Assembly (NCBI RefSeq): GCF_000969885.1
Contig: NZ_CP009501.1
Span: 2,680,908 to 2,744,907, forward strand
Direction of reading: 5' to 3'
DNA: 64,000 nt
From: Methanosarcina thermophila TM-1
GTDB lineage: Archaea; Halobacteriota; Methanosarcinia; Methanosarcinales; Methanosarcinaceae
In this document: positions 1 through 64,000 of the stretch, piece after piece
Numbering within the stretch: position 1 is the first letter of the stretch
How the letters are laid out: each line of letters begins with the position of its first letter
Notes under the pieces: generated by a model
Seen by the model: the letters and a program-made list of their open reading frames with translations, nothing else
Databases searched by the model: none
Told to the model about the DNA's origin: nothing
Position numbers and translations under genes: made by a program

Positions 1-76
1 GAATAGAATGAAAACTATTTTATTAATAGAGTCCCCCTCCCTCTTTACACCGTTCGGGTTTACTGCTTTTAACTTC

Positions 77-213
77 TTATTAAGATCTGAAAATTAATTT
101 CTTACATTGTATTATTAAGACGGGGAATTAATTTCCTACTTTGTCTTATTAAGACTGAAAATTAATTTCCTACTTTGTCTTATTAAGACTGAAAGTTAAT
201 TTCCTACTTTGTG
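77..213. repeat. Tandem repeat, about 34 bp x 4
   Basis: Four head-to-tail copies of an AT-rich unit start at about 77, 112, 146 and 180. Each begins TTATTAAGA and ends in CTACTTTGT or a close variant. The last three units are 34 bp and nearly identical; the first is 35 bp and more diverged. There are no unique spacers, so this is not a CRISPR array. The flanking sequence from 1 to 488 holds no convincing gene. A weak TATA-like run lies near 270-290 ahead of the first gene. Confidence 0.85.
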
Positions 214-488
214 AAATTTTGTTTTTTATTCAATTATTGTGTCTTTATACAATTTGTTTTTTTTGTTTGACTGGTATATTAGTTATTAATCCCTTTTGAC
301 TTTCTCTCTGTGTATATCCTGATCAATTTAAAGAACTTCCTTAATCTGTTAAGTAACATTCTGATTCGCACTCAGAGGCATAATTATTTAATTTCAGGCT
401 GCCAGTTAGCATTAAGACAATCCTGTTACTTCCTTTTGATGCCCTGATTCTCAAAATGTCCGTTTTAACAGAGGCTTGTGGTTGTTCT

Positions 489-1064
489 ATGAAACGCAAT
501 ACAAAGGAATGGAAAGAAAAAAGAACTGAATTTCTCAAAGGTAAGACCTGTGCATGGTGCGGATCTTCCGATTCCCTGTGTATACATATTCCCAGAGCTT
601 ATTCTCCGGCTCAGGTCAAATCTGAGATTTACAGTGCTGCATATACAAGGTTCAAGGAGATTTACAGGCAGAAATACCAGAAGTTCGATCGCATCCCAAC
701 CGGCAAACATCGGCATAAAAGCCACCCTTACTGGCATAAAGCCTCAACTGTACATAAAACCGAGCCTGATCATACTGACCTTGAGGAACAATTTACCGAC
801 GTTCTTCTTGAGGACACGGAAGAAGGCAACTTTAAAAAGCTGTATCACAAATGGCTTGAAGAATCTGGGATTAATGAATTAATTGAGGAGGAAGTTAAAA
901 AAGCAGAGGAGGAATGTGAATCTCTGGCAAATGCAATTGTGCTCTGCAAACGCTGCCATTTTGCAAGCCTCAGGGGTATGAATCTCTGTCCTGTATGCAG
1001 GAAAAAATACAAATCCGTAAACTATGAGACCTGTTTTGACTGCTTGCCTGACGAGAAAAAGTGA
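489..1064 (+). CDS. HNH-like zinc-binding protein of unknown function
   Basis: A 191-residue soluble protein if started at the ATG at 489 (MKRNTKEW); an upstream ATG at 456 would add 11 residues. Near the N-terminus it shows CAWCG followed by an IHIP motif, and near the C-terminus an asparagine followed by VLCKRCHF. This spacing resembles HNH nucleases (CxxC, His, Asn, CxxCH), but the usual double histidine is reduced to a single His, so nuclease activity is uncertain. A second Cys pair set (CPVC, then CFDC) forms a C-terminal zinc ribbon. The middle is a charged insert rich in Lys, His and Glu. No operon partner is visible; the next gene is convergent. Function unknown. Confidence 0.6.
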   Translation: MKRNTKEWKEKRTEFLKGKTCAWCGSSDSLCIHIPRAYSPAQVKSEIYSAAYTRFKEIYRQKYQKFDRIPTGKHRHKSHPYWHKASTVHKTEPDHTDLEEQFTDVLLEDTEEGNFKKLYHKWLEESGINELIEEEVKKAEEECESLANAIVLCKRCHFASLRGMNLCPVCRKKYKSVNYETCFDCLPDEKK

Positions 1065-1156
1065 GATTTCGGGAGAGGCAAAACCGATAGGTCTACGGAA
1101 AATTCAGAATCTCCTTATAAATCGTTTTTTGAGTCTTGCTTCAGGAAAAACTCTTT

Positions 1157-1375
1157 TCAAAAAAGAGCCCAGCCGCTTCCTCCACATGCCTTGCATGTTC
1201 CAATCTCAAGAGTTCCGGATCCGTTACAGACTGGACATGCTATTGCAGGCTGAGCAACAAGTACGTCACCCTGTCCCCCGCAGGCTTCACAAACTCCGCC
1301 ATTGGCATGCCCGGTCCCGTTGCAAAGAGAGCACTTTTCCGGAGCATATTCAGTATCTATATAGGTATGGAGCAT
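1157..1375 (-). CDS. Small DnaJ-type zinc-finger protein
   Basis: A 72-residue protein made almost entirely of four CxxCxGxG repeats (CSLCNGTG, CEACGGQG, CPVCNGSG, CKACGGSG), the zinc-binding unit of DnaJ/Hsp40. It has no J domain and no substrate-binding C-terminal domain. The ATG at 1375 is preceded by a good Shine-Dalgarno AGGTGAT about 5 nt upstream, and TATA-like sequence lies near 1395-1404, so it is probably a real gene and not a broken dnaJ. It is convergent with the HNH-like gene. By analogy it may bind unfolded protein or act in thiol exchange, or serve as a zinc module for a partner; its role is unknown. Confidence 0.7.
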   Translation of the reverse strand: MLHTYIDTEYAPEKCSLCNGTGHANGGVCEACGGQGDVLVAQPAIACPVCNGSGTLEIGTCKACGGSGWALF

Positions 1376-1942
1376 CCTATCACCTTCGAAGGTAAGATTA
1401 TAGAAGTAATTGTCAAAAAATCCTTTTGATATGTATTTTTGGCTTTCTGGATTAAAAGAGCTTTCAAAAAGATAAAAAGGAAAAAGTTATAACTTATTTA
1501 CCGGCTTTTCCCTTCTTTCAGGATCTGCAGCCTGCCCGGCGCGAATTGTTAAAATATTTTATGAGTGATCTAGAACATCAAAATTATTTGGTTCATGGAA
1601 CTACTCATAAATTCCTCCTTCTAAGTTCTATATTTTTTAATAGCTAGTCTCATCAATATAATTAACCGCAGGAGTATTCTTTCCCGGCATTTTAGACGAT
1701 TTGCCAGCCTAGGGTCCTTAAATTTAATAGATAAATTTTCCAAAAAATCTCTCCATTTCTATTTTTTCTTTATAATTTTTATTCATAAATTTCTACTTAA
1801 TAACATAGTGTATTACTTTTAACCATTCCGGTAGTTTTAAGTAACATCAAAAAAATAATATTAGTTAGGGGTAGGTTTCGGAGCTGTGTCTGGGGGCGCA
1901 GGCTCTGGAATGGTGTCTCCTGAAGCTTAGGGAGTTTTAACT
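1376..1942. other. Intergenic region, leader of the PRC-barrel cluster
   Basis: No gene is visible. The left end carries the promoter and Shine-Dalgarno of the minus-strand zinc-finger gene. The middle is AT-rich. From about 1865 to 1942 a G-rich leader precedes the first PRC-barrel gene; related leader sequence precedes the other two PRC genes. Confidence 0.6.
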
Positions 1943-2761
1943 ATGGCAGATAGGGATAATCCAGAGTTTTTGTCAGCTAGCACGATAAAAGGGGATAAGG
2001 TTATCAGCAGTACGGGAGAGGATCTGGGGAAAATTGAAGAACTGATGATTGACATTCAGAACGGAAGAGTAGCGTATGCTGCCCTTTCTTTTGGGGGATT
2101 CCTGGGTCTTGGCGATAAACTGTTTGCTATTCCCTGGCAAGCTCTTACACTAAGAGTACACGAGCATGCTTTTTTACTTGGCATTCCTAAAGAAACCCTG
2201 GAAAAGGCAGAAGGTTTCGACAAAGATAACTGGCCTTTAACTACTCATAAGGAGCTTTCCAATACCTACACCTACTATGGGTATCGACCTTACTGGCAGC
2301 CTGCAAAGACGGAACAAACCGAAGCTCCGGAAGAATCCAAAACGGAAAGGACTGCCCGGGCGGAAACTAGAGAGATCAGGCGTAGAATGAATTTTTTGTC
2401 AGCAAGTGAAATAAAAGGGGAAAAGGTCGTCAATAAAGAAGGGGAACATCTTGGGAAGATTGAAGATTTGATGATCGACCTTCAAGACGGAAGAATAGCT
2501 TATGTTGTCCTTTCTTTTGGGGGATTCCTGGGGCTGGGCAATAAGTTGTTCGCTATTCCCTGGCAGGCTCTTTCACCAAGACCTGATGAAAATGTGTTTG
2601 TCCTTGATATCCCTAAGAAGACCCTTGAAAATGCGGAGGGTTTTGATAAAGATCACTGGCCTGTAACTAATCGTGAATGGCTGTCCACTGTATATCGTTT
2701 CTATGGATACCAGCCTTACTGGCAGGAACAGCGTATAGAGAATCGGCCGGGTAATCTCTGA
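1943..2761 (+). CDS. PRC-barrel protein with two barrel domains
   Basis: A 272-residue soluble protein with two copies of a domain of about 105 residues (roughly 6-115 and 148-262). Each begins with FLSAS or similar, continues with GEDLGKIEELMID, a FGGFLGLG loop, FAIPWQAL, and ends in a YYGYxPYWQ motif. The PRC-barrel family is known from photosynthetic reaction-centre H subunits and from RNA- or division-linked proteins in archaea, and usually mediates protein contacts. The two copies are joined by a charged linker. GGGAG lies ahead of the ATG. It is the first of three tandem paralogues on the same strand, probably produced by gene duplication. Exact function unknown. Confidence 0.85.
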   Translation: MADRDNPEFLSASTIKGDKVISSTGEDLGKIEELMIDIQNGRVAYAALSFGGFLGLGDKLFAIPWQALTLRVHEHAFLLGIPKETLEKAEGFDKDNWPLTTHKELSNTYTYYGYRPYWQPAKTEQTEAPEESKTERTARAETREIRRRMNFLSASEIKGEKVVNKEGEHLGKIEDLMIDLQDGRIAYVVLSFGGFLGLGNKLFAIPWQALSPRPDENVFVLDIPKKTLENAEGFDKDHWPVTNREWLSTVYRFYGYQPYWQEQRIENRPGNL

Positions 2762-2901
2762 TACCTTAATAGGGTAGATAGGTATTATCAATTACTGGCA
2801 AATAGGGGGTTGGAACTGATTTAATTGGGGTAGAGGTTTGAGGTTATGCCTGGAGTGCAGGTTTTTAATACTGCATTTCCTGAGTTTGGGGGCTGGAGAA
2901 T

Positions 2902-3696
2902 ATGGCAAATAGAGATAATCCAGATTTTTTGTCAGAAGGTACGCTAAAAGGGAGTAAGGTCATCAACAAGGCTGGAGAGGATATTGGGAAGATTGAAAAG
3001 TTAATGATCGATCTCATAGATGGAAGAATAGCCTATGCCGTATTGTCTTTTGGCGGAATCCTTGACAGGAGGGATAAACTCTTTGCCATTCCCTGGCAAG
3101 CTCTTAAATCAGAAATGCATGATCATGTTTTCATTCTTGATATCCCCAGAGAGGCTCTGGAAAAAGCTGAGGGGTTTGATAAGGACAACTTGTCTTTAAC
3201 CCGTGAGGAACTTTCTGGCGTCTATACTTATTATGGACATCAGCCTTACTGGCAGAATATAATGGCAGAACAGACCGAATTGCTTGGAGAAACCGAGCCT
3301 GAAAGAATGATTCTAATGAGAAGAGCGGCAGGTAAAAAATATCCAGATTTTTTGCCTGCAGACACGATAAAAGGGGAGAAGGTTGTCAGCATTGCTGGAG
3401 AGGATATTGGGAAGATTGAAGAGTTAGTAATCGACCTCCAGGCTGGAAGAGTAGCATATGCCGTACTTTCTTTTGATGAGTTTCCGGGTATGAGCGGCAA
3501 ATTTTTTGCTATACCATGGCAGGCTCTTCAGGTAAAATTTCAAGAACATGCCTTCTTACTTAATGTCCCTAAATATACTCTTGAAAAAGCAGAAGGTTTT
3601 GATAAAGATCACTGGCCTGTAACTACCTATGATTGGCTCTCTAAAGTATACAGCTACTACGAATATGAGCCTTACTGGCAGACACCGAGATTATAG
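2902..3696 (+). CDS. PRC-barrel protein with two barrel domains (paralogue 2)
   Basis: A 264-residue paralogue of the preceding gene with the same two-domain layout (about 6-112 and 147-260). The conserved glycine-rich loop is altered in both copies: FGGILDRRD in the first and FDEFPGMSG in the second. FAIPWQAL and the terminal PYWQ motif are kept. Divergence in the loop suggests a different partner or relaxed constraint. The ATG at 2902 follows a GGGG-GGAG run. A leader of about 80 bp resembles that of the first gene, so the duplicated unit included upstream sequence. There is no signal peptide or membrane segment. Confidence 0.85.
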   Translation: MANRDNPDFLSEGTLKGSKVINKAGEDIGKIEKLMIDLIDGRIAYAVLSFGGILDRRDKLFAIPWQALKSEMHDHVFILDIPREALEKAEGFDKDNLSLTREELSGVYTYYGHQPYWQNIMAEQTELLGETEPERMILMRRAAGKKYPDFLPADTIKGEKVVSIAGEDIGKIEELVIDLQAGRVAYAVLSFDEFPGMSGKFFAIPWQALQVKFQEHAFLLNVPKYTLEKAEGFDKDHWPVTTYDWLSKVYSYYEYEPYWQTPRL

Positions 3697-3853
3697 CCGA
3701 TCAGGTAGACCTTAGCCTTAATTGGGCAAACAGACCAGGCATTCATTACTGATAAACCAGATGTGAAACAAATTTATCGGGGGGAAAATTCGGAATTTCG
3801 TCTGGGTACAGGCGTTTAAATATATGTTTGTAAAACTTTGGGGGTTAAAAATT

Positions 3854-5821
3854 ATGGCAGATCGAAATAATCCAGATTTTTTGTCAGCAAGCACGCTAAA
3901 GGGAGATAAAGTCGTTAACGCAGCTGGAGACGACCTTGGAAAGATTGAAGAATTAATGATCGACCTTCGTGATGGAAGGTTAGCGTTTGCAGTGCTTTCT
4001 TTTGGAGGATTCCTGGGGCTGGGCAATAAGCTGTTTGCTATTCCTTGGCAGGCTCTTAAATTAAAACTTCATGACCATGCCCTCGTCCTTGATGTACCTA
4101 AAGAGACTCTTGAAAAAGCCGAGGGCTTTGATAAGGACAAGTGGCCTGTAACTTCCCATGAGTGGCTGTCCACTGTATATAATTACTATGGATATCAGCC
4201 TTATTGGCAGACAGGAGCGGCTGCAGGAATGCCTGAAGAGATTGAATCCGAGAGGATGACCCGGGCTGGAAGAACGTCTACAGATAGGGAAAATCCGGAT
4301 TTTCTGTCGGCAAGCACGCTAAAGGGGAATAAGGTCGTCAGTTCTACTGGAGAGAATATTGGAAAAGTTGAAGAGTTTATGATCGATCTCCAGAATGGAA
4401 AAGTAGGGTATGTTGTGGTCTCACATGGTGGAATCCTGGGTATAGGAAACAAACTTTTTGCTGTTCCCTGGCAGGCTCTTACACTGAGAGTGCATGAGCA
4501 CGCTTTCGCTCTTAATATTCCCAAAGAGACTCTCGAAAAATCGGAAGGCTTTGATAAGGATAACTGGCCCTTAACTCGTGAAGAACTCTCCAGAACCTAT
4601 TCCTACTACGGATACGAGCCTTACTGGCAGGCAGAAATGGCGGCACCTGCAGCAGGAGCTGCGGCAGCAGCAGGAGTGGCTGCAGCTATGCCGACTGAAA
4701 CCGAATCCGAACGGGTATCCCGGATGGAAAGAGAGCCTACGCCGGTAGGAACGGAAGAAGAGAGAGCGGCGCAGCAAGAGAGAGAAAGACTTGAAGAATT
4801 AAGGAGAGCGCAAGAGGAGAAAATCTCGCAGTTAGAAAAGCAGCGGATGGAAGCCGAGAAGCAGGCAGAAGCTGAGAGAGATAGGCTGAAGCGGCTGGAA
4901 GCAGAGAGGATTGAAGCAGAGAGACAGGCGCAGGCCGAAAGGCAGAGGCTGGCAGAGCTGGAAAAAGAGCTGCAGGAAGCAAGAAGGCAGGAAGAAAGAG
5001 AAAAAATATCCCGGCTCGAAGAAGAGTTGAGGTCGGTACAGACACAGGAAGAAACCCATCGAGAGAGACTCACTCAACTGGAAAGAGAGTGTGCAGAAGC
5101 CCGGAAACAGGCTGAGATTGAGAGGCAGAGACTGGTTGAGCTGGAAAGAGAACGTGCTGAAGTAGAAAAGCAGGCGGAGGCTGAGAGAGAAAGGTTAACA
5201 CAGTTTGAGAGAGAGCGGGCAGAAGCCGAAACTATGGTTCAAGCAAGGGGCACAGAAGGTAAAGTGACACCTGACTTTTTGTCGGCAAGCACGATAAAAA
5301 CGGATAGGGTCATCAATCCAGCCGGAGAAGACCTTGGAAGGATTGAAGAGCTAATGATTGATCTCGACAATGGCAGGGTAGCGTATGCTGTCATGTCTTT
5401 TGGCGGATTCCTGGGTATGGCCGATAAGCTGTTTGCTATCCCCTGGGAAGCTCTATCTCTCAGGCCGCGTGAACACGCCTTCGTCCTTAATATTTCCAGG
5501 GACGTTCTGGAAAGAGCAGAAGGCTTTGATAAGGACAACTGGCCCTTAACCCGTGAGGAACTCTCCAGAACCTACACTTATTACGGATACCAGCCTTACT
5601 GGCAGAGAGGTGTGACGGCAGAAGTATCCAGAGAAACCGAGCCACAGAGAGCTGCTCGTACTGAGAGAACAGGAACCCTGGAAACCGCCGAAGAAGTAAT
5701 GGCGCGGCAGGAAAAAGAAAGGATAGAACGTATGGAAGAGACCGAAACTGATGAGGAGAGAAGGCAGAGGCTGGAAAGAGAAAAAGAGATCGCAGCAAGA
5801 CGGGAACGCAAGTATCACTGA
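3854..5821 (+). CDS. PRC-barrel protein with three barrels and a long coiled coil
   Basis: A 655-residue protein from the ATG at 3854, chosen because GGGGG stands just upstream and MADRNNPDFLSAS matches the starts of the two paralogues; a start at 3824 would add 10 residues. Order: PRC-barrel 1 (about 6-115), PRC-barrel 2 (about 145-250), an Ala-rich stretch near 260-280, a heptad-patterned Glu/Arg/Gln-rich coiled coil (about 300-460), PRC-barrel 3 (about 471-580) and a charged tail. No membrane segment is seen. The coiled coil suggests an oligomeric or filamentous scaffold holding barrel domains apart (inference). The internal repeats and the three-gene array point to repeated duplication. 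Codon use in the coiled coil is purine-biased, giving long false open frames on the other strand. Confidence 0.85.
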   Translation: MADRNNPDFLSASTLKGDKVVNAAGDDLGKIEELMIDLRDGRLAFAVLSFGGFLGLGNKLFAIPWQALKLKLHDHALVLDVPKETLEKAEGFDKDKWPVTSHEWLSTVYNYYGYQPYWQTGAAAGMPEEIESERMTRAGRTSTDRENPDFLSASTLKGNKVVSSTGENIGKVEEFMIDLQNGKVGYVVVSHGGILGIGNKLFAVPWQALTLRVHEHAFALNIPKETLEKSEGFDKDNWPLTREELSRTYSYYGYEPYWQAEMAAPAAGAAAAAGVAAAMPTETESERVSRMEREPTPVGTEEERAAQQERERLEELRRAQEEKISQLEKQRMEAEKQAEAERDRLKRLEAERIEAERQAQAERQRLAELEKELQEARRQEEREKISRLEEELRSVQTQEETHRERLTQLERECAEARKQAEIERQRLVELERERAEVEKQAEAERERLTQFERERAEAETMVQARGTEGKVTPDFLSASTIKTDRVINPAGEDLGRIEELMIDLDNGRVAYAVMSFGGFLGMADKLFAIPWEALSLRPREHAFVLNISRDVLERAEGFDKDNWPLTREELSRTYTYYGYQPYWQRGVTAEVSRETEPQRAARTERTGTLETAEEVMARQEKERIERMEETETDEERRQRLEREKEIAARRERKYH

Positions 5822-5858
5822 AGTGATAATTAACAGGGTGAAGTGATAATTAACGGGG
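5819..5858. repeat. 20-bp tandem duplication across a stop codon
   Basis: Two adjacent 20-bp copies, 5819-5838 and 5839-5858, each starting TGAAGTGATAATTAAC, differ at one base. The first copy contains the stop codon of the large PRC-barrel gene. Confidence 0.85.
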
Positions 5859-5983
5859 AGGCATGTTAAATGTCTCTCTGGATTTAACTGGATACGGTAA
5901 AGGTGTAAACCGGGGTTAAGTCGGTTTATAGCGGCTCATTCTTTTCGGTTTACAACCTTATTTACAATTTTTCAGGTTTATTT

Positions 5984-7124
5984 TCATATTTTTCCAGTTA
6001 GATTTTCTTTTGCTGTCATAAGCCTTGCAAGCAGGGATTTTTTGATTTCTACCGCGTTGCTAGGGCACAGTTCACGGCAGCAGTAACATAAAATGCACTT
6101 ATCCTCATTAATCCTGTAACTTCCATCATCGAGCTGTTCTACGGCATGAGGAGAGCAGTTTAAATAACAAGCTCCGCAGTGTGTACATTTTCTCCTGTTA
6201 ATCCTGGGATAGATCTTATAATATTTGCCAAGGCTGCGAGTAAGAAAGGAAGGGGCTGTGCTGACTCCTCCGCTGGACGGTTTGAATTTGATTTTGACTT
6301 CTTTTAATGGGGTTCCTACAACAACAGGGCACTGATTTCCAAAGCCCTTTTTCATAGCTCCTGCAGTCGTGGGAATTTTAAGAGGCTCAAAGCCTATCAT
6401 TTCAGCAGCCACAATGTCAAGGGAAACACAGTCCTGGCTTGCCAGAACTACTCCTGAGTTTATGGGTTTCCCATGAGAGGGACCATCCCCTTCCATGCCT
6501 ATAATCCCATCCATGACGGCAAAAGCGGGCATAACAACTGAATACACATCGGCAACGGCTTCGCCAAAAAGTTCCCTTTTTCCAAGAAGATGTGCCTCTT
6601 TCCGACACTTCAGAGGCAAGGTCCCAAAGAAGTTTTTGACCGCACCTGTGTAGTAAGTAAGCTCATGAGTCTTTAATTTTGGAAGGGATATCACAACATC
6701 GGCTTCAAGGACAGGATTTGCGATGTATAGTTTGCGAAACTGCAGGGAATCAGGCACATCTACAAGGGTAAAGCCTGCGGTTTCAAAGTTAACTACCTCT
6801 GCTCCGGCTTTTCGGGCGGCTTCTTCTATGCCTGAAGCTCTCAAGGCTTTTGAGGTGGCTCCCGGTCTTGAGATGCCAGCTCCGTCCCCGACTACAGGTT
6901 TCCCCCCGGCTTGAAGCACAAACTCGCACATTGACGCTACAACTGAGGGATGGGTGGTTACTGCATTTTCGGGAGAACTGGCTGCAAGGATATTTGGTTT
7001 TAGAAGCACACGGTCGCCTGGCTGGATTATATTTTCAAGACCTCCCACCAGTTCCAGGGCTTCGGCTATAGCTTTTTTTTGTTCCAGAATAATCAGGGCA
7101 GCGTATTATGGATACTCGATTCAC
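5984..7124 (-). CDS. DUF362 protein with C-terminal 2[4Fe-4S] ferredoxin domain (apparent frameshift)
   Basis: The main frame runs from 7105 to 5984 and encodes DUF362 (GDRVLLKPN, an internal GDG, KLKTH motifs) followed by a ferredoxin with two clusters (CTHCGACYLNC and CILCYCCRELC), near residues 300-345. The only usual start in this frame is a GTG at 7048, which would leave out the first beta strand. In another frame, a GTG at 7124 encodes VNRVSIIRCPDYSGTKK, a typical DUF362 N-terminus, which joins the main frame at a run of eight A (7073-7080 on the plus strand as T). Removing one A gives a continuous protein. So this is a one-base indel: sequencing error, real inactivation or slippage. 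The role is probably electron transfer; the substrate is unknown. Confidence 0.8.
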
Positions 7125-7225
7125 GGCTGGAGAATAAATGGGTTTATTATTAAATTTCTTTCCGGTACGACTTAATTGGCATCTTTCCGGGCTCTTTTCT
7201 TAATTTTCATTAATTTTTAATTTCT

Positions 7226-7633
7226 TTACCGGTTCTTTATTCCTATTCTAGAATCAATTTCTTCAGCCATGTATTCGAGTTCATCGAAAATTCTTTCCGA
7301 ATCTTTTCGCATTTCTTTTACTGCAGCTTTCAGGCTGCCTCCTCTCAGGTATATCAGGCGTTTTTTTCTGTAAACTAGCCCAGAATCGTTGAGATTCCTT
7401 AAATGATGGTTTACTCTTGATATTTTCATCTCAAGGTCTTTAGCAAGGGCTTCTGAAGAAGTTACTTCATCATTTGAAAGTTTATCAAGCAGGGCAAAAA
7501 TTATCTTGGTCGAGGTGTTTTCTATGTCTCTTCCCGAGGTAAAGCCGAAGCTATTGCAAAACCACAGGAGGTCCTCTTCCAGACTTTTAACACGCGGTTT
7601 CTCAAGGTGTCTGAGTATTATCTGCTGAACCAT
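7226..7633 (-). CDS. ArsR-like winged-helix transcription regulator
   Basis: A 135-residue protein with a central winged helix-turn-helix (about residues 45-100). SSEALAKDLEMKISRVNHHL is the recognition region and LVYRKKRLIYLRGG the wing, followed by a helical C-terminus. It is divergently transcribed from groES with a shared intergenic region of 239 bp that contains an inverted repeat at the predicted groES start site. This layout makes it a candidate regulator of the chaperonin operon, perhaps a heat-shock repressor (inference). Its own TATA-like sequence lies near 7655-7670, giving a short leader. Confidence 0.75.
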   Translation of the reverse strand: MVQQIILRHLEKPRVKSLEEDLLWFCNSFGFTSGRDIENTSTKIIFALLDKLSNDEVTSSEALAKDLEMKISRVNHHLRNLNDSGLVYRKKRLIYLRGGSLKAAVKEMRKDSERIFDELEYMAEEIDSRIGIKNR

Positions 7634-7730
7634 CAGTTTATATTTTACAATATCTCATATATATATAGTTTATTTGTATTTTGTCGATATCATCTCGATT
7701 TTCTATTAATCATGTTTATTTTTCTGGTAA

Positions 7731-7785
7731 TTTTTAAATATAAGTTTCACATTATATGCAGATTGTTGGGCGCACAAGCGCTCAA
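7731..7785 (+). promoter_or_regulatory. groES promoter with inverted repeat at the start site
   Basis: A TATA element (TTTAAATATAAG, 7733-7744) is followed about 22 bp downstream by an inverted repeat, TTGGGCGC - ACAA - GCGCTCAA (7766-7785, one mismatch in 8 pairs). The dyad therefore overlaps the predicted transcription start and would suit a repressor. It is not the bacterial CIRCE sequence. The divergent winged-helix gene is the obvious candidate to bind it. Confidence 0.6.
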
Positions 7786-7872
7786 TATATCAACCAATCC
7801 CTTAATGACTCATAGCTACCATTTAATGTTCAGCTAATATAGGGTCACTTACGCATAAGGAGGAAAATTAGA

Positions 7873-8151
7873 GTGATTATAAAACCTATTGGCGAACGAG
7901 TTTTAATCAAACACATGAAGAAAGAAGAAGTCACAAAAGGCGGTATCTATATCCCTGAGTCCGCACGGAAGGAAAGAAAGGAAGGGTTCGTCGTTGCAGT
8001 GGGAACCTTCGAGGATGGAAAGGAGCTTCCTCTGAAGAAAGGTGACCATGTACTCTATGGGGGGTATCAATCAGACGAAATTGAAATTGACGGTGAAAAG
8101 CATCTTTTTGTCGATTTTAAGGACATCTTGGCAGTAGTTGAAGAAGAATAA
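7873..8151 (+). CDS. groES: Co-chaperonin GroES (Cpn10, group I)
   Basis: A 92-residue 10-kDa chaperonin, the lid of the GroEL folding chamber. It begins MIIKPIGERVLIK, has a mobile-loop region (EEVTKGGIYIPESARKE, about 17-33) and the VLYGGYQSDEIEIDGEKHL roof segment. The start is a GTG at 7873 with a strong Shine-Dalgarno AGGAGGA. groEL follows 122 bp downstream on the same strand. Group I chaperonins are bacterial; Methanosarcina species are known to carry them beside the archaeal thermosome, by lateral transfer. Confidence 0.96.
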   Translation: MIIKPIGERVLIKHMKKEEVTKGGIYIPESARKERKEGFVVAVGTFEDGKELPLKKGDHVLYGGYQSDEIEIDGEKHLFVDFKDILAVVEEE

Positions 8152-8267
8152 TGTTGAATGACGCTGATTCTGAAGAAAAGAGAATAAAAGCATATTTTTA
8201 GTAATCCAGGAAAATTAAAGACACATTCAAACTCGATTTAGGAAAAAATCTGTTTTAATCTAGGTGA

Positions 8268-9884
<1,617 letters not shown>

Positions 9885-10129
9885 GCTTGATTCCTTTCAT
9901 CTCTTTTCTTTTTTATTTTTTCCATTCTTCTTCTCTTTACGCTTCGTTTTGCTCTTTCTTTTGTTTTGCTTTTTCTTTTGTTCTGTTCTATACGTAACAT
10001 ATTTCTAATATCGTACTTTATCAATAGTCATAACTAATCCGCAGCCTTGTCGTGTTACTGCTTACATATTTGGCTGTATATCCTGGCACAGTTCGTAAGA
10101 ATATTTCTATTGGGAAGGTGAAAACAAGC

Positions 10130-10957
10130 ATGTTTGAGGTTTACTGCGATTCTTCCTTTAATGAAGGGGAAGACTCTTATATCGGCTGTACGGTGCTCCG
10201 GGACGGGAAGCAGATCCACCAGTCTACAACAAAGGTCCCGAATGCTCCAAAAAATAATCTTGACTGTGAACTTGCAGCCCTTAACTTCGCTGTAACCCTG
10301 ACCCAAATTTTTTCTGAGGGCGACCGGGACGTTACCATTTATAATGATTCTACTGAAGCCGTAAAAATTTTCCAGAAGGAAAAGCAGGAAATTGAAAGGA
10401 AATTACCCGGTTTCAATATTAATTTTGAGTATATTCCACGCGAAAAGGTAAATCAGGCAATCGCTGACAGCTTGTCTAAAAAATTTCCGATCTTTTTCCT
10501 GAATGTTCCAACCTGTGAGGTAGAGTCTTTTTCTCGGAGAGAGGATATCCTATCCGATATTGCCCGAAATGGGCGTAATATTCTTTATCTCGAGAAAGTC
10601 GAAGAAAAATCTACAAATAAAAAAACCTGCTACAGGCTGATTATCCGTACGATTGACAAAATTCTTTCGGATGACCGGCTTTATCTTATAAGAAAAGGAG
10701 GTCCCGGCACTCAGGTAAAAGTAGCAGAAGAAATAAGAAAAGACCTGTCCGACCCGCTGGTTCTCTCTTCACTGGAAGCAAAAGGTGTCAGGCTTGAGAA
10801 TTCCTACTTCCTGCTGACAGATGAAACCTGGGGGCTTCGGAGCACGGATAATCAGACCTGCTCCATTCTTCCAAGCTCGATTCCTCACAGGATTATCTGC
10901 GATGAGGTGGACCGTTCCCCTCAAAATCTCTTAAGAAGAGCTGAACGCTTCAGGTAA
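10130..10957 (+). CDS. RNase HI-like protein with unknown C-terminal domain
   Basis: A 275-residue protein; the ATG at 10130 is chosen because GGGAAGG stands upstream and the RNase H first strand begins there (MFEVYCDSS). The first 130 residues show the RNase H fold with all four acidic positions: CDSS, DCELAAL, YNDS and QAIADSLSKK. This suggests cleavage of RNA in RNA-DNA hybrids or a related nuclease activity. Residues from about 135 to the end form a second domain (FSRREDILSDIARNG to the end) that I do not recognise; RNase HI enzymes normally lack it. The gene stands alone between groEL and a hypothetical gene. Confidence 0.7.
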   Translation: MFEVYCDSSFNEGEDSYIGCTVLRDGKQIHQSTTKVPNAPKNNLDCELAALNFAVTLTQIFSEGDRDVTIYNDSTEAVKIFQKEKQEIERKLPGFNINFEYIPREKVNQAIADSLSKKFPIFFLNVPTCEVESFSRREDILSDIARNGRNILYLEKVEEKSTNKKTCYRLIIRTIDKILSDDRLYLIRKGGPGTQVKVAEEIRKDLSDPLVLSSLEAKGVRLENSYFLLTDETWGLRSTDNQTCSILPSSIPHRIICDEVDRSPQNLLRRAERFR

Positions 10958-10986
10958 TTTTGTTTCACTGAACCTCCTTTTACCAG

Positions 10987-11045
10987 TACTTTTTTCTAAA
11001 AAATTTGCTGTCCAGCTCTTTTTTGAAAAGGATTGTGAAGAAGTT
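10987..11045 (+). repeat. Degraded copy of the dispersed two-hairpin repeat
   Basis: Starting about 30 bp past the RNase H-like gene, ACTTTTTTCTAAAAAATTTG is followed by TTTTGAAAAGGATTGTGAAG. The same two blocks, in the same order and orientation, occur in the longer copy at 50057-50116. The second hairpin and the GC-rich tail of the complete copies are missing here. Similarity is by eye only. Confidence 0.55.
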
Positions 11046-11110
11046 CACGGGTTTGCAGTAACTAAATATTTATGAGTACTTCGACCTATATACATAGGGG
11101 GTATGAAATA

Positions 11111-11737
11111 ATGATAAAATATCCTGAGAATGAGATGCAGCAGCAGGGGTTGGGAGAGAAATACGAAAGAAAGGCTGAAGGAAACCCTGAAGAACCGAAG
11201 AAACCAGAGGATGAGGGAGTTCCGTATGCTGGCATTTTAGAAGATGAGAAGTGTATAACCTGTCTCGATATGCCTGAGGAGCAACGCAAAACTTTTATCC
11301 TGGAAATCCAGCAATTTGCAGAGAAGATACTCAGAGCCCACGGAGTTCTCAATGAAGTTGCGGATCTTTTAAAGAGTGAGTGGTTCCTTAAACTCCAGAA
11401 ACCCGGGATTGAGAAAAAACTGGTTATTGCGAAATCTGGAGAAGAGATTTTCATAGGGCTTTATACCTACTCAGACGGGATGCCTGTTCCTGATCCTAAC
11501 CTTGTTTTGCTTTCACAGAACGGGTTCTGGTACCCGCAGAGAATCGAGGAGAAGTTTGAGGAGACCGTTTCTTCTTTCTTTACAGGGGCATATGGGGATT
11601 ATGACTTCCTTAATATTATCCCCGAAAATGTCAAAAAGTTCCAGGATTTTCAGCGGGAATTTACAAAAATGCTTGAGAGTCAGGGCTGGGATAGTCCGGA
11701 TACAGAAGTTCTTGAGAAAATCATGCCTAGAAGTTAA
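11111..11737 (+). CDS. Conserved hypothetical protein
   Basis: A 208-residue protein from the ATG at 11111, which has AGGGGG about 10 nt upstream; an ATG at 11072 would add 13 residues. The first 40 residues are charged and Glu/Pro/Lys-rich, probably disordered. One CxxC occurs (KCITCLD). The rest appears globular and mainly helical, with no signal peptide or membrane segment. I do not recognise a family. It is flanked by an RNase H-like gene and an aminotransferase, with no clear operon. Confidence 0.65.
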   Translation: MIKYPENEMQQQGLGEKYERKAEGNPEEPKKPEDEGVPYAGILEDEKCITCLDMPEEQRKTFILEIQQFAEKILRAHGVLNEVADLLKSEWFLKLQKPGIEKKLVIAKSGEEIFIGLYTYSDGMPVPDPNLVLLSQNGFWYPQRIEEKFEETVSSFFTGAYGDYDFLNIIPENVKKFQDFQREFTKMLESQGWDSPDTEVLEKIMPRS

Positions 11738-11982
11738 GCTACCTTATGAAATTGGTTTCACATAAGCAATTAATTTATCACTCGGCTTTTATAGGATTTA
11801 ACTTTTTTTCACTGTGCTACCTAAGAAATTAACCTTTTTCTTTTTGTTCTCTCAATTCTGATCCGGTTTTTTTCCATAGAATATTTAAATCTTGAAAGCA
11901 TACGCAGTTTCATATAGCTTCAGCGGTTTACTTGCATTTACTTCAGCCACTTTCACAATAATTGATTTTCAGAAGGTCTTTT

Positions 11983-13167
11983 ATGTTTTCGATAAACTCA
12001 GAATGCATTCTATCAAAAAAATCTGAAGATATCCCTCCTTTCTATGTTATGGAAGTGCTGGAAAGTGCCCAGGCTCTGGAAGCTGAGGGGAGACACATAA
12101 TCCACCTTGAGGTCGGAGAGCCTGATTTTCCTACGGCTCCGCACATATGTGAGGCTGCTTGTGCTGCTATTTCCCGGGGAGCTACAAAATACACTCACAG
12201 CCAGGGACTTCTTTCGCTCAGAGAGGCAATAGTTGAGTCCTATCACCAGAAGTTCGGAGTTGACCTGAGCCCGGATCAGGTTATTATAACTTCGGGCACA
12301 AGCCCTGCTCTCCTGATGGTTTTTATGGCTCTGCTTGAGAAGATGGATGAAGTGATAATGTCAAATCCTTATTATGCCTGTTATCCGAATTTTGTTAAAT
12401 ATCTTGGTGGAACCCCTGTTTTTGTCTATACGAGCGAGAAAAATGGGTTTGCCCTCGAGCCGGAAACTGTAAGGCAGTGTCTGAGCCCAAACACTAAGGC
12501 AATTCTGATAAACAGCCCTTCAAACCCTAGCGGGCACGTCATGTCTCCAGAAAGCTTGAAGGGGCTTGCCGAGATTGCGGATGAGAAAGGTATCCCTATT
12601 ATTTCGGACGAGATCTATCAGGGTCTGATCTATGATGGAGACGACCACACAATTCTGGAATACACAAGAAACGCTTTTGTCCTGAACGGCTTTTCCAAAC
12701 TCTATGCAATGACCGGCTGGAGGCTCGGATATATTATCTGTCCTCCTGAGTGTGTCCGTGCAATCCAGAAAATCCACCAGAATTTTTTCATCTGCGCCAA
12801 CTCCTTTGTCCAGGAGGCAGCAATTGCAGCCCTTAAGGGTCCGCAGGAATACATTGCTGAGATGGTGCAGACTTACAATACGCGCCGCCAGTATATGCTG
12901 AAAAGACTCATAGAAATGGGGTTTGAAGTCCGCAAAGAGCCTATGGGAGCTTTTTATGTCCTTGCCGATGCCCGCAAGTACTGCAGCGATTCTCTTGCAT
13001 TAAGCCGCCGTATCCTCAACGAAGCTGGCGTTGCAGTTACCCCCGGAATCGATTTCGGAAACGGGGCAGAAGGCTACCTGCGTTTCTCCTATGCTAACAG
13101 CATTGAGAATATAAAAGAAGGTATGGACAGACTGGAAGCTTTTTTACAAAAAGAACTTGAAGGATGA
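11983..13167 (+). CDS. PLP-dependent aminotransferase, class I/II
   Basis: A 394-residue fold-type I aminotransferase from the ATG at 11983 (MFSINSECIL); a start at 11962 would add 7 residues. It shows HLEVGEPDFPTAP near the N-terminus, TSGTSPALL, NSPSNPSGHVMS, the ISDEIYQGL cofactor aspartate/tyrosine region, and the Schiff-base lysine motif GFSKLYAMTGWRLGY. FLRFSYANS-type residues (YLRFSYANS) near the end supply the substrate-carboxylate arginine. It probably transfers amino groups between aspartate or aromatic/branched substrates and 2-oxoglutarate; specificity cannot be read from sequence. Single gene with AT-rich flanks. Confidence 0.85.
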   Translation: MFSINSECILSKKSEDIPPFYVMEVLESAQALEAEGRHIIHLEVGEPDFPTAPHICEAACAAISRGATKYTHSQGLLSLREAIVESYHQKFGVDLSPDQVIITSGTSPALLMVFMALLEKMDEVIMSNPYYACYPNFVKYLGGTPVFVYTSEKNGFALEPETVRQCLSPNTKAILINSPSNPSGHVMSPESLKGLAEIADEKGIPIISDEIYQGLIYDGDDHTILEYTRNAFVLNGFSKLYAMTGWRLGYIICPPECVRAIQKIHQNFFICANSFVQEAAIAALKGPQEYIAEMVQTYNTRRQYMLKRLIEMGFEVRKEPMGAFYVLADARKYCSDSLALSRRILNEAGVAVTPGIDFGNGAEGYLRFSYANSIENIKEGMDRLEAFLQKELEG

Positions 13168-13370
13168 GAATTTTTATAATCCGATTCATGATCGAATTAT
13201 GATAAATTTTCTTTTTCTTTTAAACCTTTTTTTAAAATCCCTTTATTTTTAAACCCGTCTCTTCTTTTAAATTTTTTTCTTATTTTCCCCCTGCATTTTC
13301 GAATATTATTTACATCGTTTTAATACTTTGTTTAGAGTGCTTTAAGCCATTCTTCTCTTTCAGCACACTC

Positions 13371-14207
13371 TTAATATCCGGATAGGATGCTCTGGATCTT
13401 TCCATTCTTTTCCGGGCAGAAAAGCCCTGTTATTATCCAGGTTCCATACGTGAAATGTGTCCCCATGATAAAGTAGAGTTCCCTTTCTTTCATGAGGTCG
13501 GAGAAATGCTCTTTTATTTTCTTCTCAACGGCAGCCGGCTCGTGTACTTGCCTTATAATGTTCCGGACGGTTTCATTGAATTCCCAGTCGAGCAGGATTA
13601 TTCTATGTCCTCTGCACGCCTCTTCTCCTTCACACCTGAAAAAAAACCTGATCTCAACCGGCATTCTGGCGGTTTTCTCCCCTTTTTCCAGAAAATCTCC
13701 CATGAGATTGAAATACTGCTGCCGGTCATAGGCTTCGGTGCTGTTCACATTTATCTCGATATTCAGGATTTCAGGCTTTACTATTCCAAGGCTCGCTCCC
13801 TCAATATTCAGCTTTTCTATAGACGTTACGAGCGGCAGGACAAGCTCTTTAATTTCCCGCTCTTTAAGGGGCTTCTCGAGGTTCGTGTGGCTAAGGACTT
13901 TCTTGCTCTCCCACCTTATGTCGTGCTCAGGTTTTGTAACTGTGACCTCAAGCAGATCATTTTTCCTGAAATCAACCAGTCCTTCCCCATACCTGAACCC
14001 CAGAGGATAGAGCCTCAGCAGTTCTCCCTGTCTATTGATGCCTATCACTCCTACGGCATGTCCTTCCCCATCCTTTTTGCTTTTCTCAGGGGTGGCTCTG
14101 ACAAGGACGGCTACTTCTTCTTTTTCGCGCTTCAAAGTGAGAACCTCGCTTGTATTGAACAGGTTTGAGCAGGTAGAAGAAGATTGGATTTTCAAGTTAT
14201 TAACCAT
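13371..14207 (-). CDS. Uncharacterised protein, GHAVGV/FRCEG family
   Basis: A 278-residue soluble protein. The N-terminal part reads VAVLVRATPEKSKKDGEGH, then LRLYPLGFRYGE. The C-terminal half contains RFFFRCEGEEACRGHRIILL and ends with FIMGTHFTYGTWIITGLF. This overall layout resembles, from memory, a widespread unannotated family found beside defence and mobile genes in bacteria; that link is not checked. No catalytic motif is evident. The long open frame on the opposite strand (13455-14168) is judged a shadow. It sits convergent to the aminotransferase and upstream of the tRNA-Trp region. Confidence 0.65.
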   Translation of the reverse strand: MVNNLKIQSSSTCSNLFNTSEVLTLKREKEEVAVLVRATPEKSKKDGEGHAVGVIGINRQGELLRLYPLGFRYGEGLVDFRKNDLLEVTVTKPEHDIRWESKKVLSHTNLEKPLKEREIKELVLPLVTSIEKLNIEGASLGIVKPEILNIEINVNSTEAYDRQQYFNLMGDFLEKGEKTARMPVEIRFFFRCEGEEACRGHRIILLDWEFNETVRNIIRQVHEPAAVEKKIKEHFSDLMKERELYFIMGTHFTYGTWIITGLFCPEKNGKIQSILSGY

Positions 14208-14448
14208 TGGGGGAGTTACATGAAAGTATTACTTCTTAAAATTCTACGTACTTCGAAGTGTTATAAAATTAGATTCGTATATCTACCGAACCTGATACTA
14301 AGACACTAAAAGAGTTTGTGCATAGTGGAAATATTAAGAGAAAAACGACGGGGTAAAAGAAAGCCATAGAATGAAGAAGTTAAAAAGTAAGCGTGGGATA
14401 AAATGTTAAAAGAGTAGCAAAGCAGAGCAAAATTAAATTAAAAAAAGG

Positions 14449-14639
14449 TGGGGCTGGTGAGATTCGAACTCACGATCGACGGGTATCTCCGAACAACTGC
14501 TAGTACAGTTTCTGGTGAGCATCTATCAGTGCTCCAACGGCTCCTCATTGTCCTGCCCCGTCGGGAAAGACTCGGTAGACCCGTTGTTCATCATTTATCC
14601 GCTGGAGCCCATCGCCTTACCAGACTAGGCCACAGCCCC
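14449..14639 (-). tRNA. tRNA-Trp (CCA) with a 117-nt intron
   Basis: Exon 1 is 14639-14602 and exon 2 is 14484-14449, giving a 74-nt tRNA. Acceptor GGGGCTG pairs with CAGCCCC and the discriminator is A; no full CCA is encoded (CC then T). The D arm has GCC/GGC, the T arm is GTGAG-TTCGAAT-CTCAC. The anticodon stem is ATGGG/CCCGT with loop CTCCAGA, so the anticodon CCA lies at 14603-14605. The intron is at the canonical 37/38 site and forms a bulge-helix-bulge: CTCC pairs GGAG, with 3-nt bulges AG^C and AT^A. TATA-like sequence lies near 14668-14681. Confidence 0.95.
14485..14601 (-). ncRNA. Box C/D guide RNA within the tRNA-Trp intron
   Basis: The 117-nt intron carries a C box ATGATGA (14588-14594), D' box CCGA (14572-14575), C' box ATGAGGA (14542-14548) and D box CTGA (14526-14529). 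Both guide segments are exactly 12 nt. The D guide pairs for 10 bp (one G-T) with the exon 1/intron junction and places position 5 opposite C34. The D' guide pairs for 8 bp with positions 36-43 of the spliced tRNA and places position 5 opposite C39. Self-targeting of positions 34 and 39 by a tRNA-Trp intron is established in haloarchaea, where position 39 is U. Confidence 0.9.
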
Positions 14640-14770
14640 TTAACAAGAATCTCAAATATCTTTTCTATTTTAAATAGCTATCGGCAGGAAATTAAGTTTT
14701 TAGGGAAAGAGGTATGGTTTGAAAAAAGCGGATATAAATATTTTATCACAGTAGATATGCTATTTGTGGG

Positions 14771-15907
14771 TTATGCGCTGCGGAATGCAACCACTTTACT
14801 CATCTCCAGTTTAACCAGGCATAAACTGCCTTCATGCAGCTTCACGGAATCAACAAATTGTGCAGGTGCTTCCGCAGTCAGCGTTTTATTTTGTCTAAGA
14901 AGTTTAAGTTTGATTCGCTTTCTTGGTCCTTTATTGAGGATATTGGTGATATGTGCAGAATAAATGTTTTCATTCTGATCTTCAGAACCGAAATCAGGCA
15001 AAAGAAGAGTTATGTTCTCAGGATGTATGCCCCAGGAGACTTTTTCTCCGGGTTTGAAGTTTGCGGATGAGACTCTAATCATCATATCCCCACTTTTTAA
15101 TACTATACTTTTTGACTCTTTATCATATCTTTCCACTTCAGCTTCATCAAAAATATTTGACATCCCGATGAGTTCTGCCACATGCCTGTTTTCTGGATGA
15201 TAAAAGATCTCTTCCGGAGTTCCAAACTGCTGGATTTTTCCCCCATGCAGAATAAGAATCCTATCAGATAGAAGGAAGGCTTCCTCAAGGTTATGAGTAA
15301 TAAATAACAATGGTATCTTAATCTTTTTTTGCAAGGCTTTTATTTTTTCAGCGAGCTTGGTCCTTATTTCCATATCAAGTGCGGAGAAGGGTTCATCCAG
15401 AAGTAAAATCTCAGGTTTGGGAGCAAGAGCTCTTGCCAGAGCAACTCTTTGTTTCTGCCCGCCTGAGAGTTGAGAGGGATAACGCATTTCCAGTTCCTCA
15501 ATATGGAGAAGACTCAGCATCTCCATAACCCTCTCTTCTCTATCCTTTTTTTCCCAGCCTTTGAGCCCGCATTCTATGTTTTTTCTAACGCTCATGTGGG
15601 GAAAGAGAGTATAGTTCTGAAACACATATCCAAGATTGCGTTTCTGGATGGGCAGGTTAATTTTCTGGTCTTTGTCGTAGTAAACTTTATTTCCGACAGT
15701 TATTTTCCCACTATCGGGTTCCGTGATTCCTGAGATGCACTTAAATAATGTTGTTTTTCCTGATCCAGAAGGCCCAAAAAGTACAACAAGTTCTTTTCCC
15801 ATCTCAAAGCTGACATCCAGCATAAAAGCTTTCTTAATGCCTTTTTTTCTATAGATTTCAGCTTCACTATATCGTTTTTTAAGGTCAACTTTAACGCCCA
15901 AGCTCAT
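14771..15907 (-). CDS. modC: Molybdate/tungstate ABC transporter, ATP-binding protein
   Basis: A 378-residue ABC ATPase on the inner face of the membrane that powers oxyanion import. The Walker A motif is GPSGSGKTT (about 44-52), the signature LSGGQKQR, Walker B LLLDEP and the switch histidine in ITHN. The last 130 residues form a TOBE-type regulatory domain that in ModC senses the oxyanion. Its start overlaps the end of modB by 4 nt (ATGA type). Substrate assignment (molybdate versus tungstate) rests on the neighbouring binding protein. Confidence 0.9.
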   Translation of the reverse strand: MSLGVKVDLKKRYSEAEIYRKKGIKKAFMLDVSFEMGKELVVLFGPSGSGKTTLFKCISGITEPDSGKITVGNKVYYDKDQKINLPIQKRNLGYVFQNYTLFPHMSVRKNIECGLKGWEKKDREERVMEMLSLLHIEELEMRYPSQLSGGQKQRVALARALAPKPEILLLDEPFSALDMEIRTKLAEKIKALQKKIKIPLLFITHNLEEAFLLSDRILILHGGKIQQFGTPEEIFYHPENRHVAELIGMSNIFDEAEVERYDKESKSIVLKSGDMMIRVSSANFKPGEKVSWGIHPENITLLLPDFGSEDQNENIYSAHITNILNKGPRKRIKLKLLRQNKTLTAEAPAQFVDSVKLHEGSLCLVKLEMSKVVAFRSA

Positions 15908-16581
15908 ACCTCTAGTTTTCCTACGAATCTGCCGGTCAGGGCGATGGTGAGCAGTGATATAAAGACCAGGATTAAAACCAGCACCTCGGCAAGTTCGTTA
16001 TTGCCTGCCTGAAATGCGCTGTATATTGAAATCGACATTGTGTTCGTTTTTCCCGGAATATTTCCTGCCAGCATGAGGGTTGCACCAAATTCTCCAACAG
16101 CCCTGGCAAAACTGAGTATCAGCCCTGCCAGTATTCCCTTTTTTGCGAGAGGGAGCGTTATTTGCAGAGCAGTCTCAAGTTCACTTTTTCCAAGAATATA
16201 GGCAGCATACTCTATTTCTCTGTCCACTGCTTCGATGGCTGCTTTCGCAGTATATACCATAAGGGGAAGAGAAACTGTATAGGCTGCAATAACTGCTGCC
16301 TGCCAGGTAAACATAATCCCCTTCCCCAGAACATCGAAAATCATCTGTCCTAGAAATCCATTTCTTCCTATCAGAATCACAAGAATGTAACCGATTACTG
16401 TAGGGGGAAGCACAAGAGGAAGGCTCACGAGCAATTCCGCAAGTCCTTTTCCCCGGAAATCATGCCTTGCAAGCACATACCCTATGGTTACGCCACTGAA
16501 CAGTACGAGAATGGACGATATGGTTGCTACCCAGAGCGTGAGAGATATAGGAAACCATATCTTGTCCATCATGAAGATCAC
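15904..16581 (-). CDS. modB: Molybdate/tungstate ABC transporter, permease
   Basis: A 225-residue integral membrane protein with about five to six hydrophobic helices. It carries the coupling-loop signature of ABC importer permeases (AAYILGKSELETALQITLP and the downstream GILAG, with RAVGEFGATLMLAGNIPG) that contacts ModC. It lies between modA (26 nt gap) and modC (4-nt overlap), so the three are one operon. It forms the transmembrane channel for the oxyanion. Confidence 0.93.
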   Translation of the reverse strand: MIFMMDKIWFPISLTLWVATISSILVLFSGVTIGYVLARHDFRGKGLAELLVSLPLVLPPTVIGYILVILIGRNGFLGQMIFDVLGKGIMFTWQAAVIAAYTVSLPLMVYTAKAAIEAVDREIEYAAYILGKSELETALQITLPLAKKGILAGLILSFARAVGEFGATLMLAGNIPGKTNTMSISIYSAFQAGNNELAEVLVLILVFISLLTIALTGRFVGKLEV

Positions 16582-16606
16582 TTTTTTATGTTTTTAGCTT
16601 ATACTT

Positions 16607-17425
16607 TTATTCGGATACGGGAGTAAACCCATAATTCTCCAGTATTTTCTGCCCTTCTTCTCCGGTTACGAAATCAACGAACTCCTGTGCCTCTTCTTTG
16701 TTATCAGAGGCAGAAACCACGGCTATCGGATAGCTAATTGGGGTACTTACAGTCACATTGGTAACGATTTCTATTGTTCCAGGTTCTGCAGTCTTTGCAT
16801 CGGTCATATACACAAAACCTGCGTCTACTTCCCCTCTTTCAACGTATGTAAGAACCGCTTTGACATCTTCGGCAAGCACAAACTTGTTTTCTAGCTGGTT
16901 CCAGATTCCTGCTTCAGTCAATGCGGTACGTGTATAGTTTCCGACAGGAACAGTTTCAGGATTTCCAATTGCAATCCTTTCCACATCAGGTGAAGTCAGG
17001 CTTTCTATTCCAGTTATATTTAGGGCACTGCTTGCAGGAACTATGAGCACAAGTGAATTCTGGCCGAAGTCTTTCCTTGTAGTGTTTTCTATTAATTCCT
17101 TCTCGGCAAGTATATCCATGTTTTTCTGGTCAGCCGAAGCGAAAACATCAACTGGAGCTCCTCCTTCTATTTGCTTACGCAGGTTTCCTGACGCTCCAAA
17201 GTTGAAATTCACATCTATTCCAGGATTTTCTGCTTCAAACTGGGGTTCCATATCTGAAAAAGCTTCGGTAAGGCTGGCAGCTGCAGAAACTATAATTTCA
17301 GACTCCTGCTTAGAAGTCGGAGTATCTGCGTCGTCTTCGTTTGCAGTTTCGCTTCCATTATCAGTACATCCTATTGCAAGGAATACCCCTAATAACACTA
17401 ACAGAACTACAAGTTTTTTTCTCAT
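16607..17425 (-). CDS. modA: Molybdate-binding lipoprotein
   Basis: A 272-residue solute-binding protein with a hydrophobic signal and lipobox ending FLAIGC (Cys20), followed by an acidic linker, so it is anchored outside the membrane. ModA motifs are clear: SAAASLTEAF, FGASGNLRKQIEGGAP, DVFASAD and VPVGNYTRTAL. It delivers molybdate or tungstate to ModBC; these metals are needed for formylmethanofuran dehydrogenase in methanogens. TATA-like boxes lie near 17443-17452 and 17493-17503, with a palindrome further upstream. Confidence 0.93.
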   Translation of the reverse strand: MRKKLVVLLVLLGVFLAIGCTDNGSETANEDDADTPTSKQESEIIVSAAASLTEAFSDMEPQFEAENPGIDVNFNFGASGNLRKQIEGGAPVDVFASADQKNMDILAEKELIENTTRKDFGQNSLVLIVPASSALNITGIESLTSPDVERIAIGNPETVPVGNYTRTALTEAGIWNQLENKFVLAEDVKAVLTYVERGEVDAGFVYMTDAKTAEPGTIEIVTNVTVSTPISYPIAVVSASDNKEEAQEFVDFVTGEEGQKILENYGFTPVSE

Positions 17426-17924
17426 AACTTAACCCATACAAAATATTTTATAACTAAATGCTTACGGTTGACCTCAGAATAGATGACGATGAACCTTTAT
17501 AAATGTAAATCACTTTTTTTATTTTTCTTCATATCGTTTTCTTTCAATCGTAAGATTATTTTATGATAAACCGTTATGTTTTAACAAACATAACGATCCT
17601 TCTGTATCTTTATAGTATAAAAAGCTCACGAGTTTGTGAATGTTTGAAACTCATTTTTGCACACAGTACACGAAATAAGTTTGTCAATATCAGTTTTTAA
17701 TTATCTCATTTTCTAAACTTTGTAGTCCTACAAAAAATCGGCTCATCATCAGATACCGATTCAAGAAGCCTATTTTTTTCCGTGGGACATTCTAAATTAT
17801 GGAATTGAGTATCCGGAGTAATCGTGGAATTGCAGGAGAAAAGGCGTATTGTAAAAGAAAAGTAACTGAATTAGTTCGATTTTTTTAAAATTGAGTTAAT
17901 AAATTTTTTAGTTTAGAAAATAAG
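17426..17924. other. Intergenic region upstream of modABC
   Basis: Holds the mod promoter, the palindrome listed separately, and a rightward TATA-like sequence (near 17611-17621) with no gene behind it. No open frame of interest is seen up to the tRNA-Ser gene. Confidence 0.6.
17572..17595. promoter_or_regulatory. Perfect palindrome, candidate ModE-type operator
   Basis: CGTTATGTTT - TAAC - AAACATAACG is a perfect inverted repeat with 10-bp arms, about 146 bp upstream of the modA start. Its outer parts (CGTTAT and ATAACG) match the ends of the bacterial ModE site. No modE gene lies in this window, so the binding factor is inferred. Confidence 0.6.
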
Positions 17925-18008
17925 CGCCCAGGGCAAGATTCGAACCTGCGCTCTCCCGAGGGAGAAACGGTTTTCGAGACCGTCGCCTTACCACTAGACT
18001 ACCTGGGC
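17925..18008 (-). tRNA. tRNA-Ser (CGA)
   Basis: An 84-nt type II tRNA. Acceptor GCCCAGG pairs with CCTGGGC, discriminator G. The anticodon stem ACGGT/ACCGT holds loop CTCGAAA with anticodon CGA (17974-17976). A long variable arm (TTCTCCC - TCG - GGAGA region) and T arm GCAGG-TTCGAAT-CTTGC are present. CCA is not encoded. No intron. Confidence 0.95.
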
Positions 18009-18156
18009 ATTTGTTTTAAGATAAGAAAAATTTTCGGGAGTTGCCCGATGTTTTTTAGTGCATCGTTTTTAAGATGCCGGGTTAGTGAATATACTTTCTT
18101 TCATATATATTTTGTCATCGGCAGAATCTGTAACTTAAATTTTTGAAAGTGATCTC

Positions 18157-19494
18157 TTAAAAATCGAAAAGTGAACTCTGGCCTGAGCCTTCAGGTTCTT
18201 TTCCGGTTTCGGCAGTTTCTTTCCTGGGCTTTTTCCCCATCTTCTTTGCGGTCTTGCTTTCGCTTTTGGGATTAAGCTTCTCAAGGTCTGCAAGTGAAAG
18301 CTGTCCATTGTGGGTTTTTTCCTCTTTGAGATTTTCAGGCAGCTCAAGCCAGCCGTACTGACCTCCACCGCCGGGATGAATTATCACATTACCTTCCCTG
18401 AAGGCGAGAATCGCGTTTACTATCTTATCATTTCCTACGATTTTCAGTTCGTCCGGTTTGGAGTAGATAAGGGCATTGACTTCATTTCCAAAGCGTTCTA
18501 TAAGCTTATTCCAGGCAGTCTGTACGCCTTTTGTCTGGACGCTTGCATGCCCGAGCGCCATCTGGATAATTTCGGCAAGAGGAATGAGATGAAGGTAAGG
18601 GGGACGGTGATCGGGGTGCTTCGGCTCTTTAAAGTCTGCAAGTTCATTTATTCGGTCGAAAACCCCTTTCTTTATGACGCCTCCGCAAATTGGGCAGCGC
18701 CATTTATTCTCAACGGCTTCGGGAAGTGCGTACTGGGTAAAACATTTGATGCAGGCTGACCTGTTGTATTTTCCCTCCTCGGGAAAGAACCCAACATTCA
18801 GGGTGGCTTTATACCCCTCTTTCCTGAGAATGGCTTTTTTCAAGCCGTCAAAAGTAATTTCAGGCACATCAAATTGCGTGAATTCTCTTGCCAGTTTATT
18901 GGTCGAAGGAGAGTGTGCATCGGAATTTGAAAGAAAGGTCAGGCGGTGCAGTTCCTCTATCCTATCGGCATAATCGCTGTCCGCACTCAGGCCGAGTTCC
19001 AGAAAAGAGATATAATCCGTCATATCCCCGTAGCAGCTTTTCAGGCTATCATGGTAGCCGTAAAGTGCAGTCCAGGGTGTAAAAGCGTGACAGGGACCGA
19101 TAAGTGCTCCTATGTCTTTTGCAATTTCGGCAATCTCACTGCCGTCCAGCCCAATATTCGGGCGTCCATCAGCTTCAATGTTACCATAAGGAGCAATGCG
19201 TTCAGCCAGCTCTTCAGCTTTCGAGATTGAAGGTAAAATGAGAAGATGGTGTACGCGATTACTGTCTTCTATCTCCGTGGTAGGAATAAAATAAATCTCA
19301 TCGATATGGATTTCTTCATCCGAAACGGCAACCTTTTTGATTTCTTCGAGCCACTTCGGATGAGTGCAATCGGCAGTACCGATCAATTCTATTCCTTTTT
19401 TTGAAGCCTCCCTGGCAATTGTCGGCAAGTCCATTTTCCCGGAAGTTGCCATGGAGTACTTTGAATGGAGATGGAGGTCTGTATTGATTTTCAT
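18157..19494 (-). CDS. Endonuclease Q (EndoQ), PHP-domain DNA repair nuclease
   Basis: A 445-residue protein. The PHP domain spans about 1-230 with metal ligands in DLHLHSKYS, GTADCTHP, the GPCHAF region and NSDAHSP. A zinc finger follows (CIKC at about 246 and CPIC about 25 residues later). EndoQ, known from Thermococcales and some methanogens, nicks DNA 5' to deaminated bases such as uracil and hypoxanthine. After a Lys-rich linker the protein ends in QSSLFDF, a good PCNA-interaction box, consistent with recruitment to the sliding clamp. It is a single gene on the minus strand, with no partner gene within 50 bp. Confidence 0.88.
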   Translation of the reverse strand: MKINTDLHLHSKYSMATSGKMDLPTIAREASKKGIELIGTADCTHPKWLEEIKKVAVSDEEIHIDEIYFIPTTEIEDSNRVHHLLILPSISKAEELAERIAPYGNIEADGRPNIGLDGSEIAEIAKDIGALIGPCHAFTPWTALYGYHDSLKSCYGDMTDYISFLELGLSADSDYADRIEELHRLTFLSNSDAHSPSTNKLAREFTQFDVPEITFDGLKKAILRKEGYKATLNVGFFPEEGKYNRSACIKCFTQYALPEAVENKWRCPICGGVIKKGVFDRINELADFKEPKHPDHRPPYLHLIPLAEIIQMALGHASVQTKGVQTAWNKLIERFGNEVNALIYSKPDELKIVGNDKIVNAILAFREGNVIIHPGGGGQYGWLELPENLKEEKTHNGQLSLADLEKLNPKSESKTAKKMGKKPRKETAETGKEPEGSGQSSLFDF

Positions 19495-19549
19495 TTACTT
19501 ACCTTTTCCGGAAGCCCTGATTATGGGGCTAGTTTTGTCAAATGCGTTT

Positions 19550-20317
19550 TTACCCTATATAACGCAGGTCTTCTTCGGATGGTTTGATTTCCTGGATTTG
19601 CTGCTCTTCTTTTTCCTTCAGCTTTTCAAGGATGCTTTCCATTTCCTCAGCTTTCTTCTCAAGGGATTCAGTATTTACCTCGATATCGAACAATTTGCAG
19701 ATTACTTTCAGAAGGGATTGAGCGCTTTTAGGATCCATCAAATATCCTGGAGTCATGCCCATGAGGCAGGCAGCGTCAATACCTCGCATCTTGCTGAAAG
19801 CTACAAGCAAGCCTGAGGCTCCGACTATTCCTCCGCTGGGTTCCGATTCCCTGAATTCTACCCCATATGCTTTGATTTCTTCAATCAAGTCTGTATTGTT
19901 AGCGACCCCAAGGACGGTTTCCTCATAGGTCAGTTTGCCTGTCGGATATCCTCCGAGCGTATAAATCCTTAGCACTCCAAGTTCTTCTGCGATGTCAAGG
20001 TAGAGAGAACAGAGCTCATAATGCCCCTGTGTGGTTGTGCTCTGATGGTCTCCTACAAGGAAAAGCACATCATTCTCTTTCGCTTTTCCGAGGTATATAG
20101 CGTTGCTTACCGGACGGACCGTACAATCTTTATTGACCAAAACCTGAGGTGGAAAATGCGGAGAATAAACTTCCATAATTTTTTCAGCCCCAAGTTCGTC
20201 TACAAGATGCTCTGCCACTAATTTGCCTACGAGTCCTACTCCTGGAAGTCCAACTACAAGTATAGGGTTTTTGAGCTCAAGATTTTCTTTCAGGCGGACA
20301 AGTGTACTTCGCTGCAT
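19550..20317 (-). CDS. PAC2-family protein (proteasome assembly chaperone-like)
   Basis: A 255-residue soluble protein of the PAC2 (DUF75) family: ILVVGLPGVGLVGKLVAEHL near the N-terminus, DHQSTTTQGHYEL in the middle, and TLGGYPTG. A charged coiled tail follows (about 215-250). Relatives assist proteasome assembly in eukaryotes; the archaeal role is not established. It lies 9 nt after nop10 and is the last gene of the eL42-eS27-aIF2alpha-nop10 operon, an arrangement that is common in archaea. Confidence 0.85.
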   Translation of the reverse strand: MQRSTLVRLKENLELKNPILVVGLPGVGLVGKLVAEHLVDELGAEKIMEVYSPHFPPQVLVNKDCTVRPVSNAIYLGKAKENDVLFLVGDHQSTTTQGHYELCSLYLDIAEELGVLRIYTLGGYPTGKLTYEETVLGVANNTDLIEEIKAYGVEFRESEPSGGIVGASGLLVAFSKMRGIDAACLMGMTPGYLMDPKSAQSLLKVICKLFDIEVNTESLEKKAEEMESILEKLKEKEEQQIQEIKPSEEDLRYIG

Positions 20318-20326
20318 AACAATTCC

Positions 20327-20482
20327 TTATCCTTTCTTTGCCATTCTGCGGTACTTACCATAAGGGTCCTGAGGAGAAAAGCGAGCTGGACGTGCGGGGA
20401 AAGTTATTCCCCCACAAATCGGGCAAATTTCCCTTAAAGTGTACCTGCCGCAATTTTTGCATTTGCGGATCTTTTGTCCCAA
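20327..20482 (-). CDS. nop10: H/ACA RNP protein Nop10
   Basis: A 51-residue zinc-ribbon protein of the H/ACA pseudouridylation complex (with Cbf5, Gar1, L7Ae). The sequence runs MGQKIRKCKNCGRYTLREIC, then PICGG, then FPARPARFSPQDPYGKYRR, matching Nop10 at full length. The only suitable start is a TTG at 20482, six nt after the aIF2alpha stop; GGCGTGAT upstream may serve as Shine-Dalgarno. Missed by ATG-only gene finding because it is short and has a rare start. Confidence 0.93.
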   Translation of the reverse strand: MGQKIRKCKNCGRYTLREICPICGGITFPARPARFSPQDPYGKYRRMAKKG

Positions 20483-20488
20483 AAGATA

Positions 20489-21295
20489 TCACGCCTTTGC
20501 TGATTCGATGTGCCGCTTGAAAGTCCCATGCCCGCCAAGCTTGGAAATGGTATCCACTGCTGTCTGGGCAGATTTTTTAAGGACTGATTCAGCTTTCTTG
20601 TAATCTGGGGCAATTACTTTTATCCGATATCTCGGAGCCCCTATGTAACTTATTTCGAGCCTGACATCTTTTCCATCAACGTCGCTGATAGAATTTGCAG
20701 CATTGAGAGCCTGCCTTATGACTTCTATGCCGTTTGGAAGGTTACAGGTCAGATCCACATAGCCTGCGATGTCGACAAAAGGCAGTTTGATATTTTCCCC
20801 TGCTATTTTGATTATGCTCTTTAAATGTTTCTTATTGATTTTTATTCCTTTGAAAGCTTTCTCTCCTTCAATAGCAGCTTCTTCAAAGGCCGAGTATGCA
20901 CTTCCAAACTCCTCCACGAGTTTTTCGTGCAGAGCTTTCAAGCTATTCTCATCGGTTTTCGTTTCTTCAGCCACGAACTGGAGCCATTTAGCGGCTTTTT
21001 GCTCATTTTTCCATTCCTGGATCTTAGCGCGCCGCTGGTGCTCGTTAACATCTTTCAATGAAAGGTCTATGTGGCCGCGGGAAGGGTCTACGTTAAGAAC
21101 TTTGCAGACAATCTTCTGCCCTTCCCTTACGTAGTCCCTGACGTACTTGACCCAGCCTGCTTTAATTTCGGAGATATGGATGAAACCTTCCTTTCCTCCG
21201 TACTCCTCAAGCTCGACATAGGCTCCGAAATCCGTCACATTCTTCACAGTACAGACAACGAATTCTCCGACTTCGGGCCAGTTATCGTTTCCCAT
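20489..21295 (-). CDS. Translation initiation factor aIF2, alpha subunit
   Basis: A 268-residue subunit of the factor that brings initiator tRNA to the small ribosomal subunit. The N-terminal S1 domain (GEFVVCTVKNVTDFGAYVEL, about 10-85) is followed by a helical middle and a C-terminal alpha-beta domain that binds the gamma subunit. Start taken at the ATG at 21295 (MGNDNWPEVGEF) with GAAGTGGT upstream; a GTG at 21304 would add three residues. The gene sits between eS27 and nop10 in one operon. Confidence 0.93.
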   Translation of the reverse strand: MGNDNWPEVGEFVVCTVKNVTDFGAYVELEEYGGKEGFIHISEIKAGWVKYVRDYVREGQKIVCKVLNVDPSRGHIDLSLKDVNEHQRRAKIQEWKNEQKAAKWLQFVAEETKTDENSLKALHEKLVEEFGSAYSAFEEAAIEGEKAFKGIKINKKHLKSIIKIAGENIKLPFVDIAGYVDLTCNLPNGIEVIRQALNAANSISDVDGKDVRLEISYIGAPRYRIKVIAPDYKKAESVLKKSAQTAVDTISKLGGHGTFKRHIESAKA

Positions 21296-21364
21296 TCGTA
21301 CCACTTCTCTTATTTTTTATTTTATTCATTATTCTAGTCCGATAAAGTGCTTTTAGCTTTCCGC

Positions 21365-21562
<198 letters not shown>

Positions 21563-21841
21563 TTACTCCTTAAACTCGAATCTCTTTGCCCTGAAAGCAG
21601 GTGGCTGAAAGGCTTTTTTACATACTGTGCAGCGGTACCTTAACCAGATCCGTTTTGTGGGCTTATCGCCACCAGGCACCTTGGAGAATTTACCACTGTT
21701 GCCTATACCTTCCTGTCTTCTCTTCTGTCTTGCAATATGGGTCATGGATGATTGCTGTCCCTTCTTGACTCTTTCAATAACAATTTCCTGATGGGTCTTA
21801 CAGGACGGGCAGTAAGTTCTCACTCTCTTTGGAATCTTCAT
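21563..21841 (-). CDS. rpl44e: Ribosomal protein eL42 (L44e)
   Basis: A 92-residue large-subunit protein near the exit-site tRNA. It begins [20 protein letters not shown] and has a second Cys pair in CTVCKKAF; the [11 protein letters not shown] stretch contains the GGxxKPTKR hallmark. First gene of the operon, with a TATA-like sequence near 21920-21930 upstream. Confidence 0.96.
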
Positions 21842-22279
21842 TCTTTACACCTTTTAATGATTATTGGTACTGAAGCTTTCCTTCTCCGGCTTTTGCGGGA
21901 AGACAATATATCTAATTGAATTTACATATACGCACGGCGTTTGCATATGGCGTTTTGATCCTGGGAAGATCTTATTTGGGAAGCCTTTGATTTGATGAAC
22001 TTGAAATTTTTAAGATTTTTTAATCTGTTATTGGTTTATTCATCCCGAAGGGGAAATGCAAATCTGATCATTTAATTTGATTTATCCCAATGGGAATAAT
22101 ATAATCCTGTTGTGCATGCCATAGGGTCAAGCTACACAGATGCTACACAAATATAGCTACACATATAAATACTCATACTATTGTCTGGTTTTCCTGCTTC
22201 AAGTGAAAGCCTTCAGCGCTTTAAAACTGGCTGCCGTCCATTTTTTCCAGGCTTAATATAAGCTGTAAATCTCAGGAAA
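21842..22279. other. Intergenic region between eL42 and gins51
   Basis: No gene is visible. It holds the eL42 promoter, two short C-run/G-run hairpins (near 22044 and 22085), and a triple GCTACACA repeat next to a rightward TATA-like sequence (22131-22172). Any transcript from that promoter would run into the 3' end of gins51 on the opposite strand. Confidence 0.5.
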
Positions 22280-23017
22280 TTAATTCTTTCCAGGGAATGA
22301 ATCTTTTCCGGAACTTTCCTGTGCGGCAATCAGTTTGGCTGCGTTTCGCTTTATCAGCCCAGTAGCATTGAGCTGCGGCAAAACAACGACTTCTTCGGCA
22401 CTAACCGTGTAGTTTCGACCGTCTGCACCTGTGAAGGTAGGCAGATCCTTCAGTATTCGCACAACAACGTATTCTTCATTTATATTGTTTTTGTCCGGCT
22501 CTGCTCTGATTCCTCCTGCGGTTACGATAGCAGGAGTCCCCATTTGTGCCTCCGTTTTCCCACTGAAGCCGGCAGAGATCTGCTTTTCCACTCGGATTTC
22601 GGGCCAGACTGCGACATTGTCGGAATCTGGGTACAGAATAGGACCTAATAGTTCGGTTTTTGCGGCTTCGATCCCCTTGAGTACAAGGTCGTAAAGTCTT
22701 TTTTCCGCAGGAAGCATCTTTTCTATATCCTTTGAAATAGGCTTATCCGCAAAGTACTGGATTGTTGCCATTTCAGTAACTTTTCCTATCCGCTTCATAA
22801 AGATAGTCTCAAGGGCAGAAAGAGCTCCCTCATACTCATCACGAAGCATCTTGGATTCCGGAGAACGAGAATTCTCTATTCTTTTTATCTCTCCTTCAAG
22901 CTCTCGGATGTATTTCTCAGCTTGCAGATAAAAATCAGCCGGAATTCTCTTTAATCTCTGTTTTTCTCCTTTAGGTATGGCTTGGCTGATCTCTTCTAAA
23001 TCCATACTCCGCAACAC
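22280..23017 (-). CDS. Replication complex GINS subunit Gins51
   Basis: A 245-residue protein with the helical A domain first (about 1-130) and the small B domain last (about 185-235: VRILKDLPTFTGADGRNYTV, then VVLPQLNATGLI, then AAKLI). This order marks the Sld5/Psf1-like Gins51 type. GINS is part of the replicative CMG helicase with MCM (encoded at 45.7-47.8 kb here). The first ATG is at 23017, a second at 23005; either overlaps the end of priS, so the two are translationally coupled. Confidence 0.85.
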   Translation of the reverse strand: MLRSMDLEEISQAIPKGEKQRLKRIPADFYLQAEKYIRELEGEIKRIENSRSPESKMLRDEYEGALSALETIFMKRIGKVTEMATIQYFADKPISKDIEKMLPAEKRLYDLVLKGIEAAKTELLGPILYPDSDNVAVWPEIRVEKQISAGFSGKTEAQMGTPAIVTAGGIRAEPDKNNINEEYVVVRILKDLPTFTGADGRNYTVSAEEVVVLPQLNATGLIKRNAAKLIAAQESSGKDSFPGKN

Positions 23018-24233
23018 CTCTGCAAATTAAATAAATTGCCGCATATTCAGGAACTTCCTGTTTGCCTTCCTCTACTCTTAAATCCCTACCCTTTAACTGC
23101 ACCGAAAAAGGCTTTGAAACCGTTACTTTTACCGGTCTTTCTCCAAAAATAACAGCATCATTAAGCGGATCAAATTTCTCTAATTCGGATAAAGTAAGTT
23201 TCTTAACCAGCATCCCTGACCCGCCGTGCAGTGAACCCGGCACCCGTATCAGCCGTTTAATATCAGCAGTCACAGGCTCATCTATACTGGCTCCAAAATC
23301 TACGGCATACTTTTGAACCGATTGTCTTACCAAATATTCAAAGATTTTTCCTGAATTTCTAAGGAATCCAAAATCAACTCGACCCCGGCTCAATATGCTA
23401 TTAAGAGCTTTTTCATCCGTTCCTATCTTTATTAATTTGTTTATAGTCTCTTGACCTATTAGTATTTCGTTTTTTAAGTTTTCGCGCAGATCTTTAAACA
23501 TCTCTTTTTTACTTTCTTTGCTAACTTCCTTTTTTAAATAGTCGACTATGTACTCAGCAATTCTTTTCCCCCATCCACAATCATATCCATTAATTACTTT
23601 TATTGTCACTCCCTGCTTTTTTCCTTTATATGTTTTAGACCCAGTTCCAAAGTCCCCAAATAATTTTTCTTCTGTAATTAAGTAGTCGTAATTTTCTTTT
23701 AAATCTTTACCACTTATGTAATTAATTATCTCTCTACGTGATGAACTATTTAAAGTGATTACTTTTGGATGCTTCACGTGAAGATGATATCCTCTCCCAC
23801 CGGAAAACACCAGTTCAATTTCCCGCTCCGAAAATCCGAAATCGTCAAGAAGAAAATCCATGAGCTTGAAAGTTTCCTTTTTCACAAGTTCAAGCATATC
23901 CACATAGTTTTTCGAGGCATTTGGTAGGTGGTCAGCATCAAGGTCAAAAATCAATTCTGCCCCGAGCCAGTTCTTCTCATTCATCTTTCTGGCATCAGGA
24001 TATTCGTAATACGCAGTTGAATAGTAAACATGCGCAGGAGCCATGCCGTAAAGATAGTCAAGAGTTTCGCCAGGCGAGCCGAATGCCTTATGCCTGTGCA
24101 TCTTTCCAGGCATATCATCATAGAAGATGAAAGCCCATTCTCTGTTAGGCAGGTGGTCTGGGAGACCTATTTCGGCATTTTTGTAATAATTCTGGAAGCG
24201 GGTTCTCAAAAAGCGGGCGGTTCGACTGTCCAT
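22971..24233 (-). CDS. priS: DNA primase small (catalytic) subunit PriS
   Basis: A 420-residue archaeo-eukaryotic primase that synthesises primers for DNA replication. The catalytic acidic motif DLDAD is at about 97-101, followed by SGGRGYHLH, the nucleotide-binding motif, and LIRVPGSLHGGSG near 335-350. Full length. It overlaps gins51 by 47 nt at its 3' end; PriS-GINS coupling is common in archaea. The large subunit PriL is not in this window. Confidence 0.95.
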   Translation of the reverse strand: MDSRTARFLRTRFQNYYKNAEIGLPDHLPNREWAFIFYDDMPGKMHRHKAFGSPGETLDYLYGMAPAHVYYSTAYYEYPDARKMNEKNWLGAELIFDLDADHLPNASKNYVDMLELVKKETFKLMDFLLDDFGFSEREIELVFSGGRGYHLHVKHPKVITLNSSSRREIINYISGKDLKENYDYLITEEKLFGDFGTGSKTYKGKKQGVTIKVINGYDCGWGKRIAEYIVDYLKKEVSKESKKEMFKDLRENLKNEILIGQETINKLIKIGTDEKALNSILSRGRVDFGFLRNSGKIFEYLVRQSVQKYAVDFGASIDEPVTADIKRLIRVPGSLHGGSGMLVKKLTLSELEKFDPLNDAVIFGERPVKVTVSKPFSVQLKGRDLRVEEGKQEVPEYAAIYLICRGVAEYGFRRDQPSHT

Positions 24234-24814
24234 GGTTTCATAGCTTCTGGGTTTTTGGATCTTGGTTAGGTGTTTTTGATCAGGTATATGGCTTAGGAGT
24301 TCTGATCAGGGTCTAACTCAGGGATTTTGATAGGAATTTTATCTCGGGGTTTTAACCAGGGATCTAATACAGGGATTATATTGGGGATTGTTTAAGGATT
24401 TTGATCAGGGTTTTGATTAAGTTTTTGTTTTAGGATTTTGGTTGGGTTCTCCTAAGATAAATCAATCTCATATTTTACTTTTGGTTACATTAGTTTTTTT
24501 AAAATAGTTTAACAGTTAATCCTAGTTTATGAAAGTTTTTTTATTGTTTTTCTCCTTAGAATTGGAGTATAACGTTTTTTTAATACAGAAATCGAGAGTA
24601 TAACGCTTTTTAATACAGCATTTAGTGGCAGGAAAGTTTAATTTTAATGACAGGAACAATAATAGATATCGCAAAATTATAGAATATGATAAATAAAAAG
24701 TTAAAATAGACATGGCAGCAAAGGTTGAAGTTGAAAGCTGGAAATAGAAGCCTGTAACCAGTTAAAGTAAAATCTAACAAATAATAGCTGATTAACTAAT
24801 GAAAAATTTGGGAT
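24234..24814. other. Intergenic region with degenerate GATCAGGG-type repeats
   Basis: No gene is visible. From about 24262 to 24440 short motifs such as TTTTGATCAGG, CAGGGATTTT and GGGGTTTTAA recur in a loose, decayed tandem array of mostly T and G on the plus strand. The remainder is AT-rich. Confidence 0.5.
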
Positions 24815-25648
24815 GTGGGTCTTTTGGGAAGCAAATCCGGTATTATGGGTTACATTAGTGCAGTTAGAAGTTATCTGAAAAAAGAGGAACCTGAAGAAAC
24901 CGAAGAGTCACCTCTCTTCGCACAAAATGATAATCCTAGTAGTACTGAAATCTTTGTCAGTCCTTCTACAGGCATGCAATTTGTACTGATCCCAGCCGGG
25001 GAATTCGAGATGGGCTCACCCTCTGAAGAGAAAGAGAGGTCAGATTCCGAATCTCCGGTCCATAAAGTAACAATTCATAACCCTTTCTATCTGGGCAGGT
25101 CGGTTGTCACACAAAAGCAGTGGAAAACAATAATGAAAAACAATCCTTCGCACTTCAAGGGCGATGACCGCCCGGTTGAGATGGTTTCCTGGGCAGATGC
25201 TCAGCAATTTATCATGAAGCTAAATGAAATAGAAGGAACTGATAAGTACCGCTTACCTTCAGAAGCCGAGTGGGAGTATGCCTGCCGGGCTGGCACACAG
25301 ACAAGATGCTTCTTTGGCGAGGATGAGTCAAAACTTGATGAATACGCCTGGCATATTGAGAACTCAGGTAGTAAAACTCATGCAGTCGGTCTAAAGAAAC
25401 CAAACCCCTGGGGACTTTACGACATGCACGGGAATGTCTGGGAATGGGTGCAGGATAAATGGCATGATAATTATAACGGGGCTCCGTCGGATGGTACTGC
25501 ATGGGAGGGAGGTAATAGTTCCAATCGTGTTTCTCGCGGGTGTAGCTGGCTCTGCAATAAAGAATTTTGCCGTTCCGCTGGTCGCTTCAAGCGCGAACCA
25601 GAGAGTCGTTTCGCCAATCTTGGGTTTCGAGTTTTGAGGGAATTATAA
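24815..25648 (+). CDS. Formylglycine-generating-enzyme (SUMF1) domain protein
   Basis: A 277-residue protein starting at a GTG at 24815 (an internal ATG lies at 24845). After an acidic linker the FGE-sulfatase fold runs from about 50 to 277: MQFVLIPAGEFEMGSP, YRLPSEAEWEYACRAGT, GLYDMHGNVWEWVQD, and the end NLGFRVLREL. The stretch SWLCNKEFC keeps both cysteines at the positions of the catalytic pair of true formylglycine-generating enzyme, whereas many relatives keep one. No sulfatase gene is in the window. Most such archaeal proteins have unknown roles. There is no signal peptide. Confidence 0.8.
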   Translation: MGLLGSKSGIMGYISAVRSYLKKEEPEETEESPLFAQNDNPSSTEIFVSPSTGMQFVLIPAGEFEMGSPSEEKERSDSESPVHKVTIHNPFYLGRSVVTQKQWKTIMKNNPSHFKGDDRPVEMVSWADAQQFIMKLNEIEGTDKYRLPSEAEWEYACRAGTQTRCFFGEDESKLDEYAWHIENSGSKTHAVGLKKPNPWGLYDMHGNVWEWVQDKWHDNYNGAPSDGTAWEGGNSSNRVSRGCSWLCNKEFCRSAGRFKREPESRFANLGFRVLREL

Positions 25649-25660
25649 AGCTTTTTTAAA

Positions 25661-25891
25661 TTGCTTTCCAAAATTCTTAATATATTTCTACTCAATGTTT
25701 CTGCTCCGTTATTCAATAATTATGATGGTTCATGGAGAGGGAGTACAACTTATGTAACTACGACCAGTTATACAGATTATTACTATGGAGTCTACCGCTG
25801 GCGCGTTTGGGCTGTTGATTCGGCAGGTAGAGAAAGCGAAAAAGTGAATGGCGGGGGTTTAGTAGTTATTGACCTGCTGGCAGTTAATTAG
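25661..25891 (+). pseudogene. Fragment of a surface protein with a fibronectin-III-like end
   Basis: A 76-codon open frame whose middle reads SWRGSTTYVTTTSYTDYYYG then YRWRVWAVDSAGRES, the pattern of a fibronectin type III strand pair found in large archaeal surface proteins. There is no signal peptide and the domain's first half is missing. It lies only 13 nt past the FGE gene and is probably a decayed remnant of a larger gene. Confidence 0.4.
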
Positions 25892-26009
25892 ATTTTGAGA
25901 AAATCGATTTACACCCTTCCCGGGTTAAAAATGAAAGTAGGATCTTTGGAAAGGCAAAGACATCTCTGCCACAAACACTTATACGAAAAGCCTCTATTAT
26001 ATCCACTTC

Positions 26010-28112
26010 ATGAAACAGGATATGTCAAGCGCGGATGTTGCTGCAGTTGTTGCCGAACTGTCAGCGGGTCCAAAATCCATTATTGATGCGAAGATCGGGA
26101 AGATTTACCAGCCCACTAATGAGGAGATCCGCATCAATCTTTATGTTTTTCACAAGGGCAGGGACAACCTGGTTGTTGAAGCAGGAAAGCGAATTCATCT
26201 AAGTAAGTATATCAGGCCAAGCCCTAAACTTCCACAGGCTTTTCCGATGCTGCTCAGAAAATACATTATGGGAGGCAGGATAGTATCTATCGAGCAGCAC
26301 GATTTTGACAGGATAGTAAAGATCGGGATCGAGAGAGGAGGAATAAGGAGTACCCTTATTGTGGAGCTTTTCGCCCGGGGGAACGTGCTTATTGTCGATT
26401 CGGAAAACAGGATTATCCTGCCTATGAATCCTGTAACACTTAAGGATAGGCGGCTTAGGAGCGGAGAAATTTATGAACTGCCAGAGGCTCAGCTGAACCC
26501 GCTGGAAGCCAGGGTTTCAGACCTCATGGAGGCTTTTTCCAGGTCTACAGCAGATATTGTCCGCACGATTGCCACAAAGTTCAATCTAGGAGGGGTTCTG
26601 GCAGAAGAAGTGTGTGCAAGGGCAGGAATTGACAAATCAAAGCCTTCGAAGGAAGCAACTGAAGAGGATGCCTCGCGGCTCTGCAATGCAATGCATGAGC
26701 TCTTTTCCCCGCTTCTCAGAGCAAAGACTGAATCAGGAGTTGGAGCCGGGATTCCTGAACTCAGACCCCAGCATGTGAAAAAGGAAATTAACGGAAAGCT
26801 GGAAACTTTTGATGTGCTTCCCTTTGACCTTATTCACTATTCCGGGTATGAAAAAGAATATTTCGATTCTTTTAACACTGCGCTTGATGAATTCTTTGGA
26901 AAAAAAGCACTTGAACAGGTTGAAGAGGTAAAAGAGGCTCAGAAAAAAGAGAAAACTCTTGGTGTTTATGAGATACGGCTTCTCCAGCAGGAGGAAAGCC
27001 TTAAAAAGTTTGAAAAAGAGATCGAGAAGAATAACATCCTTGCCGAGACAATCTACGCGAATTACCAGCTTATCGAAGAGCTTTTTTCCGTGCTTAACGG
27101 TGCAAGGGCAAAGGGCTATTCCTGGGATGAGATACGATCCATCCTTAAACAGGCTAAGAAGACCGTTCCTGCTGCACAAAAGATTACAAATATCGACCCC
27201 AGAATCGGGACTATAACAGTGGACCTCGATGGGAAGAGTGTTAATCTTGATATTCGGAAGACAGTTCCACAGAACGCTCAGGAATACTATGAAAAAGTCA
27301 AAAAGTTTAACAAGAAAAAAGAAGGCGTTCTCAAAGCTATCGAGGATACCAAGAAGGCTATGGAGAAAAAAGCCGTGGCAAAAGCCGCAAAGGCAGGAAG
27401 GAAACTTCAGGCATCGCGGAAAAAGCACTGGTATGACAGGTTCAGATGGTTCGTGTCCTCGGACGGCTTCCTTGTTGTAGGGGGCAGGGATGCCGATACC
27501 AATGAGGAAATTTTCAAAAAATACTTGGAAAAGAGAGATCTTGTATTCCATACCCAGGCACCTGGTGCTCCCCTTACCATTATTAAGACAGGCGGAAAAG
27601 AAGTTCCCGAATCTACCCTGCGGGAAGCGGCACAGTTTGCTGTTTCCTACTCCAGCCTGTGGAAAGCCGGACATTTCAGCGGCGATTGCTACTTAGTCAA
27701 AGCCGAACAGGTTACAAAGACCCCGGAATCCGGAGAATATCTTAGAAAAGGGGCTTTTGTTATCCGCGGGGAACGTAATTACTTTAAGGACGTTCCTCTG
27801 GGCGTTGCAATTGGTCTTGAACTCAAAGAAGGCGAGACCAGAGTAATAGGCGGGCCTGCATCTGCTGTCCGGAAGCATGGGGATTATATCCTCGAAATAA
27901 TCCCTGGGAGTTTTAATCAGAACGATATTTCAAAAAAAATCTACAGGATTTATGTGAATGAACTCAATGATCCCCGCTTCGTGAAGCAGATAGCTTCTCC
28001 TGACCAGATAGCCATGATGATCCCGCCCGGAGAATCAGACTTAAAGAGCCAGAAACCTGAAGGACGGGAGAGGGAGTTGAGTCCGGAGAAGAATACAAAA
28101 CCCTCGAAATAG
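26010..28112 (+). CDS. rqcH: RqcH (NEMF/Rqc2 homologue), ribosome quality control
   Basis: A 700-codon protein with N-terminal NFACT-N domain (about 1-170; TLIVELFARGNVLIVD), a helix-hairpin-helix region, a long coiled coil (about 300-370), and the NFACT-R domain (HWYDRFRWFVSSDGFLVVGG, about 470-600). RqcH/Rqc2 binds 50S subunits carrying stalled peptidyl-tRNA and adds tail residues. A second frame after the stop encodes an acidic tail and ends in an ATGA overlap with pelota, so the annotated C-terminus probably results from a one-base loss between about 28060 and 28109 and the true end may be 28183. Confidence 0.9.
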   Translation: MKQDMSSADVAAVVAELSAGPKSIIDAKIGKIYQPTNEEIRINLYVFHKGRDNLVVEAGKRIHLSKYIRPSPKLPQAFPMLLRKYIMGGRIVSIEQHDFDRIVKIGIERGGIRSTLIVELFARGNVLIVDSENRIILPMNPVTLKDRRLRSGEIYELPEAQLNPLEARVSDLMEAFSRSTADIVRTIATKFNLGGVLAEEVCARAGIDKSKPSKEATEEDASRLCNAMHELFSPLLRAKTESGVGAGIPELRPQHVKKEINGKLETFDVLPFDLIHYSGYEKEYFDSFNTALDEFFGKKALEQVEEVKEAQKKEKTLGVYEIRLLQQEESLKKFEKEIEKNNILAETIYANYQLIEELFSVLNGARAKGYSWDEIRSILKQAKKTVPAAQKITNIDPRIGTITVDLDGKSVNLDIRKTVPQNAQEYYEKVKKFNKKKEGVLKAIEDTKKAMEKKAVAKAAKAGRKLQASRKKHWYDRFRWFVSSDGFLVVGGRDADTNEEIFKKYLEKRDLVFHTQAPGAPLTIIKTGGKEVPESTLREAAQFAVSYSSLWKAGHFSGDCYLVKAEQVTKTPESGEYLRKGAFVIRGERNYFKDVPLGVAIGLELKEGETRVIGGPASAVRKHGDYILEIIPGSFNQNDISKKIYRIYVNELNDPRFVKQIASPDQIAMMIPPGESDLKSQKPEGRERELSPEKNTKPSK

Positions 28113-28179
28113 AGCACGAGCCTGAGGACAGCGGAGAGGAAATTAAAGAGGAGATTGAAATTCATGGAGTGAAAAAGGC

Positions 28180-29232
28180 ATGAGAGTTACAAACCGCTCC
28201 CTCCGAGGAAGGGAAGGGGAAATTGCAGTAACAGCCGAAACCCTCGATGATCTCTGGCATCTAAAATACATAATCGAAAAAGGGGACCTGGTCTTTGCGG
28301 TTACCAAACGGAAAGCCGACACAGCAAGTGATAAGATTCGCCCTGAAAAGGTTGAGAAAGTAAAGGTAAGACTCGGAGTCAGGGTTGAGGAGGTCGAGTT
28401 TCATAAGTTTGCAAATCGGCTGAGGGTGCACGGAATTATAGAGCATGGGATGGATGCAGGCTCCTATCATACTCTGAATATCGAGATTGGAACCAATCTT
28501 TCTATAATCAAAGAGCACTGGAAAAACGATCAGCTCCAGAGAATCCAGGATGCTGAAGAAGCTTCAAAGCGTCCGAAAGTCGTCATTGTCGCCATAGAAG
28601 AGGGCGATGCAGATATTGGCTTTGTGCACCACTATGGAATAGAGCTTTATTCTCATATCAGGCAGTCCTCAGGCAAGCGAGAATCCGGTTTGAGGAACGA
28701 ATTCTTCAGGGAAATTGTAGAACAGCTCAGGCATGCTGTTCCTGAGGAAGCATCTATAGTCGTCGCTGGCCCTGGATTTACCAAAGAAGATTTTGTTCAA
28801 TATTTTAAGGAAGTAGAGCCGGCTATGGCTTCAAAAGCTCTGATCGAAGATACTTCCATGATAGGAATGTCCGGTTTTCAGGAAGTTCTTCGCAGAGGTG
28901 CAGTGGACCGCATTATGCAGGAATCCCGTATAGCCCGTGAATCTGCACTGATGGAAGACCTTATCCGTGAAATCTCAATGGACGGCAAAGCTGCCTACGG
29001 TCTTGCCGATGTTAAGAATGCCCTTAATTACGGGGCTGTGGAAACCCTGCTTATTGCTGACGAAACCTTACGGGAGGGACGAGAAAAAGGGGGGGATATC
29101 GACAAACTCCTTATGGAAGTCGAACAAGCCCAGGGGAAAGTCGTTGTTTTCAGTACAGCCTTTGAGCCCGGAGAAAAACTCCAGAAATTGGGAGGAATCG
29201 CAGCCCTGCTTCGTTTCAAGGTGAGTGGCTGA
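28180..29232 (+). CDS. pelA: mRNA surveillance protein Pelota
   Basis: A 350-residue aPelota, an eRF1-like factor that enters the A site of stalled ribosomes with a GTPase partner and, with ABCE1, splits them. The N-terminal domain starts MRVTNRSLRGREGEIAVTAE, the middle domain holds VAGPGFTKEDF and the C-terminal domain ends AALLRFKV. The GGQ of release factors is absent, as expected. It directly follows rqcH, whose reconstructed stop overlaps the pelota start, so ribosome splitting and peptide tailing appear coexpressed. Confidence 0.95.
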   Translation: MRVTNRSLRGREGEIAVTAETLDDLWHLKYIIEKGDLVFAVTKRKADTASDKIRPEKVEKVKVRLGVRVEEVEFHKFANRLRVHGIIEHGMDAGSYHTLNIEIGTNLSIIKEHWKNDQLQRIQDAEEASKRPKVVIVAIEEGDADIGFVHHYGIELYSHIRQSSGKRESGLRNEFFREIVEQLRHAVPEEASIVVAGPGFTKEDFVQYFKEVEPAMASKALIEDTSMIGMSGFQEVLRRGAVDRIMQESRIARESALMEDLIREISMDGKAAYGLADVKNALNYGAVETLLIADETLREGREKGGDIDKLLMEVEQAQGKVVVFSTAFEPGEKLQKLGGIAALLRFKVSG

Positions 29233-29309
29233 TTCTGACTTAACCGGAACTGGAGGGTTAAAGATGTCTTATCAATTTTATTCTTTTTTGCAGCTCCGGC
29301 TTTAGTCTT

Positions 29310-30029
29310 TTATATCAGAAGTAGGGCAATGAATCCGCTTAAAAAGATTCCATCAAAAGTTCCTGCCCCTCCAATGCTTGCAACTGGAGCGCCCAGATTC
29401 TTAATTTTTCCAAGATTAAGTAGATCAGCACCTATGAGCGTTCCAAGTACTCCTCCTGCATAGGCTGTGACCACGCGGCACTGGTCAACCGGGCAATCAG
29501 AAATCGGAACTGCAGACGTCAGCAAAATCGCAGCAAGGGCGGCTGCAAGGGGTGGTACCAGCGCAGGTGTTGCGATACCTATCCCGCGAATAGGCCTTGC
29601 TACGGAATAGGTTATGATTGAAACTATCAGGACACCGGCTGCTGCAAGCAGAAGAGAAGAAGGGAATCTCATTATGAGGTTAGCTGAAATCAGGATAGGA
29701 ATAACTGCTCCTCCTACATTGACAGCAATTGTCGTCTCGTTTCTTGTCACATGCCAGACTGGAACCCTGTAAGTTACGCCAAACACGCGAATATAAGTGT
29801 CTCTGACTACAGGAGTATCGGACCTGAAGGTTGTCAGAGGAATATTGATGCCGCTTCCAAGAAGGGACAGGAGCAGGATAAGAAATGCGTGTCCTATAGA
29901 GAAGCCTATTTTCACAAAAGCTGAAATAATAACTCCAAAAAAGAGAAAACTAAGCCCAAAAGTAACAAAGATGATTAAAAACAGGAGGAATGTAATGCTA
30001 AAAGGAATGTAAAAAAGTTGTCTTCTCAT
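29310..30029 (-). CDS. DUF1614 integral membrane protein
   Basis: A 239-residue protein with about six hydrophobic helices: two at the N-terminus (FSITFLLFLIIFVTFGLSFL and a second near 33-60), the rest in the C-terminal two-thirds, which ends GTFDGIFLSGFIALLLI. A loop near 75-95 (RVFGVTYRVPVWHV) is typical of DUF1614. Function unknown. It is convergent with pelota and 190 bp from dacZ. Confidence 0.85.
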   Translation of the reverse strand: MRRQLFYIPFSITFLLFLIIFVTFGLSFLFFGVIISAFVKIGFSIGHAFLILLLSLLGSGINIPLTTFRSDTPVVRDTYIRVFGVTYRVPVWHVTRNETTIAVNVGGAVIPILISANLIMRFPSSLLLAAAGVLIVSIITYSVARPIRGIGIATPALVPPLAAALAAILLTSAVPISDCPVDQCRVVTAYAGGVLGTLIGADLLNLGKIKNLGAPVASIGGAGTFDGIFLSGFIALLLI

Positions 30030-30218
30030 GGAGTTACCCCGTTCTTTTTATCTCCTCGCATATTCAGGGATATATTTCTCTTTGTTTATGAGTGTATGTA
30101 CTGCCCTTATTCCTTCATATCCCTTCGAAGTATCTGCTCTTGAAAATCTGCAACTCTACACTTCCAATGTGTAATCAAGAGCTTTCAATCCTGAGAAAAA
30201 AGTTTTTGATTCTATGGA

Positions 30219-31094
30219 TTAAATGTACCTCACCGCAGGCTTCATGCACTCCATACAAATTATTTCTTTTGCATCTTTATACACTCGGAGAACTCCACCT
30301 GACTCGGATATTGTAACTGCAATCGCAACCGTATCCCTGCTGATAGCGGCTGCCGATACATGCCTGCCTCCCAGTCCTTTTTCAATGTCTATATTTTTCC
30401 CATCAACGTCAAGATAACGGCCTGCTGCATGGATAATACCATTTTCATCTACCACAAAAACTCCATCCAGCTGGGCAAATTCCTTTATGGATTCCCAGTT
30501 TCTTTTGTCAAGGACATTCCGGTAGGCTTCATCGTGGCCTGCATACGGATTCAGTATTAACTGGTGAGAGCGCTTCATAACCTCTTCAGAATCACCTATA
30601 ATGAAGGCAGCACCCATTTTCTTGCCTTCCCTGCCTGTCATGATAATATCAAATGAGATTTTCAGGATTGCACTCATCACTTCAGATTTTATCCTTTCAT
30701 GGCATTCCTTCATGGCTTTTATAAGGGGGTTCTCATCGAGGCTATGTACAATAATCGAACTGGAACCACGAGTTTCAACCACGCCTACAATAATCCCACT
30801 TTCCTGATTCCCGAGCACGTATTCTATGGCGGCAGCCTGCTGAAGGTTTTCTGAGTTCCCCGAAGCTTCCCGATTTATCTGATCACCAAGCTCCTTTAAG
30901 GGAGTTTTTCCATCTTTTCCGGTTGAGACCAGATGGTCTATTATGCTCTTCGGGCGCATGGAGATATAATAGACCGGAATTCCCCCCGTATCAATCCCTT
31001 CAAAACTCAGATCCCCGGAAACCATAATTGCGGCAGCATCAAGTTCTTTGGAAATTCGGACTGCCGTTTCTGCAATTATACGTGCTCTATCCAT
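30219..31094 (-). CDS. dacZ: Diadenylate cyclase DacZ (c-di-AMP synthase)
   Basis: A 291-residue protein from the ATG at 31094, chosen because GGTGGATC lies just upstream; a TTG at 31124 would add 10 residues. The C-terminal DisA_N domain has the two nucleotide motifs: LDGVFVVDENGIIHAAGRYL and GGRHVSAAAISRDT. It converts two ATP to cyclic di-AMP, a second messenger tied to osmotic control in archaea. The N-terminal region (about 1-120) is the archaeal DacZ-type domain. Separate gene with its own AT-rich promoter region. Confidence 0.9.
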   Translation of the reverse strand: MDRARIIAETAVRISKELDAAAIMVSGDLSFEGIDTGGIPVYYISMRPKSIIDHLVSTGKDGKTPLKELGDQINREASGNSENLQQAAAIEYVLGNQESGIIVGVVETRGSSSIIVHSLDENPLIKAMKECHERIKSEVMSAILKISFDIIMTGREGKKMGAAFIIGDSEEVMKRSHQLILNPYAGHDEAYRNVLDKRNWESIKEFAQLDGVFVVDENGIIHAAGRYLDVDGKNIDIEKGLGGRHVSAAAISRDTVAIAVTISESGGVLRVYKDAKEIICMECMKPAVRYI

Positions 31095-31124
31095 ATGATC
31101 CACCGCTTTTTCTTTTTGCAGCAA

Positions 31125-31559
31125 CCGATTTGGGTTCTATTTTTTATAAAGTTAAAATTACTTTTTTTGAATTAATGTTTTTTGTTAAATTTAGGGTTAT
31201 ATTTTTTTAATTTACCGTTTTTCTTTAGGTTATAACTGCCTACATAAGGTTAACATTGAAGCCAACTTTATAAATACTTAAGCTTATTTACAAATCTGCA
31301 CTTATCTCTTATATATTATAATTGCCCTGTAATCTATTTATTTTTCCTCTTTTTTCTTTCCGGCTTTCTTGCATTTCCCCTCTAACCTCTTCTTTTTCAA
31401 ACATTTTCATTCTTTTTTCTCAAAAATCTTCAGGAAGGTTTACAATCCCCTCAATAGGAATCTGAAGTCAATTTTTCCAGAAGATAGTTAATAGGCGGGT
31501 AGAAAAGAGTAACAGGAAGATTTTTCTGGTTCGTTTTTCAATTAAGATTGGTGAATGTT
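31125..31559. other. Divergent promoter region of dacZ and thpR
   Basis: No gene is visible. TATA-like sequences occur near 31138 to 31200 (leftward) and 31268-31280 (CTTTATAAATACTTAAG). The rest is T-rich. Confidence 0.5.
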
Positions 31560-32105
31560 TTGATCAGGACATTTATAGCAGTAGAATTAGATCCCGGATT
31601 TACAGAGAAGATCCGAGAGCTTCAGGATAGATTTTCCGGTTTTGATCTAAAGTTTGTTAATCCTGAACTCGTTCACATAACTTTGAAATTCCTTGGAGAT
31701 GTGGATGAATCAAAGATTCCGTTGCTTTCCGCAGCTCTCGATTCCATTACGTGTGAACCTTTTGAGGCAAAAATCGGGAGGCTTGGAGTTTTCCCCAAAC
31801 TTTCGAATCCTAGAGTGCTATGGCTGGGTGCAACTGGAAATTTCAGGGCGTTACATGAGAATGTTGAGAGTTTACTGGAGCCTTTCAAGTTCGAAAAAGA
31901 CGACAGGGAATTTACTGCACATGCTACCCTTGCCAGGATAAAATTCCTCAAGAAAGATAAGAAAACCGCCTTTATAAATACTGTGAAGGAGTTAGAGGAT
32001 ATTGAAATTGGTACCATGTGGGTAAATAAAGTGGTTCTGAAGAAAAGCACACTTACACCTGAAGGACCAATTTATGAAACCCTGCACACAGTGTACATGG
32101 ATTAA
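31560..32105 (+). CDS. thpR: RNA 2',3'-cyclic phosphodiesterase (ThpR/LigT family)
   Basis: A 181-residue 2H phosphoesterase from a TTG at 31560 (MIRTFIAVELDPG), preferred because GGTGA lies 5 nt upstream and this is the usual family start; other in-frame starts lie at 31548 and 31551. The two catalytic HxTx motifs are HITL (about residue 39) and HATL (about 120). It opens 2',3'-cyclic phosphates on RNA or related ends. Its downstream gene is convergent. Confidence 0.9.
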   Translation: MIRTFIAVELDPGFTEKIRELQDRFSGFDLKFVNPELVHITLKFLGDVDESKIPLLSAALDSITCEPFEAKIGRLGVFPKLSNPRVLWLGATGNFRALHENVESLLEPFKFEKDDREFTAHATLARIKFLKKDKKTAFINTVKELEDIEIGTMWVNKVVLKKSTLTPEGPIYETLHTVYMD

Positions 32106-32144
32106 ACTTTCGGTGTTATATTTTCTTCCTCTGCTCTGGATCAG

Positions 32145-33242
32145 TTACTCCTCTGGAACGGATTCGTAAAGCTCTCTCCTTTCTGGAGGCATTGCTTTGA
32201 GATACTCCTTTGCTTCCTCCGGAGACACGGCTCTGCGGGTTCCATCGGGCTCCTGTATGATCACGCCGCTTTCTGTGAGCATCCTGTATCGTGCTTTCCG
32301 GACTTCTTTGTCAGGATGGCAGACAAAATGACAGTTTGAACAGGTATATTCCATTCTGTTTCCTGGGATCAGGCATATGAAAAATCCGCCTTTGATTTTC
32401 GGTCGTTTGAGGTATGTCTCTATTGCACCGGGCAACGCAGCGATAAAATCTTCATCCTTTTTTGGAATCTCAAAGCGAGCCGGAGACCAGGTTGACCATT
32501 TTCCCGAGGAATTCAGACCTGTAAGCCCTCCGCAGACAAGGAAACATCGACTGTTGCTTCTCCTTTTTCCGTAAGTAAACTCCTTTCCTCCAAGATTTAC
32601 TGTTACCTTTTCAAGAGGGTCAACATATCCAGAGGAACAGACTGCAAGGCAGATCTTGCATTCATCACAATAATTCTCTTCTTCTGGCAGTGGCTCTGTC
32701 GGGATAAGCTCCGCGTCCGTAACTACAGATGCCAGGACAATTGCTGATCCGTATTCCTTTGTGATTATGTTCCCTGAGTACCCGAAGTGTCCTATCCCGG
32801 AGCGAACTGCTAGATACCTGTGGGAAATAGGGGGGTGCATATCCAGCAGCCAGTTTTCCGAATCCTGACGGTAAACGAAATTCGCAAGCTGGGGAGAAGC
32901 TTTGTAACCATACTGCTGCAAGAATCCTGCCATTTCAAGGGCTATCCCGTTAGCAAGGGTGGTTGTCCGCACCTTATTTGTGTCTAAGGATTTGTGATCC
33001 TTTTTTCTAAAGTAGGGCTCTATGAGGTTCTGGTCAAAAGCAAGAGCAAAAACGACTGCCGATTTTGCTCCTGGCAGCACATATGTCAGATCCGCGGAAG
33101 GAGGACCGCCTGCAAGGGTTTCGGTTGTAGCGATGCCCACTTTAAAAGCTCCAAGGGTCAAAGCCATTTCTTTGAGTTCTTCAGTTAGTTTTTCCATTTT
33201 CGATTTTTCAGCTTGTTCTTCCATTCTCGACTCCTCAGGCAA
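32145..33242 (-). CDS. QueG-like iron-sulfur protein
   Basis: A 365-residue protein related to epoxyqueuosine reductase and cobalamin-activation iron-sulfur proteins: GIGHFGYSGNIITKEYGSAI in the middle, then CDECKICLAVC (a 4Fe-4S motif) and a second set of cysteines (YTCSNCHFVCHP) near 295-310. Archaea make archaeosine, not queuosine, so the substrate is uncertain; a corrinoid-linked or reductive-activation role is possible. Start taken at 33242; methionines at residues 7 and 16 are alternatives since the N-terminal 30 residues are polar and poorly conserved-looking. Confidence 0.75.
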   Translation of the reverse strand: MPEESRMEEQAEKSKMEKLTEELKEMALTLGAFKVGIATTETLAGGPPSADLTYVLPGAKSAVVFALAFDQNLIEPYFRKKDHKSLDTNKVRTTTLANGIALEMAGFLQQYGYKASPQLANFVYRQDSENWLLDMHPPISHRYLAVRSGIGHFGYSGNIITKEYGSAIVLASVVTDAELIPTEPLPEEENYCDECKICLAVCSSGYVDPLEKVTVNLGGKEFTYGKRRSNSRCFLVCGGLTGLNSSGKWSTWSPARFEIPKKDEDFIAALPGAIETYLKRPKIKGGFFICLIPGNRMEYTCSNCHFVCHPDKEVRKARYRMLTESGVIIQEPDGTRRAVSPEEAKEYLKAMPPERRELYESVPEE

Positions 33243-33746
33243 GTTGAATAAAACTTGACCTCAATCTCTATATTATGTAAGACAACTGCTATATTCTTGA
33301 TCGGCATTGAAATATACTAATTCCCAAAAAGTACAGCTCAATAACCTTTTCAAACACATTCTTATAGAGCCTTTTTAAATTCTGAAGGATTGGTTATAAC
33401 TTTATGAGACTATGTAGTATAGAAAAAGCATATAGAGTTGAGTGAAGAATTACTAAAGCGATGGTAAAACAGATAGTAAAACCATTCAACGCTAGCAAAT
33501 GAAAAATTAAACATATCCTATTGGGAAAGTAAAAGCAAATGAAAACAGTACTGTTTCTCTTTACTTTTCAACTTTAAAGATGCTTTTTTCTTCTCCTGTT
33601 ACGCTTTTATTCTCTATTTTTCTATACATTTATATATTAGTTGTATCCTGGCTGTAGCGTATAACTAGCGTATAACTGTACTTTTACGATGCAGTTAAAA
33701 TAACAACTGAGAACATTCAAAAGTTTAAATATTATCTTCTCTAAAT
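33243..33746. other. Intergenic region upstream of rfcS
   Basis: No gene is visible. An 11-bp direct repeat TAGCGTATAAC occurs twice in tandem at 33655-33676. A TATA-type box (AGTTTAAATATTAT, 33722-33735) lies just before rfcS, so the rfcS mRNA has little or no leader. Confidence 0.6.
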
Positions 33747-34766
33747 ATGGTGCAAGCATTGATGGAGGACTCTACGATTAAAGAAGAGATCTGGATCGAA
33801 AAATACAGGCCTGTCAGGCTGGACCAGGTGGTAGGGCAGGAAGAAACAATTGAACGCCTGAAATCCTACGTTGCAACGAGAAATCTTCCCCATCTCCTGT
33901 TTTCAGGACCGCCTGGGGTCGGAAAAACAGCCTCTGCAGTATCGATTGCAAGAGAAATCTTCGGGGAAGAGCTCTGGCGTGAGAACTTTACCGAACTCAA
34001 TGCATCAGATGAAAGAGGTATTGATGTTGTCCGGACGAAAATTAAAAATTTTGCAAAAACTGCCCCTATAGGAGGAGCTGGGTTCAAAATTATCTTTCTG
34101 GATGAAGCCGATGCACTGACCCCAGATGCCCAATCTGCACTCAGGCGGACAATGGAGCGCTTCAGCAATAACTGCCGGTTTATTCTGTCTTGCAATTATT
34201 CTTCCAGAATTATAGAGCCTATCCAGTCCCGCTGTGCAGTTTTCAGGTTCAGGCGCCTTTCTGAAGAGGCTGTCAGGAGCCGCCTTGAGTACATAGCTAA
34301 AGATCAGGGTTTATCCATTACTGAAGACGGATATGAGGCTCTTATTTATGTATCTCAGGGAGACATGAGAAAAGCTGTGAATTCTCTCCAGGCTGCTGCT
34401 TTCATAGATCCAGAAAAGCCTATATCCAGGGAAACCATTTATAGAACTACAGCAACTGCAGATCCTGAGGATATCAGAAGCCTGATCGAAACGGCTCTGA
34501 GCGGGAATTTCAGGCTTGCGCGAAAGGAACTGAACAGGTTGCTCTATGAGGAGGGTCTTTCCGGGGAAGATATAATTGGACAGATTTACAGGGCAATCTC
34601 GGAAATGGATAACCGGATGATTCTGGATCTCGGGCTTTCTGAAAGACGCATTGTCGAACTCGTAGATAAAGTAGGTGAGATCGATTTCAGGCTCACTGAA
34701 GGTGCTACTGAAAAGATCCAGCTCGAAGCTTTACTCGCACATTTTGCACTCTCAGGTGCAGATTAA
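33747..34766 (+). CDS. rfcS: Replication factor C small subunit
   Basis: A 339-residue AAA+ clamp-loader ATPase that opens PCNA. Motifs: WIEKYRPVRLDQVVGQ, Walker A GPPGVGKTA (about 54-62), Walker B FLDEADALT, sensor and arginine finger in FILSCNYSSRIIEPIQSRCA. The likely start is either the ATG at 33747 or that at 33762 (MEDSTIKEEIW); the TATA box ends near 33735, so the later one is favoured. A hairpin terminator follows. Confidence 0.95.
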   Translation: MVQALMEDSTIKEEIWIEKYRPVRLDQVVGQEETIERLKSYVATRNLPHLLFSGPPGVGKTASAVSIAREIFGEELWRENFTELNASDERGIDVVRTKIKNFAKTAPIGGAGFKIIFLDEADALTPDAQSALRRTMERFSNNCRFILSCNYSSRIIEPIQSRCAVFRFRRLSEEAVRSRLEYIAKDQGLSITEDGYEALIYVSQGDMRKAVNSLQAAAFIDPEKPISRETIYRTTATADPEDIRSLIETALSGNFRLARKELNRLLYEEGLSGEDIIGQIYRAISEMDNRMILDLGLSERRIVELVDKVGEIDFRLTEGATEKIQLEALLAHFALSGAD

Positions 34767-34819
34767 GGTTTGATGAACCGGAAGCAGCTTCTCTATACTC
34801 CAGATCTCTTAAAAGTTTG

Positions 34820-34842
34820 AAAAGGCTTGAATCCAGCCTTTT
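34820..34842 (+). terminator. Hairpin after rfcS
   Basis: AAAAGGCT - TGAATCC - AGCCTTTT forms a perfect 8-bp stem with a 7-nt loop, followed by an A/T-rich tail. It lies 54 bp past the rfcS stop and probably ends that transcript. Confidence 0.6.
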
Positions 34843-34884
34843 CTTAAAATAGGAAAATACGGAATTAAATAAATCCTGATTGCT

Positions 34885-35397
34885 ATGTCTGTTGAACTAA
34901 CATTAGTAAATATGCTGGAGGCTGTTCCCCACTGGCTTGCAGTTTTGATTCTGGGAGCTGTACCCGTTTCCGAACTGAGGGGGGCAATCCCTATCGCGAT
35001 AGGCATTTATGGAATGAGACCCTTCGAAGCCTTCTTCTTCTCAGTGCTTGGGAACCTTCTTCCTGTAATTCCCCTTCTGCTCTTCCTTGAGCCGGTCTCG
35101 AACTATCTCAGACGCTATTCAATCTTTGATGCTTTCTTTACCTGGCTTTTCTCAAGGACCCGCAGAAACAATATTGAGAATTTTGAAAAATACGGACTCC
35201 TTGCACTGACTATCTTTGTAGCCATACCCCTGCCCGCCACAGGTGCCTGGTCAGGTTGTGCAGCAGCATTTGTATTCGGGATCAAGTTCAGGCATGCGTT
35301 GCCAGCAATTGCTCTCGGCATCATGATAGCCGGAATTGTAGTAACTGCCCTTACTGTTACAGGCATAAGTATTGCTGATATGCTCCTGAGTGTATAA
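34885..35397 (+). CDS. Small membrane protein of the small multidrug export family (COG2426)
   Basis: A 170-residue hydrophobic protein with about four helices. The PVSELRGAIPIAIGIYGMRP loop and IPLPATGAWSG loop match the family annotated as small multidrug export proteins; the two re-entrant glycine/proline loops make it likely a transporter or a DedA-like carrier. Substrate unknown. Preceded by the rfcS terminator, so probably transcribed on its own. Confidence 0.8.
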   Translation: MSVELTLVNMLEAVPHWLAVLILGAVPVSELRGAIPIAIGIYGMRPFEAFFFSVLGNLLPVIPLLLFLEPVSNYLRRYSIFDAFFTWLFSRTRRNNIENFEKYGLLALTIFVAIPLPATGAWSGCAAAFVFGIKFRHALPAIALGIMIAGIVVTALTVTGISIADMLLSV

Positions 35398-35574
35398 CCT
35401 TCCTTAAAAAGGCTTGCTTCGAAATCTTCATATATTTTAAAAGACATCAAATACCCAACTGACAGAACAAATATATATTTACGATTATAATTTTATCCCC
35501 AGCTCCTGCTTTTACAACTTTCCGCAGCTTATTTCTGTTGTCGGCAGTTCTCTGGAATTTTGAGGTGACTATTA

Positions 35575-35838
35575 ATGGCAAAGGCAGATAAGAAAAACAA
35601 AAAAATAGTTCAGTCGAAAAAATGTGTTGGATGCGGAATCTGTGCTTCCGTTTGCCCTGTAAATGTAAAACTGATGAAAAGTGAAGACTTTGATCCCGAA
35701 ACCTCTGAACTGGGAATCAGGATCCTGGGCGGAGTAGCAGTTATCAATGATGAAGTTTGTGTCCGCTGTGGTGCTTGCTCAAAGATTTGCCCTGTGGAAT
35801 CTCTGACCGTAGTGGATATGGGATCCGCAGCTGCATAA
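35575..35838 (+). CDS. 2[4Fe-4S] ferredoxin
   Basis: An 87-residue ferredoxin with two cluster motifs, CVGCGICASVCPVNV (about 17-31) and CVRCGACSKICPVES (about 62-76), separated by a 30-residue insert. It begins with a Lys-rich segment. It carries electrons between cytoplasmic oxidoreductases; the partner cannot be told from context. GAGGTGA stands just before the ATG. Confidence 0.93.
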   Translation: MAKADKKNKKIVQSKKCVGCGICASVCPVNVKLMKSEDFDPETSELGIRILGGVAVINDEVCVRCGACSKICPVESLTVVDMGSAAA

Positions 35839-35874
35839 CTGAATTTTAAGTAAAAATAGGAAAAATAATAGGAG

Positions 35875-35895
35875 AAATGCTGGTTTTCAGCATTT
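35875..35895 (+). terminator. Hairpin after the ferredoxin gene
   Basis: AAATGCTG - GTTTT - CAGCATTT makes a perfect 8-bp stem followed by a T-rich tail (TATTTTTTATT). Lies 37 bp past the ferredoxin stop, between convergent genes. Confidence 0.7.
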
Positions 35896-35981
35896 TATTT
35901 TTTATTCTGTCCCTTAAAGCAGGATAGTACTGGTGAATAGCTTTTAAGGGATGGTCGATCTAAACGGATGAGCTAACCAAC

Positions 35982-36191
35982 TTATAACATTTCTTTTGCT
36001 AGTCTTATATCTTCAGCTTTTACGGTTTTTCTGCCTGCATGTTCTGCAAGTTTTATTGCTTCTCTTGAGATCTCAAGTCCATATTCTTCCAGAATTTCTG
36101 TAAGAGCTATTCCCACACTCTCACTTACTCTATGAGCACCTGCAGTCCTTATTAAACGCTCAATTGGTGCAAATGGTATTACTTTTGCCAT
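35982..36191 (-). CDS. Archaeal histone
   Basis: A 69-residue histone-fold protein from the ATG at 36191 (MAKVIPFAPIERLIR), with GGAGG 6 nt upstream; an in-frame TTG at 36203 is less likely. The fold covers the whole chain: helix 1 IERLIRTAG, SESVGIALTEILEEYG as the long helix 2, and TVKAEDIRLAKEML. It forms dimers that wrap DNA. No tails. Its gene is convergent with the ferredoxin. Confidence 0.95.
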   Translation of the reverse strand: MAKVIPFAPIERLIRTAGAHRVSESVGIALTEILEEYGLEISREAIKLAEHAGRKTVKAEDIRLAKEML

Positions 36192-36814
36192 ATTATCCTC
36201 CAATCTACTTTTTTTGCTGATATATACCTTATAATCCCTGATTTTGTACTCAGATTCTATAAATAACTTTGCTTATATTTGGATTTTTTCACTATCTACT
36301 CAGCCTTTAATACATTTTTGCTCTCCAAATTGTTATATCCGGGTTTTATCAACTTACAAGCCTTCATAAACCTTTTGAAAAAACTTCTTGAGCGCAAACT
36401 TTTTAGAAAAAAGTTTGATCACAAGCCTTTTCAAAAAAGGCTTGAGCGAAAACCCCGAGCAACGGCGTGGTCAAGCGGCGCAACGCTTGGTGATAAACCG
36501 GCGCAACAATTTCGGCATGCCTTTTGGATTTGAGAACCTTATTTCAAACCTTCCGGTGCGATCGATGGGTACGAGAGTCGCGGCACAGCGGTTGAGCTCA
36601 AGAGGTTTTATTATTGAGTGGTTGGAAGGATATTTTCTATGATTCTGATATGTATCGTGGTTATAACTATTGATTAGATTTCTTTGCTGATGATAATGAC
36701 AGCAGGTATGTTTTTCTGACAGATCAGCGTTTAACGGTTATTGAGGCTTGAATGTCTCAGGTGAAGCTTTCTTTTTCGAAATCTTGATATGAGATTATCC
36801 GAATCTAATCAGAT
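36192..36814. other. Intergenic region containing a dispersed repeat
   Basis: Contains the histone promoter (rightmost of the minus-strand gene), copy A of the two-hairpin repeat (36360-36485) and about 330 bp without a gene. No convincing small gene is seen. Confidence 0.6.
36360..36485 (+). repeat. Dispersed two-hairpin repeat, copy A
   Basis: Two perfect 10-bp hairpins: CAAACTTTTT - AGA - AAAAAGTTTG (36395-36417) and CAAGCCTTTT - CAA - AAAAGGCTTG (36422-36444). A GC-rich tail (36462-36485) is identical over 24 bp to the reverse complement of 49991-50014 in copy B. Stem 2 differs from copy B at two pairs, C:G to A:T and G:C to A:T, each with compensating change. No open frame fits it. Confidence 0.85.
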
Positions 36815-37771
36815 ATGCTTTTACAGGAACTCCTTGGCATTGATGAAGAGATCTATTTTGTAGAGGAAAGTTATCTCGCCCAGAGGACTCTCAAGCGTAC
36901 GCTTGATTATCTTAAGGGGGTACGGAAGTTTGCAGAGGAAGGGCAGATACGACTATTGAGGGTCCGGGAAGGAGAGCATACGCTCGGGATACTGGTTTTT
37001 AATCAGGCAGATGAGGAAGTCCCTGTGAATTTCTGGTCGGTTTTTACAGGCGCTCTTGCGGAAACTCGCTCAAAGAAAGACTTTGAGGTTCTTATGGATT
37101 CTCTTCTTGCTTTTAATCTACCTGAGAAAGATATTGAGGTCTCTTCGGAAAGTTGGCGAGATGCCGTCAATGAATATTACTCCCTTATGCTTGTAAACCG
37201 TAACCTTTGTGAGGGCTGTTCTGTTAAGCCCGAGTCTTATGAAAGTGTTTTTTCCGAAAATCGTGTGCGAAGAGTAGCAGAAGTTTTTGATATTCTTCAA
37301 GAAAAGGGTTTTTATCCTGAAGGCAAGGTTCTTGAGGTTTGTTGTGGAAACGGGATGTCTACAATTGCCCTTTACAGACTCGGGCTTGACCCACTGGCTG
37401 TAGAAATCAATAAATGCGCAGTCTGCCAGGGGCTTGAGCAGGGAGTTTTAAACCCCAGAAAAACGATTGTAATGGACGCAACCACCCTTTCACGATATTT
37501 TGAGCCTGGAAGCTTTGATGCAGTAATGGGATTTATGCTGGGGCTTGTCTATGAATTTAATAAAGAACTCTGGATAGGCATTATGAGAGAAGCAGTCTCG
37601 GTTGCAAAAGAGGGCGGTCTCATACTTTTTACAGTCAGCAGCAAACCTGAGATTGAGATTCTTGCCAGGGCTTTGCTCAGGATGGGAGTCGAAGGGGAGA
37701 TTGTAGATAACACAGACTCTGAGGGGACTTACGATCAGTGGTTCTTTGTAGGAAGAAAACAGAAAGCTTGA
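36815..37771 (+). CDS. Class I SAM-dependent methyltransferase
   Basis: A 318-residue protein. The N-terminal half (about 1-160) is a domain I do not recognise. The C-terminal half is a Rossmann methyltransferase: motif I VLEVCCGNGMST (about 172-183), acidic loop AVEINK, and SFDAVMGFMLG. SAM binding is well supported; the substrate is unknown. One CxxC-type pair (NLCEGCSVKP) lies between the halves. No operon partner; a short leader follows the copy A repeat. Confidence 0.75.
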   Translation: MLLQELLGIDEEIYFVEESYLAQRTLKRTLDYLKGVRKFAEEGQIRLLRVREGEHTLGILVFNQADEEVPVNFWSVFTGALAETRSKKDFEVLMDSLLAFNLPEKDIEVSSESWRDAVNEYYSLMLVNRNLCEGCSVKPESYESVFSENRVRRVAEVFDILQEKGFYPEGKVLEVCCGNGMSTIALYRLGLDPLAVEINKCAVCQGLEQGVLNPRKTIVMDATTLSRYFEPGSFDAVMGFMLGLVYEFNKELWIGIMREAVSVAKEGGLILFTVSSKPEIEILARALLRMGVEGEIVDNTDSEGTYDQWFFVGRKQKA

Positions 37772-38451
37772 TTACAGGTGGAATTCCTGGAAAATTTATA
37801 TTTTTCACTTCAAACTGATTTATTTTTAACCTTTTAAATGTTTAATCTTTCCTGGTCTCCAATCTCTTAATTATTTTGCAGCCCAACGGTTATCTTCCAG
37901 CCTCATCGATTAAAGTTCACTGCTTATTTGCTGGATATCTGCTGCTTGTTTATCTCATTTTTGATACTCACAGGTTACGTTCCAAAAAAGACCAGTTCTG
38001 AATAAGTAATAAGTTCCTCAATATTTCAGGAATTAGAAAGCTTCTTTCCTGCAAATTCAATCTGTTTCATAAATCAAAAACATCTTCATAAAACTACTTT
38101 TTTTAATGTCAACAACCAAAAAGTATATACTTGTTAACAATGGTATATTAAAGGATTCTTATCAACGCAGATTAGTTGAGTACTGCGTTTAAGACTATAA
38201 AATTGATTTCCTCTGATTGTGGTTTCAGAAAGCCGGTTAAACCGAATAATATAAACCCTTTTCCCGGCAAAACCGCAAGAAATCATGCTAAAATTACAAT
38301 TAGAAATTTAATTCACTTTACTCAAACCGGATCAAAGTATTAACCGATATATTTCTGGGATATTAAACGAAGCCCTCTGGAAAACCATTCAAAATATACT
38401 GTCAAGAATGGTAAACCCGGTTATCTTGATTCGCTTTTAAGAGGTTCATCC
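37772..38451. other. Intergenic region upstream of pycB
   Basis: 680 bp with no gene visible. It holds perfect short palindromes AAGTATATACTT (38121-38132) and TTGTTAACAA (38131-38140), a TATA-like AAAATATACT (38391-38400) and a dyad at 38410-38425. Much of the left half is AT-rich. Confidence 0.6.
38391..38425 (+). promoter_or_regulatory. pycBA promoter and candidate biotin-repressor site
   Basis: TATA-like AAAATATACT is followed by GGTAAACCCGGTTATC at 38410-38425, an imperfect dyad covering the predicted transcription start. GTAAACC and GGTTAtC resemble half-sites of bacterial BirA operators, but without the usual 14-15 nt spacer. The operon-linked birA encodes an HTH domain. Speculative. 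Confidence 0.4.
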
Positions 38452-40170
38452 ATGAGTGTAAAAATTACCGAAACCATTCTCCGGGATGCACATCAGTCCC
38501 TCCTGGCAACCAGAATGCGGACAAGAGATATGCTCGAAGTGGTTGAGCAGCTGGACCAGATCGGGTATTTCTCCCTCGAAATGTGGGGAGGTGCTACCTT
38601 TGACAGCTGTATTCGCTACCTTAATGAAGATCCATGGCAGCGGCTAAGGGATATCAAAAAAGGACTGAGCAATACCTATGCACAGATGCTGCTCAGGGGT
38701 CAAAACCTTGTAGGGTACAGGCACTATTCGGATGATGTGGTCGAGAAATTCGTTACTAAGTCCTACCAGAATGGAATTGACGTTTTCCGGATTTTTGATG
38801 CGGTTAATGATATCCGGAACATGGAATTCTCTATCAAGGTAGCAAAAAAGCTTGGTGCTCACGTTCAGGGTACAGTCTGCTATACAATAAGTCCAGTGCA
38901 CACTGTTGAGAAATATGTTGAGCTTGCAAAACAGCTTCAAGAACTTGAGTGCGATTCCATCTGCATCAAAGATATGGCAGGTCTTCTTTCCCCTAACGCT
39001 GCTACCCAGATAATAAATTCCATGAAAAAAGAGATCTCCGTTCCAATTTCTCTGCACTGCCACTGTACCTCAGGAATGGCGCCTATGAGTTATATGGCAG
39101 CCTGTGAGGCAGGGGTGGATATTCTGGATACTGCACTTTCTCCCCTTGCCTGGGGAACTTCCCAGCCTCCGACTGAGACAGTTGTAGCTGCCCTTAAAGG
39201 CACTCCTTATGATACGGGGCTTGATCTCGAAGCTTTTGAAGAGGTCGTTAAATACTTTAAAGGTTTGAGAGACAAATACAGGGGTATACTTGACCCTATT
39301 TCCGAGCAGATCGATACTAATGTCCTTATCTATCAGATCCCGGGAGGGATGCTCTCAAATCTGGTTTCTCAATTAAAGGAGCAAAATGCTCTTGATAAGT
39401 ATGAAACTGTTCTTGAGGAGATGCCAAAGGTTAGAGAAGAACTCGGATATCCGCCTCTTGTCACTCCCACAAGCCAGATAGTGGGTACCCAGGCAGTGCT
39501 TAACGTGCTCATGGGCGAGCGCTATAAGGTTATTCCTAAAGAAGTAAAGGACTATGTGCGTGGACTTTACGGGCGACCTCCTGCTCCCATAAGCCCTGAG
39601 ATAATAGGCAAAGTGATCGGAGATGAGGAACCTATTCACTGCCGCCCTGCCGATCTTCTTAAGCCTGAATATGAAAAAAGGAAAAAGGAGGCTGAGGAGA
39701 TGGGCATTGCAAAATCCGAGGAAGATATCCTTACCTATATCCTCTATCCGGCTATAGCCCCCAAATTCCTGAAAGGAGAAATGGAAGAAGAAGCTCTGGC
39801 AGTCGTTACCCCCCCTTCAGTTCAGCAGGAGTATGCAATTCCAAACCATTTCAAGGTTGAAGTAGACGATGAGGTCTACGAGGTCAAGGTTGAGCCGCTG
39901 GGCGGTGGAATTTCCGTATCTGAGGCATCTCCCAAGAAACCAAATCCCGAGTCCGTTAAAGGAGCTGTATGCAGTTCAATGCAGGGCATGATCCTCTCTC
40001 TTAAGGTCAAGGTCGAAGACACCGTCTCAGAAGGCGATACAGTCGCTATTATCGAAGCTATGAAAATGGAGAATGCTGTCCACGCTCCCACTTCAGGCAT
40101 TGTAAAAGAAATTTTCGTTTCTGAAGGTGACACTGTATCTCCCGGTGACATAATAATGTCAATCGAATAA
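38452..40170 (+). CDS. pycB: Pyruvate carboxylase subunit B (carboxyltransferase + biotin carrier)
   Basis: A 572-residue subunit. The HMGL-like carboxyltransferase TIM barrel occupies about 1-300 ([18 protein letters not shown] start; [19 protein letters not shown]), followed by the PYC/OADA domain, a proline-rich linker and the C-terminal biotinyl domain with EAMKMENAV; the lysine near 537 carries biotin. It transfers carboxyl from biotin to pyruvate, making oxaloacetate for biosynthesis. The order pycB-pycA has a 22-nt gap. Confidence 0.95.
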
Positions 40171-40192
40171 ATGTGACGAGGTGAAAGGTATC

Positions 40193-41674
40193 ATGTTCAA
40201 AAAAGTACTCGTCGCAAACCGCGGTGAGATTGCGATAAGGGTTATGCGTGCCTGCCGAGAACTCGGTATCTCTACAGTCGCAGTCTGTTCGGAAGCTGAC
40301 AAAAATGCCCTTTTTGCCAAGTATGCTGATGAGGCCTACCTGATAGGCCCGGCTCCTTCCAGCCAGAGCTATCTGAATATGGAGGCTATCCTTGCAGTTG
40401 CAAAAAGCACAGGAGCTGAAGCAATTCATCCGGGCTACGGCCTCCTTTCCGAAAACCCTGTCTTTGCAAAACGCTGTGAAGAAGAAGGAATTGTTTTCAT
40501 AGGGCCCCCCAGTCATGTGATTGCCGAGATGGGAAGCAAGATAAGGGCAAGGAACCTTATGATGAAGGCTGGCGTGCCTGTAGTGCCTGGAACGATGGAT
40601 GCAGTTGAGGATGTGGATGAGGCTCTGAAGATAGCGGAAGAAATTGGCTATCCTGTCCTGATCAAAGCCTCGGCAGGAGGCGGCGGAATTGGAATGAAAG
40701 TGGTACATTGCAGGGATGAACTTGCCGCCGCACTTAGCTCAACCAGACAAATGGCTGGCTCGGCTTTTGGGGACTCCTCGGTCTTCATCGAAAAATATGC
40801 AGAAGAACCAAGGCACATAGAAATTCAGATTCTGGCAGATGGGTATGGAAACACAATTTACCTCTCAGATAGAGAGTGTTCCATCCAGAGAAGGCATCAG
40901 AAGCTCATTGAGGAAGCTCCTTCTCCTATCATGACCCCTGAACTCAGGGCAAAGATGGGAGAAGCTGCAGTCAGAGTAGCAAAGACAATTGGTTATGTAA
41001 ACGCTGGCACAGTGGAGTTTCTTTATTCAAAGGGCAACTTCTATTTCCTTGAGGTCAATACTCGCCTGCAGGTCGAACACGGGATAACCGAAATGGTAAC
41101 TGGTGTTGACATCGTAAGGGAACAGTTAAGGATAGCCTGGGGAGAAAAACTTGAGCTTAAGCAGGAAGATATCACCATTAACGGGCATGCTATCGAGTGC
41201 AGGATCAACGCGGAAGATCCGTTAAATGATTTTGCACCTTCTCCTGGAAAGATCCGGGGATATCGGTCTGCAGGCGGTCCTGGAGTTAGGGTGGATAGCG
41301 GAGTACATACAGGTTACACGATCTCTCCATACTACGACTCGATGATCTCGAAGCTTTGTGTCTGGGCAAAGACAAGAGATGCAGCGATTGCCAGGATGGA
41401 ACGAGCGCTTTATGAATATGTGATTGTTGGAGTAAAAACCAATATTCCTTTCCACAAGGCAGTTATGCGCAACCCGGCTTTCCGCAGAGGTGACCTTACA
41501 ACGTCTTTTATCGAAGATCAGAAGATTATGGAGTCAGTTGAAGAGGTCGTCAAAGCGGATGCTGAAAAGGGAGCTACTCTTGCCTCAGCTCTTGAAGCAA
41601 AAGACAAAAAAGTTGCAGCTATCACTGCTGCTGTACACGCCTATGTGAGCATGGCACAAAAAAGGCAGCGCTGA
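40193..41674 (+). CDS. pycA: Pyruvate carboxylase subunit A (biotin carboxylase)
   Basis: A 493-residue biotin carboxylase. ATG at 40193 ([20 protein letters not shown]) follows a GAGGTGA Shine-Dalgarno; a GTG at 40181 would add four residues. ATP-grasp motifs [14 protein letters not shown] and the carboxylase loop [27 protein letters not shown], are intact. It carboxylates biotin on PycB with ATP and bicarbonate. Adjacent to pycB and 110 nt before birA. Confidence 0.96.
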
Positions 41675-41784
41675 AAGATGTCCTCCTGAGAAACAGGGAC
41701 AGAACTTCTGACAGTTAGATATGAAACAGTTTGAACTAAATAATTATATACGGTGGAGCGTATACATTTGTATGGGGTGCACGG

Positions 41785-42762
41785 ATGGGAGACAAAAGAT
41801 CTCGGATTATCAAGGCACTTAAAGATGCACAGAAAAGCCCTGTTTCCGGAGAGGAATTGGGGCTCAAGTTAGGGATCTCAAGGACAATGGTCTGGAAGTA
41901 TATCAAATCCCTTCAGGCGGATGGCTATGAAATAGAATCATCTCCGAAAAGAGGATATGTCTTGAAATCCGTACCCCAACTCCTGTACCCGGAAGAAATC
42001 CAGATGGGGCTCAAGACAACCCTTCTGGGGAAAAAAATTCATTATTTCGAAGAAGTAACTTCAACAAATAATATTGCAAAAGAGATTGCAGCATCGGAAG
42101 AAGAAGGAACACTTGTAATTGCCGAAGTGCAAAAAGGAGGCCGGGGAAGGATGGGCAGAGAATGGGTCTCTCCTCACGGCGGGATCTGGATGTCAGTAAT
42201 CCTGAAACCCGGAATTCCTCTCAGGCACGCCTCAAGGCTTACCCTGATTGCAGGGCTTGCGGTTGCAAATGTTATTCGTAATATGGGCCTTGACGCCAGC
42301 ATTAAATGGCCAAATGATGTCCGAATAAATGGAAAAAAGGTTTGCGGAATTCTTACTGAGGCAAAGGCTGAAGTGGATAGAGTAGACTATGTTGTGGTTG
42401 GAATAGGGATCAATGTAAACATGGATTTAAAGGATATCCCGGAATCTATCCGTGCAGGCTCTACAACTTTGAAAGTTGAGCTTGGAAGACATATAAAGAG
42501 AGTTTCGTTCCTTCAGGATTTGCTCTTCGAGCTCGAGCAGCAATACATAAATTTCAAGATCCGTCCGTTCTCACATATTCTCAACGAATGGCTTGCTCTT
42601 TCCGATACTATAGGAAAAGAGGTAAAGGTCACAACGCCTTCACGAATAATTGAAGGAAAAGCCATAGGAATAACCCCCGACGGAGCTCTAGTAATTAAAA
42701 AAGCTGACGATACAAAAGAAGAAATTATTGCAGGCAGATGCATTTATGCGCGTCCCAGATAA
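41785..42762 (+). CDS. birA: Biotin protein ligase with N-terminal HTH (BirA type)
   Basis: A 325-residue two-part protein. Residues 1-65 form a winged helix (SGEELGLKLGISRTMVWKYI); 75-270 the ligase, with GGRGRMGREWVSPHGGIWMS, ASIKWPNDVRINGKKVCGIL and GIGINVN; the remainder is the C-terminal SH3-like domain. It joins biotin to PycB and, through the HTH, can repress the biotin regulon. Has its own promoter with an inverted repeat TATACG - GTGGAG - CGTATA at 41747-41764. Confidence 0.93.
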   Translation: MGDKRSRIIKALKDAQKSPVSGEELGLKLGISRTMVWKYIKSLQADGYEIESSPKRGYVLKSVPQLLYPEEIQMGLKTTLLGKKIHYFEEVTSTNNIAKEIAASEEEGTLVIAEVQKGGRGRMGREWVSPHGGIWMSVILKPGIPLRHASRLTLIAGLAVANVIRNMGLDASIKWPNDVRINGKKVCGILTEAKAEVDRVDYVVVGIGINVNMDLKDIPESIRAGSTTLKVELGRHIKRVSFLQDLLFELEQQYINFKIRPFSHILNEWLALSDTIGKEVKVTTPSRIIEGKAIGITPDGALVIKKADDTKEEIIAGRCIYARPR

Positions 42763-43369
42763 ACCTGGAAGGAAGGAAAATAAGAAGATAAACTTCGCTC
42801 CTGTATTTTCCTTTTTACTCCTTATCTCTTTATGTTTTTCAGTTCTCTTTTACTCCATGTCACCTAGTTTAGCCGCTGACAATAAAGAAAAACTTACCAT
42901 CATCTTAATCGATGGAGAAGAGATTTACTTAAGGTCAGGTAGCTCTTACACCTTCTTGCAGGATTATCAGCTTTATATAAAGGGTACTGATACTGAAGGC
43001 AAAAGAGTCTGGGTTGAACTTAGCAGAAAAGGAGTTCCCCTTCAGGATGCAATTGTCACTGAAGGCTCCCAGTTCGTATATATGCAGAATTCCACTGAAA
43101 TCCTTAATCTGACTGTGAATACGATATACGCAGGAGCGGATGGAGTACTGGTCAGGTTCTCACCTGTATACCAGTATCTTGATACCAGGCTTCCCATGCC
43201 TCAAAACCCAGTCGAATCGCATGAGAATGTTTCGGAAAAAAACGTCTCCCCCGACTACCCTGAAATGGAACCGCAGGCAAAGGATTTTGATATGCCTCTC
43301 TTCCTCTTGGGACTGGGTACCGTGCTTCTGGCGACAGGTTTCTTTGCAGGAAAAAGGAAGGGAAAATAA
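42746..43369 (+). CDS. Membrane-anchored protein with one S-layer-like domain
   Basis: A 207-residue protein from the ATG at 42746 (MRVPDKPGRKENK), overlapping the birA end by 17 nt; an earlier in-frame TTG is unlikely. An N-terminal hydrophobic segment (FSFLLLISLCFSVLFYSM) is probably a signal or anchor. Residues about 50-155 resemble the S-layer duplication domain of Methanosarcina. A C-terminal membrane helix (PLFLLGLGTVLLATGFFAG) ends with a basic tail. It is likely exposed on the outer face. Function unknown. Confidence 0.7.
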   Translation: MRVPDKPGRKENKKINFAPVFSFLLLISLCFSVLFYSMSPSLAADNKEKLTIILIDGEEIYLRSGSSYTFLQDYQLYIKGTDTEGKRVWVELSRKGVPLQDAIVTEGSQFVYMQNSTEILNLTVNTIYAGADGVLVRFSPVYQYLDTRLPMPQNPVESHENVSEKNVSPDYPEMEPQAKDFDMPLFLLGLGTVLLATGFFAGKRKGK

Positions 43370-43547
43370 CTTTTTTAACGCTGGACGGCAAAAAGAAATT
43401 TAGTTAAAATTTATAAGCCGGATGCAGTTTTCTCTAAAACCGATTTTTCCTCTGAAACTGACTTTTCTCTGAAACTGATTTTTCTCTGAAACTAATTTTT
43501 CCCAGAACTGATTTTTCTCGCCAGCTTCCTGTGAATTTCCCGAGTGC

Positions 43548-44507
43548 TTATTCGTTGGAAAATTTTACGTCTCCTCTCTCGATAAGAAGTTTTAGATCTT
43601 CAAGAGTCAGGCGAGCGTTTTTCTGAAGTTTCTCGCGGGCATCGCTGTGTTTTTGGCTTACTTTGTGCTCGTCTTTTGTAAGCTGCAGGTCTTTTAACCT
43701 GTCAAGATATAAAGAGAGTTCCTTACGGCTGCTAGCGATGCTGTTTTTAAGCGGGTCAATTTTTTCTTTGATTGAATTTATATTCATGATTTTATCAGTA
43801 AGCTGGGCATGGTACATGTTTGCCTCTTTCCGAATCTCATCAGCAGATTTGAAATTTTCAAGCATTTCCAGGTGGTATGCCTGAGATTCTTCTGAAAGAG
43901 CCTGAATTTTTTCATGGAATTCATCCCCTTTTTTGTGAATTCCTTTTGACTGTTTATACCTCTCCTGAATTTGTGCATGCAGTTCATTTGCCTTCTTTGC
44001 AGCTTGCAGGCGTTTACTGAGGTCATTCAATTTCTGGAAAATTTTAATTTCCACAGCAAGAGGCAGTTCTTTGTTAAGAAAAGAGTCAAGTTCGGCTTCA
44101 TAAGCCTTTGTGAGAGATTCCACACTTCCGTGAGAAAGTTTATTCCATTCGTCCCGCTGTTCCTTGAGTTCCGCAATCCCTGAAAACAGTTCTTGTGTCT
44201 TTGAGTTTACTTCACTTCTTTTCTCCTTATACTCGCTGATTATTTTGTTAATCTCATCCCGTTTATCTCTCAATTCCTGTGCTTTTGCAACCTTTTCCTT
44301 AACCTGCTGGTTCAGAGAGTCTCTCTTTTCTTTCAGTTCCTCGATATCGGCTCTATTCATTTTCAGTTCCTTAAAAATCGAAGCCAACTGTCTTTCGCTT
44401 TTCTCTATCTTGCTCCTGAGCTCGTTTATTTTGCTCTTCAGCTCCCGTTCGTTAAGGTTTGAAAGGTCGGCCGTTGCAATTTCTGTAGTTGAAACGTCGT
44501 TGGTCAT
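43548..44507 (-). CDS. Archaeal coiled-coil protein (COG1340)
   Basis: A 319-residue, almost entirely helical protein from the ATG at 44507, with GGGGTGAG upstream; a GTG at 44516 would add three residues. Heptad patterns rich in Lys, Glu and Leu cover about 15-310. It matches, from memory, the COG1340 family of archaeal coiled-coil proteins. No enzyme motif, no membrane segment. It is the downstream partner of another coiled-coil gene 28 nt away and may form a complex with it. Confidence 0.75.
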   Translation of the reverse strand: MTNDVSTTEIATADLSNLNERELKSKINELRSKIEKSERQLASIFKELKMNRADIEELKEKRDSLNQQVKEKVAKAQELRDKRDEINKIISEYKEKRSEVNSKTQELFSGIAELKEQRDEWNKLSHGSVESLTKAYEAELDSFLNKELPLAVEIKIFQKLNDLSKRLQAAKKANELHAQIQERYKQSKGIHKKGDEFHEKIQALSEESQAYHLEMLENFKSADEIRKEANMYHAQLTDKIMNINSIKEKIDPLKNSIASSRKELSLYLDRLKDLQLTKDEHKVSQKHSDAREKLQKNARLTLEDLKLLIERGDVKFSNE

Positions 44508-44535
44508 GTGTCTCACCCCGTGTTTTCGAAGAAGG

Positions 44536-45159
44536 TTATGCTTTCAATTTTTCCCAGTAATTCAAGGCTTCTTCGTGGTTTTTTATTTTAGTGCTTAATC
44601 GTTTAAGCTGGGATCTGCTTTTTGAAATCTTTTCATTCTTGCTTCCGTCATCCTCTACAAGCTGCTTTTCAGACTGGATTATTTCTTTTAGTTCTTGATT
44701 TGCATTCCTGGCTTCTTCCATTCTGGCATCGACCTGCAGGAGAATATTCTCTTCACTTCCTGTTGCCTGAACAATCTCGCGCAGGTTTTCAATAAAATAG
44801 TCCTTAAGTCTTTGTTCCTCTTCGGGCTCTATCTGTCCTTTGAGCTTTTTAAGTTCTTCCTGAAGTTTTCTGGCAGTAATTGTATCCAGCTTCAGGAAGA
44901 TCTCTTTTTCAAGGATTGTTTCGGCTTGATGGTAGAACTGCTGGCGTTTCTCCTTGAGAACTTCTTTTCTCTCTTCCATTCGGATTCTGGAATTCTTTAC
45001 ATTTTTTATGTCTTCTTCAATCTGGGTCAGCTTACTGTCCAGCTCTGCAAATTCCTTTCTAGCCTCTTCCAGAAACCGTCTGTGTTTTTCCACAGCTGCG
45101 GAGATCAGTTCCCCTTCTGTCAACACTCTGATTCCGGCTTCTTCAATGTTTTCAGTCAC
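44536..45159 (-). CDS. Coiled-coil protein, partner of the downstream gene
   Basis: A 207-residue helical protein, starting MTENIEEAGIRVLTEGELIS. Coiled coils occupy about 25-85 and 95-200. No known catalytic motif. It lies immediately upstream of the larger coiled-coil gene on the same strand, separated by 28 nt, so the pair probably makes one assembly. Function unknown. Confidence 0.75.
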   Translation of the reverse strand: MTENIEEAGIRVLTEGELISAAVEKHRRFLEEARKEFAELDSKLTQIEEDIKNVKNSRIRMEERKEVLKEKRQQFYHQAETILEKEIFLKLDTITARKLQEELKKLKGQIEPEEEQRLKDYFIENLREIVQATGSEENILLQVDARMEEARNANQELKEIIQSEKQLVEDDGSKNEKISKSRSQLKRLSTKIKNHEEALNYWEKLKA

Positions 45160-45286
45160 AGTATCACAATCTGCATTTATTATTTATACATAGGCTGTTT
45201 TATTCCCTATATAATTAGCCCTGAATGCCAGTAATACTAGCTGTCGCTGACTCAGCTTCTCCAGGAACCAGTCACGCAATATCGAG

Positions 45287-45577
45287 TTAAACCCTGAAGA
45301 TCTGGGCATGGGGCACATTATCGATTATCATCACGGAATCCGGATCGATTAACCCATATTTTATGGCACACTCTATCGTTTTTTCTCCAAAGAGGTTTGC
45401 AGTCGTAGCTTCTTGTAGAGCTTCCTGTAGCTTTTCTCCGGAAACATGTTCCCCTTCATAAAAGACCCTGTTGATCTCAACTACGGTATTCCCGTATTTC
45501 AGGGTCCTTCCGAGCACTTCTCTGTCACAGGCTGCAACAAGGACATGCTCCCCATTTTTGTAGATTTTTAAATACAT
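45287..45577 (-). CDS. DUF424 family protein
   Basis: A 96-residue small soluble protein: MYLKIYKNGEHVLVAACDRE, then NRVFYEGEHVS and NLFGEKTIECAIKYGLIDP. Matches the archaeal DUF424 family by length and motifs. Function unknown; such genes often lie near replication or translation genes. It sits after mcm and before the coiled-coil pair, all on the minus strand. Confidence 0.85.
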   Translation of the reverse strand: MYLKIYKNGEHVLVAACDREVLGRTLKYGNTVVEINRVFYEGEHVSGEKLQEALQEATTANLFGEKTIECAIKYGLIDPDSVMIIDNVPHAQIFRV

Positions 45578-45718
45578 ATTCTCCCTTTTAAATAGTAATG
45601 CCCTTTTAGTATTTACAGCTTAACCGTCCTTACATAATTATTCTGTAGATGCTCTTTTTTCTTATCATGGGATCTTGAAAGTTATTGTAGAATTTCCAGC
45701 GCTTTGCCCTGTATCAGA

Positions 45719-47821
45719 TTAAACAAGCCTGACATGGTTCTGGTCTGGGGAGAGCAGGTCTCCTCTCTGCTTCATTTTTCTTATATTCTCCTCGGCATGA
45801 GTTCGGTCTATCCCGTGCTCCTTTTCAGCTATAGCATAAACCTCTTCCAGAGGGGCTTTAGCTCCCGGATACTTTTCGCTCACTTTTTTGATTATCTCTT
45901 TTAGGATTTTTATCTTGTTTCTCTGGCTCATGCTTGTGCCAGATGCAATTATATCCGCATCAAGGGCTCCAGTTTCCGGGTCGACACCCACATTTTTCAA
46001 GCAGTTCATAACTATTCTGATAGTTCTTTTTGTGTCTTCAAGTGTAACTGTATTGCTCAGACGGACTCTTGCGCTTGCTTCCGAAAGACGGACAAGGGCT
46101 TCAAGCTGTCTGGCAGTTACAGGCACAGGGGTGTTTTTGCCCTCTCCTGTTTTTCGAAGGTCCGTATAAAACTTTATCAGATGAGCTCTGGCATCTTCTT
46201 CCATCACAGGAAATACATTCTTTCGAGCATATGCAACGTATTTTCGCATGAGATCTGCCTGTATCACAGGTTCGATCGCTTCCATTTCGGCGTCGACAAA
46301 GTCTTCCGTAATTTGGGAGCTGGGAAGTTTTTCTCGCTGCTCGAAGAGTTCTCCTGCATAATGGGACTGTAAAATGTGACTCGCTATCCTGCTGTCCTGA
46401 GCATAGTTAGGAGTGTCGAGCAAAACGAAGATAAGGTCAAATCGGGAAAGCAGTGCTGGCGGCATACTTATCTGCTCTGCAAGCCCTTCATACCGATCAA
46501 AACGCCCGTATTTCGGGTTTGCAGCTCCTAAAAGGGCGCAACGGGATTTTAAAGTTGCAATAATTCCAGCCTTGGCAATACTTATAGTCTGCTGTTCCAT
46601 TGCCTCGTGCAGGGCACTCTTATCCTCAGCTTTCATTTTATCCATTTCGTCAACCGCAGCAATCCCCATATCAGCCATGACAAGGGCACCACCTTCTATT
46701 GTCCATCTGCCGTCATTGAGGTCATCTTTTACGGCAGCCGCAGTCAGACCGCTTGCTGAGGCACTTCGCCCTGAAGTAAATACACCTCTTGGAGAAAGTT
46801 TGACCACATAGCGCAGGAGCTGGGATTTTGCGATTCCGGGGTCTCCTACAAGCATAATATGAATATCGCCCCTTATCCTGGAGCCATCAGGAAGGTTTTT
46901 TACAACACCAGAGAACAATTGAAGGGCAAGAGCTTCCTTTATATCCTCGTACCCATAGATTGAGGGCGCAACCGAGTGGATAATCTTGTCATAAATTTCA
47001 GGGTCGCGGGAAAGCTCAAGAATCTTTTCTTCGTCCTCGGGGGTTATCTCAAGTTCATCGAAGTCCTTATCTAATTGTTCTATGGAGTTCGCTTCGAGTA
47101 CAAGATCATAGAAAGTGGATTTCCCATCTCTTAGGGTGCGCTGCCTGGATTTCAGGATTCCGTTAATTATTACCCTGTCTCCGGGAGTTACATTTCCTGT
47201 CAGGTCATCCTCGGAATCTACTTCAAGGCTCTGGGGCTGGGAACCTCCTTTTAGGTTTTCCGGTGATTCCTGAATCTGGAGTTTCTGAGCATCAACAAAA
47301 GTGGATTCTTCTATTATCACCTTAAAAGGTCCTTTCTTTCCACAGGTATCGTTTTCACAGCCTCCAAAAGGCTCCTCGAATTTGAAACTGTTTTGCTCCA
47401 CAATAGTCAGATGCCCGCATCTGAGGCACTGGAAAGCAGCCTTAGTAATTCTCGGTCTCACTTCGGTTGCTTTCCTTATCATACCCTCAACAGCAACAAA
47501 CCGGGATAGATGTTTGCTTCTGAGCTCCCTTATAGATACTCTGTTGGGGATTTTTACTATCCTTACATGAGCCTGTTCAAGGTTTTTCTCAACAGGAAGG
47601 TCGATTTCTTTCAGGGCAGCCTCAGCCGCCGGTATAAGTTCTCCTGGATGCTCAAGAAACTCTTTTGATAATTCTCGGTCAAATTTCTCGATGTCCGTAA
47701 AATCCACGATAAGGCTTCGCTGATCCGGATACTCGTTTGCAAGCTGGAGAATCTCATTCCAGTAGTAGTCTTTAAAAAACCTTTTTAGCTTTTCATCCCA
47801 CTTGCTTTCTCTTTCAGTCAT
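45719..47821 (-). CDS. mcm: Replicative helicase MCM
   Basis: A 700-residue single-type MCM. N-terminal domain with a zinc finger (CLRCG, then CENDTCGK, about 133-165), OB fold, AAA+ motor with Walker A GDPGIAKSQLL (about 337), Walker B VDEMDKM, the arginine finger LLSRFDLIF, and a winged-helix C-terminus (residues about 630-700). No intein. It unwinds DNA at the fork with GINS (the 22.3-kb gene) and Cdc45-like proteins. Confidence 0.97.
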   Translation of the reverse strand: MTERESKWDEKLKRFFKDYYWNEILQLANEYPDQRSLIVDFTDIEKFDRELSKEFLEHPGELIPAAEAALKEIDLPVEKNLEQAHVRIVKIPNRVSIRELRSKHLSRFVAVEGMIRKATEVRPRITKAAFQCLRCGHLTIVEQNSFKFEEPFGGCENDTCGKKGPFKVIIEESTFVDAQKLQIQESPENLKGGSQPQSLEVDSEDDLTGNVTPGDRVIINGILKSRQRTLRDGKSTFYDLVLEANSIEQLDKDFDELEITPEDEEKILELSRDPEIYDKIIHSVAPSIYGYEDIKEALALQLFSGVVKNLPDGSRIRGDIHIMLVGDPGIAKSQLLRYVVKLSPRGVFTSGRSASASGLTAAAVKDDLNDGRWTIEGGALVMADMGIAAVDEMDKMKAEDKSALHEAMEQQTISIAKAGIIATLKSRCALLGAANPKYGRFDRYEGLAEQISMPPALLSRFDLIFVLLDTPNYAQDSRIASHILQSHYAGELFEQREKLPSSQITEDFVDAEMEAIEPVIQADLMRKYVAYARKNVFPVMEEDARAHLIKFYTDLRKTGEGKNTPVPVTARQLEALVRLSEASARVRLSNTVTLEDTKRTIRIVMNCLKNVGVDPETGALDADIIASGTSMSQRNKIKILKEIIKKVSEKYPGAKAPLEEVYAIAEKEHGIDRTHAEENIRKMKQRGDLLSPDQNHVRLV

Positions 47822-47940
47822 ATCATTCTCTATCTGGCTTTAAGTAAAATTTTCATTTCTCATTACAAGATTTTTTGCTTAAAAAACTTTAAAAAAGTCA
47901 AAAATACATATAATAAATTGATGTAAGAACAGGTTTATTC

Positions 47941-48744
47941 TCATATGAACCTTTCCATGCTCTCCGAAATTTTTGGTTCTTGACCTCCGGACTCTTTTAA
48001 CGGATATCCCATTTTTCTCTCAATTCCTCTTATTACACCCCTTAAAGTCTGAACTTCCCTTGGAGTTAGTCCTGCTCTTCCGAGAATCCTCCGCAGCATC
48101 AGGAAAGTTTTATCTCTTTTATGAGGGCGATAATCGATTTCCTCCAGCAGTTTCTCCAAATGCTCATATAGAAGCTGGAGATCAAATCCATCGGCAAGCG
48201 GATTGTTCCCTCCTTCCAGATCAGAGAGTTCATAAAGCACCACTGCAACAGCATGTGAAAGATTCATAATTGGATAAATTTCGGAAGTCGGAATCGTTAT
48301 GAGCATATCGAAGCTTTTGAGCTCATCATTGCTAAAACCGTTGTCTTCGCGTCCGAAAAGAAGTGCAATTGTTCCGCTGTAACCTTTAAATTTCTCTTTG
48401 AGTTCTCTTGGAGTATAAAGTGGAAGACGTATGTGCTCTCCGGTTTTCAAACTTGTCACTCCGGTAGTCCCTATCCTCAGATCTGCACCTTTTACAGCCT
48501 CTTCAAGTGTAGAGGTAATTCTTGCCCTTTCAAGCACATCTCTTGCATGGGACGACATGGCTCTTGCCTCCCCTTCGAGTTTACAGGGATTTACAAGCAC
48601 AAGGTCGGTGTATCCGAAGTTTTTCATAGCTCTTGCTACAGATCCAACATTTCCCTGATACATGGGCTCTACAAGTATTACACGAATATCAAGTGACAAA
48701 TCTCTCAATCCTTTTTTAGAATTAGTTTTCAAGTGTGATTGCAT
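47941..48744 (-). CDS. TrmJ-type tRNA/rRNA 2'-O-methyltransferase (SpoU family)
   Basis: A 267-residue SPOUT methyltransferase with motif 1 NVGSVARAMKNFG (about 33-45), motif 2 LLFGREDNGFSNDEL (about 130) and motif 3 IYPIMNLSHAVAVVLYEL (about 155), which together form the knotted SAM site. Family members of this type modify C32 of tRNA. The tail extends about 80 residues past the knot. An alternative start near residue 20 is possible. Upstream of the siroheme gene region on the minus strand. Confidence 0.85.
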   Translation of the reverse strand: MQSHLKTNSKKGLRDLSLDIRVILVEPMYQGNVGSVARAMKNFGYTDLVLVNPCKLEGEARAMSSHARDVLERARITSTLEEAVKGADLRIGTTGVTSLKTGEHIRLPLYTPRELKEKFKGYSGTIALLFGREDNGFSNDELKSFDMLITIPTSEIYPIMNLSHAVAVVLYELSDLEGGNNPLADGFDLQLLYEHLEKLLEEIDYRPHKRDKTFLMLRRILGRAGLTPREVQTLRGVIRGIERKMGYPLKESGGQEPKISESMERFI

Positions 48745-49296
48745 CTACCATACAGACAGTCACACACATTTTGCAGCCCTTTCTTTTTTGTAATGTTCTT
48801 TCCGGTTGAACTCAGAAGCCTTATTTATCCTCCCAAATATATTAATCTTAAGTCCTTATTTATCTGAGCCAGGTTCATACCTGAAACTTTTCTGGGCTTC
48901 CTAAAGTTACTGCATTGAATTCCCTGGTTTTACCACAGGCTGGGTTACATCAGGGATGCAATTTTATATTGTTTCGAGCAGATATACTCTCTGGATCTGA
49001 AATCTTTTTTCGGACCCAAATTTACTTAGTCAGGAAAAACGCCGGAATATCGGATTCTTCACCTTCTGATGGGGGTTTAATTTTCAGGGGGCTGAAGTGG
49101 AATTCACTGTAATCTGCTAATTTACCCAGGAGCCAATTGGTTTTATGGAGTTAGCTTTACTTCCGATTTTCCGATATCGGTTTCAGATTAAAGAATATAG
49201 AAATATAAGGCACATAGCAATCGAATTGTGAAAAAAAGCTAAATGAATAAATTTTAAAATAGGCATGTAATTAATTGAGTTAGGGGGTGTATAAAT
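48745..49296. other. Intergenic region between trmJ and the siroheme gene
   Basis: About 550 bp with no gene recognised. It holds divergent promoters and AT-rich sequence with TATA-like stretches near 48836-48846 and 49195-49210. Confidence 0.5.
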
Positions 49297-49974
49297 ATGG
49301 TAAGTCGTGAATATGTGAAAGGTGACCTTCCAGAGAAAGCCGCAATCCTGCAAAGAGATGGTGAAACATATGCAATTGCTCCCCACATTCCAGGAGGAAT
49401 TGTATACCCGGAAACGCTCAGGAAGATAGCTGACATCGCAGAGAAATACGGGGCTGCTGCTCTGAAAATAACTTCAGCTCAGCGAATAGCAATTGTAGGG
49501 TTGAAAGAAGAAGATCTGGATGCGGCATGGGGAGAGCTGAATCTAAAACCCGGGGCTGCAATAGGGCTCTGTGTCCGGAGTATTAAAATCTGTCCCGGAA
49601 CTACCTTCTGCAAGAGGGGCAAGCAGGATGCTGTCGGGCTTGGGTTAAAGCTAGATGAAAAGTATCACGGGATGCAGCTTCCGTCCAAGTTCAAGATGGC
49701 GGTCTCCGGCTGCCCGAACTCGTGTTCCGAGCCTATGATAAAGGATATAGGGCTCATGGGCACGGCAAAAGGCTATACCCTGTCTGTAGGAGGCAGTGCA
49801 GGCCCGCGTCCAAGACTGGGAAATGTGGTAGCGAAGAATCTTACGGAAGAGCAGGCTCTAGAACTTGTCGAAAGAATAATTAACTTCTATAAGGGATATC
49901 CAAAGCAAAGAAGAATTGGAGAAGTAATTGACGAGATGGGACTTGAAAAATTCAAAGCCGAAGTAGGATTGTGA
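49297..49974 (+). CDS. Small siroheme sulfite/nitrite reductase-like protein
   Basis: A 225-residue protein of the low-molecular-weight siroheme reductase type. It contains a C-x5-C motif (CPGTTFC, about residues 108-114) and SGCPNSCSEP (C-x3-C, about 147-155), the four cysteines that bind the coupled 4Fe-4S-siroheme centre. It lacks a partner ferredoxin domain. Methanosarcina is known to have such a small sulfite reductase-like protein. Whether it reduces sulfite for assimilation or detoxification, or something else, is uncertain. Single gene followed by copy B of the hairpin repeat. Confidence 0.85.
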   Translation: MVSREYVKGDLPEKAAILQRDGETYAIAPHIPGGIVYPETLRKIADIAEKYGAAALKITSAQRIAIVGLKEEDLDAAWGELNLKPGAAIGLCVRSIKICPGTTFCKRGKQDAVGLGLKLDEKYHGMQLPSKFKMAVSGCPNSCSEPMIKDIGLMGTAKGYTLSVGGSAGPRPRLGNVVAKNLTEEQALELVERIINFYKGYPKQRRIGEVIDEMGLEKFKAEVGL

Positions 49975-50530
49975 AGAGCTCTCCCAAAACCGTTGCGCCG
50001 CTTGACCACGCCGTCATGCCGTTTTCGATAAAACCTTTTCTCAAAAGGTTTTTGATCAAACTTTTTTCTAAAAAGTTTGTGCCGCAACTGTTTTATGAAA
50101 AGGATTGTGAGGAGGCTTTCAATTTAATTTTTCTTTTCCTCACTTTTGCTTTTCATATTTTTTTAGTTTGATTTCTTACTTTCCAGACTGAAAAGGTTTT
50201 ATATAATTAATTTATAATTTATATTTTATAATTTAAATATTATATTTTCCAGTTTTACTTTTTTCTACCTCTCTTTGATTACTTCTATTCTTCTCATTTT
50301 ACTACTCAGTGGGCTTTTCTATATATTGCATTAATAAAGATAACGTTTAAATATAATAGATACAAAGACTTACAGAATATTCAAACCTTATGCAAACAGT
50401 CGCAGCGGTTATCATTCTGTCTTTATTATCATAGACGCATCATTGACATCTGTAACATGACAATTGTAAAAGCAATACTAGCTCCCAGTTTTTGATCTAT
50501 ACATAGGAGGAAGAAATTATTAGTGAGGAA
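49975..50530. other. Intergenic region upstream of hdrED
   Basis: Contains hairpin repeat copy B (49986-50116), then very AT-rich DNA (50190-50250), and a TATA-like box (TTTAAATATAATAG, 50346-50359). If that box is used the hdrED mRNA has an untranslated leader of roughly 150 nt. Confidence 0.6.
49986..50116 (-). repeat. Dispersed two-hairpin repeat, copy B
   Basis: On the plus strand: a GC-rich block (49991-50014), hairpin AAAACCTTTT - CTC - AAAAGGTTTT (50030-50052), hairpin CAAACTTTTT - TCT - AAAAAGTTTG (50057-50079), then GAAAAGGATTGTGAGGAGG (50097-50115). It is the reverse orientation of copy A and 11 bp downstream of the siroheme gene. Confidence 0.85.
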
Positions 50531-51313
50531 ATGGTTTATTTTTCTGGGCTCTCGGATGCACTGAGAATCACATTTGTCCAGATGATGATACTTAGCGCAA
50601 TAGCCATTGTGATTTTCTTATATGGTATGATTATTACCTTGCAGAAATGGGGGTCAGGAGCCACAGGTTACGCTCTTGAGCCTCAGGAAGGAAAGAGAGG
50701 AAGTGCAATCACATTCTTAAAGACCTGGTGGAAACAGGTAACTGAAAAATCTCCCCATGGTCATGGAAAGCCCATCCTTGAGATTCTCATTCTTGACATC
50801 CTTTTCCAGAGGAGAATTCTCAAGAGAAGCGGTCTTCGCTGGGTCATGCACATCTTGATTTTCGCGGGCTGGATGACCCTCTTTGCTCTATCAGGACTCA
50901 TGTTTTCAGTTGAATTGACTCATATGATCGGAATTGAACTCCCGTTTACCCCCCATATGTTTAGAGAATGGCTCTCCATTCCGAACTATATCTTCGGATA
51001 TATCCTGCTTATAGGGGTTCTTATAGCAATAGTAAGAAGACTGTTTGTATCTGAAGTCAGGGAAGCTTCTATTATGTATGATTGGGTTTTGATCGGAGTA
51101 GTTTTCTTAGTTACTATTTCCGGTTTTCTTGCTGATGGGATCCGAACAGGACTTATCTGGGACTTTGGGCTTGACCCCTCATTAGCTCCCCCAGCAGCAC
51201 TCTTCCATTCCGTAATTTCCCTGCTCTTCTGTATTGCATTTATTCCATACAGTAAATATATTCACATAATCGCCATACCGCTTGCATTACTTGCAAACAA
51301 AGGAGGCGAGTAA
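50531..51313 (+). CDS. hdrE: Heterodisulfide reductase subunit E (cytochrome b)
   Basis: A 260-residue integral membrane cytochrome with about five hydrophobic helices. It takes electrons from reduced methanophenazine via heme b and passes them to HdrD. Conserved histidines occur in the helices ([24 protein letters not shown]). A GGAGGAAG Shine-Dalgarno lies about 20 nt upstream of the ATG at 50531, so initiation could also be nearby. hdrD follows 4 nt after the stop. Confidence 0.95.
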
Positions 51314-51317
51314 TAAA

Positions 51318-52547
51318 ATGGCAAAACGTAACCCTTCAATCGATACAAAGAATCTCACTGCAGTCCAGCTTATGGAACTTGATGCCTGTGTTCGCTGCGG
51401 TGAATGTGTAAAATGGTGTCCAACTTATGCCGCTTCTGGCGAGAAGCCAGGATTAGCCCCTAGAGACAAGATCCTGCGCTGGAGGCAATACATGAACAAG
51501 TCCTACGGACTTAAGGCAAGGCTCTTTGGTCCGCAGGAAATCCCAATTTCAGAGCTTGAAGAATTCAAGGATGATGTGCACGGCTGTACTACCTGCGGTA
51601 TCTGTTCAACTGTCTGTGAAGCAGGCATTAACACCGTGGAACTCTGGGAATCTATGAGAGCAAACCTTGTAAAGAAAGGTATAGGTCCTTATGGGAAGCA
51701 GAACATGTTCCCGAAACTTATTGGGCAGTACCGCAACCCTTACATGAAGGATCAAAAAGACAGGCTTGCCTGGGTTCCCCCAGATGTGAAAATTGAAGAC
51801 AAAGCCGATATTGTCTACTTCACCGGCTGTACTGCAGGATATAATCAGCTCGCCTTAGCCTTTGCGACCTCACGTGTGCTCAACAAACTGGGTATTAAGT
51901 TTGCTATGCTTGGTGAAGATGAATGGTGCTGTGGCTCAGCCCTTATCAGGACAGGTCAGGCACATATCAATAACGTGCCCTACGAACTTGCGAAACACAA
52001 TGTTGAAGCTATCCAGAAGAAGGGTGCCAAGAAGGTCCTTTTTGCATGTGCAGGTTGTTTCCGCGCTGCAAAGGTCGACTGGCCCAGGCTTCTCGGCAAA
52101 GAGCTGCCTTTTGAGGTTGTCCACGTTTCAGAGTTCCTTGCAGGCTTGATAAAAGAAGGCAAAATTAAATGGGAGAAGTCTATTAACAAGACCGTTACTT
52201 ACCACGACCCCTGCCACCTTGGCCGTCACGTAGGCGTCTTTGATGCCCCCAGATATGTGCTATCCCACATTCCAGGTGTTAAGTTTGTCGAGATGGACAG
52301 AATAAAAGAATTCCAGCGCTGCTGTGGAGCTGGCGGTGGTGTAAAGGCAGGTCTCCCTGATCTTGCTATGGCAGTCGCAGAATCCAGGGTTAAGGATGCT
52401 CTTGATACCAAGGCAGATATCCTTTCCAGCTGCTGCCCATTCTGTAAGAGAAACCTGATGGATGGTCGGGACTCACTCAAAGTTGACCTTGTTGTCGAGG
52501 ACGTCATTGAGCTTGTTGCAGAGGCTCTGAACCTTGAGACTAAATAA
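51318..52547 (+). CDS. hdrD: Heterodisulfide reductase subunit D
   Basis: A 409-residue catalytic subunit from the ATG at 51318, preceded by AGGAGG. Two 4Fe-4S motifs ([11 protein letters not shown] and [11 protein letters not shown]) precede two CCG domains: [11 protein letters not shown] with CAGC, and [11 protein letters not shown] with CCPFC, which build the unusual cluster at the active site. It reduces CoM-S-S-CoB, the last step of methanogenesis. It faces the cytoplasm on HdrE. Confidence 0.97.
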
Positions 52548-52704
52548 CCGAAAGAAGTAAGCCTGGTAACTTCCAGCCTTCTTTATTTCCCCCCTTTTTT
52601 AATTTTTATATTTCTCTCTTTTCCAGGCTTTCTTTACTTCCCTTTTTTTATTTTACGCTATTTTATAGCAAGACTTAAATATCGACACTTCCTTCCCCTT
52701 AAAC

Positions 52705-53340
52705 ATGTATATGCCTTACGAATTTTTAGGGAAAATATTTGTAATCCTGGTATTATTTACACTGGCAGGAACCGGGATTGCCTTGATTATTGGGGCATAT
52801 TCATTCAAAAATCACAGAATTATTTTTCCGGGATTTGTATTGTTTACGCTTTATCTTTTCTATTCCCCTGCAAAATGGCTTTGTAAAGTTTTCAGGATAA
52901 GGGATACCCTTGTTGACGATATCCTCATTGATGTCCGAAACGCTGTTATGCATGATGATTTCCAGCAAGTTAAAGGTAAGAAAATTCTGCTCCTTCCTCA
53001 ATGTCTGCGCCATCCAAACTGTAAAGCAAGGTGTGATCCCATACACGGATATGAATGTAAACGATGTGGACTATGTGACATCTCAAAAATCTCCGAAGCT
53101 GCTGACAGGTGCAATTTCAAAGTTTTTATAGTGCCTGGAGGAAGTTTTGTTAAAAAGATTTTTAAGGAGTATAAGCCTGAAGCCTGCCTGGGAGTCGCCT
53201 GTTATAACGAGCTTTCCGAAAATATGCAGGCTGTATCCTTTGTTCCTGTGCAAGGCGTTCTTCTTCTAAGAGATGGATGCTTTAATACTGAAGCCAATGT
53301 TGAGGAAATCATTCAAAAAATGGAGATGTGTAATGTATAA
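52705..53340 (+). CDS. DUF116 membrane protein (1)
   Basis: A 211-residue protein with two N-terminal hydrophobic helices (about 8-30 and 38-55) and a soluble Cys-rich domain: LLPQCLRHPNCKARC, then CKRCGLCDI, GGSFVKKIF and LGVACYNEL. This is DUF116; the Cys pattern suggests a metal or iron-sulfur site. Function unknown. It lies 157 bp after hdrD and overlaps the next gene by 8 nt. Confidence 0.85.
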   Translation: MYMPYEFLGKIFVILVLFTLAGTGIALIIGAYSFKNHRIIFPGFVLFTLYLFYSPAKWLCKVFRIRDTLVDDILIDVRNAVMHDDFQQVKGKKILLLPQCLRHPNCKARCDPIHGYECKRCGLCDISKISEAADRCNFKVFIVPGGSFVKKIFKEYKPEACLGVACYNELSENMQAVSFVPVQGVLLLRDGCFNTEANVEEIIQKMEMCNV

Positions 53341-53953
53341 CATCATCGGAAAGGTTCTCTTCTATTTTATAATTGTCTCCCTTCTTCTTTCTGGTATAGC
53401 TCTGTTTGTCAGCAGACGAAGTCTGACGGGAAACATTTACCTTGCAGGTTTTTTTGCAAATGTGCTTGATTTCTTTTATCTGCCTTTAAGACAACTTTTC
53501 CTTAAATTTTCCGATACACGAATTCTGGATAAGTGGATGGCATCTCTGAAAAACCGAGCCTATAAGTCTGATTTTGCAAAAACAAAAAAGAGGATTCTTC
53601 TGGCTCCACACTGCATGCGGAGTCTTGACTGCCCGGCTTATTCTACTCAGACAGGGATACAGTGTAAATCCTGTGGAAAATGCGTCTTTACTCAACTGAA
53701 AAAAGATGCTGAGAAATATGGGTATAAATTATTCATTGTTACAGGTTCCTCTTTTATAAAGAATATCCTTAAAATGGAAGCTGCCGATGGTGTCCTTATG
53801 ATTGCCTGCGATTACGAAATCAACAAGGTAATGCGTGCCCTCAAAGGAAAAAACGTTGCAAGCTATGGTATTCCTATGGAAAGGGACGGCTGCTTCGGTA
53901 CCGAGGTGGATTACCAGAAAGTTTTGGATGTTTTTGAAATTTTTAAGAATTAA
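53333..53953 (+). CDS. DUF116 membrane protein (2)
   Basis: A 206-residue paralogue of the upstream gene, from the ATG at 53333 (MYNIIGKVLFYF), overlapping its neighbour's stop by 8 nt. The same layout: membrane helices near the N-terminus, then LAPHCMRSLDCPAY, CKSCGKC and GSSFIKNIL. Cys spacing is partly conserved. Pairing of two DUF116 genes suggests a heteromer. Role unknown. Confidence 0.85.
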   Translation: MYNIIGKVLFYFIIVSLLLSGIALFVSRRSLTGNIYLAGFFANVLDFFYLPLRQLFLKFSDTRILDKWMASLKNRAYKSDFAKTKKRILLAPHCMRSLDCPAYSTQTGIQCKSCGKCVFTQLKKDAEKYGYKLFIVTGSSFIKNILKMEAADGVLMIACDYEINKVMRALKGKNVASYGIPMERDGCFGTEVDYQKVLDVFEIFKN

Positions 53954-54173
53954 AAAAATAAGTAAAAATAAAGGGTTTTTATACTTTTCTTTCTTTTCAT
54001 ACCCTTTAATGAGAATTTATCTTTTTATCCTGACAATTTCCCCTTCTTTCGGCTTTCCTTTCCTCATTATATCGCAATTTTAAATTGATATCAACACCTT
54101 AAACTAGCTAATCTAGCTTAATTATATAAAATAGACTCAAGATACTCTGGATATTTTTAGAGGTGCTATTCGC

Positions 54174-55298
54174 ATGTATGACGTAATTATTATAGGTGGT
54201 GGTCCCTCCGGAGCCTCAGCCGGAAGAAGGGCAGGAAAACTTGGGCTGAAGACCCTGCTGCTTGAGAAGATGAAATTCCCCAGATATAAGCCCTGTGGCG
54301 GAGGACTTTCGGAGCATGCACTGTCTTATCTTGATTTCGAACTCCCTCAGGATATTGTTGAGTGGGAAGTCACAGGGGCAAATGTGATTTTTAGGGATCA
54401 GTCAATTGAAGTACATAAAGACCATCGCCTGTCTGTACTTGTCTCCAGGGATAAGTTTGATAATTTCCTTCTTGAAAAGGCAAAAGAAACAGGAATTGAA
54501 GTCCATACCGGAGAAAAAGCTCTTTGCTGCAGGGAAATGCCTGACTGCGTTGAGGTGGATACCAGCGAGGGCACATACCGGGCAAAATTTGCGATAATCT
54601 CGGAAGGCGCCCAGGGGGTTGTCAAAACCTGTGTGCGAACCACAGATAATAGAGAAGAGTATGGAATCTGTGTTGTCACTGAAGTTCCTGCGGATGAAAA
54701 AGAAATTGAAGAGCGTCTGGGAAAAACTGTAGAACTACACTTTGGCGTTGCTGGCGGGGGATATGGCTGGATCTTTCCTCACAGAACCTATTATTCTGTC
54801 GGTATTGGAGGGGTTATCAAGGATTTCCCGCATCCCAAAAAGTCCATGCTCGAGTTCCTGAAGAAAAATGGCTTTTCCGGAGAGTATAAACTTCATGGGC
54901 ATAAAATTCCCTGGGGAGGGATTAAGCGGAAAGTCGTGGGTTCAAGAGTCCTTCTAAGTGGAGATGCTGCTGGATATGTAGATTCTTTCTTGGGTGAGGG
55001 GATTGCCTATGCAATCTGTTCAGGGCAGTTTGCGGCTGATGTAATCGCAGAAATTTGCTTGCAAGGCAAAAGCCTTAAAGATCTGAGCAGATATGAGGCT
55101 CTCTGCCAAGCAGAATTTGGGACTCATCTCAAGTATTCATTTATATTTTCCAGGATAATGCACCGTCTTCCTGATCGGGCATTTAAGATCTTCACATCAG
55201 GTGATAAAATGATCAATAAGTATCTTGAGGTTGTGGATTACAAAATTGACTATAAGGATTACCTGCACTGGGTTCTCCTGAATTTTAAACTTAAGTAA
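54174..55298 (+). CDS. Geranylgeranyl reductase family FAD protein (1)
   Basis: A 374-residue flavoprotein. FAD-binding dinucleotide fold IIIGGGPSGASAGRRAG, the family motif PRYKPCGGGLS (about 38-48), YGWIFP in the active-site region and VLLSGDAAGYVD. Family members hydrogenate prenyl chains of archaeal lipids or quinones. The nearest downstream gene is a paralogue 164 bp away. Its position just past hdrED and the DUF116 pair makes methanophenazine a plausible substrate, but this is inference. Confidence 0.85.
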   Translation: MYDVIIIGGGPSGASAGRRAGKLGLKTLLLEKMKFPRYKPCGGGLSEHALSYLDFELPQDIVEWEVTGANVIFRDQSIEVHKDHRLSVLVSRDKFDNFLLEKAKETGIEVHTGEKALCCREMPDCVEVDTSEGTYRAKFAIISEGAQGVVKTCVRTTDNREEYGICVVTEVPADEKEIEERLGKTVELHFGVAGGGYGWIFPHRTYYSVGIGGVIKDFPHPKKSMLEFLKKNGFSGEYKLHGHKIPWGGIKRKVVGSRVLLSGDAAGYVDSFLGEGIAYAICSGQFAADVIAEICLQGKSLKDLSRYEALCQAEFGTHLKYSFIFSRIMHRLPDRAFKIFTSGDKMINKYLEVVDYKIDYKDYLHWVLLNFKLK

Positions 55299-55461
55299 CC
55301 GAATTGATAAAAACTTCTTAAGAGTTTTAACTTTTCAGGTATTCTTTTTCTTTCCTTTACCTTTTTATCACTCCAGCTTTAATATATTTTGAGGGCAGAT
55401 TATTTCTAGGTTATTTCTATTTGTATATGAATGCCCCTATTCCATAACTAGGTGTCTTACA

Positions 55462-56655
55462 ATGTACGATCTAATTATAGTAGGAGGAGGACCTTCAGGA
55501 GCATCGGCAGGAAGGACAGCCGGGAAAAGGGGACTTTTAACCCTTTTAATTGAAAAAGAACATTTTCCGAGGTACAAACCCTGTGGAGGGGCTCTATCCT
55601 CTTACGGTTTATCCTGCCTGGATTTTAAGCTCCCTGAACAGGTAATCGAGAGAAATATCTCAAAGGTAAGGGTTCATTTCCGAGATCGCTTTGTAGAGGG
55701 AGTGAAAGAATCTGATCTCGCCCTGCTTATTTCCAGGAAAGTTTTTGATAACTTTCTGCTTGAGAAAGCCAGAGAAACCGGAATTGAGGTTCATACAGGA
55801 GAAAAAGTTCTGGATTGCATTGAAAAGGATGATCATGTTGAAGTCAGGACTACGGATAATACCTACTTGGGCAGGTTCGTGCTTATTGCAGAAGGTTCTG
55901 GTGGGACCCTTAAATATAAAGTAAGGCTGAGAGACAAAAGAACAGATTACGGGCTAGCTCTTACATCGGAAATCCCTGCTGAGGATGAAGCAATAAGAAC
56001 CCGGCTCCCGGAAACTATAGATATTCATTTCGGGATTGCACAGGGAGGGTATGGCTGGATCTTTCCTCATTCAGGATATTACTCTGTAGGGATCGTTGGA
56101 ACAGCTCAGTACCTGAAGCATCCGAAAAAAGTACTGCTGGACTTTTTGCAGGAAAACAATTTACCAGGTAATTTTCCTATCCATTCCCATATTATCCCCA
56201 AAGGCGGGATTAAAAGAAAAATCGTCAGTTCAAGGCTGCTCCTGAGCGGAGATGCAGCCGGGTTTGTAGATGCTTTTACGGGAGAAGGCATTGCATACGC
56301 TATCCGATCAGGACAACTTGCTGCGGAAGCAGTTGCCAATCTTGTTATGTATAGCCAGAAATTAAGCAGCCTTAAAGCCTACGAATCCAGCTGCAGGAAG
56401 GAGTTGGGTAATTATCTTGCCGGTTCTCTTAAAATGGAAAAAATAATGCACCGCTTTCCTGGGGTCTCTTTTAAACTGGCTGTCAACAACAGCGAGATCC
56501 TGGATAAATATCTGGACGAAGTGGTAATTGGCAGGAATTATAAAGATTACATCCGCTGGTTATTATTGAATTTCTGCCTGGCTGAACCTGTCTCCAGAAT
56601 AAAGTCTCTTACACTGGAAGGGTCCGACAAAAGTGATACAAGAAAGGAAAAATAA
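55462..56655 (+). CDS. Geranylgeranyl reductase family FAD protein (2)
   Basis: A 397-residue paralogue of the upstream gene with the same motifs: LIIVGGGPSGASAGRTAGKR, PRYKPCGGALS, YGWIFP and LLLSGDAAGFVDAFTGEG. It has a short polar C-terminal extension. The two copies differ over most of their length, so they are not a recent duplication. Electron donor and prenyl substrate cannot be told from sequence. Confidence 0.85.
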   Translation: MYDLIIVGGGPSGASAGRTAGKRGLLTLLIEKEHFPRYKPCGGALSSYGLSCLDFKLPEQVIERNISKVRVHFRDRFVEGVKESDLALLISRKVFDNFLLEKARETGIEVHTGEKVLDCIEKDDHVEVRTTDNTYLGRFVLIAEGSGGTLKYKVRLRDKRTDYGLALTSEIPAEDEAIRTRLPETIDIHFGIAQGGYGWIFPHSGYYSVGIVGTAQYLKHPKKVLLDFLQENNLPGNFPIHSHIIPKGGIKRKIVSSRLLLSGDAAGFVDAFTGEGIAYAIRSGQLAAEAVANLVMYSQKLSSLKAYESSCRKELGNYLAGSLKMEKIMHRFPGVSFKLAVNNSEILDKYLDEVVIGRNYKDYIRWLLLNFCLAEPVSRIKSLTLEGSDKSDTRKEK

Positions 56656-56859
56656 GCACAGAGATAATTAAAAATATAAAGAAGATTTAAAAACACAAAG
56701 AAGATTTAAAAACACAAAGAAGATTTAAAAACACAAAAAAGGGTTTAAAAACGCAAAGATGATTTAAAAACACAGAAAGGATTTTAAAAAACGTAAAGGT
56801 GATTTAAAAACATTAGCAGAACAGAGAATGTGAGTAGAATAACAGAATAAAGCAAGTTT
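56656..56859. other. Intergenic region with 19-20-bp tandem repeat
   Basis: From about 56681 to 56815, roughly seven copies of GAAGATTTAAAAACACAAA or variants lie head to tail; the first three are nearly identical and the later ones degrade. The region lies between the GGR-family gene and the 3' end of the RNase P RNA. Confidence 0.75.
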
Positions 56860-57226
56860 ATGCGAGTGAGGCGTGTAAGCTCCCTTCTGTTGCTGCAAAA
56901 ATTTCCTGTCACCCATCAGTGAAGGAAACGATCCCTGAGGACTCTTGCAGTGACGGCATTCAGCTATGCGTTTACAAACAATCGGGAGAGTCCGGAATGC
57001 TCTTTCTTCCCGATATTCCAACTTGCACCCACGAGGATTCGCCGTTTCATCCATTCTTCCCTGAGACCTCAGCGCTAGCATCATCGCATTTTCAGGGAGT
57101 GGTTCCGTTTCTGTGCCAGAGCCCGGGCTCTCGCCCGACATCCTTTACAGATGTTCGTGTATCCGGAGCGGTGGGGAGACTTTCCTCAGACCTGAAGGCC
57201 CGGCAGCCGTCCAGCCTCTCTCGCAT
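56860..57226 (-). ncRNA. rnpB: RNase P RNA
   Basis: The catalytic RNA of ribonuclease P, which trims tRNA 5' leaders. The conserved core GAGGAAAGTCTCCCC is at 57173-57187 on the minus strand, and GGGTGACAGGAAATTT lies at 56899-56914. The P1 ends pair: ATGCGAG (5' end, 57226-57220) with CTCGCAT (3' end, 56866-56860), and GAGGC with GCCTC next to it. The length, about 367 nt, fits archaeal type A RNA. A TATA-like stretch near 57243-57256 lies about 24 nt upstream. Exact ends are inferred from P1. Confidence 0.9.
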
Positions 57227-57498
57227 TTTACTTGTGATCGCGTCTATATATTTTTCTAATTATATATATTTTTGGAAGACCGCATAGGTTAAAGGCATAT
57301 TGTTTCCTTATACTTTATATAAATTTTATGTGTTTGAAGTGCGTCCAAATATTAATATATACGCATTATAATTTATAAGTTATAGATGGACTTTTTTCCA
57401 TCTCCAAGACCTGTCCGAAAGGAGCTTATCGATAATTTGATATCAGACAGTAATTATAATTTGTGTCAGCTTGCAGGCTCATTTTCAAGAGGTAAAAC
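57227..57498. other. Divergent promoter region of rnpB and the cofactor operon
   Basis: AT-rich DNA with the rnpB promoter near 57243-57270 and TATA-like sequence near 57310-57390 for the rightward genes. AAGAGGTAAAAC precedes the first start. Confidence 0.55.
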
Positions 57499-58638
57499 AT
57501 GAGTGATTATCTATTCAATTTGTGTACTGGATATGTCCGTTTTAAAAACCCCATTGTACTGGCGCCTATGGCAGGAATTGTCGATAGCGCTTTTGCCAAC
57601 CAGTATGCAAGCAATGCCGGGCTGGTAGTTCTTGGAGCCTTCAATCTGGATGAGGCTTCAATAGCCGTTGCTTCAAAACTTGCTGCCCGGGGTAGAAAAG
57701 AGTTCATTTCCGATGAACCTATGGAACTAATAAAAAAGGAAATCCGGGCAGTTACGTCCGGGAGTGCAGTTGCGGTAAATGTGAGGAGTACCACGCTTGA
57801 ACCCCTCATTGAAGCTGCAAAAATTGTTAAAGAAGAGGGAGCGATCCTTGAGTTAAATGCTCACTGCAGGCAGCCTGAAATGCTCGAAGCCGGAATAGGA
57901 GAATCCCTTCTCCACGATCTTCCACGCCTTTCAGCCTGGATCAGAGCCATAAAAGAGACCGGAGTCGTACTTTCCGTAAAAGTAAGGGCAAATGTTGTCA
58001 ATGATACCGAACTTGCAAGGCTTATAGATAAGTCGGGTGCGGATATTATACATGTTGATGCCGCAATGGAAGGCTTCGGAGCCGATCTTGATGCAATCCT
58101 TAATTACAGGGATGCCACAAGGCTGTTCCTTATAGGAAATAATTCGGTCACGGATTTTGAGGCTGCAAAGGATATGTTTTCCCGGGGAGCCGATATGGTC
58201 TCTGTTGCCAGGGGAGTCCTTGAGAATCCTAAGCTTATAGATGAACTGGTAGAAAACGTAACGCTTTACCAGAAGTCAATAGGCTGGTATAATGCTCCTA
58301 AGCACGTTTGCAGTGAAGGAGACTTCAGGGCGCTGGCTTTCTGCTGCCTGCCTGTAAAACCCTGCCCTGTGCACGAAAAATTCCGAAAACTTGGATATAC
58401 AGCAGAAGAGTTTGCCAGGACAAAGCTCGAGTTTGCGAAGGGTACAATGCTGGAATATGGAGGAGACACATGTTTCGGAAGCCTTGTCTGGTGCTGTAAA
58501 ATCACCAAGCCCTGCTGGATCAGGGATGGGGTGTTACACACGATCGGCCTCTCTGACGTAGAATATATGAAGCTTAAAAAACAACTGGCAGATTACGTAC
58601 TCGATCACGCCAGAATCCCAGTAAATGAATCCGACTAA
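57499..58638 (+). CDS. Methanogenesis marker protein 9, with Dus-like TIM barrel
   Basis: A 379-residue protein. The first about 265 residues form a flavin-type TIM barrel of the dihydrouridine-synthase kind (PIVLAPMAGIVDSAF start; GADIIHVDAAMEGFG). The C-terminal 110 residues are the Cys-rich marker 9 domain: ALAFCCLPVKPCPV, then CFGSLVWCCKITKPCW. Found in nearly all methanogens. Its reaction is unknown; the Cys-rich domain may hold an iron-sulfur cluster. It overlaps the next start by 14 nt. Confidence 0.85.
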   Translation: MSDYLFNLCTGYVRFKNPIVLAPMAGIVDSAFANQYASNAGLVVLGAFNLDEASIAVASKLAARGRKEFISDEPMELIKKEIRAVTSGSAVAVNVRSTTLEPLIEAAKIVKEEGAILELNAHCRQPEMLEAGIGESLLHDLPRLSAWIRAIKETGVVLSVKVRANVVNDTELARLIDKSGADIIHVDAAMEGFGADLDAILNYRDATRLFLIGNNSVTDFEAAKDMFSRGADMVSVARGVLENPKLIDELVENVTLYQKSIGWYNAPKHVCSEGDFRALAFCCLPVKPCPVHEKFRKLGYTAEEFARTKLEFAKGTMLEYGGDTCFGSLVWCCKITKPCWIRDGVLHTIGLSDVEYMKLKKQLADYVLDHARIPVNESD

Positions 58639-59653
58639 TACTGGCTTTGCCTGCCCTGTATCCGGATGGGCAGAAAACCCACAGATTTCAAGCTTTATTG
58701 CACGCTGTGCCCAGCTTGCTATGCTGCTTGAAGTCTCAGCCTCGCCCAAGCCAGGGAATGTGGACAGGGAACATAACTATCCTGATACGTGCTTTGAACA
58801 TTTCGTAGCTTCTTCTGTAAGTGTTTACCCTGTTATTGAGCAGGCTGCTAGAAGCAGAAGCGGCATAGGGATGCTTATTCGAAGTGCAGTTTGCGAGAGT
58901 TCAGCCTGGCAGAATGGAGGAAATACTCATTTCGGGGCTTTTCTATTACTCATTCCTCTCTCAATGGCTGCTGGAGAACTTCTCAATTCAAGCAGAATAG
59001 TCCCTTACAAGCTTTTACCTGAAGAATTCGAAGTCCTTGCTGCAAATGCACATGCCTTTGTACGGGCTACGAACTGTGAGGATGCTGTCGAGTTCTACAG
59101 GGCTTTTGAAGTGGCAGGCGTCAGGGTTAACAGCGTGGACGAATTCAGCCTTGAAGACTCCGACTCAACTGCCAAACTCAGAGCGCAGGAAGTTACTCTT
59201 TACGAACTCATGGAAATCGCCAGGGGGTACGACCTGATTGCAAATGAATGGACCTCAGGTTTTGGCCGCTGCCTGGAGGGAGCAAAAATTATAACTGGGT
59301 TCATGCAGGCTCAAACCCAGAAAGCTGAAACTTCGGTTTCCAATTGTTCGGGTACAGGTATAAACGAAGCTATCGTGTACACTTTCCTAAAATTGCTTTC
59401 CAGGCACAGGGATACTTTCATCGAGACCAAATTCGATAAAGCCACGGCAGAATATGTATCCTCAAGGGCAGGCGAGATTCTCTCAACCTGGGAGACTTTT
59501 TCAGGTTCGAAAGCCAGGGACTTTGCAGCTTTGCTTCCAGCTGTACAGGAATTTGATTCCGAACTTCTCAGGAAGAGAATTAATCCTGGTTCGACAGCAG
59601 ACATTATTATAGCTGGACTGTTCATTGCTCTTCTGGGGGGACTGCGCTTTTGA
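58625..59653 (+). CDS. Triphosphoribosyl-dephospho-CoA synthase (CitG) family protein
   Basis: A 342-residue CitG/MdcB-like protein: QLAMLLEVSASPKPGNVDRE (about 30-49) and NGGNTHFGAFLLLIPL (about 100-115) are the family's conserved sites. In bacteria the family makes a prosthetic group for acyl carrier proteins, but methanogens lack that enzyme, so a related ATP-dependent pyrophosphate-type transfer in cofactor synthesis is more likely (inference). Its start overlaps the marker 9 gene and its stop overlaps the DUF447 gene. Confidence 0.85.
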   Translation: MNPTNTGFACPVSGWAENPQISSFIARCAQLAMLLEVSASPKPGNVDREHNYPDTCFEHFVASSVSVYPVIEQAARSRSGIGMLIRSAVCESSAWQNGGNTHFGAFLLLIPLSMAAGELLNSSRIVPYKLLPEEFEVLAANAHAFVRATNCEDAVEFYRAFEVAGVRVNSVDEFSLEDSDSTAKLRAQEVTLYELMEIARGYDLIANEWTSGFGRCLEGAKIITGFMQAQTQKAETSVSNCSGTGINEAIVYTFLKLLSRHRDTFIETKFDKATAEYVSSRAGEILSTWETFSGSKARDFAALLPAVQEFDSELLRKRINPGSTADIIIAGLFIALLGGLRF

Positions 59654-60288
59654 CAGGATTTCTCCCTGATTATGGAAAAAATGAAAGCGAATCCTCCACT
59701 GTCGAGCTTTCTTCTTTCGGGATTCGGGAAGGCATTTCCGAAGTGATCGTCAGCACAGGTGTAGAATCTCCTAATGCTGCCCCTATTGGAATAATCGTGA
59801 AAGGTGGAAGGACTTTTGTCAGGCTTTTCAAAGGCACTCATACCTGGGAAAACGTACTTAAAGAAAGGTATCTTGCGGCAAACGTAGTTTACAACTCCCT
59901 GCTTTTTGTACGTTCGACTTTTTCCGATCTTGAGCTGTCGGAATTTGATTATGTCCCTGTTCACGGGCTAAATTTTCCGGTTTTAAAGGAAGCCGCAGCC
60001 TGGGTCATTTTTGAGTGCGTCAATATCAAGGATACTGACCAGGCGCTTGTAGCCGATCTAATTCCTGTAAAAGCAGGCTTCAATGAAGCTAATTTGAAAA
60101 GCCTGCCTGTGCCCAACAGGGGGTTCAATGCCGTGCTTGAGGCAGCTGTCCATGCAACTCGCTACCAGCTTACAGGCGAGGAGAAATATATTGAACTGAT
60201 TCGCCGCTATGAATCTCTGGCTTCAAAGTGCGGGGGAGAAAGCGAGAAAAAGGCTATGAAATTAATTTATCAAATCCTGGGTTTGTGA
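59650..60288 (+). CDS. DUF447 family flavoprotein
   Basis: A 212-residue protein starting at a TTG at 59650 that overlaps the previous stop (TTGA); no ATG fits the conserved N-terminus. The family (COG2457) binds flavin in a split-barrel like fold: ISEVIVSTG, NAAPIGIIVKGG, RLFKGTHTWENVLKERYLAA. Members occur in methanogens and in methylotroph clusters for tetrahydromethanopterin metabolism, pointing to C1-cofactor synthesis. Exact role unknown. Confidence 0.8.
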   Translation: MTGFLPDYGKNESESSTVELSSFGIREGISEVIVSTGVESPNAAPIGIIVKGGRTFVRLFKGTHTWENVLKERYLAANVVYNSLLFVRSTFSDLELSEFDYVPVHGLNFPVLKEAAAWVIFECVNIKDTDQALVADLIPVKAGFNEANLKSLPVPNRGFNAVLEAAVHATRYQLTGEEKYIELIRRYESLASKCGGESEKKAMKLIYQILGL

Positions 60289-60398
60289 GTATTTTCTGGT
60301 TGGATTTGTCCTTTAATTGAAAGTTTTATTTTTTGTTTTCATTGCCCTGAGCCTTTTTTAGAAAATTATATTATCTTCCTCAGGTATGACTACTTTCT

Positions 60399-61118
60399 AT
60401 GAGTTTTAAAAGGATCGCGTGGGGCATTACGGGTGCCGGGCATTTCTTGGACCGCAGTTACCAGGTCTTTAAGGAAATTAAGCTCAGAAGCCCAGATGTT
60501 TCCGTAAACACATTTATCTCCAGGGCTGCCGAGGAGGTTTTACGCATGTATGGGCTTGAACAAAAGCTTGTTAAAATCTCCGACGGCGATTATCTTGAAG
60601 AAATCTTCCGGGAAAGCGAGCAGGGTTCAAGTTCTCCGAAAGTAGGGCGTTTCTTGCTTGGCAGATATGACGCCCTGTTTATTACGCCAGCAACCTCAAA
60701 CACGGTTTCGAAAATTGCTTATGGGATTGCGGACTCCCTTGTAACCAATGCCGTTGCCCAGGCTGTAAAAGGAAGAGTGCCTGTTTATGTTGTGCCAGTA
60801 GATATCGAAGGTTCAATAGTCTCGGAAATGCCCTATAATATCGATCGAAAACAGTGCAGGCATTGCGAGGACTGTCCTCCGCGAGAAAACTGCCCTCATG
60901 GAGCAATAACTGAGAGAAATGGTTTAACTGACCAGATAGAGCTTTTGAAATGCAAGGGCTGCGGGATTTGCAAAGAGCTCTGCCCTTATGGCGCAATAAA
61001 AGGCGGGCCTGTGGAAATTCTGGTCAGAGATGTAGATAAACGTAATGTTGAGATTATAAAAAGTTTGCAGGGAATTACTGTGCTTGAAAGTCCTGAAAAA
61101 ATTTTGGATTTCTTTTAA
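60399..61118 (+). CDS. dmrX: Dihydromethanopterin reductase, DmrX type (flavoprotein with 4Fe-4S clusters)
   Basis: A 239-residue protein. The N-terminal part is an archaeoflavoprotein fold: GITGAGHFLDRSY (about 8-20), and FITPATSNTVSKIAYGIAD (about 92-110). The C-terminal part has two cluster motifs, CRHCEDCPPRENC and CKGCGICKELC, about 150-205. It matches DmrX, characterised in M. mazei, which reduces dihydromethanopterin or the sarcinapterin form to the tetrahydro cofactor. It follows the DUF447 gene by 110 nt, linking the cluster to C1-carrier synthesis. Confidence 0.85.
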   Translation: MSFKRIAWGITGAGHFLDRSYQVFKEIKLRSPDVSVNTFISRAAEEVLRMYGLEQKLVKISDGDYLEEIFRESEQGSSSPKVGRFLLGRYDALFITPATSNTVSKIAYGIADSLVTNAVAQAVKGRVPVYVVPVDIEGSIVSEMPYNIDRKQCRHCEDCPPRENCPHGAITERNGLTDQIELLKCKGCGICKELCPYGAIKGGPVEILVRDVDKRNVEIIKSLQGITVLESPEKILDFF

Positions 61119-61124
61119 TCCCTT

Positions 61125-61210
61125 CTTTTTTTAATTCCTTTTTCTTTTAATTCCTTTTTTCTTTTAATTCCTTTTTTCTTTTAATTCCTTTTTTCTTTTA
61201 ATCCTTTCCC
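61125..61210. repeat. 17-bp T-rich tandem repeat
   Basis: About five units of TTTTAATTCCTTTTTTC lie between dmrX and the convergent PHP gene. The T runs could also terminate transcription on the plus strand. Confidence 0.7.
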
Positions 61211-61228
61211 GATTCTCTCTTTTTATTT

Positions 61229-62245
61229 TTATTTTTTGATTTCTATTTGTTTTTCAATCTCCTTTGCGAGATTTTTTTCTGCATGCAGATAGAATGAAGC
61301 CGGAAGCCCTGTGTTTGAAATCATATAGAGCAGATTCATAGTTTTCCGGTTGAGCCCGGGAAAACAGTTTAACAGTGTACTTCTTGAAATTCTAACCATT
61401 GCATCAAGAGATTTTATTCCTGTAAGATAACTTTTTATATCGCTGCTTTTCTGGCTTTTTTCAAAAATCAGGTCTATCCAGGTATTCATTTCCTCTATCA
61501 GAAGCTCCCTGGTAAGGTTTTTGGGGACAATGTAGTTATTCCCCTTTTCTATATTCGCGAAAAACTCCCTGAAATTGTCGCCTTTTGCAAGGGTATACAC
61601 TTCCCCGAATCTCCCGGTATGAGCGTCGGTTGTCGCAACAATGCCTTTTCCGAATTTTTCAGCCAGGGCGATAGTAAGTTCATTCTTCTGCTTGAGCTCA
61701 TGCATATTGTACTCCAGTACAGGGAAAAGTTTTGCCAGTCTCGGTACTGCTGAAGGGTTCGGCTCACGATGGAATTCGAACCAGAATGGGTGGTTGTATA
61801 TATATGGAAGCTTATGCCGCCTGAGATATTTTATAAAACTTTTCAGGTCATGTTCGATCTCTGAAATTTCTCTGAGTTCAAAGAACTCTTCCCTGTCAAA
61901 TTCAAAAATGTTAATATGAAGGCTATGTCCTGCAAATTCAGGGTCATAAACACTCATCTCAACCCCGGGAATGAGCTTTTCACGATCCCATCCGAGAATA
62001 TCGTATGCTTCTATGGTATCGTGGTCCGTAAACGTGATATAATCCATTCCGAGCTTGAGTGCTTTCTCATAAAGGTTTTCCGGATGCATGTCTTTAACAG
62101 GAAGTACGTCGAAAGAACAAGTGGTATGAATGTGCAGATCTGCTCGCTTCCACCCCTCTTCTATAAGCTCGGCTGCCTTTTCCGGAGCTATCAGTCTCTC
62201 CTCGTAGTTCCTTTGCCTTCTTCCCATAGGCATAAAACCCGACAA
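61229..62245 (-). CDS. PHP-domain phosphoesterase
   Basis: A 338-residue protein. The PHP metal-binding motifs are clear: DLHIHTTCSFD (about 36-46), FTDHDTIEA (about 70), NHPFWFE (about 150) and TTDAHTGRFGE (about 205-216). No zinc finger or C-terminal helicase domain. Family members are phosphatases or nucleases; the substrate is unknown. Alternative starts lie at methionine 5 and 7. Convergent with dmrX. Confidence 0.85.
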   Translation of the reverse strand: MSGFMPMGRRQRNYEERLIAPEKAAELIEEGWKRADLHIHTTCSFDVLPVKDMHPENLYEKALKLGMDYITFTDHDTIEAYDILGWDREKLIPGVEMSVYDPEFAGHSLHINIFEFDREEFFELREISEIEHDLKSFIKYLRRHKLPYIYNHPFWFEFHREPNPSAVPRLAKLFPVLEYNMHELKQKNELTIALAEKFGKGIVATTDAHTGRFGEVYTLAKGDNFREFFANIEKGNNYIVPKNLTRELLIEEMNTWIDLIFEKSQKSSDIKSYLTGIKSLDAMVRISRSTLLNCFPGLNRKTMNLLYMISNTGLPASFYLHAEKNLAKEIEKQIEIKK

Positions 62246-62707
62246 TTCAATTTAATCTTGATTATTTTTATTAAGTATTAAATTTCTCCCCAATATATTA
62301 TATCTTTTTTTAAGATTAAGGTTTTCCGAATGGATTTATCGGGATTCAGGTTTGTCTGATTTGCAAATAAAACATTATTAAATGTCTTTTTGATATTTTA
62401 GCATCCCTCCACACTTCTGTTCTATCCTTGTCATCATATTTATAAATATACTGAAATATTTCTATATTTTCTCAAAATATCGGTGATTAACTGTGGATTT
62501 GTTTAGAATTTCCCGCCTTTTTTGAAAAACTTGAAAGGAATTCAAAAAATAAATTTTTTTGGAAAAACGGAATTCTTAAATAACTTTAGGAATTAGCCTT
62601 TTAATCGGTTTTGGAAGCAGCCTTTAATTGGTTTTATATCTGCAGCTGTATCAGCCACTTTCTTTGTTTTGGCATGAAAATTTTCTACAAGGCAGAAAGC
62701 AATTTCA
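62246..62707. other. Intergenic region upstream of the PHP gene
   Basis: No gene is visible. It is AT-rich with the PHP promoter at its left. Near 62596-62635 a short imperfect direct repeat (AGCCTTTTAATCGGTTTT and a variant) occurs. Confidence 0.5.
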
Positions 62708-63811
62708 TCAGGAAAATTTTATCTCATCAAATAGAACGGCTAACATTCTCGAATCTGCCGATTCTCCAATAGAGAGGGGAGATATTGGAGATTCATGAAT
62801 AAAATCTATAACTAAATACCCGTTTTCCATATTAATGTCTTTTAAATCAAATTCATGAGAATAGCCGCCTTTTGTAAAATCCATGCTTCCTACACATTTT
62901 CCATTTACATACACTAAGCTGCTATTATTTTTATATGAACTACATTTTACGGTCATTTTTTTAGGTTTTGTATTTACTTTTAACCCTATTCTTGTTTTAT
63001 TTCCTATTGACCACCTGCCATGAGGTTCAGGGTGGGATAAACCCAGATAAACAAACCTGTTATTATCATCATGTTTACCATGGGAACTTTTAAAATTAAG
63101 GCGATTATTCTTTAAAGGAAGCACTTCGGAAAGATAAATCGTTTTATGCGAGAAATTAATGGAAAAGTGGCTGAGGATATTCTTCCAGTGCAAATCCGAT
63201 CCTGGCCAGTTGCTCTCGTCATGGTATACTCTTGCAAGGTAGATATTATCATCTATTTTATTTATCTCGGAAATTTTTTCGGAGCAAAGATAAACTACCA
63301 GGATATCGAAGTCCAGTTGTGGGAAACCAGAACTTATTGTTTCTTTTATTCTGTATACGTCTTGGAGATCCTCTTCAGATCCCACAAATATAACAAACAG
63401 GGCATTTTCGGATCTTCTGCACCATTCATAAAACCTATTGATCCGCCGATTATATTTCTCCATTACCTTGCTGTACTCACTTCTGGAGATCTTACTTCCA
63501 GTCTCCTTAAAATCATGGACCGATAGAAGCCAGTTCAACCTGTCCCTTACTAAAAATTTCCCATCTCTTCTTCCCTCGATTTCCAGGTTCTCATACCGAA
63601 AAAAATCTTCAAAATTATTTTTTATTAAATAGTTTACTCTTTCGGGAGATCCTACTATCCAGTCAAAAGGTCCTGCAAAAAGTCTCAGGCTATTCTGTTC
63701 CATTTTACTGGCAACTATGCAGGCTGCTCCAAGACTTACCGCAAAATCATATGATCGACCGTTCCTGAGATCCTGACCTAAAGAACCGACAATCTCATCG
63801 CTAGAATTCAT
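62708..63811 (-). CDS. DUF1796-type protein fused to a beta-sandwich domain
   Basis: A 367-residue protein. The N-terminal about 210 residues match DUF1796, a papain-like putative peptidase family: FAVSLGAACIVASKME, LFAGPFDWIVGSPERV and NFEDFFRYENL. A Cys in SLGAACIVAS and the His in YHDESNW would be the active-site candidates. Residues about 250-367 form a second domain (LSHPEPHGRWSIGNKTRIGL, then SIGESADSRMLAVLF) like the beta-sandwich found on glycan-processing proteins. No signal peptide. Likely linked to cell-surface glycans (inference). Confidence 0.75.
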   Translation of the reverse strand: MNSSDEIVGSLGQDLRNGRSYDFAVSLGAACIVASKMEQNSLRLFAGPFDWIVGSPERVNYLIKNNFEDFFRYENLEIEGRRDGKFLVRDRLNWLLSVHDFKETGSKISRSEYSKVMEKYNRRINRFYEWCRRSENALFVIFVGSEEDLQDVYRIKETISSGFPQLDFDILVVYLCSEKISEINKIDDNIYLARVYHDESNWPGSDLHWKNILSHFSINFSHKTIYLSEVLPLKNNRLNFKSSHGKHDDNNRFVYLGLSHPEPHGRWSIGNKTRIGLKVNTKPKKMTVKCSSYKNNSSLVYVNGKCVGSMDFTKGGYSHEFDLKDINMENGYLVIDFIHESPISPLSIGESADSRMLAVLFDEIKFS

Positions 63812-64000
63812 GAGTGGTTATCTTTGAGACTATGGAATAAATCTTTTGTTTGAAGTGAAGGATATCCTGTCCTTGTGGGCTCTGAGCATAGTTCTTCTCT
63901 ATCTTTATCGGCAGCTTTCTTTCCTCCAAAAAACAGTTTTAATGTTGAACCCAAGATTTTTCTTCCTCTTCAGATTCTATTTCTCCTTAAATTATAATAC

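Follow-up and report, generated by a model that had tools for sequence, protein, structure and literature searches.

The closest described relatives of this locus are archaeal tRNA introns that guide the modification of their own tRNA. The intron of Haloferax volcanii pre-tRNA-Trp guides the formation of Cm34 and Um39, as far as this is set out in three later accounts (PMC4090602, PMC11408192, PMC7714728), which cite Clouet d'Orval 2001, Singh 2004 and Joardar 2008 for the primary work. Deletion of the Haloferax intron abolishes both methylations, and the cells are viable (PMC11408192). The action of the intron is sequential and has been described as trans-acting (PMC7994747), and a circular form of the intron occurs in vivo (PMC7714728). 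In the table of one review, tRNA-Trp is entered with intron-guided 'Cm34 and Um39 (or Cm39)' (PMC6313347). By its description, the Pyrococcus tRNA-Trp intron sR50 is likewise an intron-encoded guide for residues C34 and 39 of its own tRNA (PMC7994747). The predicted methylation of C39 in P. furiosus tRNA-Trp was undetected by mass spectrometry (PMC7668247). Intron-guided Cm34 and Nm39 in tRNA-Trp are already published (PMC6313347, PMC4090602, PMC11408192), and so is their sequential formation in trans. For the timing of such guidance relative to splicing, and for its action in cis or in trans, the Haloferax work is the main source.

The window, i.e. the whole 64,000-nucleotide stretch of Methanosarcina thermophila TM-1 DNA that was analysed, carries on its minus strand (14639-14449) a tRNA-Trp(CCA) gene with a 117-nt intron after G37. 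The 5' exon (tRNA positions 1-37, 14602-14639) and the 3' exon (positions 38-73, 14449-14484) were placed by an Rfam match (RF00005) and a cloverleaf parse, with C34 at 14605, G37 at 14602 and C39 at 14483. ARAGORN, when run on the locus, missed the gene, which the Rfam tRNA model detects with 48.6 bits. The limits of the intron (14485-14601) follow from the cloverleaf and from a bulge-helix-bulge motif read from the sequence, in which CUCC (32-35) pairs with GGAG (14487-14490) and the bulges are AGC and AUA. The Rfam sR3 model (RF01133) matches the intron with 56.9 bits (E 5e-13, span 14524-14598, gathering cut-off 41), and the position of the intron at site 37/38 of tRNA-Trp(CCA), together with the bulge-helix-bulge, is that of the sR3 family. 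The last dinucleotide of the intron is AU (14485-14486), and it determines whether the D' guide can fit the precursor. A stem-loop, AACUG/CAGUU (14495-14510), lies towards the 3' end of the intron and is seen in the sequence and in the minimum-energy fold. A tRNA-fitting pattern found no extra intronless tRNA-Trp gene in the genome, its matches being not tRNA-like, and another sR3 match in the genome scores 21 bits, under the cut-off, with no tRNA-Trp parsed nearby. Of L7Ae, Nop5 and fibrillarin, the gene looked for was that of fibrillarin, and it was found in the genome.

The C box AUGAUGA (14588-14594), which aligns to the sR3 consensus, is followed by the D' guide ACAACGGGUCUA (14576-14587) and the D' box CCGA (14572-14575). 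Then come a 22-nt hairpin with a GACG loop (14550-14571), the C' box AUGAGGA (14542-14548), the D guide GCCGUUGGAGCA (14530-14541) and the D box CUGA (14526-14529); the minus strand carries them all. The spacer from C to D' and that from C' to D each measure exactly 12 nt, the archaeal guide length. The earlier note had described two exact 12-nt guides; this holds for the spacers, but the pairing itself extends over 8 bp for D' and 10 bp for D. The order of the boxes, the guide spacing and the sequences of both guides are those of RF01133. The locus differs from the family model in its D'-C' hairpin of about 20 nt, which the model lacks, and in its D' box, which is non-canonical and one base off the CUGA of the model and of most relatives. 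Among 75 distinct segments, a small number of which are of another type, most pairs of the hairpin stem co-vary. In Methanosarcinia (loci L274-L303) this hairpin has a stem of up to 9 bp and a GACG loop, whereas the haloarchaeal hairpin has the conserved loop CUGAUCA.

About 270 intron-bearing tRNA-Trp loci from Halobacteriota, Thermoplasmatota and Methanobacteriota were parsed, giving 207 distinct precursors. The pattern of boxes and guides is present in 187 of the 394 genomes of the phylum, and the reversed pattern, used as a control on the same 394 genomes, has zero matches. Both guides change with the tRNA and intron that carry them, as the earlier note had demanded of true guides. Nucleotide 39 and D' guide position +5 are C-G in 173 precursors, U-A in 21 and U-G in three, a joint change that speaks strongly for a D' guide that keeps pace with its tRNA. 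The three intron nucleotides next to the 5' splice site and the opposing part of the D guide are CGG/CCG in 159 precursors, AGG/CCU in 24, UUA/UAA in 8 and UUG/CAA in 8, with UGG/CCA (2) and UGA/UCA (1) as the rarer pairs. It was correctly noticed before that position 39 is C here and U in haloarchaea: H. volcanii has U39 and a guide +5 A, M. thermophila TM-1 has C39 and a guide +5 G. C39 is no peculiarity of this species, however, because it is the majority state outside haloarchaea (173 of 207 precursors) and is present in the literature.

Nucleotides +2 to +11 of the D guide form 10 bp, one of them G:U, with G31-G37 and intron nucleotides 1-3 (CGG). The duplex spans the 5' junction of exon and intron, with +5 opposite C34, in the sR3 register, as had been claimed from the sequence of this locus and as in H. 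volcanii, the D guide of which crosses the same junction to the same target. Shuffled guides reached this match in 1.5e-4 of 200,000 trials. Since the pairing of the D guide continues past the 5' splice site into the intron, recognition of C34 must occur in the unspliced precursor, and the co-variation of intron nucleotides 1-3 with the D guide is strong evidence that this guide has been selected for its fit to that precursor. The introns of Methanobacteriales (L107, L319-L328) have kept the C34 guide, with UUG in the intron and CAA in the guide. Their D' guide (e.g. AAAACGCGUAGU) misfits position 39 and may have acquired a different RNA as its target.

The D' guide of M. thermophila TM-1 pairs through nucleotides +2 to +9 with A36-U43 of the ligated tRNA, forming 8 bp across the exon-exon junction. 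Its +5 lies on C39, in the sR3 register for position 39, which is also the position at which the H. volcanii D' guide is aimed. This match, described in the earlier note, was reached by shuffled guides in 1.5e-5 of 200,000 trials, and none of the trials gave the D and D' matches jointly. In the precursor the intron ends with AU rather than AG, and +3 of the guide, a C, is opposite U, intron nucleotide -1. Because of this mismatch the full complementarity to the unspliced 3' junction that characterizes the Haloferax type is absent. The D' guide retains 6 contiguous base pairs with the precursor, with a calculated energy of -9.5 kcal/mol compared to -14.3 kcal/mol for the spliced tRNA. The assignment of this guide, and of its relatives, to a spliced or a precursor fit assumes canonical cleavage in the two 3-nt bulges, G37|C and U|A38, placed from the sequence. 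On the spliced tRNA the D and D' guides share A36-G37, whereas their sites on the precursor are separate; the guides thus compete for these two nucleotides and cannot act jointly on one spliced molecule. An early m1G37 would block the pairing of D' +3 in spliced tRNA.

The sR3 match, the four boxes and the co-variation bear out the earlier claim that the intron is a box C/D guide for its own tRNA. Very probably it is an sR3-type dual guide that targets C34 on the precursor. Together with L7Ae, Nop5 and fibrillarin, the intron would direct 2'-O-methylation of C34 by the D guide and of C39 by the D' guide. C34 would be methylated on the unspliced precursor. C39 would be methylated after splicing and in trans, by a particle assembled on the intron after its excision, probably as a circle. 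For M. thermophila TM-1, both methylations, the sequence in which they occur and the action in trans are predictions. Because the ligated tRNA is the best fit for the D' guide, methylation of C39 after splicing is the likeliest course, and it is proposed tentatively, its chance being a little short of even. The earlier note had proposed just such an order, C34 first and C39 after ligation. The energies at this locus agree with it, but most D' guides of relatives fit both forms of the tRNA and some fit the precursor only. Comparison across relatives has shown that the guides change with their targets, and has altered the argument for the order.

The fit was judged by comparing D' guide nucleotides +2 and +3 with A36-G37 (spliced) or with the terminal dinucleotide of the intron (unspliced). 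In 134 of the 207 distinct precursors the intron ends with AG, which is identical to A36-G37, so that the D' guide fits the precursor and the spliced tRNA alike. Thirty precursors, from haloarchaea and six Methanosarcina, combine an AU end with a guide +3 A and fit the precursor only, as do four DHVE2 sequences with a UG end and a guide +2 A. The combination of an AU end with a guide +3 C, which fits only the ligated tRNA, was found in 18 distinct precursors; these represent about 21 Methanosarcina species, including M. thermophila TM-1, and three Methanotrichaceae. The calculated duplex energies for one precursor-fit Methanosarcina species are -10.1 kcal/mol spliced and -12.5 kcal/mol unspliced, and those for one haloarchaeon are -10.5 and -12.9 kcal/mol, respectively.

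Haloarchaeal introns have the same AU end as that of M. thermophila TM-1, but their +3 A fits the final intron nucleotide of the precursor, whereas the +3 C found here fits G37 of the spliced tRNA. Singh et al. reportedly found that C34 of Haloferax is methylated before U39 and that both events precede removal of the intron, and both Haloferax duplexes are said by Clouet d'Orval et al. to span exon-intron junctions. These accounts appear to match the haloarchaeal guides and to disagree with the D' guide of M. thermophila TM-1. A literature search, the coverage of which did not extend to the main papers, found no treatment of precursor-fit versus spliced-fit guides; the variant may therefore have been noticed earlier.

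Within Methanosarcina the state of the guide is linked to that of the D' box: every spliced-fit species has CCGA and every precursor-fit species has CUGA. The three spliced-fit Methanotrichaceae carry the canonical CUGA. Outside +3, all Methanosarcina share one 12-nt D' guide sequence, while the adjoining hairpin varies. The spliced-fit state is found in the deepest-branching Methanosarcina, and the sister genus has an AG intron end with a guide C. Trees were calculated from the mcr and EF-2 regions, since the synteny of the DNA flanking the tRNA gene was insufficient for use as a species tree. Precursor-fit Methanosarcina arise at least twice on the EF-2-region tree and more often on the mcr tree; the count of guide switches differs between the trees (5 for mcr, 3 for EF-2), their species sets being partly different, and recombination could lower it. 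Two Methanosarcina with an AG end and a guide C branch beside a precursor-fit (AU, A) species, as if both bases had reverted together. Two readings suit the Methanosarcina pattern, a change of substrate or a D' site that decayed and was repaired, and the intact CUGA of the spliced-fit Methanotrichaceae modestly favours the change of substrate.

C39 might instead be methylated on the unspliced precursor, as in Haloferax, with the single +3 C-U mismatch tolerated. This is rather unlikely. Six contiguous pairs, the target included, persist in the precursor, and elsewhere the guide tracks the end of the intron: AU goes with +3 A in haloarchaea and six Methanosarcina, UG goes with +2 A in DHVE2, and the closest relatives of two AG/C Methanosarcina are AU/A species. 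The precursor-only fits in these three groups count against methylation after ligation, as does the undetected methylation in P. furiosus (PMC7668247). The mismatch, however, costs about 5 kcal/mol and is kept by about 21 Methanosarcina species, the deepest branch included, and by three Methanotrichaceae. That the deepest Methanosarcina are spliced-fit while the D' guide is otherwise invariant counts for methylation after ligation, and so does the separate occurrence of the spliced-only fit, with a canonical CUGA, in the three Methanotrichaceae.

It is unlikely, too, that the D' site has merely weakened in this clade, with little or no methylation at position 39 and guidance of C34 alone maintained. 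The constant company of the spliced-only guide and the weaker D' box CCGA in Methanosarcina speaks for such weakening and against methylation of C39 after ligation, and other lineages point the same way: in Methanobacteriales the C34 guide is retained while the D' guide misfits position 39, and Methanimicrococcus-like species show an additional D' mismatch. The intron is, moreover, dispensable in Haloferax (PMC11408192). Against a decaying site stands a 12-nt D' guide that is unchanged across the genus except at +3, next to a hairpin that varies; CCGA, too, serves haloarchaea as a D' or D box. Lastly, the resemblance could be due to chance, or the guides could be aimed solely at other targets such as rRNA, which is possible for some tRNA-intron C/D RNAs and would suit the misfit of the Methanobacteriales D' guide. 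This is very improbable, given that shuffled guides nearly never match and that the reversed pattern is absent, and as a sole explanation it is refuted by the 207 precursors, in which both guides co-vary with the tRNA and intron that carry them.

Methylation of C39 after ligation has a wider form, which is more doubtful than not: the position-39 guide would now be specific for ligated tRNA in this Methanosarcina clade and, separately, in some Methanotrichaceae, splicing would separate the modification of C34 from that of C39, and in sister species a single base change, accompanied by a changed D' box, would bring the reaction back to the precursor. If this is true, Methanosarcina is a natural experiment in which a modification is switched between precursor and product, and an excised intron guides in trans on its own spliced product. 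Between related Methanosarcina a single guide base differs, and its two states predict opposite outcomes, which makes a single genus sufficient for testing whether modification or splicing comes first. As a locus, this tRNA-Trp gene is unremarkable for the known sR3 family, with one genuine variant at the level of sequence.

Some gut Methanosarcinaceae and Methanimicrococcus (L042, L089; L074, L099, L104) have extra D' mismatches near position 39 to both forms of the tRNA, which suggests that their position-39 site has been lost. One Methanosarcina assembly (L243, G112:C107) contains a second tRNA-Trp intron of the Methanocorpusculum type on a separate contig, which is likely to be contamination. 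The two guides of M. thermophila TM-1 (14576-14587 and 14530-14541) show partial mutual complementarity, between CAACGG and CCGUUG. The haloarchaeal guides (L184-L213) are likewise complementary, ACUCCAGA with UCUGGAGU, and equal stability was reached in at most 1 of 500 shuffles. Such pairing could keep the guides closed until the target binds.
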